Of a stretch of 35,090 nt of DNA, positions 1 to 35,090 are shown in pieces. The stretch spans positions 1 through 35,090 of the forward strand of contig NZ_KB905412.1 of NCBI RefSeq assembly GCF_000379465.1, in the 5' to 3' direction. The notes under the pieces were generated by a model. That model made no database searches. It was not told where the DNA came from and saw only the letters and a list, made by a program, of their open reading frames with translations. The position numbers and the translations under genes were made by a program. The first letter of the stretch is position 1. Every line of letters starts with the position of its first letter. The DNA comes from Sciscionella marina DSM 45152 (GTDB taxonomy: Bacteria; Actinomycetota; Actinomycetes; Mycobacteriales; Pseudonocardiaceae).

Positions 1-513
1 ATCGTGTCGTCGGCAGTGGCCACAGTCCCTGGCGCCGAACATGCCGGCGTGTCGTTGCTGCGCGGCGACGGAGTGATCACCTCGTACACGCCGTCGAGCA
101 GTACCGTCTCGGAGGTGGATCGATTGCAGTCCACCTACCGGGAAGGTCCGTGTGTGACCGCGTTGTGGGACCAGCACACGGTGGTGGTCGACGATCTGGT
201 CGCCGAGGCCGACCGGTGGCCGCGGTTTGCCCCGGAGGCTGCTGCCCGAGGGATTCTCAGCATGCTGTCGTTCCAGCTGTTCACTCGTGATGACTCCCTG
301 GGCGCGTTGAACCTTTACTCCAGTGTTCGCAAGAGGTTCGATCTCGACTCGCAGATGCTGGGCGGCTTGTTCGCCTCGCAGGCCGCGCTGGTACTGGCCG
401 GGGCGCAGGAATCCGTCCGCCTGCACCGGGCGCCCCGAACGCTGAGGGCTCCTACTCGTACCCATCAGGAAAGTTCACTCGATCGGCCCAACGCGGCGGA
501 ACTACCTGCATGA
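1..513 (+). CDS. GAF-domain protein, 5' end cut by window, lacks ANTAR domain
   Basis: The reading frame is open from the first base, so the start is probably upstream; GTG at 4 is only the first possible start inside the window. Residues 5-135 look like the GAF sensory domain of actinobacterial GAF-ANTAR regulators: a VPGAEHAGVSL opening, an REGPCVTALWDQ segment, and a closing SQAALVLAGAQESVRLHRA helix. In that family the helix leads straight into an RNA-binding ANTAR domain. Here about 26 unrelated residues follow and the frame stops. No ANTAR-like sequence is seen in the other frames downstream. I infer a truncated regulator that may still bind a ligand but cannot act as an antiterminator. 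It sits at the start of a region that looks horizontally acquired. Confidence 0.7.
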   Translation: MVSSAVATVPGAEHAGVSLLRGDGVITSYTPSSSTVSEVDRLQSTYREGPCVTALWDQHTVVVDDLVAEADRWPRFAPEAAARGILSMLSFQLFTRDDSLGALNLYSSVRKRFDLDSQMLGGLFASQAALVLAGAQESVRLHRAPRTLRAPTRTHQESSLDRPNAAELPA

Positions 514-726
514 ACATGTTCGCGCGCACCGATGAACACGCGTCGCCAAGGTGGCAAAATCCGGCGAATCCGACACCAGTCGAAGTAGCGCGGAACCCTC
601 GCAGATCCGCGCACGTCAGAGTTTGAGCAGAATCGCGCCGAGAGCGCGTGGGCTCAGATAGACTGCGCCGAGCAGCGAGCAACAGCAAGCTGGATACACA
701 CGGGCGAGCAGTGTAGGGAGTGCATC
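514..726. other. Intergenic region before the type VII secretion set
   Basis: No credible gene is seen here. It probably holds the promoter of the gene at 727. A GGGAG ribosome binding site lies at about 716-720, just before that gene's GTG start. No ANTAR remnant of the upstream GAF gene could be recognised. Confidence 0.4.
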
Positions 727-1053
727 GTGGCGGGGAGCATGGAGTACGACACAGCAGCCATGCGTACGGTGATGAAGCAGCTACAGGACGCAATGGGCGC
801 CCTAGATGACCATCACGACAATATCTGCAACTTTTTACCCAAGACTAAGTCGCCGTGCGATTTGGATTACACCAAAGAGTTCCATGGCAACCTGATGCAG
901 TGCGTCGAGGCAACCAAGGCGAATCACGTCAATGGTCGGAAGCAGCTCCAAGAAACGATGAACGCCTTGATTGCTATCGATAAAGAATACAACAACATGG
1001 AATTGGCGAACGAGATGAGTCTCAAACACGTCGACCCAAGCACGGTGGAGTGA
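727..1053 (+). CDS. Small helical Esx/PE-like protein (putative type VII secretion substrate)
   Basis: A 108-residue protein starting at GTG 727 behind AGGGAG. It appears to be two long helices (about 6-32 and 46-95) separated by a short Pro/Cys-containing turn (about 33-46). There is no clear WXG motif. Near the end of the second helix, Y88-x-x-x-E92 fits the YxxxD/E secretion signal of mycobacterial type VII substrates. Size, helical hairpin and the downstream DUF3558, PPE-like and EspG genes suggest an Esx/PE-like partner; this is inference from architecture, not a recognised family. The stop is 3 nt before the next start, so the two are probably cotranslated. The gene is visibly AT-richer than most of the window, consistent with acquisition. 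Confidence 0.6.
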   Translation: MAGSMEYDTAAMRTVMKQLQDAMGALDDHHDNICNFLPKTKSPCDLDYTKEFHGNLMQCVEATKANHVNGRKQLQETMNALIAIDKEYNNMELANEMSLKHVDPSTVE

Positions 1054-1056
1054 CCT

Positions 1057-1647
1057 TTGCAATTTCGGTTACTGGCGGGCATGGCAGTCTTGGGGGTCGC
1101 CGTACTTGGTGCGACGGCGTGCAGTGGCACGGGCGCCGAAACAGGATCACCGTCCTCGACTAGCCAGCAAAATCTATACGGCGCCCCTCACGTAAACCAG
1201 CCGTTGGACGTGAATAGGAAGTATCTAGATGACCCCTGTTCGATACTGACACCTAGCCAGGTGCAGCAGTTCGTATCATCATTGGGCATCGGCACCCATG
1301 TACACACCTCGAAGGCCGCCGGTCCACTTTGCAGTCGACGAGGGGAAGGAACCACAGCACGAGCGACGGTCGGTTTCCCCTCTGGTGGTTACGGTCTGTC
1401 TTCTATTTACGCGCAACGGAAAACAGCAAAGATCTTCAAAGAACTACCACCAATTGATGGCCACCCAGTCGTCCAGTTCTCAGACACAAGCACCAATGAC
1501 AAAAGTAATTGCGATTACACCGTGGGGCTGTCTGACAAACAAGTGTTGACCGCCGTCTATAGCCCCGGACCAGAGAGCGTGCCTGCGTGTGATGGCGCCC
1601 GGAAAATAGCCGGGGCTGCCATGCAGACATTGAAGGCTGGGGGTTGA
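1057..1647 (+). CDS. DUF3558-family lipoprotein
   Basis: A 196-residue exported lipoprotein. The TTG start at 1057 is preferred because it lies about 6 nt after GGTGGAG and gives an Arg-containing n-region; starting at ATG 1081 would remove the charge. The signal peptide ends in a GATAC lipobox with Cys22 as the likely lipidated residue. The mature part has the DUF3558 hallmark DDPCSILTPSQV near residues 58-69 and further cysteines (PLCSRR, SNCDYT, PACDGA) that could form disulfides. DUF3558 lipoproteins are common in actinomycetes and often lie beside type VII secretion genes; their function is not established. It is tightly linked to the Esx-like gene upstream and shares its lower GC. Confidence 0.8.
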   Translation: MQFRLLAGMAVLGVAVLGATACSGTGAETGSPSSTSQQNLYGAPHVNQPLDVNRKYLDDPCSILTPSQVQQFVSSLGIGTHVHTSKAAGPLCSRRGEGTTARATVGFPSGGYGLSSIYAQRKTAKIFKELPPIDGHPVVQFSDTSTNDKSNCDYTVGLSDKQVLTAVYSPGPESVPACDGARKIAGAAMQTLKAGG

Positions 1648-1717
1648 TGTGTTGGATGGACGTCCGATCGACGGTACGCGGTAGACGTTAGAGAAGTAAC
1701 GAGCCGGGGAGGCGGTT

Positions 1718-3169
1718 ATGGGTCTTGGGCAGTGGTTTGCTGATCGAGCGCACGATGTCGGTAAGGCGATCGACAGCACGGTAGATGCGGTAGTCGACGG
1801 GGCGGGCGACGTGCTGAACGGTATCGGCAACATGGCCAGTGACACCTGGGCAGCCGCCACCGGCAATGTCAAGTCCCCGCCTGGGGGCGCGACCGATCCG
1901 AAGAAGATCTACGAAGGGTTCTATGAGAGTAGGGGTCCCGGCAGCTATCAGACCGCACAAGCGGTTCTCGGGGAAGCCGCTCCTGCCTATGGTGACGTGT
2001 CAAAGGCGATCAATATCGCGAAGAACACCCTGAACTCTGGGTTCAAGGGGGCCGCCGGGGACAAGGCACGGGCCGCGCTGGGCAAGGTCAGTGTTCGGTT
2101 CGACAAGATGTCGGCCGGTGCATCCGATGCGTCGAAGGGCGTGCAAGGACAGCTGGACACCTGGAGTAACACGAAACCAAAGGTCCAGAAGGTGCCGAGT
2201 CGCAGTGAGATGGTCGGCAGCGTCTCGAACCCGGTGACGATGATCGGGAACGAGTTCAGCAACGAGGACAGCATCAACGCGCAGACCCAGAAGTCCATCG
2301 GCAACGCCCAGGCCTACTCCGGGTACGGCAGCGCCTCGGGACCGCAAGGCACGGGGCTGCCGAGGACCACGTTGGATACCGCTCCCCCACCGGACACGAA
2401 CGTCGGCAGCCACGATGTCGGCAGCGGAATCCAGATGCCCGCTACGAACCAGTTCACCAGTGGGCACAGCGGCAGCACAGGGCCGCAGACGTTCAACGCG
2501 GGGAACACCTCGCCGAATCACACACCACCACCGAGTAACCCCGGTGGGACCACCACGGCCGGTGTGTCCGGACCGCCGTCTCCTGGCCCGGTGAACGTCC
2601 CGCCGCCGAGTACGGGCGGTGGCCCGGTCTCGGGTCCCGGCGGCCCGCTGGGGCCGGGTCCGATCGGTGGTGCGGATCCGCGTCTTCCCGGTGGTGGCGA
2701 ACCGTTCAGCCCCAGTACAGGCGGGGGCGGCGCGGTGCGTAGCGGCGGCGGCGTACCGCCGTTCGCCCCGGTCACCGATGGCGGCAGCGGCGACGGTTCG
2801 ACGGTGCGCGGCAGGCCGCGTCCGGGCACGTTCCGCGGCGGCAGCCTGAAGGAACCAGAGTCCGGCAGCGGCAGCAGCGGCAAGGGTTCGGGGATGAACG
2901 AGCGGACCCAGCCGGGTGGTCGCACCGCAGCCAAAGCGCTGGGCGCCGAACCCGAGGGCGCGGCCGCAGGCAAGGCGGCCGCGGCAGCGGGCAAAAGCTC
3001 TTCAGGAGCGGTTCCTCCCGGTGGTGCAGGCCGCAAGGGTGAGAAGGACAAGGAGCACGAGACGGCCAGCTACCTCATCAACGAGGAACACGGCAGCGAG
3101 ATCGTCGGGGAGATGCCAATGACCGCTCCCCCCGTCATCGGTGACACGAATCCGGCGACCGAGCAGTGA
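1718..3169 (+). CDS. Long Pro/Gly-rich PPE-like type VII secretion substrate
   Basis: A 483-residue protein with ATG 1718 behind GGGGAGG. Residues 1-165 look helical (MGLGQWFADRAHDVGKAIDS onward). About 200-345 is a low-complexity Gly/Pro/Ser linker, and 385-435 is Ala/Gly/Lys-rich. The tail from 446 (EHETASYLINEEHG, then APPVIGD) resembles the conserved C-terminus of PPE-like ESX proteins in Saccharopolyspora/Amycolatopsis-type genomes, and Y452-x-x-x-E456 fits the YxxxD/E signal. There is no signal peptide or membrane span. The stop overlaps the EspG start by 4 nt, as expected for a substrate and its chaperone. The exact function of the secreted part is unknown. Confidence 0.7.
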   Translation: MGLGQWFADRAHDVGKAIDSTVDAVVDGAGDVLNGIGNMASDTWAAATGNVKSPPGGATDPKKIYEGFYESRGPGSYQTAQAVLGEAAPAYGDVSKAINIAKNTLNSGFKGAAGDKARAALGKVSVRFDKMSAGASDASKGVQGQLDTWSNTKPKVQKVPSRSEMVGSVSNPVTMIGNEFSNEDSINAQTQKSIGNAQAYSGYGSASGPQGTGLPRTTLDTAPPPDTNVGSHDVGSGIQMPATNQFTSGHSGSTGPQTFNAGNTSPNHTPPPSNPGGTTTAGVSGPPSPGPVNVPPPSTGGGPVSGPGGPLGPGPIGGADPRLPGGGEPFSPSTGGGGAVRSGGGVPPFAPVTDGGSGDGSTVRGRPRPGTFRGGSLKEPESGSGSSGKGSGMNERTQPGGRTAAKALGAEPEGAAAGKAAAAAGKSSSGAVPPGGAGRKGEKDKEHETASYLINEEHGSEIVGEMPMTAPPVIGDTNPATEQ

Positions 3170-3933
3170 GCGTGATCCAGTTCCCGGTACGGCTCTCGAG
3201 CTCCACTTTCGCACTCACCTGGGCCTGGTCGGATGGCGTCGGCGAGCTGCCGACGCCGCTGTTCACTTGGTTCGAGGGCAACACGGCCGAGGAGTACGCC
3301 GCGTCGGAGAAGGCGGCGTTCGTGGAGATCATCCGCCTCGCAGGCCGGAACAGCCAGGCATTCACCGAAGAGCTGGAGAAGGTCTACCAGGCACTGTCGC
3401 AGGCTCCGGCCGAGTTCTACGGGTGGGTCACCCGCGAGGACGGTAACACCTTCGGCGTGCTGGTGGCTTGTCACAAGAACACCGCCTACCTCGCCGTCGT
3501 GGACGGCGAGGTAGTGCTGCTCGACCAGGTTCGTCCGGATTACGGCGCCCAGGCTCTGGTATCGGTACTCCCGGAATACCCCGTTGGCCGGTTCCAGGCG
3601 GCGAATGCCCGCAGCAACGAGGTCACCGGCGAACCGGGCTCCGGCGGGATCATGCGCTCGGCCTCCGGTGGGCGCAGCCCCGACGCGGACATGTTGCGGC
3701 GCCTGCTGAACATCAAAGGAGCAACCCGCGGCGAGCTGTCCGTGGCGATCCGGAATGGCATGGGGAGGCGCTACCGCAACCCGCAGACGACCAACTTCGT
3801 CGACAACCCCGAGTTCGGCCGTGTGTTGTTCTACAAGACCGGATCCGGCGACTCGACCTACGTGACCGCCCGCCCCGGACACCCGGACACTATCGTGGGA
3901 CGGCTCCAAGAGGTACACAGCAATCTCCGGTAA
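3166..3933 (+). CDS. EspG-family ESX secretion-associated chaperone
   Basis: A 255-residue protein whose GTG start overlaps the TGA of the PPE-like gene (GTGA at 3166-3169), implying translational coupling. The order LTWAWSDGVGELP..LFTWF, a central FGVLVACHKNTAYLAVVDG strand pair, and a C-terminal VTARPGHPDTIVGRLQEVH segment is typical of EspG proteins, which are cytosolic. Known EspG proteins bind the hydrophobic tip of their cognate PE/PPE substrates and keep them soluble before export. The likely client is the protein directly upstream. No ESX ATPase (EccC) or membrane component is present in the window, so this set must use a system encoded elsewhere. Confidence 0.85.
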   Translation: MSVIQFPVRLSSSTFALTWAWSDGVGELPTPLFTWFEGNTAEEYAASEKAAFVEIIRLAGRNSQAFTEELEKVYQALSQAPAEFYGWVTREDGNTFGVLVACHKNTAYLAVVDGEVVLLDQVRPDYGAQALVSVLPEYPVGRFQAANARSNEVTGEPGSGGIMRSASGGRSPDADMLRRLLNIKGATRGELSVAIRNGMGRRYRNPQTTNFVDNPEFGRVLFYKTGSGDSTYVTARPGHPDTIVGRLQEVHSNLR

Positions 3934-3948
3934 ATCGGATACGACGGT

Positions 3949-5460
3949 ATGAAAGAAGGAACCAGTTCCTACCGTGGTGTTTACCTGCGCTCCCAACGAT
4001 TGTGGGCGCAAGGAATCTCCGCTGCATGTGCATTTCGGGAACGAACCGGACATCTGAACGTGCCCCCAGGGCACCAGGAATCCGGGGTGTCATTGTCCGC
4101 GTGGCTGAATTCCCGCCGCAATGAGCGCAGGGCAGGAAGGCTTGCCTCTGAACGGATCGCGGAGCTCGACGGACTGGGGATCGACTGGGACCCTAAAATC
4201 AGCAAGGCGAAGCTGTCTAAGCATGTTGCTGTGGCTCGAGATTTCTACCGAGAGCACGGGCACCTTGATGTACCGAACAAGTACCGAAGTCCGGACGGCT
4301 GCGCCTTGGGTGACTGGCTGCGAAACTGCCGTCTTCGCTACCAGCAAGGAACGATCAGCACCGAACTGACCGAGTCCTTGGATTCGATCGGCGCCGAATG
4401 GCGGCAACGGAGCCCTCAGCGGGACCAGAACTATGCCGCGCTTCGCGCCCACGAACCTATCCGCGAACGTCCGGTCGATCATGAGGCGGCGGCGACCCGA
4501 TGGCGTCGCTGGCTAGATGCAGCACGAGAGTACCGGGGTCAACACGGGAGCCTCGACGTTCCCGTGAAGTATCGATCCGCGGATGGACGCGGACTCGGCC
4601 TATGGCTCAAGCGCATCCGACAGCGCTATCGCGAAGGCATGCTCCTACCTGAGCAGATCGCCGAACTCGAAGCGCTCGGAATGGTCTGGGAACCAAGGCG
4701 ACAAAAACGTCCACAGCAGAAACCGAAGCGGCAGAAAGTACAACAACCGAAATCGGCACAGCGGCATACAGGACAACACGAGCGCAAGCGAAAAACGCAG
4801 TGGAAAAAGATGGCGCAGGCTGCTCAAAACTACCGCGATGCGCACGGAGATCTCAAAGTTCCGCGTGACTATGTTGCGCACGGGGTGAAGCTCGCTGGTT
4901 GGCTTCGCGCACAACGAGCACGGTATCGTGAGGGTAATCTGACCGATGAACAAATCACCATATTCGAGACTCTCGGTCTGCACTTCAGCCAACATACAAA
5001 AACGTGGGAAAGGAACTTTGAGGCCGCGTCCTGGTACCGCACTTCATTCGGGAATCTTGACGTGCCGTTCCTTTATCGGACCCCCAGCGGCGTTGGTCTA
5101 GGAAGTTGGCTGTGCCACCAACGTGAGCACTACCGGGCAGGCAAACTTTCCGACGAACAGATCGCCGCGCTTGACGAACTCGGCATGGCCTGGTCGTCAT
5201 TCAGAAAGCAGTGGGACCGCAAGCTCGAAGCCGCCCGCCGACACCACAACCAGCAAGGCGACATCAACGTACCGGTCGGCTACCGGACACCAGACGGTGT
5301 GAACCTAGGAAACTGGATCACTTACCAGCGACATCTGTACCGAGTAGGCAAACTCTCGGCAGAACAGATCTCCGAACTCGATGACCTCGGTCTTCGGTGG
5401 ATTCAGGTGCGGTCACACATGGTCACGACTGATGGTGTCCGGTCGCACCGTCGGCCCTGA
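3949..5460 (+). CDS. Stand-alone protein of six helicase-associated (HA) repeats
   Basis: A 503-residue protein that is almost entirely six HA-type repeats at about 19-80, 90-151, 185-247, 285-346, 353-415 and 422-484. Each has the pattern W-x(n)-A..Y...HG.LDVP..Y....G..LG.WL..QR..YR.G.L..EQI..L..LG..W. A strongly basic Lys/Arg/Gln linker (about 250-285) separates repeats 3 and 4. In Actinobacteria this domain usually forms the tail of large superfamily 2 helicases; no helicase motifs occur here. The HA domain is thought to bind nucleic acid, so this may be a DNA-binding accessory protein or the detached tail of a helicase. The ATG lies 15 nt after the espG stop, in the same frame, with only a weak ribosome binding site. 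Confidence 0.75.
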   Translation: MKEGTSSYRGVYLRSQRLWAQGISAACAFRERTGHLNVPPGHQESGVSLSAWLNSRRNERRAGRLASERIAELDGLGIDWDPKISKAKLSKHVAVARDFYREHGHLDVPNKYRSPDGCALGDWLRNCRLRYQQGTISTELTESLDSIGAEWRQRSPQRDQNYAALRAHEPIRERPVDHEAAATRWRRWLDAAREYRGQHGSLDVPVKYRSADGRGLGLWLKRIRQRYREGMLLPEQIAELEALGMVWEPRRQKRPQQKPKRQKVQQPKSAQRHTGQHERKRKTQWKKMAQAAQNYRDAHGDLKVPRDYVAHGVKLAGWLRAQRARYREGNLTDEQITIFETLGLHFSQHTKTWERNFEAASWYRTSFGNLDVPFLYRTPSGVGLGSWLCHQREHYRAGKLSDEQIAALDELGMAWSSFRKQWDRKLEAARRHHNQQGDINVPVGYRTPDGVNLGNWITYQRHLYRVGKLSAEQISELDDLGLRWIQVRSHMVTTDGVRSHRRP

Positions 5461-5615
5461 TTCGGATCACCGGTGTAGCTATGGGCGTCGTGGCAGCCGC
5501 ACGACGAAGCAGGGGTCAAGTACCGCGGCGTGGGACAGCGGCAAGGTCAAGTGGCATATCCGATCGCATTGGGGAGACGAACCGCTGAGGCGATCGTTCG
5601 TGACGCTGTCCTTGC

Positions 5616-6375
5616 ATGGTGCGACAGCTCGCCGCCACGCCGAAATACGGCAGCGAGGGATCCGATCCCTTGGCATGGCGGACGGTGTTGAAGATCGTGC
5701 GTCTCTTCTCGGCAGGTATGCGCGCCGCTGCGGTGGAGGGCCTGATCGACTACACCCCTGCACCAAACTCGGCCTCGAGGTGGGCGAGGTCGGCGATGAG
5801 CCAACAGCTATCGTCTGCCATTCGATGTGGGCACCGGCCCTCAATCGGGGTGAGATCGCCGGGTTCCATCACCGTCGCCTCGATCTCGAACACGACAGCA
5901 TCTTCGTCCGGGAAGTCTTCGACCGCGCCCTCGGCGAGATCAAGCCACCCAAGGGGCGCCAACGCCGGTTTCTCCCGGTCACCGACGAACTCGCCACCAA
6001 ACTGCAAACCTGACACCACACATCACTGGCCGCGCGAGTACCACGCCGCACTACCAGAACTCCCGCCGCCGTCACTGGGACCCTGCTATCGCAGCAGCCG
6101 GGATCATCGGTGCCAGCCCGCACGATCTGCGCCACACCTACGCCAGCTGGCTCATCCAGTCCCAGAAGACCACCCTCGACGAGCTCGCCGTCCTCCTCGC
6201 GCCACCACAACAGCACGACGTCTACGCCCTCATCGACGCCCTCGTCGAGCATCTCCGCGCCGGAGCCCTCAAGAATCCCCGGAGGACAGCACAACGCCAT
6301 ATAGGGAAAACGTTGCTCCACATTTGCTCCATGACAACCGTGAGGCAGGCGGAGCCAAGAGTATCAAGCTGGCGG
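5616..6375 (+). pseudogene. Frameshifted tyrosine recombinase (phage/ICE-type integrase) remnant
   Basis: Pieces of one integrase are spread over three frames. At about 5668-5755 a segment ending RAAAVEGLIDYTPAPN resembles the end of the SAM-like core-binding domain. At 5838-6013 ALNRGEIAGFHHRRLDLEHD followed by KPPKGRQRRFLPVTDELA resembles the start of the catalytic domain; the usual catalytic Arg of LRxGE appears as Asn. At 6016 onward, a third frame reads WDPAIAAAGIIGASPHDLRH, an intact HxLRH box. The catalytic Tyr motif is not evident, and this frame runs without a stop into the tRNA gene. The limits are approximate. Its position directly against the tRNA 3' end marks it as the integrase of an element inserted there, now inactive. 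Confidence 0.75.
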
Positions 6376-6407
6376 ATCGACGCAGGTCAACCAGCTGATG
6401 GGAGGGG

Positions 6408-6480
6408 CGCCCTCGGCAGGATTCGAACCTGCGACACCGGCTTTAGGAGAGCCGTGCTCTATCCCCTGAGCTACGAGGGC
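6408..6480 (-). tRNA. tRNA-Arg (anticodon CCU)
   Basis: On the minus strand the cloverleaf reads with a perfect 7-bp acceptor stem GCCCTCG/CGAGGGC, a D-arm GCTC..GAGC, an anticodon stem CGGCT/AGCCG around the loop CTCCTAA (anticodon CCT, reading AGG codons), and a T-arm with GTTCGAATC. The discriminator base is G and CCA is not encoded. Its 5' end overlaps the last codons of the WYL regulator, and its 3' end abuts the integrase remnant, making it the likely attachment site. Confidence 0.95.
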
Positions 6481-7478
6481 CTGCGCGACAGTGTAGTAGG
6501 CGCCTCCTCCGCCCCGTACACCTGGCCCATGGCGGCGAGTTCGGCGATGACGCGTTCGCGCAGTTCGACGGGCTCGAGTACTTCGCAACCGGCTCCGAGC
6601 TGGAGGAACTGGGCGAGGGCGTGCTCGTGGCTTTCGATGGGCAGGCGCACGGTGGTCCATCCGTCGGGTTCGGCGAGGATGGTACTGAGTTCGTCTTCGC
6701 TGAGTGGGAGGGCCGACAGCACGTGGAGCATCCGCCTTGCCCGCGCGGAGAGGCGGACGACGGCGTATCCCTCGTAGAGCCGGGAGCGCAGTTGCTCGTC
6801 GCGGGCGAACCAGTATTCGCGCAGGTCGAAGTCGGCGGGCCGGTCGAAGCTCTGTTCGAGGGTGTGGATCCGGTGTACGCGGGAGACACGGTACATCCGG
6901 GGTTCGCCGTGGCCGGCGAGCGCGATGAGGTACCAGACACCCGCCTTGAGGACGAGCCCGAGCGGTCGCAGGGTGCGGGTGACGGTGGATCCGTCCCAGC
7001 GGCGGTAGCGGATGCGGATCCGGTGCTGTTCCCAGACGGCGTCGGCGATCTCGATGAGGTTCGGGACTTCGTCGCTGGTCCGGAACCAGGCGCGCTGGTC
7101 GAGCAGGAAGCGCTGGCGCACCTGGTCGGCGCGGGTGCGCAGGCCACCGGGCAAGGCGGCGGAGACTTTGAGTTCGGCGGCGGCGAGTACCTGGCCGAGC
7201 CCGAGCTCGGTCGCGGCGCCGGGAATGCCGCTGAACAGCAGGGACCGCGCCTCGGCCTCGGTGAGCCCGGTGAGTTTGGTGGAGTAGCCGTCGAGTAGCC
7301 GGAATCCGCCCGTGACCCCGCGTTCGGCGTACACCGGCACCCCGGAACCGGACAGTGCCTCGATGTCGCGGTGGATGGTGCGCACGGAGACCTCGAGTTC
7401 GGTAGCGAGCTCGGTCGCGGTCATGCGCCCGCGCGATTGCAGCAGCAACAGGACGGAAAGCAGTCGACTGGCACGCAT
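6471..7478 (-). CDS. WYL-domain HTH transcriptional regulator (YafY/DeoR type)
   Basis: 335 residues from the ATG at 7478, chosen because MRASRLLSVLLLLQ is the standard opening of this family; longer upstream starts only add non-family sequence. The N-terminal winged helix (about 1-60) contains MTATELATELEVSVRTIHRD. The centre and C-terminus (about 140-315) form the ligand-binding WYL domain, with the GVWYLIAL segment and the later YRVSRVHRI motif. WYL proteins often sense nucleic acid or nucleotide ligands and regulate DNA-damage or stress genes. The gene is divergent from the DUF3224/HTH_42 pair, its likely target. Its TAG stop lies inside the 5' end of the tRNA-Arg gene (10 nt overlap). 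Confidence 0.9.
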   Translation of the reverse strand: MRASRLLSVLLLLQSRGRMTATELATELEVSVRTIHRDIEALSGSGVPVYAERGVTGGFRLLDGYSTKLTGLTEAEARSLLFSGIPGAATELGLGQVLAAAELKVSAALPGGLRTRADQVRQRFLLDQRAWFRTSDEVPNLIEIADAVWEQHRIRIRYRRWDGSTVTRTLRPLGLVLKAGVWYLIALAGHGEPRMYRVSRVHRIHTLEQSFDRPADFDLREYWFARDEQLRSRLYEGYAVVRLSARARRMLHVLSALPLSEDELSTILAEPDGWTTVRLPIESHEHALAQFLQLGAGCEVLEPVELRERVIAELAAMGQVYGAEEAPTTLSRRPS

Positions 7479-7581
7479 GGTCCGAAAGTATTCCAGAAAC
7501 ATGACAGGGGATGGCGGGTTTCGTGTCCAGACTGGTGCACGGCACAAGGAACGACCGAGCACACCGAAAAGCGGACGGATC

Positions 7582-7977
7582 ATGGCAAGCACCAAGGCGA
7601 AGCTCACTCACAGCGACTGGCAGGAGTCGAAGTCCTGCGAGGCGGAAGGGCACGCGCTCGCACCGATGCATTGCCGCTACCACTACACCGGCCCGGTCGA
7701 CGGCGAGTCGACCTTCGAGGGGGTGATCTGCTATCTCGGCGATACCGGTAGCTACACCGGCTACGAGCTGTTCACCGGGAGTATCGAAGGCAGGCGGGGC
7801 ACCTGCGTGCTCCGTTCGGTGGGCGGTTTCGCACCGGATGCGGTGGACGCGGAGCTCGAGGTGGTGCCCGATTCCGGCACCGGTGGGCTGACCGGCCTGC
7901 GCGGCGGCGGGCGGATGCGCTTCCCGATGGACGCGGAACAGGGCACGATCGAGCTGGACTGGATACTGGAGGCGTGA
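7582..7977 (+). CDS. DUF3224-domain protein
   Basis: A 131-residue cytosolic protein from ATG 7582. It has the pattern of the DUF3224 family, a small allene-oxide-cyclase-like barrel: YHYTGPVDGESTFEGVICY, then YTGYELFTGSIEGRRG, then a C-terminal VVPDSGTGGLTGLRGGGRM glycine motif. The family has no firmly established reaction in bacteria. It lies 103 nt from the divergent WYL regulator, and its TGA overlaps a possible GTG start of the next gene, suggesting a two-gene operon under WYL control. No signal peptide is present. Confidence 0.85.
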   Translation: MASTKAKLTHSDWQESKSCEAEGHALAPMHCRYHYTGPVDGESTFEGVICYLGDTGSYTGYELFTGSIEGRRGTCVLRSVGGFAPDAVDAELEVVPDSGTGGLTGLRGGGRMRFPMDAEQGTIELDWILEA

Positions 7978-9056
7978 CGAACCGAGCCATGGAACTGAGC
8001 CGCAGCGAGGTGCTGCGTTACCGGATGCACCGCCAGGGCCTGTACCGGCTCGAGGAGCAGCCTGCGATCCTGGATCTGGGCCTGCAGCAGATGGGCACGA
8101 GCGTGGCGCAGGCGCTCGCCGCGCGCGCCCCGCGGACCGGCTGGGATCACCCTGAGCTGACGCTGGCCTGGACCTATCGGGGCGCGCCGCATCTGCACTG
8201 GGACACCGATCTCGGCAAGCTGGCCACCGCGCTGTCCCCGCGCACCGAAGACGGCGCGGCCGCGCGGCTGTCCTGGAGCAAGCCCCAGGTCGACCGCTGT
8301 GGAATGCCGGCGACCGAGGCGATCGGCAGGGTCGCCTCGGTCGCGGCCGAGGTGATCACCGCGCCGATGACCAAGGGCGCGGCGAGCGCCGCCATCACCG
8401 AGCACATTCCGCGCGGGCTCGGCTATGACTGCCGTCCCTGCCGCACTTTCCACGTCAACGAACAACTCATGCGGGTGGCGATGCTTCCCGCGGGGGTGGT
8501 GCTCGACCGGGAGGCGCCCAAGATCGTGCTCCGGCCGGGAAACCTGCCCCGGCCGAAGCGGAAACCGGATCCGGCCGCGGTGATCCGGACCTATCTGCGC
8601 TTCCTCGGACCGGCCACGGTCAAGGAGACCGCCGCCTTCTTCAACAGCACCGAACGCGAGCTCGCCCCGGTGTGGCCACGGGACCTGCTCGGGTGCACAG
8701 TGGACGGTGCACCCGCCTTTCTCACCGAGGAACCGGGTGAGCTGCCCGAAGACCCCATCGTGCGGTTGCTGCCGCCGATGGATCCCTATCTGCAGCCGCG
8801 GAACCGGGAGTTCCTGGTGCCGGATGCCGTGGCGCGCAAGCAGTTGTGGCGTATCCTCGGCAATCCGGGTGCCCTGCTCGTGGACGGTGAGATCCTGGGC
8901 GCGGTGCGCCAGAAAACGAGCGGGCGCAGGCTGGAGGTCACCGTGGAGGCCTTCGGGCACCTTTCCGCCCCGGTGCGCGCGGACACCGAGGCGGAAGCGC
9001 AGCGGCTCGCAGAAGCACGGGACATGCGAGCCGTCACCGTGCACTGGTTGGACTAG
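7974..9056 (+). CDS. Winged-helix DNA-binding protein, HTH_42 / AlkZ-like family
   Basis: 360 residues from GTG 7974, which gives a GTGA overlap with DUF3224; ATG 7989 (MELSRSEVL) is an equally good start. The N-terminus SRSEVLRYRMHRQGL and the C-terminal VDGEILGAVRQK..RRLEVTVEAFG match the winged-helix family that includes the DNA glycosylases AlkZ and YcaQ, which remove bulky or crosslinked bases. The catalytic Q-x-Q/Q-x-D motif expected in the LGLQQMG region is not clear, so glycosylase activity is unproven. Pairing with a WYL regulator, often DNA-damage linked, fits a repair role but is inference. Confidence 0.8.
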   Translation: MTNRAMELSRSEVLRYRMHRQGLYRLEEQPAILDLGLQQMGTSVAQALAARAPRTGWDHPELTLAWTYRGAPHLHWDTDLGKLATALSPRTEDGAAARLSWSKPQVDRCGMPATEAIGRVASVAAEVITAPMTKGAASAAITEHIPRGLGYDCRPCRTFHVNEQLMRVAMLPAGVVLDREAPKIVLRPGNLPRPKRKPDPAAVIRTYLRFLGPATVKETAAFFNSTERELAPVWPRDLLGCTVDGAPAFLTEEPGELPEDPIVRLLPPMDPYLQPRNREFLVPDAVARKQLWRILGNPGALLVDGEILGAVRQKTSGRRLEVTVEAFGHLSAPVRADTEAEAQRLAEARDMRAVTVHWLD

Positions 9057-9290
9057 CTCGCCGGGGGCCGGGGGCCGGATCGCGTCGATGTACTCGTCCT
9101 TGGACGGCGGGCCTTTCGATGACCCACGGCATCCAGCCCTCGTTCCAGGTGATCCGCTTGCCCTTGCTGTTGTCCAGCACCGCAGAGCGGTGGTACACCC
9201 CGGTCTGTAGGACCTGCCACGGTCGAGGTACCTCATACCCGGTTGCGGGTTCCCTTCGGGCAGATTCCCGGATGCAACCGGTTGCCGATC
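9057..9290 (-). other. Intergenic stretch with a possible gene fragment (minus strand)
   Basis: Between two converging genes. On the minus strand, from about 9240 leftward, one frame reads GYEVPRPWQVLQTGVYHRSA and then KGKRITWNEGWMPWVI, which has the composition of a real protein. A second frame then continues as KGPPSKDEYIDAIRPPAP. This looks like the frameshifted end of a small gene, but no start, ribosome binding site or family could be assigned. It may be chance coding in GC-rich DNA. Confidence 0.25.
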
Positions 9291-10670
9291 TCACCGGCAC
9301 GCGGTGGCCAGGGCGGTGCGCAAGGCCTCGAGCGCGGGCCCGAAGGCGTGCTTGGCGGGGGCGCCGTACCCGATGACGATCCCCTGCGGCCGCCCCTGCG
9401 CGCTGAACCAGCTGCGCTGCAAGGATTCCGCGGCCACCGAATGCCCGTGCAGCACGCCGAGGCATTCGGACTCCGACAGGCCGAGCGGAAGCATCAGCAG
9501 CAGGTGCAACCCTGCGGGGATCCCCTGTGGCACAACGGGAATCCCCTCCAACGCGGCGAGCACCTTGGCCCGCCGGGCCTTGTACATCGCGCGGGCCCGG
9601 CGGATGTGGGTGTCGTACCGGCCGGATTCCAGGAACTCGGCGAAGATCAGTTGGTCGATCGCGTTCGTCGTCTGGCCGCCGTAATACATCTCCTCGCGCA
9701 CCGGTTCGACGAGTTCACTCGGCAGTACGAGCCAGCCGAGCCGCAACCCGGGACCGAGGGTCTTGGAGACCGTGCCCGCGTACACCACCCGCTCGGGCGC
9801 AAGCGCCTGCAGTGCACCCACTTTCGGGCCGGCGTAACGGAATTCGCCGTCATAGTCGTCCTCGATCGCCAGCACATCCGCGCGGGCGACGAGCTCACCG
9901 CGGCGCGCCGGATGCAGCGGGACACCGAGCGGATAGTGGTGCGCCGCCCCGGTTACCAGGACCGGGGAGTCGAGTTCGGACACCCGGGCACCGTGCTCGT
10001 CCATCGGCAGCGGAACCACCCGGACGCCCTGCCGTGCGGCGATGTCCCGGTACCGGCGCAGCGAGGGGTCCTCGAAGGCGAACTCGCCGATCCCGCGGGC
10101 CCGCAGCACGGTGGCGAGCACCGCGAGCGCGTGCGAGTAGCCGCCGCAGATCACGATCCGCTCCGGTTCCGCGAGCACGCCACGTGCGCGCCCGAGATAG
10201 GCCGCGAGCGCGGACCGCAGCACCGGATGTCCCTGGGGATCGGGGAATCCCGGCTCGCTCGCCGGCATCGCGGCCAGTGCCGTCCTGCTTGCCGCGAGCC
10301 ACTGCTGGCGGGGGAACTCGCTCAGCTCGGGCAGCCCTGGCTGGAAGTTCCACCGCGGCCGCCCGTGCCGTTCCGGGGCCGGTTCGGGGCGCACCTGCTT
10401 GCCGGCGACCGCGGCGACCTTGGTGGGCGCACCCTGGGCGGTGACCAGGTAGCCCTCGGCGGCGAGCTGGCGGTACGCGGTGGTCACCGTGCCCCGCGCG
10501 AGGCCGAGCTCCGCGGCGAGCACCCGGGTGGAGGGCAGCACTGTCCCCGCGGCCAGCCGCCCGTCCCGCACGGCCGAGCGCACCGCCTCGACGAGTGCCG
10601 CCCCGCGCGCCCCGTTCCCGGACAGCTCGAGATGGAAGTCCACTCCCAGACTGGACCAATCAATCGCCAT
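9291..10670 (-). CDS. MocR-type GntR/aminotransferase transcriptional regulator
   Basis: 459 residues from ATG 10670. The N-terminal GntR winged helix (about 20-80) includes GTVLPSTRVLAAELGLARGT. It is joined to a fold-type I aminotransferase domain with IEDDYDGEFRY at 269-279 and the PLP-binding Lys303 in YAGTVSKTLGPGLRLGW. MocR proteins use bound PLP, sometimes with an amino acid, to switch DNA binding. The gene is divergent from the AhpD-like/PEP-mutase-like operon across 47 nt that carry TGGACCA repeats, so it very probably controls both directions. PdxR is a known relative, but no pdxS/pdxT genes are nearby, so a PLP-synthesis role is not supported here. Confidence 0.92.
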   Translation of the reverse strand: MAIDWSSLGVDFHLELSGNGARGAALVEAVRSAVRDGRLAAGTVLPSTRVLAAELGLARGTVTTAYRQLAAEGYLVTAQGAPTKVAAVAGKQVRPEPAPERHGRPRWNFQPGLPELSEFPRQQWLAASRTALAAMPASEPGFPDPQGHPVLRSALAAYLGRARGVLAEPERIVICGGYSHALAVLATVLRARGIGEFAFEDPSLRRYRDIAARQGVRVVPLPMDEHGARVSELDSPVLVTGAAHHYPLGVPLHPARRGELVARADVLAIEDDYDGEFRYAGPKVGALQALAPERVVYAGTVSKTLGPGLRLGWLVLPSELVEPVREEMYYGGQTTNAIDQLIFAEFLESGRYDTHIRRARAMYKARRAKVLAALEGIPVVPQGIPAGLHLLLMLPLGLSESECLGVLHGHSVAAESLQRSWFSAQGRPQGIVIGYGAPAKHAFGPALEALRTALATACR

Positions 10671-10698
10671 AGAACTGGACCATACCGTTGGACCAGTT
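10650..10698. promoter_or_regulatory. Putative MocR operator: three TGGACCA repeats
   Basis: TGGACCA occurs at 10652-10658, 10676-10682 and 10689-10695. The last two form an imperfect palindrome, AACTGGACCA (10673-10682) facing TTGGACCAGTT (10688-10698). The first copy lies inside the start of the MocR gene. Spaced direct repeats between divergent genes are the usual MocR operator plan. Binding is inferred from position and repetition. Confidence 0.6.
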
Positions 10699-10717
10699 CG
10701 CGGCTAGAGTCGATGGC

Positions 10718-11170
10718 ATGCGAATCAAACTGAGCCAGAAGGTGCCGGAGGCACGCAAGCACCTGATCGCCATGCACACCGCGATCGAGAAGGCGGCTGA
10801 GGAAGCCGGTCTGGACAAGAAACTCGTCGAACTGGTCAAGATCCGGAGCTCGCAGATCAACGGCTGCGCCTTCTGCCTCGACATGCACGCCAAGGACGCG
10901 CGCAAGGCAGGCGAGCAGCAGCAGCGGCTGGACCTGCTACCCGCCTGGCAGGAGACCGAGCTGTACAGCCCGGCCGAACGGGCGGCCCTCGAGCTGACCG
11001 AAGCCATCAGCAGGCTCTCGGACACCGCAGACATTCCCGATGAGCTCTACACGCGGGTCGCCAAGGAATTCACCGAAGACCAGTTCGCGGTCGTGGCCTG
11101 GGCGGCGATCGCCATCAACACCTTCAACCGCCTCAACGTGACCATGCGGACCCCGGTCCCGAGCGCGTAG
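10718..11170 (+). CDS. Carboxymuconolactone decarboxylase (AhpD-like) family protein 1
   Basis: 150 residues from ATG 10718 (MRIKLSQ). It contains the family core KIRSSQINGCAFCLDMH with Cys50-x-x-Cys53 and His57, the redox motif of AhpD-like proteins that act as thiol peroxidase/adaptor enzymes. It is the first gene of a three-gene operon divergent from the MocR regulator. The second gene is a close paralogue, indicating tandem duplication. The natural oxidant or partner is unknown; lactone decarboxylation is unlikely because the CxxC/H redox pattern is present. Confidence 0.9.
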   Translation: MRIKLSQKVPEARKHLIAMHTAIEKAAEEAGLDKKLVELVKIRSSQINGCAFCLDMHAKDARKAGEQQQRLDLLPAWQETELYSPAERAALELTEAISRLSDTADIPDELYTRVAKEFTEDQFAVVAWAAIAINTFNRLNVTMRTPVPSA

Positions 11171-11180
11171 GAGCCACCAC

Positions 11181-11633
11181 ATGCGAATCCAGCTCAGTGA
11201 AGCCCTTCCCGGCGCGATCAAGCATGTGTTCGCGATGTACGGGGTCATCGAACGCGCCGCGCAGGACGCCGGCCTGGACAGGTCGGTCCTCGAACTCGTC
11301 AAGATCCGGGCCTCGCAGATCAACGGCTGCGCCTACTGCACCGACACGCACTCCCGTGATGCGGCCACGGCCGGTGAGTCGCAGCGGCGGATCTTCGTGC
11401 TGCCCGTCTGGCGGGAGACCGAGCTGTTCAGCGAGCTCGAACGCGCCGCGCTCGAGCTGACCGAGGCCATGACCCGCCTCTCCGAGCAGGCCGAGGTGCC
11501 CGACGAAGTCTACGAGCAGGCACGGAAGGTACTCAGCGAGGAACAGTTCACGGTGATCGCGTGGACCGCGGCCGGGATCAACCTGCTCAACCGGCTCGGG
11601 GTCACCAGCCGCAAACCCCTGCCCGCCGCATGA
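11181..11633 (+). CDS. Carboxymuconolactone decarboxylase (AhpD-like) family protein 2
   Basis: 150 residues, the same length as its upstream paralogue and alignable end to end, with KIRASQINGCAYCTDTH carrying Cys50, Cys53 and His57. It begins 10 nt after the first copy. Its TGA overlaps the ATG of the PEP-mutase-like gene (ATGA at 11630-11633), so translation of all three genes is coupled. Differences around the active site (FCLDMH versus YCTDTH) suggest distinct partners or a heteromer. The role is presumably peroxide or alkylhydroperoxidase chemistry, by family. Confidence 0.9.
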   Translation: MRIQLSEALPGAIKHVFAMYGVIERAAQDAGLDRSVLELVKIRASQINGCAYCTDTHSRDAATAGESQRRIFVLPVWRETELFSELERAALELTEAMTRLSEQAEVPDEVYEQARKVLSEEQFTVIAWTAAGINLLNRLGVTSRKPLPAA

Positions 11634-12340
11634 ACGAGCTCCGGAATCTGCACGTCCCCGGCAAACCGCTCGTCCTGCCGAACGTCTGGGACGCCGATAC
11701 CGCCCAGCTCGTGGTCGAGGCCGGGTTCCCGGTCGTGGCGACCAGTTCCGGCGCGCTGGCCGCGGCCCTCGGTTACGGCGATCACCAGCAGGCACCCGCC
11801 GCGGAGGTGTTCGCCGCGGCGGCCCGGATCGCGCGCGCGGTTCCGGTCCCGGTGACCGTGGACGCGGAGTCCGGCTACGGGCTCGCGCCGGAGGAACTGG
11901 TCACGGCGCTGTTCGAAGCAGGTGCCCAGGGCTGCAATATCGAGGACACCGATCACGAGTCCGGGCTGCTCATCCCGGCCTCGGACCAGGCAGGGCGGAT
12001 CGCGAAGATGCGGGCGGCCAGCACCGAGCTGGTGATCAACGCGCGGGTGGACGTATTCCTGCACGAGGACCCCTCGCTCACCGGGGCGATCGGGCGCGCC
12101 GAGGCCTATCTGGAGGCGGGCGCGGACTGCGTGTATCCGATCTTCCTTCCCGGCGAGCACATCCAGAGGTTTCTCGATGCGCTTTCCCCCGCGCCGGTGA
12201 ACCTGTTGTGCTTGCCGCCCAAGACCCCCGGGCTCGCGGATCTGACCAAGTCCGGAGCGGCCAGAGTGTCCCTCGGCACGGGCCTGTGGCGGGCCCAGCA
12301 GCAGTGGCTGCGTGAGCAGCTCGCCGCGATGCGTGCGTAA
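11630..12340 (+). CDS. Isocitrate lyase / PEP mutase family protein
   Basis: 236 residues from ATG 11630, which overlaps the preceding stop. The (βα)8 PEP mutase/isocitrate lyase fold is shown by LPNVWDADTAQLVVEAG near the start, VDAESGYG (metal-binding aspartate region), CNIEDTDH, and NARVDVFL. The lyase-specific KKCGH loop is absent, so it is not a classical isocitrate lyase. Members of this short group include oxaloacetate hydrolase-like and carboxyphosphonoenolpyruvate-type enzymes; the substrate cannot be read from sequence. Its place in an operon with two AhpD-like proteins under a MocR regulator suggests a shared catabolic or redox task. Confidence 0.85.
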   Translation: MNELRNLHVPGKPLVLPNVWDADTAQLVVEAGFPVVATSSGALAAALGYGDHQQAPAAEVFAAAARIARAVPVPVTVDAESGYGLAPEELVTALFEAGAQGCNIEDTDHESGLLIPASDQAGRIAKMRAASTELVINARVDVFLHEDPSLTGAIGRAEAYLEAGADCVYPIFLPGEHIQRFLDALSPAPVNLLCLPPKTPGLADLTKSGAARVSLGTGLWRAQQQWLREQLAAMRA

Positions 12341-12357
12341 CCGCGCCATTCGTGATT

Positions 12358-12399
12358 GCATCTCCCCAACCGCGAGCGAACTGTCGAGTAGGGAGATGC
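12358..12399 (+). promoter_or_regulatory. Hairpin that includes the ribosome binding site of the acyl-CoA synthetase
   Basis: GCATCTCCC (12358-12366) and GGGAGATGC (12391-12399) form a perfect 9-bp inverted repeat with a 24-nt loop. The right arm contains the GGGAG ribosome binding site directly before ATG 12401. The same structure could also act as a terminator for the upstream operon, but no T-run follows. Confidence 0.55.
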
Positions 12400-12400
12400 C

Positions 12401-14035
12401 ATGTGGAGCACGATGCAGGACGAGCCACTGACGATCACGCAGCTCCTGCGCTACGGGACGACCGTGACCGCGTCCGGTCAGGTCGGCACGTGGACCGGGA
12501 GTGAGCTGCGCGCCGAGAACTACGCCGAGCTCGGCCGCAGGTGCGCCCGTCTCGCGCACGCGCTCCGCGGCCTCGGCATCGACGGTGACCAGCGGGTCGG
12601 CACCTTCATGTGGAACAACAACGAACACCTCGAGGCCTACCTCACGGTGCCGTCCATGGGTGCCGTCCTGCACACCCTCAACATCCGGCTGTTCCCCGAA
12701 CAGCTCGCCTACGTGATCGACCACGCCGAGGACCAGGTCATCCTGGTCGATGCGAGCGTTGCCCCGCTGCTGAACAAGATCCTCGCCCAGTGCCCGACGG
12801 TGCGCCACGTGGTCGTGACCAACGGACCGGTCGGCGCCGTCGAGGCCCCGGCGCACATCACCGTGCACGGCTACGAGGACCTGCTCGCGGCGGGTGAGGA
12901 CGAGTTCGCCTGGCCGGAGATCGACGAACGGTCCGCGGCCGCCATGTGCTACACCTCGGGGACTACCGGTAACCCGAAGGGTGTGGTGTACTCGCACCGC
13001 TCCATCTGGCTGCACTCGGCGCAGGTCTGTATGAGCGACGGGATGCAGCTCTCCGGCGCGGACAACGCGCTGGTGATCGTCCCGCAGTTCCACGCGATGT
13101 CCTGGGGAATGCCCTACGCGGCGATGATGGTCGGCGCCTCGCTGGTCATGCCGGACCGGTTCCTGCAGCCCGAGCCGCTCGCGGCGATCCTGGCCGCGAC
13201 CGAACCCACCATGGCCGCCGCGGTGCCCACGATCTGGCAGGGCATGCTCGCCCAGCTGGAAGCACACCCGCAGGACATCAGTCACCTGCGCCAGGTGGTC
13301 GTCGGCGGGTCCGCCTGCCCGCCCGCGATGATGCACGAGTTCGAGGAGGTCCACCATGTCCCGGTCATCCACGCCTGGGGCATGACCGAGACCTCCCCGC
13401 TGGGCAGCGTCGCCCGTCCACCTGCCGGGGTGACCGGGGACGAGGCCTGGGACTACCGCTACACGCAGGGCCGGTTCCCTGCCGGGGTGCGGGCGCGCAT
13501 CGTCGGGGACGACGGCGTCGAACGGCCATGGGACGGCTCCGAGGTCGGTGAGCTCGAGGTGCGCGGCCCGTGGATCGCCGGCGCCTACTACCGCCCGGAC
13601 GAGGGCGACCCCGAGGAGAAGTTCCGGGACGGCTGGCTGCGCACCGGCGATGTCGGCAAGATCAGCCCGGACGGGTTCCTCACGCTGACCGACCGCTCCA
13701 AGGACGTGATCAAGTCCGGCGGCGAGTGGATTTCCTCGGTGGACCTGGAGAACGCGATCATGGCGCACCCCGCGGTCGCCGAGGCCGCGGTGATCGGGGT
13801 GCCCGATCCGAAATGGGACGAGCGCCCGCTCGTCGCCGTGGTGCCGAAAGAAGGCGAGCAGGTGGATCTGGCGCAGCTGCGGGAATTCCTCGCCGAACAC
13901 GTCGCGAAATGGCAGCTGCCCGAGCACTGGACGTTCATCGAGGAAGTCCCCAAGACCTCGGTCGGCAAGTTCGACAAGAAGCGGCTGCGCGCCCAGCACG
14001 CGGAAGGTTCGCTGAGCGTCACCGATATCCAGTAG
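12401..14035 (+). CDS. Fatty acyl-CoA synthetase (AMP-binding, FadD-like)
   Basis: 544 residues. It activates a carboxylic acid, probably a medium- or long-chain fatty acid, to its CoA ester through an acyl-adenylate. Motifs in order: the P-loop-like YTSGTTGNPKGV (from residue 184), the adenylate-binding HAWGMTETSPLG, the hinge GWLRTGDVGKISPDGFLTLTD followed by DRSKDVIKSGGEWIS, and the C-terminal catalytic lysine region PKTSVGKFDKKRLR. Length and motif spacing match the medium/long-chain ligase group. The start is fixed by GGGAG and ATG 12401. It lies on the same strand after the MocR-controlled operon but is separated by a hairpin, so it may be regulated on its own. Confidence 0.93.
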   Translation: MWSTMQDEPLTITQLLRYGTTVTASGQVGTWTGSELRAENYAELGRRCARLAHALRGLGIDGDQRVGTFMWNNNEHLEAYLTVPSMGAVLHTLNIRLFPEQLAYVIDHAEDQVILVDASVAPLLNKILAQCPTVRHVVVTNGPVGAVEAPAHITVHGYEDLLAAGEDEFAWPEIDERSAAAMCYTSGTTGNPKGVVYSHRSIWLHSAQVCMSDGMQLSGADNALVIVPQFHAMSWGMPYAAMMVGASLVMPDRFLQPEPLAAILAATEPTMAAAVPTIWQGMLAQLEAHPQDISHLRQVVVGGSACPPAMMHEFEEVHHVPVIHAWGMTETSPLGSVARPPAGVTGDEAWDYRYTQGRFPAGVRARIVGDDGVERPWDGSEVGELEVRGPWIAGAYYRPDEGDPEEKFRDGWLRTGDVGKISPDGFLTLTDRSKDVIKSGGEWISSVDLENAIMAHPAVAEAAVIGVPDPKWDERPLVAVVPKEGEQVDLAQLREFLAEHVAKWQLPEHWTFIEEVPKTSVGKFDKKRLRAQHAEGSLSVTDIQ

Positions 14036-14057
14036 CGGGAAAAGTCCGAACTTTACC

Positions 14058-14090
14058 GTAGGACGGCCGGAAATCCAATCCGTCCTACGA
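14058..14090 (+). terminator. Hairpin between acyl-CoA synthetase and penicillin acylase genes
   Basis: CGTAGGACGG (14058-14067) and CCGTCCTACG (14081-14090) form a perfect 10-bp stem with a 13-nt loop, 22 nt after the acyl-CoA synthetase stop. No T-run follows, so it may be a U-less actinobacterial terminator or an operator for the next gene. Confidence 0.5.
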
Positions 14091-14109
14091 TGCCCGTTAT
14101 GCCGGTATC

Positions 14110-16518
14110 ATGCCGGTCATGCGTCACCCTCGCCGTGTGGTCCTTGCCGTCATCACCGTGCTCGCCGCGAGTCTGCTGCCCGTTTCGGCGGCCGCCGACG
14201 ATGAGACCGTGACGATTCCAGGGTTGTCCGCGCCGGTCGACATCACCGTGGACACCTGGGGTGTCCCACATATTTCGGCGCGGAACACCGGCGACCTGTT
14301 CCAGGCACAAGGGTTCAATGCCGCACAGGACCGGCTTTTCCAGATGGACACCTGGCGCCGCAAGGGGCTCGGCGAGCTGAGCACGGTGCTCGGACCGAAC
14401 TATGTCGAGCAGGACCGGGCGGCACGCTTGTTCCGCTACCGCGGTGATATGGCGAAGGAATGGGCGAGCTACGGTCCGGAGGCCAAGCGGATCGCGACGC
14501 GGTTCGCGGCGGGCGTCAACGCCTACGTCGACTGGCTTTCCGCGCACCCCGATGCGCTGCCGGACGAATTCCGCCAGCTCGGGTACTCCCCCGCGCACTG
14601 GCGACCGCAAGATCTGGTGCTCATCCGCACGCATGCCCTGGTCAACAACCTCACCGACGAGGTCGACCGGGCCAAGCTCGTATGCCTCGGCGGAAGACAG
14701 GCCAGCGAATACCACAAGAAACTCCAGCCCGACCACGAGCTCGCGGTGCCCGCCGGACTGGACCAGTGTTCGATCCCCGACGATGTGCTCGAGGTCTACG
14801 ATCTCGCCACCGCCTCGGTACGCTTCGACAAGGGCACCATGCGCTCCAGCAAGGAGCCGGCGAACCAGCGCCGGATCGACGAGGCGAACAGCGGCAGTAA
14901 TTCCTGGGCGATCGCACCGGAACGCACCGCTACCGGGCGCCCGATCCTCGCAGGCGATCCGCACCGCTTCAACGCCGAACTGCCCACCGACCGCTACATC
15001 GCGCACCTGTCCGCCCCCGGGCTGGACGTCATCGGTGCGGGCGAACCGTGGAACCCCGGAATCAGTATGGGGCACAACGAGAACATCGCCTTCGGCCTGA
15101 CCAACCTCGCCGCCGACCAGTCCGATCTCTACGTCTACGACCTCAAACCGGGTGATCCGAGCCGATACCGCTATCGCGGCGGCTGGGAGCGGATGCGCAC
15201 CACGACCGAACAGATCCCGGTCGCCGGTACCGACCCGGCGTCGGTAGGGCTCTCCTTCACCCGGCACGGACCGGTGGTCAAGGTGGACAAGAAGCACAAC
15301 AAGGCCTACGCGGTGCGCACGGTGTGGTCCGAACCGGGCACCTCGGCCTACCTCGGCAGCCTGAATTTCCAGCGAGCCAAGAACTACCCGGAATTCGCCT
15401 CGGCTATGCGCACCTGGAAAACCCCGGGCTCGAACCTGGTGTTCGCCGGCAAGGACGGCGATATCGGCTGGGTTCCCGGCGCGATCGTGCCCAAACGCAC
15501 CGGCTCCGACTATGACGGGCTGCTTCCCGTTCCGGGCGACGGTCGCTACGAATGGGACGGATTCCATACGAACGACGAACTGCCTCGCGTGCACAATCCG
15601 AAGGACGGCTTTTTCGCCTCGGCCAACGACTACAATTTCCCGGCGAGTACGCGGGTGCGGCCCGGCTATGAATGGTCGGCCGAATACCGCAAGGACCGCA
15701 TCACCGAAATGCTCGCCGGTAATTCCCGTTCCTCGGTCGCCGATTCCGCGCGATTGCAGAATGACGAGCGTTCCGGGCTCGCCCGCGTCCTCGTTCCCTA
15801 CCTCGCCGATATGCGGTCCAGCGATCCCGCCACCGCCAAGGCACTCGAACTGCTGCGCGACTTCGACGGGATGATCGGCAAGGACTCCGCACCGGCCGCG
15901 CTCTACGAAACCTGGCTGATGCGTTTCCTCTACCCGGGATGGGCGCACGCGATGGTGTCCACACCGGTCGCCGATGAACTCGTCAAACGCAATGCGTCAC
16001 CGGATTTCCGTGTCCTCACCGCCACACTCGCCGATCCGGACCGTTGGTTCGGTGAAAACGGCGCGGCCAAACGCGATGCGCTGCTGCTCGATACGCTCGG
16101 CCGCGCCTACCAGGACGTACAGGAGAAACTCGGCGCGGACCCCGCGAAGTGGCGCTGGGGTGCCATGCACCAGCAGCTGTTCCTCCATCCGCTCGGAGAG
16201 CCGAGCATCGGCCCCATCGAGCAGGGCGGTGACGCGCACACCGTCCGGGCCTCAGGCTACGACGTATCGGCCTTCCCGTACCTCCCGGTGGTCGGTCCCA
16301 CCTTCAAGATGGTTCAGGACGTGGGAGCCTGGGACAACTCGCGTGCGATCAACGCACCCGGCCAGTCCGGGGACCGCCGCAGCAAGCACTACAGCGATCT
16401 GGCGGACAGCTGGGCCGAAGGGAAGTACTTCCCGCTGCTCTACAGTAAGCAAGCGCTCGCCGGGCACGTCGACCAACGGATTCGGCTCACTCCGGAAGGC
16501 CGGCCAGCCGCGCGGTGA
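14110..16518 (+). CDS. Secreted penicillin acylase family (Ntn) hydrolase
   Basis: 802 residues. An N-terminal signal peptide ([20 protein letters not shown], cleavage near SAAAD) is followed by the α-chain region [11 protein letters not shown]. The self-processing site is predicted at Gly262-Ser263 in NSGSNSWAI; Ser263 would become the N-terminal nucleophile of the β-chain. Later [20 protein letters not shown] is also typical of the family. These enzymes cleave amides such as β-lactam side chains, acyl-homoserine lactones or cyclic lipopeptides; the substrate is not predictable here. ATG 14119 is an alternative start. The 3' end overlaps the convergent valS gene by 32 nt. Confidence 0.92.
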
Positions 16519-19111
16519 TCCGCTCGATGTCCGCAGCCGCGGCCTCGAGACGGGTGCGCACCTTGGCGACCACGTCCTCGGGGGCGTTCGCCACGAACTT
16601 CTCGTTGCCGAGCTTGGCCTCGCAGCCCTTGTGTTCTTTCTCCGCGACGGACAGGTCCTTCTCCAGTCGCTTGCGCTCCGCGGCCACGTCCACGGCACCG
16701 GACAGGTCGAGTTCCACACCCGCCACCGCGCCGGTGAGCCCGACCTCGAGCGCCGCGCTCGCAGAGAACTCCTGCCCCGGCTCGTTGAGCCGCACGAGGG
16801 TGCGCACCGCGGGCAGCAGTCCCTCGACACCCGCACTGTCCAAACCGGACAGTCGCGCGGCAACCCGCTGGCCGGGTTTGAGGCCCTGATCCGAGCGGAA
16901 CCGCCGGATCTCGGTCACCAGCTTCTTGAAGTCCTCGATGCGGGTGCGTGCCTGCTGGTCGACCGGCTGCTCGCGCACCGTCGGCCAGTCGGCGATCACC
17001 AGGGACTCGCCGCCGGTGAGCGCGGTCCAGAGGGTCTCGGTGAGGAACGGCATCACCGGATGCAGCAGCCGCAGCAGGGTGTCCAGGACCGAACCGAGCA
17101 CCGCGCGGGTATTCGCGGCCCGCGCCTCGTCCCCCGAGTTGAGCGAGACCTTGGCCAGCTCCACATACCAGTCGCAGAACTCGTCCCAGGCGAACCGGTA
17201 GAGCGCGTCACTGACCTTGGCGAACTCGTACTCGGCGTAGTTGGCGTCCACGCTCGCGACCAGTTCCCGGCAGGCGTCCAGGATCCAGCGGTCGGCATCG
17301 GTGAGCAGCGCGGTGTCGATCTCCGCCTGCGGATCGGCCCCGTTGAGCATGGCGAACCGGGTGGCGTTCCACAGTTTGGTGCCGAAGTTGCGGGAGGCGG
17401 CCACCCACTCCTCGGAAATGGGCACATCCACTCCGGGGTTCGCCCCGCGCAGATAGGTGAACCGCAGCGCGTCCGCACCGTACTCGTCGATCCAGGCCAG
17501 CGGGTCCACGACATTGCCCGCGCTCTTGGACATCTTCTTGCCGTTGCCGTCCCGCACCATCCCGTGGAAGGCGATCGCCCGGAACGGCGGCTGCTTCATC
17601 GCGTAGATGCCGAACATCATCATCCGGATGACCCAGAAGAACACCAGGTCGTAGCCGGTGACAAGGACCGAGGTCGGGTAGAACTTGCGCAGATCCGCGG
17701 TGTCCTGCGGCCAGCTGAGCGTGGAGAACGGCCACAGCCCCGAGGAGAACCAGGTATCGAGCACATCCTCGTCCTGCGCCCAGCCCGGCGGCGGCTGCTC
17801 CCCCGGGCCGAGGCAGACCTGTTCGGATCCGTCCGGGGAGTACCAGACGGGGATCCGGTGCCCCCACCACAGCTGGCGGGAGATGCACCAGTCGTGCATG
17901 TTGTCGACCCAGTCGAAGTAGCGCTTCTCCATCTCCGGCGGGTTGATCGCCACCTGCCCGGAGCGCACCGCGTCCCCCGCGGCTTTCGCCAGGGGCTCGA
18001 CCTTGACGAACCACTGCAGCGAGAGGCGCGGCTCGATCGGTTCCTTGGAGCGCTCCGAATGCCCGACCGAGTGCAGATAGGGGCGCTTCTCCGCGACGAT
18101 GCGGCCCTGTTCGCGCAGTTTCTCGCGCACCGCGAGGCGGGCCTCGAACCGGTCCATGCCGTCGAACTCGGTTCCGGTCTCGGCGATGTGCCCGGTCTCG
18201 TCCATGATCGTGCGCATCGGCAGCTCGTGGCGGCGGCCGATCTCGAAATCGTTCGGATCGTGCGCCGGGGTCACCTTCACCGCGCCGGTGCCGAACTCCG
18301 GGTCCACATGGGAGTCGGCCACGATCGGGATCCGCCGCCCGGTCAGCGGCAGCTCCACCTCGGTGCCCACCAGGTGCGCGTACCGCTCGTCGTCCGGGTG
18401 CACCGCGACCGCGGTGTCGCCGAGCATCGTCTCCACCCGCGTGGTCGCCACGACCACCGAGTTCTCTCCCTCGCCGTAGCGCATCGAGACGAGCTCGCCC
18501 TCGACCTCTTTGTATTCCACCTCCGCGTCGGACAGCACGCTGCGCAGCACCGGCGACCAGTTCACCATGCGCTCCGCGCGGTAGATGAGCCCGTCGTCGT
18601 GGAGCCGCTTGAACATCGTGGACACGGCATCGGAAAGGCCGTCGTCCATGGTGAACCGTTCCCGGCTCCAGTCCACGCCGTCCCCGAGGCGGCGCATCTG
18701 CGCGAGGATCTGGCCGCCGTAGTTGCGCTTCCATTCCCAGACGCGCTCCACGAACCGTTCCCGCCCCAGCTCCCGCCGCGAGGTGCCTTCCTCGACGAGC
18801 TGGCGTTCCACCAGCGCGTGCACCGCGATCGAGGCGTGATCCATCCCGGGCAGCCACAGCGCCGCCTTGCCGCGCATCCGCTCCCGCCTGGTGAGCACAT
18901 CCATCAGGGTGTGCTCGAACGCGTGCCCGATGTGCAGGTTCCCGGTCACGTTCGGCGGCGGGATCACGATGGTGAACGGCTCGGCGGGCGAATCGGCGGA
19001 AGGACTGAAGTACCCGCGCTCTACCCAGCGTTCGTACAGCTCCGCTTCTACCTCGCCCGGTTGCCAGGTCGATGGGAGGGTGCTGTGCCGAGTCGCTGGG
19101 TTCTCACTCAC
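16487..19111 (-). CDS. valS: Valyl-tRNA synthetase
   Basis: 874 residues, full length for bacterial ValRS. This class I enzyme charges tRNA-Val with valine and edits mischarged threonine. HIGH-type motif NLHIGHA (HIGH at 60-63), KMSKS at 526-530, the editing domain between, the anticodon-binding region, and a C-terminal coiled-coil arm rich in Lys/Glu (about 805-874) that is characteristic of ValRS. ATG 19111 is 13 nt after the stop of the dehalogenase-like gene, so valS is probably read from that gene's transcript as well as from any promoter inside it. No T-box leader is possible in so short a gap. The 3' end overlaps the penicillin acylase gene on the other strand. Confidence 0.98.
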
Positions 19112-19124
19112 GATGACAAGTTTG

Positions 19125-19976
19125 TCATGTGGCCCGGAGGAACCGAATCAGGTGGTCACCTACCTCGCGGGGCCGCTCCTCGGGCAGGAAGTGACCACAG
19201 TCCGCGATCGCCTGCCCGGTGACCCGATCCGCGTAATCGCGCCAGATCTCCAGCGGATCCAGCCGGTCGAGCAGGCCCGACTCGCCCCACAGCGCGAGGA
19301 CCGGCATGCTCAGCCGGTGGCCCGCTTCGGCGTCCGCCTCGTCGTGCTCGGCGTCGTCCGGGAACGAGGCCCGGTAGTCCTCGAAGCCAGCGCGCAGCGC
19401 CCCGGGTGCGGAGAAGGCACGCACATAGTGCTCGATCGCCGCCGGATCGAGCGCGTGCCGCTGGTGGGTCCAGCGCTCGAAGAAATAGCCGAGGTATCCG
19501 GCGACGTCCTGACCGGCGAGACGTTCGGGAAGGTCCGGCTGCAGGTGAAACAGCCAGTGCCAATAGCCGCGCGCGAGTCCGGTGTCCATCCGCCGCCACA
19601 CCTCCCTCGTCGGAATGATGTCCAGCACGGCGAGCCTGCGCACCTGGTCCGGCCGGTCCAGCGCCCACCGGTGCGCGACCCGGGCGCCGCGGTCGTGGCC
19701 GATGACATCCACCCGTTCGTGACCGAGGCTGCGCACCAGTTCCGCGATATCGGTGGCCATGGTCCGCTTGTCGTAGCCCGACGGCGGCTTGTCGGTGTGC
19801 CCGTAGCCGCGCAGATCGGGCGCGATCACCGTGTGCGTCTCGGAAAGCGGACCGAACAGCTCGCGCCAGCAGTAGGAGGTCTGCGGCCAGCCGTGCAGCA
19901 ACACGACCGCGGGACCGGACCCGCCGGAGCGGTAGTGCATCCGGATCCCGTTCACCGTGGCCGTCGCCGACTCCAT
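19125..19976 (-). CDS. Fluoroacetate/haloacetate dehalogenase-like α/β hydrolase
   Basis: 283 residues with the oxyanion motif HGWPQT and nucleophile motif GHDRGAR. Compared from memory with the Rhodopseudomonas palustris fluoroacetate dehalogenase, all functional positions are present: nucleophile Asp95, carboxylate-binding Arg96 and Arg99, Asp119 in AVLDIIP, fluoride-pocket His140-Trp141 and Tyr201 (FEDYR), Trp169, and catalytic His262 in GHFLPEE. Asp95-to-Asp119 (24) and Asp95-to-His140 (45) spacings match the family. Epoxide hydrolases lack the Arg pair. It likely hydrolyses a haloacetate-like acid; C-F cleavage is inference. It is divergent from a CGNR regulator and upstream of valS. Confidence 0.85.
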
Positions 19977-19990
19977 ACCCGTCTCCGTTC

Positions 19991-20047
19991 TAACTGGTTC
20001 AGATGGTTAGCACAGTATCCGAAGATTTTAACCCCATCCAGTGGTTA
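19991..20047. promoter_or_regulatory. Two TAAC-N11-GTTA operators between the dehalogenase-like and CGNR genes
   Basis: The 81-nt divergent spacer contains TAAC-N11-GTTA twice, at 19991-20009 and 20029-20047, with the same spacing and both followed by G. The second copy ends 10 nt before the CGNR start. They are probable binding sites of the CGNR protein and would control both directions. An AT-rich GAAGATTTTA lies between them. Confidence 0.6.
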
Positions 20048-20057
20048 GACTGATCCG

Positions 20058-20609
20058 ATGGAAGCGGACTGGTCCTTCGAGGGCGGGCGACCGTGCCTCG
20101 ATCTGGTCAACACCTTGCGTGATCGCCTCTTCGGCGGCCGTGAGCTGCTCACCGACACCGGCGCACTCGCCGACTGGCTGCTCGCCGCGGGCCTGCTCGG
20201 GAATCGGCCGCGGGTGCGCGCGGCGGAGCTGCTTGCCGCGCGGGAGCTGCGCGAGGCGATCGACCGACTGCTGACCACGCCCCGCCCCTCGAACGCGGAT
20301 ACGCGGCTGCTCAACGACACGGCGGCCGGAACCGAGCTCCTGCCACCGCGGCTGCACCGCCGCCCGGACGGCACGCTTCGGCGGGAAACCCCGCGCCCGC
20401 GCGAACCCGTGCGCACCGCGCTCGCCGCGGTGGCCGCCGATGCGATCGAACTGGCCACCAGCGAGATCCGGGTCCGGATATGCGCGGGTGAGGACTGCGC
20501 GCTGCGGTTCGTGGACAGCTCGCCGAAACGCAACCGGCAGTGGTGTTCGATGGCGCGCTGCGGGAACCGTGCGAAGGCCCGGGCGCATTACCAACGACAC
20601 AGGCAGTGA
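20058..20609 (+). CDS. CGNR zinc-finger transcriptional regulator (ABATE domain)
   Basis: 183 residues. The N-terminal ABATE domain opens with FEGGRPCLDLVNTL, and the C-terminal CGNR finger reads RICAGEDCALRFVDSS, then RQWCSMARCGNRAKARAHYQ, giving four zinc-binding cysteines and the basic DNA-contact helix. Such proteins are stress- or metabolite-responsive regulators in actinobacteria. Divergence from the dehalogenase-like gene and the paired operators point to control of that gene and of itself. The ligand would bind the ABATE domain and could be the halogenated acid; this is inference. The leader is very short, suggesting a nearly leaderless mRNA. Confidence 0.9.
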   Translation: MEADWSFEGGRPCLDLVNTLRDRLFGGRELLTDTGALADWLLAAGLLGNRPRVRAAELLAARELREAIDRLLTTPRPSNADTRLLNDTAAGTELLPPRLHRRPDGTLRRETPRPREPVRTALAAVAADAIELATSEIRVRICAGEDCALRFVDSSPKRNRQWCSMARCGNRAKARAHYQRHRQ

Positions 20610-20635
20610 ACGCCACCTCGTGCAATCATGGAGCC

Positions 20636-21457
20636 ATGGGCAGGGTGACGGTACGCAGGCCGGTGCGGATGATCACCGCCGACGGGCAGCGGCGACGTCC
20701 GGACGCGCTCGCCGCGGAGGAACCCATGGAGCTGCGCGTCGGCGGGTCATCACTGACCGTGACGATGCGGACGCCCGGCGATGATGTGGAGCTCGCCCAC
20801 GGTTTCCTGCTCGGCGAGGGCGTGATCTCGGCGCGCGAGGATGTGGCGAGCGCGCGCTATTGCGCGGGAACCGATGAGGACGGGCACAACACCTACAACG
20901 TGCTCGATGTCCGGCTGGCCGAAGGGGTCGAGCTCCCGGTTCGTGGCCTGGAGCGCAATTTCACCACCACATCCTCCTGCGGGGTGTGCGGCAAGGCCGC
21001 ACTCGAATCGGTGCGCACCACGAGCCGCTATCCGCCGGCCGCGGACCCGCTGCGGGTCTCCCCCGCCGTGCTCGCCACGCTCCCGGACAGACTGCGTGCC
21101 GCGCAGAAGGTGTTCGCCGCCACCGGCGGGGTGCACGCGGCGGGCCTGTTCACCGCGGACGGCGAACTGCTGGTGGCGCGCGAGGACATCGGCAGGCACA
21201 ACGCGGTGGACAAGGTGCTCGGCTGGGCGCTGATGGCCGAACGGGTCCCGGCGCGCGGCTGCGTCCTGATGGTCTCCAGCAGGGCCTCCTTCGAGCTGGT
21301 GCAGAAGGCCGCGATGGCCGGGGTGCCGATGCTGGCCGCGGTCTCGGCGCCGTCCTCGCTCGCGGTCGAGCTCGCCGCCGAACAGGGCATCACCGTGCTC
21401 GGTTTCGTGCGCGGCAACCACATGAACGTCTACACCCATGGCGAGCGGGTGCCATGA
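20636..21457 (+). CDS. fdhD: Formate dehydrogenase accessory sulfurtransferase FdhD
   Basis: 273 residues from ATG 20636; longer starts run back into the CGNR gene in another frame. FdhD passes sulfur from a cysteine desulfurase to the molybdenum cofactor of formate dehydrogenase. Diagnostic motifs are TSSCGVCGK with Cys115 and Cys118, VFAATGGVHAAGLF, and EDIGRHNAVDKVLGW. No formate dehydrogenase gene is present in the window, so its client is elsewhere. The TGA overlaps an ATG that opens a 25-codon mini-ORF leading to the esterase gene. Confidence 0.95.
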   Translation: MGRVTVRRPVRMITADGQRRRPDALAAEEPMELRVGGSSLTVTMRTPGDDVELAHGFLLGEGVISAREDVASARYCAGTDEDGHNTYNVLDVRLAEGVELPVRGLERNFTTTSSCGVCGKAALESVRTTSRYPPAADPLRVSPAVLATLPDRLRAAQKVFAATGGVHAAGLFTADGELLVAREDIGRHNAVDKVLGWALMAERVPARGCVLMVSSRASFELVQKAAMAGVPMLAAVSAPSSLAVELAAEQGITVLGFVRGNHMNVYTHGERVP

Positions 21458-21531
21458 GCGAGCCTCGCGGCGTTTCATCGACACAGCGCCCGGGTGAAGC
21501 GCCGGGTTCCGCCGAGGAGCGAGAGCGATGA
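21454..21531 (+). CDS. 25-residue mini-ORF bridging fdhD and the esterase
   Basis: ATG 21454 overlaps the fdhD TGA (ATGA), and its own TGA overlaps the ATG of the next gene (ATGA at 21528-21531). The peptide is hydrophilic and charged, ending in EERER. The most likely role is to carry ribosomes from fdhD into the esterase by coupled translation; a functional peptide is possible but unsupported. The esterase also has its own GAGGAG ribosome binding site within this ORF. Confidence 0.4.
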   Translation: MSEPRGVSSTQRPGEAPGSAEERER

Positions 21532-22412
21532 ATCGCCCGATATCCCGGCGCGGACTGCTGCTCGGTGGGGCGGGAGCCGCGGCGGCCGTCGCCGGATTCA
21601 CCATCGCCGAACCGGACGCGGAACCGTCGACACCGAACCGGAAACCGCGCCCGGTCGAGTACACCCCGGTCACCGTGGAACGGGTGCGCTCGCGAGCCCG
21701 TGGGCGCACCGTGCACCTGGCCATCACCCGGCCGAGCGGGGTGAACCCGGAGCGGCTCCCGGTGTGCCTGCTGCTGCACGGTCTGCACGGCAACGCCCGC
21801 GGGATTTTGCCCCGGCTCGCCCCGCGGATGGCCACCAGCATGAACGGCGGCGCGCTCACGCCGTTCGTGTTCGCCGCGCTGGACGGGGGCGACAACTACT
21901 GGCATCACGCGCGCCTGACCGACGACCCGATGCGGATGCTGCTGGACGAGGCCCCGGCCTGGCTCGCCGAACGCGGATTCCAGCGGACCCCGTTCGCCGC
22001 GGCGGGTGTTTCCATGGGTGGATTCGGCGCGCTGCTCTACGCCAGGCGAAGAGCCGAACGGGACGATCCGGTTCGCGCGGTCGCCGCGCTCTCCCCCGGT
22101 CTGCTGCTGTCCTGGACCCTGATGCGCAAACGGCACGCGTTCACCGGTGCGCCGCAGTGGGCGGATCTCGACCCGCTGCGCCATGTGGACGCGCTGCGCG
22201 GGATTCCCACCGGAATCTGGTGTGGGACAAGCGATCCGTTCATCACCGGGGCGCGGCGGTTCATCGCGGCCGCCCATCCGGAATTCACTCATCTCGCGCC
22301 GGGCAAACACAGCACGCGGTTCTGGAACACCTGCGTACCGAGCCTGCTTGATTTCCTCGGGAAATACGCACCCGTTTACGGTGCCGACCGGCCGGGCGGG
22401 AACCCGATATAG
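21528..22412 (+). CDS. Tat-exported α/β-hydrolase esterase
   Basis: 294 residues. A twin-arginine signal (ISRRGLLLGGAGAAAAVAGF, residues 5-24) sends it through the Tat pathway. The catalytic fold is of the esterase D/antigen 85-like group: oxyanion loop LLLHGLHG, nucleophile Ser162 in AGVSMGGFG, Asp236 in CGTSDPF, and His261 in PGKHSTRFW. The substrate is unknown; acyl-ester hydrolysis or acyl transfer in the envelope is likely by fold. Its translation is probably coupled to fdhD through the mini-ORF upstream, and the next gene begins 7 nt after its stop, so it belongs to the CGNR-fdhD run of genes. Confidence 0.85.
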   Translation: MNRPISRRGLLLGGAGAAAAVAGFTIAEPDAEPSTPNRKPRPVEYTPVTVERVRSRARGRTVHLAITRPSGVNPERLPVCLLLHGLHGNARGILPRLAPRMATSMNGGALTPFVFAALDGGDNYWHHARLTDDPMRMLLDEAPAWLAERGFQRTPFAAAGVSMGGFGALLYARRRAERDDPVRAVAALSPGLLLSWTLMRKRHAFTGAPQWADLDPLRHVDALRGIPTGIWCGTSDPFITGARRFIAAAHPEFTHLAPGKHSTRFWNTCVPSLLDFLGKYAPVYGADRPGGNPI

Positions 22413-22419
22413 TGGGCGC

Positions 22420-22884
22420 ATGCTGGATCTACCCGCACCATTGCGTGCCCGCGGCCCGGATCCGGCCGACCATCAGGTCATCGTCGAGCACTTCCCGCGG
22501 TGGTGGTCCGATTCCCGAAGCGTTTCCGGCGCAGGCGAACTCGCCGGTCTGGTACAGCCACTGTTCCTCGAGCATTTCGCCGACACCAGCCTTGTCGTGC
22601 ACGATGATTCCGGTGAGCTGGCCGCGTTCCTGATCGCGTTGCTCTCCCAGAGCAAGCCGAACGAGTCCTACATTCATTTCGTCGGAATCGATCCCGAATA
22701 CCGGGGAAAAGGTATCGGGAAAACCATGTACGAATGGTTTTTCGCGACGGCGAGGAAACACGACCGCGATACGGTTTCCGCGATCACAGGGCAGGACAAT
22801 CACGGCTCGATCGCATTTCACACGAACATGGGATTTTCCGTGGACACCAGCGGCGAAATGGTGAAATTCCGCAGGAAAATCTAG
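22420..22884 (+). CDS. GNAT-family N-acetyltransferase
   Basis: 154 residues from ATG 22420. The acetyl-CoA binding motif A is VGIDPEYRGKGIGKTMYEWF (R/Q-x-x-G-x-G/A pattern), followed by the motif B helix with HGSIAFHTNMGF, typical of GNAT enzymes that acetylate amines or protein N-termini. The substrate cannot be predicted. It starts 7 nt after the esterase stop and ends overlapping the convergent methyltransferase gene by 4 nt. Confidence 0.88.
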   Translation: MLDLPAPLRARGPDPADHQVIVEHFPRWWSDSRSVSGAGELAGLVQPLFLEHFADTSLVVHDDSGELAAFLIALLSQSKPNESYIHFVGIDPEYRGKGIGKTMYEWFFATARKHDRDTVSAITGQDNHGSIAFHTNMGFSVDTSGEMVKFRRKI

Positions 22885-23708
22885 GCGGTTTCCCCGAAGG
22901 CGAACCGGTAGAGACGCAGTGAGTCCTTCAGCAGCGGGGTCCGGGCGATGAGTTCGTAGACACCGCGCAGGACCGGATCCCCGATGCGGCCGGATTCGCT
23001 GGTGACAGCACGTTCCTCGACGCGGCGCAGAGTCGGGATCAGGTGTTCGATCTCGGCTCCGCCGTCGATCGACCAATTCATCCGGAACGCGCTGGTGAAC
23101 CCCGGCAACATCCGGGACACCCGCACCACCCAGGAGACCGCGCCGTCGAACAGTAGCTCTCCACCGGAGAATCGTTCGGTGATCCTGCTGAGCAGCGTGC
23201 GCACCTGCTCTCGTTCCAGGTACATCAGCAATCCCTCGGCGATCACCAGCACCGGACGCTCGGCAGGAATCTCGGCGAGCCATTCGGTATCGGTGACCGA
23301 GGAACCGATCATGCGGTAACCCGGCCGCTCCTCGTAGATCCGCCGCCGAAGCTCGATCACCTCGGGAAGGTCCACATCGAACCAGCGAACCCGTTCGGGC
23401 AGATCGAGCCGGATCGCCCGGCCGTCCAGTCCGCAGCCGAGCTGGAGCACCGTCGCCTCGGGGTGACGGGCGAGAAAGTCGCTCGCCCACTCGTCCAGTC
23501 GCTTGGCGCGCAACACCACGAGCGCCCGGTCTCCGGAAGTGGCACGCATCCGGAAGGAACCGAAGTCGTAGTCGATCCGGTCGATGGCCTCGGCGGCGAC
23601 CGTGTCCCCGAGTATCGGACGGGCCGAACGACTGTCCCGCGCGCGATGATAGAGCGTCACCAGCATGGTCCACTTGACGTCGGTGAAGTCCACCGTCCCG
23701 GTAGCCAT
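22881..23708 (-). CDS. SAM-dependent methyltransferase, leucine carboxyl methyltransferase / TcmP-like family
   Basis: 275 residues. The motifs TVLQLGCGLDGRAIRLD (SAM motif I), RVRWFDVDLPEVIELRR and VLVIAEGLLMYLE are diagnostic of the PPM1/Omt family of O-methyltransferases, found in polyketide tailoring and as many uncharacterised actinomycete copies. No biosynthetic cluster is nearby, so the substrate is unknown. ATG 23708 lies 31 nt after the clpX stop on the same strand, so it could be cotranscribed with clpX, though there is no functional link. Confidence 0.88.
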   Translation of the reverse strand: MATGTVDFTDVKWTMLVTLYHRARDSRSARPILGDTVAAEAIDRIDYDFGSFRMRATSGDRALVVLRAKRLDEWASDFLARHPEATVLQLGCGLDGRAIRLDLPERVRWFDVDLPEVIELRRRIYEERPGYRMIGSSVTDTEWLAEIPAERPVLVIAEGLLMYLEREQVRTLLSRITERFSGGELLFDGAVSWVVRVSRMLPGFTSAFRMNWSIDGGAEIEHLIPTLRRVEERAVTSESGRIGDPVLRGVYELIARTPLLKDSLRLYRFAFGETA

Positions 23709-23739
23709 GCCGTGATATTACGCCCGGAGCGGGCCCGGA

Positions 23740-25026
23740 TCAGGCCGACTTCTCCCGGCGCTCGCGGCGGCTCGGCTGGCGTGCCACGATGGTCGGATTC
23801 ACGTTCTCCCGCACGGTCTGCTCGGTGATCACGACCTTGGCGACGTCCTCGCGGGACGGAATGTCGTACATCACCGGCTGGAGCACTTCCTCCATGATCG
23901 CGCGCAGCCCACGGGCCCCGGTCCCGCGCAGGATGCCCTGATCGGCGATCGCCTCGAGCGCGGTCTTGGTGAACTCGAGCTCCACGTTGTCCAGCTCGAA
24001 CAACTTCGTGTACTGCTTCACCAGCGAGTTGCGCGGCTCGGTCAGGATCGCGACGAGCGCGTCCTTGTCCAGATTGGTCACCGAGGCCACGATCGGCACC
24101 CGGCCGATGAACTCGGGAATCAGGCCGAACTTGATCAGGTCCTCAGGCATGGTGTCGGCGAAGAAATCGGTGGTGTCGATCTCCTCCTTGGAGCGGATCT
24201 CCGCACCGAAACCGAGGCCGTGCTTGCCGACCCGGTCCTGGATGATCTTCTCCAGGCCCTGGAACGCCCCCGCGACGATGAACAGCACGTTCGTCGTGTC
24301 GATCTGGATGAACTCCTGGTGCGGATGCTTGCGGCCGCCCTGCGGGGGCACGCTCGCCGAGGTCCCCTCGAGGATTTTCAGCAGCGCCTGCTGCACACCC
24401 TCGCCGGACACGTCCCTGGTGATCGAAGGGTTCTCCGACTTGCGGGCGATCTTGTCGACCTCATCGATGTAGATGATGCCCGTCTCGGCCCGCTTGACGT
24501 CGTAATCCGCCGCCTGGATCAGCTTGAGCAGGATGTTCTCCACATCCTCACCGACGTAGCCCGCCTCGGTCAGCGCGGTCGCGTCGGCGATGGCGAACGG
24601 AACGTTGAGCATGCGCGCGAGGGTCTGGGCGAGGTGGGTCTTCCCGCAGCCGGTCGGGCCGAGCATCAGGATGTTCGACTTCGCCAGCTCGACGTTGTCC
24701 TCGCCCGCGCTGCGCCCGCCGTTCTTCTCCGAGGCCTGGATGCGCTTGTAGTGGTTGTACACGGCCACCGCGAGAACCTTCTTGGCCTCGTCCTGACCGA
24801 TCACGTACTGCTCGAGGAACTCCCGGATCTCGGTGGGCTTGGGCAGCTCCTCCAGCTCCACCTCGCCGGATTCGGCGAGCTCCTCCTCGATGATCTCGTT
24901 ACAGAGGTCGATACATTCGTCACAGATGTACACGCCGGGTCCGGCGATGAGCTTCTTCACCTGCTTCTGGCTCTTGCCGCAGAAAGAGCACTTGAGCAGG
25001 TCCCCGCCGTCACCGATTCGTGCCAT
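23740..25026 (-). CDS. clpX: ClpXP protease ATPase subunit ClpX
   Basis: 428 residues. This hexameric AAA+ unfoldase recognises tagged proteins and threads them into ClpP. N-terminal zinc-binding domain with Cys13, Cys16, Cys35 and Cys38; Walker A GPTGCGKT (123-130); pore loop GYVG (156-159); Walker B IIYIDE (184-189); RKH loop in [10 protein letters not shown]; and a ClpP-docking loop with LGFG in place of the IGF of E. coli. ATG 25026 opens the zinc domain. It is separated from clpP2 by 258 nt that contain a long hairpin, so it probably has its own promoter. Confidence 0.98.
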
Positions 25027-25284
25027 GACCGCTGACCTCGTCCCCTCCGGCGCGTGGACCGCGCCTGAACGTCCTGTCGTTTACAACCGCTTTACGGCCG
25101 GGCGCCGAGCCCCACAACCCGGGGACCGCGGGAATACCACGACGGTACCCGCAGAACCCCCGGTTGTGGGGGAACAAGTCTGCAACGGCATGCCCGGCGA
25201 GCGGGTTGCGCTCGTCATCGCAGCCGTCACCAGCACTTTACCGGCTGGAAAGCGCCGCTGTCATGAGCGCGCGCCCACCGAGTC
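25027..25284. other. clpP2-clpX intergenic region
   Basis: No gene is seen. It holds the large hairpin described separately (25110-25171). The minus-strand sequence between the hairpin and clpX, GTAAAGCGGTTGTAAACGAC (about 25076-25095), is AT-richer and is the most likely place for a clpX promoter. A defined sigma-factor box could not be assigned. Confidence 0.4.
25110..25171 (-). terminator. Long hairpin between clpP2 and clpX
   Basis: CCCCACAACC (25110-25119) pairs with GGTTGTGGGG (25162-25171). After one C·C mismatch GGGG (25121-25124) pairs with CCCC. Further in, GCGGG-aa-TACC (25128-25138) faces GGTA-CCCGC (25144-25152) around a 5-nt loop. It lies 113 nt after the clpP2 stop and 83 nt before clpX. 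It is either a terminator for clpP1P2 or a control element for clpX; there is no clear U-run. Confidence 0.55.
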
Positions 25285-25926
25285 TCAGTCCTTGGCCGAC
25301 GCCTTCCGGTACGGGAAGATGTCGTCGATGATCCCGTAGTCCTTCGCCTCCTGGGCGGTGAGGATCTTGTCCCGCTCGACGTCCTTGCGCACCTCGGCGG
25401 CGTCCTTGCCGGTGTGCCTGGAGAGCATGGTCTCCATCTGCTCCCGCATCCGCGAGATCTCCGCGGCCTGGATCTCCAGGTCGGAGACCTGACCCTGGAT
25501 CACGCCCGAGATCGCGGGCTGGTGGATCAGGATCCGCGCGTTCGGCAGCGCCGCACGCTTACCCGGGGTCCCCGCCGCCAGCAGCACCGCGGCGGCCGAA
25601 GCGGCCTGGCCGAGGCACACCGTGGCAATGTCCGGGCGCACGAACTGCATCGTGTCGTAGATCGCCATCAGCGAGGTGAACGAACCACCCGGCGAGTTGA
25701 TGTATATCTGGATCTCGCGGTCCGGATCGTCGGCCTCGAGGTGCAGCAGCTGCGCCATCACGTCGTTCGCCGAGACATCGTCCACCTGCACGCCGAGGAA
25801 GATGATCCGTTCCTCGTAGAGCTTGTTGTACGGGTTCGACTCCTTGACCCCGTAGCTGGTGCGCTCGATGTAGGAGGGGAGGGTGTAGCGGGCCTGTGGG
25901 ACCGGGTACCTGTTCATCGCGTCCAT
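25285..25926 (-). CDS. clpP2: ATP-dependent Clp protease proteolytic subunit ClpP2
   Basis: 213 residues, a serine protease subunit that forms barrel-shaped rings with ClpP1. Catalytic triad Ser110 (GQAASAAAV), His135 (LIHQP) and Asp186 (ERDKIL). The N-terminal [20 protein letters not shown] extension and the order after clpP1 mark it as the ClpP2 type. ATG 25926 is preceded by GAAGGAG at 6 nt spacing. It follows clpP1 by 32 nt, and the pair is certainly one operon. Confidence 0.97.
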
Positions 25927-25958
25927 CGGAAACTCCTTCGCTGCTCGTTCGGTTGGTC

Positions 25959-26552
25959 TCAGGCGTCCGCGCCCTCACCGGGCCGCTGCACGATCCGGTC
26001 GATGAACCCGTACTCGAGCGCCTCCTGCGCGGTGAACCACCGGTCCCGGTCCGCGTCCTCGGTGATCTTCTCCACGGTCTGCCCGGTCTGCTCGGCGGTC
26101 AGCCTGGCCAGCTCGAGCTTCTGCTTGGTCAGCACCTCGGACCAGATCGCGATGTCCGAGGCGGTGCCGCCGACACCAGCGGACGGCTGGTGCATCAGGA
26201 CACGCGAGTGCGGCAGCGCGGTCCGCTTGCCCGGGGCACCGGAGGAGAGCAGGAACTGGCCCATCGAAGCGGCCATGCCCATGGCGATCGTGGCCACGTC
26301 CGGCTCGATGTACTGCATGGTGTCGTAGATCGCCAGTCCGGCAGACACCGATCCACCCGGGGAGTTGATGTAGAGGGTGATGTCCTTCTCCGGGTCCTCC
26401 GCCCGCAGCAGCAACAGCTGCATGGTGAGCTGGTTGGCGACCTCGTCGTTGACCTCGGAGCCCAGCACCACGATGCGCTCGCGGAGTAGCCGCTCGGTCA
26501 CCGAGTCGTTGAGGGACAGCCCTTGGGTACCCGTCCGCATGTGTGCAGTCAC
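25959..26552 (-). CDS. clpP1: ATP-dependent Clp protease proteolytic subunit ClpP1
   Basis: 197 residues from GTG 26552, chosen because AAAGGG lies about 5 nt upstream; ATG 26540 would be 17 nt away. Catalytic triad Ser96 (GMAASMGQF), His121 (LMHQP) and Asp170 (DADRDRWF). ClpP1 and ClpP2 form a mixed tetradecamer in actinobacteria that works with ClpX or ClpC1. First gene of the clpP1-clpP2 operon, downstream of tig but separated from it by a strong hairpin, so it has its own promoter in roughly 26553-26627. Confidence 0.97.
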
Positions 26553-26627
26553 GTCTGCCCTTTCGCTGGTCACGGGCACGTCGGCCCGCTGATGGATATG
26601 TCTTCCGGTCTCTGTCACCGACCCTAA

Positions 26628-26669
26628 CGAACGCGGGCGGCGTCGAAGTCCCGACACCGCCCGCGTTCG
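26628..26669 (-). terminator. Strong hairpin terminator after tig
   Basis: CGAACGCGGGCGG (26628-26640) and CCGCCCGCGTTCG (26657-26669) form a perfect 13-bp GC-rich stem with a 16-nt loop, starting 24 nt after the tig stop. Only TT follows the stem on the minus strand, fitting the U-poor intrinsic terminators common in actinomycetes. Confidence 0.7.
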
Positions 26670-26693
26670 CTGAGAGCTTGCGACCTCAACCTG

Positions 26694-28106
26694 TCATTCG
26701 GCCTTTTCTCGAGAATCCGCAGCTTCCGGCTCTTCGGCCTGCTCGGCCGTCTCGACCTCGGCCGTCTCGGCCTCCGCGGCGTCCTTGGCCTCGCCGAACA
26801 GCTCCTCGAGATCGATCTTCGCGCCCTCGGTGTCGGCGACCGTGGCTTGGCGTACCACGTTCGACAACGCCTTGCCGCGGCGCACGTCCGCGAAGATCGC
26901 GCCGAACTGGCCGGACTCCTGCGCCCGCTTGACGTACTCGTCCGGGCTGATGCCGAACCGCTGCGCCTGGTAGATGATCCGCTCGGTGAGTTCGTTCTGC
27001 TCGACGCTGACCTGCTCCTGCTCGGCGATCGCGTCCAGGATCAGCTGCTGCTTGACCGCCTTCTCCGCCTCCGCCTTGGCCTCGGCGTCGAACTCCTCGC
27101 GGGTCTGGCCCTGCGTCTCGAGGTAGGCGTTGAACTGGTCCTCGTCGTGATCGAAGGGGTGCACCGCGTCGTGCTGACGCTGCTCCACCTCCGCGTCCAC
27201 GACCGCCTGCGGCAGCGGCACCTCGACGGTGTCCAGCAGCGCCTCGAGCACCTTGTCCCTGGCATCCACGGCCTGCTGCATGGTGTTCATCCGGCCGACC
27301 CGCTCGCGCAGGCTCTCCCGCAGCTCGTCGATCGTGTCGAACTCGCTGGCCATCGAGGCGAACTCGTCATCGGCCTCGGGCAGCTCGCGCTCCTTGACCG
27401 ACTGCACGGTCACTTCCACATCCGCGTCCTTGCCCACGAACTCACCCGCGACCAGCTGGGTCGTGAAGTGCGTCGTGCCACCGGACTCGGTGCCGATCAG
27501 CGCCTCGTCGATGCCCTCGATGAGTTCACCCGAGCCGACCTCGTAGGAAAGGCCGGTCGTGGTCGCCTCGTCCACCTTCGTGCCGTCCACGGTCGCGGAC
27601 AGGTCGATCGAGACGAAGTCGCCGTTCTCGACCGGCCGCTCCACCGTGCTCAACGTGCCGAACCGGGCGCGAAGCTGGTCCAGCTCGGAGTCGACCTGTT
27701 CCTCGGTGACCGGAGCCGGATCCACGGTGACCGCGATCTCGCCGTACGCGGGAAGGGCCAGCTCGGGGCGGACGTCGACCTCGGCGGTGAACTCGACCGG
27801 CTCACCGTCCTCGACCTTGGTGACCTCGATGTCCGGACGGCCGATCGTGGCGACCTCGTCGTTCTGCACGGCCTCGAGGTACTTCGTCGGCACGACGTCG
27901 TTGACCACTTCGGACAGCACCGCCGCCCGGCCGATCCGGCCCTCGAGCAGGCGCGCGGGCGCCTTGCCCGGCCGGAACCCCGGGATGTTGACCTGCTGTG
28001 CGAGCTTGCGGTAGACGGAGTCGAAACTCGGCTTCAGCTCGTCGAACGGCACCTCGACGTTGATCCTGACCCGTGTCGGGCTGAGCTGCTCGACGGTGCT
28101 CTTCAA
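26694..28106 (-). CDS. tig: Trigger factor
   Basis: 470 residues. Ribosome-bound chaperone and prolyl isomerase that meets nascent chains at the exit tunnel. The ribosome-binding tail domain holds the signature GFRPGKAPARLLEGRIG (about 44-60). The FKBP-type isomerase domain includes ENGDFVSIDLSATVDG and SGELIEGIDEALIG. The long helical C-terminal arms end in a Glu/Ala-rich acidic tail, as in other actinomycetes. The start is a TTG at 28106 behind AGGAGA; its MKSTVEQLSPTRVRI opening is the standard one. It is monocistronic, judging by the hairpin downstream. Position upstream of clpP1P2-clpX is conserved in bacteria. Confidence 0.97.
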   Translation of the reverse strand: MKSTVEQLSPTRVRINVEVPFDELKPSFDSVYRKLAQQVNIPGFRPGKAPARLLEGRIGRAAVLSEVVNDVVPTKYLEAVQNDEVATIGRPDIEVTKVEDGEPVEFTAEVDVRPELALPAYGEIAVTVDPAPVTEEQVDSELDQLRARFGTLSTVERPVENGDFVSIDLSATVDGTKVDEATTTGLSYEVGSGELIEGIDEALIGTESGGTTHFTTQLVAGEFVGKDADVEVTVQSVKERELPEADDEFASMASEFDTIDELRESLRERVGRMNTMQQAVDARDKVLEALLDTVEVPLPQAVVDAEVEQRQHDAVHPFDHDEDQFNAYLETQGQTREEFDAEAKAEAEKAVKQQLILDAIAEQEQVSVEQNELTERIIYQAQRFGISPDEYVKRAQESGQFGAIFADVRRGKALSNVVRQATVADTEGAKIDLEELFGEAKDAAEAETAEVETAEQAEEPEAADSREKAE

Positions 28107-28420
28107 CCTGATCTCCTGGTCTGGTAGTTACAGTGTCGGTAGATACCACTCCGACCGGCAGCCCTCGGCCGCAGCGCGTGCGGCGGTCACTCCCAGTTTC
28201 CGTGGTATGCGTGCTCGGATGAGTCTGCCAGATGCCCAGGCGCAGGTCGGCGAGGGGTTGACAGAGGCGGTCACACCTCGCTGTGCTCGGTGCCCCGATT
28301 CGAGATACCGGCGAATCGCCGCCATTTTCCGGACGAGGCGGTGTGGCTTCCCGTGACCGGCACAAACCCGAGGTGCCGGCAGACCCGGCCGCGGCATCGT
28401 CGACGCGTATCGACGCCCGA

Positions 28421-28834
28421 CCCTCTGCGCGGCACTCCGGGCAAGCCTGGTGAGAGCGTCGACGAACAGCTCCGCGCCGTCACGCAGTTTCTCGTGCCCG
28501 GCCAGCAGATATGCGGGAACAACACTGAAACCGGCAGCGAATCCCCTGCCGAACCCGGTGCGGGCAAGCTCGGTCGGCACGATCGCGTCATAGGCCAGGA
28601 ACGGGTGCGGATCGTCCTCGGTGACGGAGTACGGGCCGCCTCCTGAGCTCGCCGCGCCTGGTTCGTCGGCCAGGAACCGAGCGAGCCGGCCCCGCAGGTG
28701 AACGCATCCAGCCACTGCCGGCGGTGAGCGTTTCGGAGAAGAACCCACTCGTCATCGATGCGTGAACCGGCGCTCGTGCGCGAACGCTCGCGCCGCGCCG
28801 GTGCCTCGTCCGGGGCGTCGAGCGAAGAAAGCAA
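28421..28834 (-). pseudogene. Probable frameshifted gene of unknown function
   Basis: The 28107-28905 stretch lacks an intact gene. On the minus strand a protein-like segment RIDDEWVLLRNAHRRQWLDA then FTCGAGSL ends near 28685. A different frame takes over as ARFLADEPGAASSGGG, then DPHPFLAYDAIVPTELARTG and VVPAYLLAGHEKLRDGAELF, with credible composition to about 28421. Joined, they look like one broken gene. A third frame (CRHLGFVPVTGSHTASSGKW) may hold its end. I do not recognise the family. From 28107 to about 28420 I see nothing else convincing. Confidence 0.4.
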
Positions 28835-28836
28835 GG

Positions 28837-28949
28837 CGATGCTCGCCCGCGGCCAGCCCGCGCAGCAGCCCGGCTTGCCCAGCCACGCCCTGCGCCCCTC
28901 GCTCGCTAACGCTCCCTACGATGCTCACCCGCGGCCAGCCTGCGCAGCA
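28837..28949. repeat. 31-bp direct duplication at the 3' end of the ctaG-like gene
   Basis: The 31-nt unit at 28837-28867 recurs at 28919-28949 with 2 mismatches (core CCCGCGGCCAGCC). The second copy encodes the last residues of the CtaG-like protein (LRRLAAGEH); the first lies just beyond its stop. The sequence between, CCCTCGCTCGCTAACGCTCC, resembles dispersed GC-rich repeats of actinomycetes. Confidence 0.65.
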
Positions 28950-29877
28950 TCGCGTTGTAGGCGGCCAGGTTCGCCTCTTCCTCGTCGTCGATGGTGCTGT
29001 CCTCGCCGTGCTCGGGCGCGGTCTCCGGCTGGGTACCGGTGGCCTCGGCGAACTGCTGGCGGCGCGCGGCCTCGAGCCAGCGCCCCATTCCGGCATCCCG
29101 TGGCGCGCTGATCCACGCGCCGATGATGTACACGGCGATGAGCACCATGAGCCCGTCCCCGAGCACCCACATGACCGCGCCACCGGTACGCAGGTCGGAA
29201 AGCGGCGCGGGCCCCCAGTCGTTCGGCACCATTCCGCTGATCGCGAAGGCATCGGTGTTGTGCATCATCAGGATCACCCCGACCACGGTGTCCACGACCA
29301 TCCCGATGAACGAGAGGAACAGCCGCAGCGGATAGGACAGCCGCCAGCGGATGGGCTCGCAGTTGAACATCGTGATGAAGAACAGATACCCGCTCAGCAG
29401 GTACAGCACGAGCTCCAGGTAACGCAGCCCCGGATTGTCCCGCACCGCGGGCAGGAACGCCGTCAGGTGGGTTCCGACGACCACGACCGCGTAGAACACC
29501 AGCGTCACCGGGGGCGCGGTGAGCGCCGCCACGGTGCGCCCGCGCAGCACCCCGGCGACCCGCTGCCCCCCGACGCGCGCGAGCAGCGTCAGCGGCCTGC
29601 CGAGGATCAGGAAGGCGGGCACCACCATGATCATCATCAGGTGCTGGATCATGTGCATCCAGTACAACGTCCTGCTGTACGCCTCGATGGAGCTGTTCAC
29701 CGCGATCAGGCCGAGTACCACGCCGAACTCGAAGAGCAACACGTCGCGCACCGGCCAGCCCTTGACGCGGCGCAGCAGCACCAGGTAACCGAACCCGAGT
29801 ACCAGGAACACGATCGTGCTCGGCAGGTCGAGCCGCCAGGTGGTGAAGGCGTTCACCCAGCTCAATGGCGCCATCAT
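28906..29877 (-). CDS. Cytochrome c oxidase assembly protein, caa3-type CtaG family
   Basis: 323 residues, a polytopic membrane protein with about seven hydrophobic segments between residues 18 and 260. The conserved histidine motif YWMHMIQHLMMIMVVP follows the third span, and HNTDAFAISGM lies near a later one. CtaG-family proteins help insert copper into the CuB site of cytochrome oxidase; some actinobacterial members fuse to a CopD domain, absent here. The C-terminal tail (about 280-323) is acidic and cytosolic. Starts at 29877 or 29874 (tandem ATG). It is divergent from the glutamine-synthetase-like gene. Confidence 0.9.
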   Translation of the reverse strand: MMAPLSWVNAFTTWRLDLPSTIVFLVLGFGYLVLLRRVKGWPVRDVLLFEFGVVLGLIAVNSSIEAYSRTLYWMHMIQHLMMIMVVPAFLILGRPLTLLARVGGQRVAGVLRGRTVAALTAPPVTLVFYAVVVVGTHLTAFLPAVRDNPGLRYLELVLYLLSGYLFFITMFNCEPIRWRLSYPLRLFLSFIGMVVDTVVGVILMMHNTDAFAISGMVPNDWGPAPLSDLRTGGAVMWVLGDGLMVLIAVYIIGAWISAPRDAGMGRWLEAARRQQFAEATGTQPETAPEHGEDSTIDDEEEANLAAYNAMLRRLAAGEHRRER

Positions 29878-29966
29878 GGCTCCATATTCCCACCGTGCGC
29901 GCGCGGGCGGTTGGGTGGATCATGTGAGCTCGTGCGGGGTGGGACGACCCGAGGAGTCGAACAAGA

Positions 29967-31322
29967 ATGTTGGATCAGCAAGCACGGCGCCGACTCGGTG
30001 AACGCGCGGAGGCGATGCGCGCCGAACTCGCCGGCCACGGGGTCACCATGGTCGGGCTGACCTGCGTGGACAACGCGGGCATCACACGGACCAAGGCGGT
30101 CCCCCTTTCCCGGCTCACCCACGCAGCACGCTGGGGCGTCGGCATGTCGCCGTGTTTCGACGGGTTCTCCGCGCGCAGCGTCCCGGTACCGAGCGCGCAC
30201 TCCCCCGGTGTCGTCGGCGACATCCGGCTGCATCCCGACCTCGACCGGCTCACCACCTTCGCGGCCGCGCCCGGCTGGGCCTGGGCACCCGCCGACCGGC
30301 TCCGCCAGGACGGCACCCCGCATCCGGGCGACCAGCGCGCCCTCGCCGCTTCGGCGGTCTGCGCGCTGGAGACCGCGGGGCTGCGCGCGCGGATGGCCTT
30401 CGAGATCGAGTGGATCATCGGCACCCCGGCCCAGGACGGCTCGTTCACCCCGGCGGCGGGCGGCCAGCCCTACGGTTTCGGGCGGCTGACCGAGCGCGCC
30501 GAATACCTCGCCGAGATCGTCGCCTGCCTCGGCGCCCAGGGCATCGAGGTGGACCAGGTACACCCGGAGTACGCGACCGCGCAGTTCGAGCTGTCCATCG
30601 CCGCCGCCGATCCGGTGCGCGCCGCCGATGAGTACGTGCTCGTCCGGGAGACCATCCGGGCGGTCAGCTTCGAGCACGGCTGTCGAGCCAGCTTCGCCCC
30701 CTCGGTGCAGGCCGGGGCCGCGGGCAACGGACTGCACGTGCACCTGAGCATCTGGTCCGGGCAACGCAACCTGATCGACGCGGGCCCCGGTGACACGGGC
30801 GGCTCCTTCGCCGCGGGCATCCTGGACCGGCTGCCCGCATTGCTGGCGATCGGCGCACCGGCCGCGGCGAGCTATCTGCGCTTGGTGCCCCAGCACTGGT
30901 CGGCCCCTTACCGCTGCTGGGGCACCGAGAACCGGGAGGCGGCGCTTCGCTGGATCCAGGGCGTGGACGGCGAACGCGACAGCGCGGCCAATATCGAGGT
31001 CAAGTGCTTCGACAGCGCCGCCAATCCGTATCTGCTCGCCGCCGGGCTGCTGTTCGCCGGGCTGGCCGGGTACCGCGAGGGCACGCGACTGCCCGGAGAG
31101 GTCACCGTCGACCCGGCGACCCTCGCTGCGGACCAGAGCGCCGAACGGCTGCCGGTCAGCCTCGCCGAGGCCACCGTGGCCTTCGAGGCGGATCCAGTAC
31201 TGTGCCAGGCCTTCGGCACCGAACTCAGCACCCTGATCGCCGATCTGCGCCGCGAGGAACACGGTCACTTCGCCGGCGCCGATCCCGAGCAGGTGGTCGC
31301 CGAGTCTCGCTGGCTCTACTGA
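29967..31322 (+). CDS. Glutamine synthetase family protein (non-canonical)
   Basis: 451 residues from ATG 29967 with GAGGAG about 9 nt upstream. The fold is shown by the β-grasp N-terminus (GVTMVGLTCVDNAGITR), the metal/glutamate motifs FEIEWI and YATAQFELS, the NGLHVHLSIW histidine motif, PYRCWGTENREAALRW, and IEVKCFDSAANPYLLAAGLL. It lacks the usual GlnA adenylylation-loop tyrosine context and is shorter than GlnA1, so it belongs with GlnA3/GlnA4-like enzymes that ligate glutamate to amines such as polyamines or ethanolamine. The substrate is unproven. It could alternatively be a γ-glutamylmethylamide-type synthetase. Confidence 0.88.
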   Translation: MLDQQARRRLGERAEAMRAELAGHGVTMVGLTCVDNAGITRTKAVPLSRLTHAARWGVGMSPCFDGFSARSVPVPSAHSPGVVGDIRLHPDLDRLTTFAAAPGWAWAPADRLRQDGTPHPGDQRALAASAVCALETAGLRARMAFEIEWIIGTPAQDGSFTPAAGGQPYGFGRLTERAEYLAEIVACLGAQGIEVDQVHPEYATAQFELSIAAADPVRAADEYVLVRETIRAVSFEHGCRASFAPSVQAGAAGNGLHVHLSIWSGQRNLIDAGPGDTGGSFAAGILDRLPALLAIGAPAAASYLRLVPQHWSAPYRCWGTENREAALRWIQGVDGERDSAANIEVKCFDSAANPYLLAAGLLFAGLAGYREGTRLPGEVTVDPATLAADQSAERLPVSLAEATVAFEADPVLCQAFGTELSTLIADLRREEHGHFAGADPEQVVAESRWLY

Positions 31323-32136
31323 ACCGTGACGAGATCGACATCACGCCCGCCGCTGCCGCCGGGTGCCCGCGCGCCGCGCCGCGAGGTGACAAAGCTGGCG
31401 AACCGGGTTCGCGCGCCCGCGTGCGAAATTCGCCGCGCGCGGTGCGCGTACTCCCTCGGAATTTACGCGTTCTGCACGCGACCGGAAATGGCACGTGCGC
31501 ACCCCAGATTTGTTGCGCCTTCCGCATCAAAGTGCGCATTACGCTCCGAAGCGCAAATCCGGCGAGCGTACGGCTACTGGAGCAACACTTCCGGAGCCAT
31601 TGCCTCGAATCTCCACTGCTAGTAGCATCCAAGTGCTCCAATCGAATGAAGGAAAGGGTGAAGTACGGCGTGCATGCGTTCTCCGGCTCCACCGTGGATG
31701 TCGATTCGAATGCGGCACCGCTACCACGAGAAACAGCATTCGGCACGACTTCGCGAGGCGTACGAATTCACGCCGAGGCGGGTTCACCCAGGGCGACATC
31801 GAGGCGCCTCGTGTTCACGCCTTCGCACCATTGTCCCGCGATCGAAGAATGCATACGATAAGTATGGAATTCCGGATGACCGGCGAACAAGGCCGGTCGA
31901 GCGCGCCGGACAATTTGTAATGCTGGGCGACTGAACGCGAGCATATTCCGCAATGACGCGGCAGGAACACGGCGCGATAGCCGGTCGTAACCGTCGACGC
32001 TGACGGCGCACGAGCATGCGCGAAACACGACCGAATTCCAGTAAAAATCAAATATAACCGAAGCAACAAAAGAAAATAGCAGAACGCAAATTACCGAGTA
32101 CGCTCAGGTAGTAACGCAGACGCGGAGGACGAGACA
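31323..32136. other. Long gene-free leader before the betaine synthesis gene
   Basis: 814 nt without a convincing gene. Short frames exist on both strands but have no family match, ribosome binding site or sustained codon bias. Base composition drops toward AT from about 31440, and 32039-32100 is distinctly A-rich (AAAATCAAATATAACC). A 7-bp hairpin GACCGGC/GCCGGTC with a 7-nt loop lies at 31878-31898. GGAGGA at 32124-32129 is the ribosome binding site of the next gene. I saw no glycine riboswitch consensus. It probably holds the osmotic-stress promoter(s). Confidence 0.5.
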
Positions 32137-33861
32137 ATGGCCAAGTCGCCGGCGAAACCGACCCGTACCAACGACTCGAGTGACGTCGAAACGGCAGGCA
32201 CGAATCCCGCGGTCCCCGATCTACCACCTGTCGAGCCGCACCCTGCCCAGAACTTCGGCGACGAGCCTCTCGAGGTACGGGAATCGGACCACTACACGAA
32301 CGAGTACGTCGGTGGATTCGTCGACAAATGGGACGAGCTCATCGATTGGAAGAAGCGCTACGAGAGCGAGGGCAGCTTCTTCATCGACCTGCTGAAGTCA
32401 CGCGGGGTCAAGAAGGTTCTGGATGTCGCGACCGGTACCGGTTTCCATTCCGTGCGGCTGAACGAAGAGGGCTTCGAGACGGTGAGCGCGGACGGGAGCC
32501 AGGAGATGCTCGCGAAGGCGTTCGACAACGGCCGGTTCTACGGCGGGCACATCCTGCAGGTCGTGACCGCGGACTGGCGCTGGCTCAACCGCGATGTGCA
32601 CGGCACCTTCGACGCGGTCATCTGCCTCGGCAACTCGTTCACCCACCTGTTCTCCGAGCGGGACCGGCGCAAGGCGCTCGCCGAGTTCTACGCCGTGCTC
32701 AAGCACGACGGCATCCTGATTCTCGACCAGCGCAACTACGACGCGATCCTGGACAACGGATTCTCCAGCAAGCACACCTACTACTACTGCGGTGACTCGG
32801 TCTCGGCCGAGCCGGAGTACGTCGACGACGGGCTGGCCCGGTTCCGCTACACCTTCCCGGACAAGTCGGTCTACCACCTCAACATGTACCCGCTGCGCAA
32901 GGACTACGTGCGCAGGCTGCTGCGTGAGGTGGGGTTCCAGAACGTGGACACCTACGGTGACTTCCAGGAGAGCTACACGGAGGCGGATCCGGACTTCCTG
33001 GTGCACGTGGCGAGCAAGGAGTACATCGCCGAGGCGGACACCAGCAAGTACTCCAAGGCGGTGCACACCGCGCGGGACTACTACAACTCCGAGGACGCGG
33101 ACAACTTCTACTTCTCCGTATGGGGTGGCGAGGACATCCACATCGGCCTCTACGAGAAGGAGAAGGAAGAGATCGCCTCGGCGAGTCGGCGCACCGTGGA
33201 GCGGATGGCGAACAAGCTGACGCTGACCCCGCAGACCAAGGTGCTCGACGTCGGTGCCGGATTCGGCGGTGCCGCCCGGTATCTCGCCGAGACCTACGGC
33301 TGCCACGTGACCTGTCTGAACCTCTCGGAGAAGGAGAACGAGCGCAACCGCGCGATGAACGCCGAGCGCGGCCTCTCCCACCTGGTGGAAGTGGTGGACG
33401 CCTCCTTCGAGGACATTCCCTTCGACGACGACACCTTCCACGTCGTCTGGTCCCAGGACGCCTTCCTGCACAGCGGGGATCGCACCAGGGTGCTCCAGGA
33501 GATCGAGCGGGTCATCAAACCGCACGGTGAGCTGCTGTTCACCGACCCGATGGCCGCGGACAACTGCCCGCGTAACGCGCTGCGCCCGATCCTGGAACGG
33601 CTCCACCTGGACACCATGGGTTCCCCGGACTACTACCGGCGCGAGCTGGGCAGGCTCGGGGTCAAGGACGTCGATTTCGAGGCGCACACCGACCAGCTGA
33701 CCACCCACTACGGCCGGGTGCTGCAGGAGACCGAGGCCCGGGAATCGGAGCTCGGCCTCTCCGCCGACTACCTCGACCCGATGAAGACCGGGCTGCGGCA
33801 CTGGGTCGACGGCGGCAAGGCGGGCAACCTCGCGTGGGGCATCTTCCACGCCCGCTGGTGA
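32137..33861 (+). CDS. Glycine/sarcosine N-methyltransferase fused to sarcosine/dimethylglycine N-methyltransferase
   Basis: 574 residues. It converts glycine to sarcosine, dimethylglycine and glycine betaine using three SAM, making a compatible solute for salt stress. N-terminal GSMT domain: SAM motif KVLDVATGTGFHS (93-105) and HLFSERDRRKALAEFY. C-terminal SDMT domain: DNFYFSVWGGEDIHIGLYE, SAM motif VLDVGAGFGG (369-378) and VVWSQDAFLHSGDR. Both halves in one chain is the Actinopolyspora halophila arrangement; cyanobacteria and Halorhodospira/Ectothiorhodospira carry them as separate genes. The disordered N-terminal ~45 residues are Pro/Thr-rich. ATG 32137 is set by GGAGGA. It probably forms a single transcription unit behind the long AT-rich leader. 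Confidence 0.96.
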   Translation: MAKSPAKPTRTNDSSDVETAGTNPAVPDLPPVEPHPAQNFGDEPLEVRESDHYTNEYVGGFVDKWDELIDWKKRYESEGSFFIDLLKSRGVKKVLDVATGTGFHSVRLNEEGFETVSADGSQEMLAKAFDNGRFYGGHILQVVTADWRWLNRDVHGTFDAVICLGNSFTHLFSERDRRKALAEFYAVLKHDGILILDQRNYDAILDNGFSSKHTYYYCGDSVSAEPEYVDDGLARFRYTFPDKSVYHLNMYPLRKDYVRRLLREVGFQNVDTYGDFQESYTEADPDFLVHVASKEYIAEADTSKYSKAVHTARDYYNSEDADNFYFSVWGGEDIHIGLYEKEKEEIASASRRTVERMANKLTLTPQTKVLDVGAGFGGAARYLAETYGCHVTCLNLSEKENERNRAMNAERGLSHLVEVVDASFEDIPFDDDTFHVVWSQDAFLHSGDRTRVLQEIERVIKPHGELLFTDPMAADNCPRNALRPILERLHLDTMGSPDYYRRELGRLGVKDVDFEAHTDQLTTHYGRVLQETEARESELGLSADYLDPMKTGLRHWVDGGKAGNLAWGIFHARW

Positions 33862-33911
33862 TGCCCACAGTGCACCGCTGAACAGCGATCAGCCGGGTAC
33901 CCTCATCGCTC

Positions 33912-34544
33912 GTGACGAGTCTGGGTGCCCGGCTGATCGCTGCCATGAACCGGTTCAACGCCGCACGGCCGTGGGACCACAACGCGCACTACCATCGGCT
34001 GATTCTGCGGCAGTTACCGGAAAAACCCCGCTCCGCACTCGATATCGGTTGCGGCACCGGAGAATTCGCCAGGAAGCTCGCCGCGACCGGGGCCCGGGTG
34101 GACGGGATCGACACCGATCCCGCCGCCATCGCCGAGGCGGCCCGGACCGGCGGCGGAGTCCGCTATCTGACCGCGGATGTGCGTACCGCGCGGCTGGACC
34201 GGTACGCCGCGGTGGTCAGCATCGCGACCGTGCACCACCTACCGCTGACCGAGGCCCTCCCCCTGCTGCGCGGGCTGCTCGAACCGGGAGGCACCCTCGT
34301 CGTTCTCGGGCTCTACCGCGAGCACACGATCACCGACCGGCTGCTCGGACTCACCGCCGTGGCGGCGAATCTGCTCGTTGCGGCACTGCGTGGCCGGAAC
34401 ACGCCCCGCACCCCGCCGATGTGCACCGGACCGGCCCGGGAAGCCCTCGCCCGGATCCGTTCCGCGGCCGCCACGCAGCTGCCGGGTGCCCGGATCCGGC
34501 GCCGCCTGTTCTGGCGCTACATCCTCGTGTACGAGCACCCTTAG
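33912..34544 (+). CDS. Class I SAM-dependent methyltransferase
   Basis: 210 residues from GTG 33912. SAM motif I SALDIGCGTGEFARKLA, motif II DGIDTDP, and the post-motif ISIATVHHLPL-like segment (VSIATVHHLPL) place it with small-molecule methyltransferases of the UbiE/COQ5-like type. A C-terminal hydrophobic helix (RLLGLTAVAANLLVAAL) may sit against the membrane. The substrate is unknown. It lies 50 nt after the betaine gene; GCTGA..TCAGC in that gap is a weak hairpin, so readthrough is possible. No evidence ties it to betaine synthesis. Confidence 0.87.
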   Translation: MTSLGARLIAAMNRFNAARPWDHNAHYHRLILRQLPEKPRSALDIGCGTGEFARKLAATGARVDGIDTDPAAIAEAARTGGGVRYLTADVRTARLDRYAAVVSIATVHHLPLTEALPLLRGLLEPGGTLVVLGLYREHTITDRLLGLTAVAANLLVAALRGRNTPRTPPMCTGPAREALARIRSAAATQLPGARIRRRLFWRYILVYEHP

Positions 34545-34628
34545 CAGCTCCGACAGAACGGTGCGATGCCGAGGTCGCAGATGCCGGGGTGACACAGACG
34601 GTACAGTCCCCTCGTCGGTTGCGGTTCG

Positions 34629-35090
34629 TCACAGACTGTCGGTGGCCGCGACGGCGAGCGTGCCGTCGTCGGCGGTGTGCACGGAGCCGGTGACGTAATA
34701 GACGTCTTCGAGCAGGCCGGTCGTGATGACCTCGGCCGGAGCACCGGTGGCGTAGATGTCTCCGTCGGCGAGCGCGACGACATGGTCGGCGATACGCGCG
34801 GCGAGGGTGAGGTCGTGCACGACGGCGAGCACTACTGCCGGTTGGGTCCGGGCGATGTGTCGTACCAGGCGGAGCACCTGAAGTTGGTTTCGGAGGTCGA
34901 GGTTGCTGGTGGGCTCGTCGAGCAGGAGAACGTCAGGGCGCCGGACGATCGCCTGGGCAAGGCTGACCATCTGCCGTTGACCGCCGGACAGGTCGGCGAG
35001 TCGTCTGGTGGCGAGCTCGTCGAGGTGCAGTTCGGCCAGGGTGTCGGCGACCCGGTTCTCGTGCTGGGACCTCGTACCGGCGATACCGCC
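34629..35090 (-). CDS. ABC transporter ATPase, FecE/siderophore-uptake type, 5' end cut by window
   Basis: The frame is open to the window edge, so the N-terminus and Walker A lie outside; about 153 residues are visible. It has the ABC signature LSGGQRQ, Walker B VLLLDEPTSNLD, and switch histidine AVVHDLTLAARI. The C-terminal DGDIYATGAPAEVITTGLLE is typical of FecE/FhuC-like subunits for iron-siderophore, haem or cobalamin import. The permease and binding protein are presumably encoded to the right. Confidence 0.9.
   Translation of the reverse strand, partial: GGIAGTRSQHENRVADTLAELHLDELATRRLADLSGGQRQMVSLAQAIVRRPDVLLLDEPTSNLDLRNQLQVLRLVRHIARTQPAVVLAVVHDLTLAARIADHVVALADGDIYATGAPAEVITTGLLEDVYYVTGSVHTADDGTLAVAATDSL

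Follow-up and report, generated by a model that had tools for sequence, protein, structure and literature searches.

Does Sciscionella marina DSM 45152 possess a haloacid-converting enzyme that is controlled by a regulator of its own? The question was raised by the 35,090-nucleotide stretch of DNA analyzed here (the window), for which an earlier note, made from the sequence alone, had described a candidate defluorinase facing a CGNR-type regulator and co-transcribed with valS. Both open reading frames were found where the note had placed them (Table 1), separated by an intergenic gap of 81 bp that contains two 21-bp palindromes. The regulator gene is adjoined on its far side by fdhD. At the other end of the locus, the 3' ends of valS and of a convergent penicillin-amidase-type gene (14110-16518, PF01804) overlap by 32 bp (16487-16518).

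Table 1. Coordinates of the genes and putative operators at the locus (positions in the window).
Feature	Position	Strand	Length or sequence	Relation to neighbors or consensus	Basis
Alpha/beta hydrolase, fluoroacetate-dehalogenase type	19125..19976	-	283 aa		ORF list, residues, PDB and model matches
ABATE/CGNR zinc-finger regulator	20058..20609	+	183 aa	divergent from hydrolase	Pfam, cysteines
Putative operator 1	19990..20010	.	CTAACTGGTTCAGATGGTTAG	13 bp from hydrolase start codon	1 mismatch to CTAACC-N9-GGTTAG
Putative operator 2	20028..20048	.	TTAACCCCATCCAGTGGTTAG	9 bp from CGNR start codon	1 mismatch to CTAACC-N9-GGTTAG
valS	16487..19111	-		start 13 bp past hydrolase stop; positional neighbor only, no conserved partner	

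The locus was compared with 80 named loci (L016-L095), which represent the best 80 of 308 confirmed matches and in which closer relatives are over-represented. Together with the own genome and further relatives, these add up to 87 loci, of which 84 unique ones remained after three duplicates had been dropped. The closest named locus is L016 from Sciscionella sediminilitoris, which codes for a hydrolase with 94% identity.

Active-site residues, fold and relatives of the hydrolase

All nine residues that the earlier note had listed as important in fluoroacetate dehalogenases, namely Asp95, Arg96, Arg99, Asp119, His140, Trp141, Trp169, Tyr201 and His262, are present under these numbers and align with those of RPA1163 and Alr0039, as well as with those of FA1 for the aligned part shown. 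The nucleophile Asp95 as well as His262 and its acidic partner Asp119 match RPA1163 and Alr0039, and the halide pocket of His140, Trp141 and Tyr201 is complete in the alignment. The Arg pair of fluoroacetate dehalogenases binds the carboxylate of the substrate, and both Arg96 and Arg99 are present in 87 of 87 loci (including the best 80 of 308 matches). Altogether, this set shows no variation at eight of the nine positions, including Trp169 (87/87), although one of the search peptides used for finding relatives spans this residue. Trp141 is kept in 85 of the 87 loci (again including the best 80 of 308) and replaced by Met in L048 and L082. Met also occupies this column in L253, and these three enzymes are otherwise complete.

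Searching the PDB with phmmer returned Alr0039 as the top match (1.9e-72), followed by the enzyme of entry 9c9f and by RPA1163. Over the full length, scores of 247.6 bits were obtained for Alr0039, 231.3 for RPA1163, 208.5 for the epoxide hydrolase 7ac0 and 177.7 for FA1, and a search with the pocket segment only (residues 20-150) placed FA1, which has the same Tyr-Trp-His-Trp run, first and 7ac0 sixth. The AlphaFold model of the hydrolase (pLDDT 90.4) was matched to Alr0039 by Foldseek with a TM score of 0.95 at 44% identity. Among the matches listed, the 50 PDB chains were entries of Alr0039, dehalogenase D4B or RPA1163 (TM 0.90-0.96); they include three 6qh/6qi chains with titles that name no enzyme, which we presume to belong to these dehalogenases. 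The closest solved relatives of the hydrolase are fluoroacetate dehalogenases. In a hydrolase tree, which did not include FA1 and contained long outgroup branches, the query clade (33 rows, SH-aLRT 95) was recovered as the sister of the clade containing Alr0039, RPA1163 and 9c9f (27 rows, 90), and falls beside the proven dehalogenases rather than among them. Judged by its residues and fold, the enzyme is likely a haloacid dehalogenase, and a reading as a defluorinase is plausible. The review PMC11022551 counts Alr0039 (NOS0089) among the defluorinating enzymes, assigns roles to the pocket residues and describes the pocket Trp of FA1 as required for the cleavage of C-F bonds and dispensable for that of C-Cl bonds.

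Hydrolase-type homologues at E <= 1e-70 show a patchy distribution, being present in 7 of 41 genomes, the own one included. The tree does not keep genera together: Rhodococcus rhodnii groups with Kibdelosporangium (100), and one Streptomyces joins Sciscionella (91), which suggests that the gene has spread horizontally. Plasmid-borne homologues at E <= 1e-40 amounted to 375 records, all with less than 60% identity. The host itself contains a second, fluoroacetate-dehalogenase-like homologue (G000:C1:141394-142233; L002, L113) with 47% identity, in which the pocket His is replaced by Trp as in chain 4nvr, and which adjoins a gene of the isocitrate/isopropylmalate dehydrogenase type (PF00180).

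The regulator, its candidate operator and the conserved neighborhood

The regulator protein matched the Pfam families ABATE (PF07336; 1.8e-21, 77.6 bits at a cut-off of 24.4) and zf-CGNR (PF11706; 1.1e-18, 67.2 bits at a cut-off of 24), and its residues Cys142, Cys147, Cys163 and Cys168 together with Gly169-Asn170-Arg171 are identical in all 19 orthologues aligned. The sole structural match of its model at E <= 0.001 was Jann_2411 (3h0n; 8.2e-07, TM 0.55, rmsd 7.1). The claim that a CGNR/ABATE regulator faces the hydrolase across paired predicted operators was borne out by both Pfam domains and by the near-uniqueness of the two palindromes: across the 8.5-Mb host assembly, CTAACC-N9-GGTTAG with at most one mismatch occurs only at the two sites of Table 1. 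Sites with two mismatches were fewer than those of the reversed control pattern (scan totals per strand, 77 for the operator pattern vs. 144 for the control), giving no indication of a wider regulon in the host. As the host has no further site within one mismatch, the regulator is most likely local to this locus.

The same arrangement recurred in the orthologous loci. A divergent CGNR gene is present in 63 of the 84 unique loci (a set that includes the best 80 of 308 matches), and the palindrome cTAACC-N9-GGTTAg was found between the two genes with at most three mismatches in all 63, compared to none of the 21 loci lacking a divergent CGNR gene, where no site had fewer than four mismatches. 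Where a divergent CGNR gene exists, the search covered the intergenic region plus about 50 bp; for loci without it, 250 bp of upstream sequence plus 40 bp were searched. Within the 63 loci (drawn from the set with the best 80 of 308), the best site was perfect in 45 cases and carried one mismatch in 15, two in one and three in two; TAAC and GTTA are invariant (63/63), the center prefers T-n-A (51 and 55 of 63), and two sites are present in 32 loci and one in 31. About 3% of mononucleotide shuffles reached three or fewer mismatches. On the tree, regulator and operator changed state 13 times each, and all five independent pairs on starred branches were concordant (p = 0.0625). The CGNR protein would bind these palindromes and act as a repressor. 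The 21 loci counted as lacking a divergent CGNR gene include that of Pseudonocardia spinosispora (L042:4453-4992), where a distant CGNR gene lies in tandem directly upstream of the hydrolase gene and the palindrome is absent.

In the neighborhood at large, tblastn detected the CGNR gene in 59 of the 80 named loci (best 80 of 308). The neighbors of these loci were also grouped by means of a mechanical gene caller and BLAST at 1e-25 without family annotation, which recovered the CGNR gene in 55 loci. It formed the only neighbor group common to more than three genera and recurred in 14 (among the best 80 of 308), so the unit of CGNR gene and hydrolase gene also occurs outside this genome. A third conserved partner gene was not found in the same 80 loci, since the next neighbor groups span three genera. 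In a Nonomuraea locus (L070, 4342-4938), the divergent position opposite the hydrolase gene is taken by a gene for an HxlR-type regulator instead of the CGNR gene, a possible regulator swap; L076 is similar as judged by the start of the sequence. A fluoride riboswitch and crcB were rejected as companions of the module: the only Rfam match at gathering score in the window is a tRNA (6408-6480), and tblastn with the four CrcB proteins of the host, which recovered its control stretch, yielded no match in either the window or the named loci (the best 80 of 308). The four crcB matches of the host all lie on other contigs. None of the window proteins scanned resembles the partners in the fluoroacetate cluster described in PMC11812338.

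Inverted half-sites upstream of CGNR genes

The host gave nine matches to zf-CGNR, including a weak one, and similar inverted repeats were observed at three further CGNR genes. One of these faces an epoxide-hydrolase-type gene with an EHN domain across two AACC-N9-GGTT sites (L109:1878-3708), another faces a different alpha/beta hydrolase gene across two CTAACC-N18-GGTTA sites (L108:1740-1900), and the third faces a glyoxalase-like gene with CTAACC-N17-AGTTAG. For a family-wide sample, CGNR genes were collected from 21 genomes (own included) and from 60 genomes of the class. We took 144 of the CGNR loci listed, partly by score and partly by hand-picking, of which 142 were usable and 71 were kept at 50% identity. 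AACC-N9-GGTT was present in 6 of these 71 upstream regions, while the spacings 17, 18 and 19 were found in 3, 6 and 2 regions, respectively, whereas shuffling gave 0.18 on average for each spacing; the half-sites directly abutting each other (spacing 0, AACCGGTT) were found in 4 of the 71.

A half-site matrix, derived from the very 71 regions that it scored, let 30 of them pass a 2% null threshold. The final rescan yielded inverted TAACC half-sites in 31 of the 71 regions, with spacings of 9 (7 regions), 17 (7), 18 (9) and others (8), compared to none of 71 control stretches taken from within the CGNR genes and none of 70 taken farther upstream. The remaining 40 regions contained no passing site, and the grammar applies to the 31 others. 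In a held-out half of 36 regions, which is only partly independent because the sites had first been called with all data, 22 scored above the 97th percentile of the coding control, with spacings of 9 in five regions, 17-18 in eight and eight different spacings in the remaining nine. The spacing follows the CGNR phylogeny: its classes cluster on the CGNR tree with 3 changes among 27 rows, compared to a mean of 7.8 after shuffling, and none of 300 shuffles gave a value as low.

The partner genes of the operator-bearing loci were analyzed with Pfam. From 30 such loci, 28 divergent partners were obtained, one of them the window hydrolase, because no divergent gene was called in L128 and L242 was left out. 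Among them are six MFS transporters, six glyoxalase-like proteins, five alpha/beta hydrolases (this one included) and five EamA transporters, as would be expected if the regulators controlled detoxification and efflux locally. The palindrome is probably the DNA signal read by the window regulator and by many of its CGNR relatives. A published operator for the ABATE/CGNR family was not found in the open-licence literature searched, minor mentions lying outside that scope; the one dedicated study found on the family (PMC2954205) reports the structure of Jann_2411 and proposes a ligand-controlled DNA-binding dimer. As a tentative and still doubtful extension, ABATE/CGNR proteins may be widespread ligand-responsive local repressors with a TetR-like role, reading inverted (C/G)TAACC half-sites at spacings of 9 or about 17-18 bp. 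The ligand at the locus studied here would then be a small haloacid, and the locus a portable sensor for haloacids, possibly organofluorines, coupled to its own defluorinase.

The proposed module, its rivals and known systems

On balance, we favor the view that the locus codes for a small, self-regulated haloacid-dehalogenase module under local repression. The activity, substrate, DNA binding, repression and ligand that we infer for it would fit together as follows. A small 2-halo acid would be anchored through its carboxylate by Arg96 and Arg99, while Asp95 would displace the halide by an SN2 reaction and His140, Trp141 and Tyr201 would take up the leaving halide. His262, together with Asp119, would then activate water for hydrolyzing the resulting ester and setting free the 2-hydroxy acid. 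A dimer of the CGNR protein would occupy both 21-bp palindromes, thereby repressing the hydrolase gene and its own gene, until a ligand, either the substrate or the product, bound to the ABATE domain and caused its release. A promoter scan of the locus returned no promoter-like site, so the idea that the repressor would block a promoter is drawn from the position of the sites.

The same active site may, however, belong to an epoxide hydrolase resembling Cif or CorEH, in which Asp95 would attack the epoxide, His140 and Tyr201 would hold the ring oxygen and the regulator would sense an epoxide. HGWP at residues 28-31 fits the HGXP motif, and His140 and Tyr201 correspond to the His-Tyr pair, both of which mark Cif-like epoxide hydrolases according to PMC8244358. 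Moreover, Phe143-His144 is shared with the host homologues L003 and L004, unlike most rows of the dehalogenase clade, and the EHN-domain gene mentioned above shows another CGNR gene of the host facing a gene of the epoxide-hydrolase type. Because FA1 scored below 7ac0 over the full length, we lowered our confidence in the dehalogenase module and raised that in an epoxide hydrolase, although 7ac0 itself scored below RPA1163 and Alr0039. The invariant Arg pair argues in the other direction, as it is absent in 7ac0, which we take to be CorEH and which has Trp and Ser at these positions (compared over residues 68-144 of the chain), and in the host homologues L003, L004 and L008, which have Ile followed by Trp, Met or Ala. 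The residue after the nucleophile is Arg96 in the window hydrolase vs. Trp in 7ac0 and Ile in L003, whose best PDB matches are Cif-like, and we infer that a non-Arg residue at this position may mark the Cif-like/CorEH family. In addition, Trp141 and Trp169 are kept as described above, and the 50 structural matches listed include no epoxide hydrolase. Taken together, we regard an epoxide hydrolase as rather unlikely.

It is likewise unlikely, in our opinion, that the enzyme acts on another carboxylate, such as an ester, a lactone or a natural product of the neighbors, with dehalogenation at most as a side activity. The clade of the hydrolase is separate from the characterized enzymes, and no member with a measured activity was found in it; a weakly similar hydrolase acts as esterase, deformylase and defluorinase according to PMC13230308, but uses a Ser nucleophile. 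Furthermore, the genes opposite CGNR genes are varied, and therefore the partner gene says little about the ligand. These points are opposed by the full halide pocket, including the Trp that FA1 needs for C-F cleavage as far as described in PMC11022551, which is kept in 85 of 87 loci (including the best 80 of 308). The earlier note had also included valS in the unit, and co-transcription might couple detoxification to aminoacylation, e.g., against a halogenated valine analogue. Because the gap between the hydrolase stop and the valS start is only 13 bp and no terminator was called within it, co-transcription of the two genes, which lie on the same strand, is plausible, and the same neighbor is present in two Sciscionella genomes. 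Yet the only loci seen to be flanked by valS were L001, L009 and L016, all from Sciscionella, corresponding to one of the 80 named loci (best 80 of 308). It is absent from the other 79, with flanks of up to 5 kb on each side that are shorter for 10 loci at contig ends. Being confined to Sciscionella loci, valS was rejected as a functional partner; the place of the module upstream of it is most likely incidental, and we consider a functional tie very improbable.

If the favored reading as a self-regulated haloacid-dehalogenase module is true, the ABATE/CGNR family gains a concrete operator that can be tested by gel shift. The locus would then represent a regulated defluorinase-like module with a regulator neighbor recurring in 14 genera (among the best 80 of 308), and its regulator could be of use in biosensors if it responds to small haloacids. 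The orthologues with Met instead of Trp141 (L048, L082 and L253) offer natural tests of the role of the pocket Trp in C-F vs. C-Cl specificity. Of all these points, the operator deserves the most attention, both for the locus and for the family.

Compared to the known fluoroacetate dehalogenases Alr0039/NOS0089 (3qyj), RPA1163 (3r3u), FA1 (1y37) and D4B (9c9f), the window hydrolase shares the Asp nucleophile, the Arg pair, the His-Trp-Tyr pocket and the His-Asp pair, as well as the fold of the dehalogenase chains listed above, which do not include FA1. It differs by its position in a sister clade, by lacking a five-residue insertion near residue 65 and by HGWP and Phe143-His144, whereas the known enzymes have HGFP, HGYP or HGHP; no CGNR regulator is mentioned for them in the accessible parts of the sources. 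The fluoroacetate cluster of Caballeronia sp. S22 has a fluoroacetate-dehalogenase-type gene in common with the window. According to PMC11812338, it also codes for a fluoroacetyl-CoA thioesterase, for CrcB and for an aconitate methyltransferase, and no crcB was found here in the window or the flanks of the named loci (best 80 of 308). For Jann_2411 (3h0n), neither a DNA site nor a ligand is known from PMC2954205, whereas a site is proposed here for the window regulator. The two proteins have both Pfam domains and the zinc-knuckle cysteines in common. A further parallel is the CifR-cif system, CifR being a TetR-type protein. As reported, it resembles the proposed module in outline, with a local epoxide-responsive repressor, two sites and an alpha/beta hydrolase as the target, but differs in that this target is an epoxide hydrolase.
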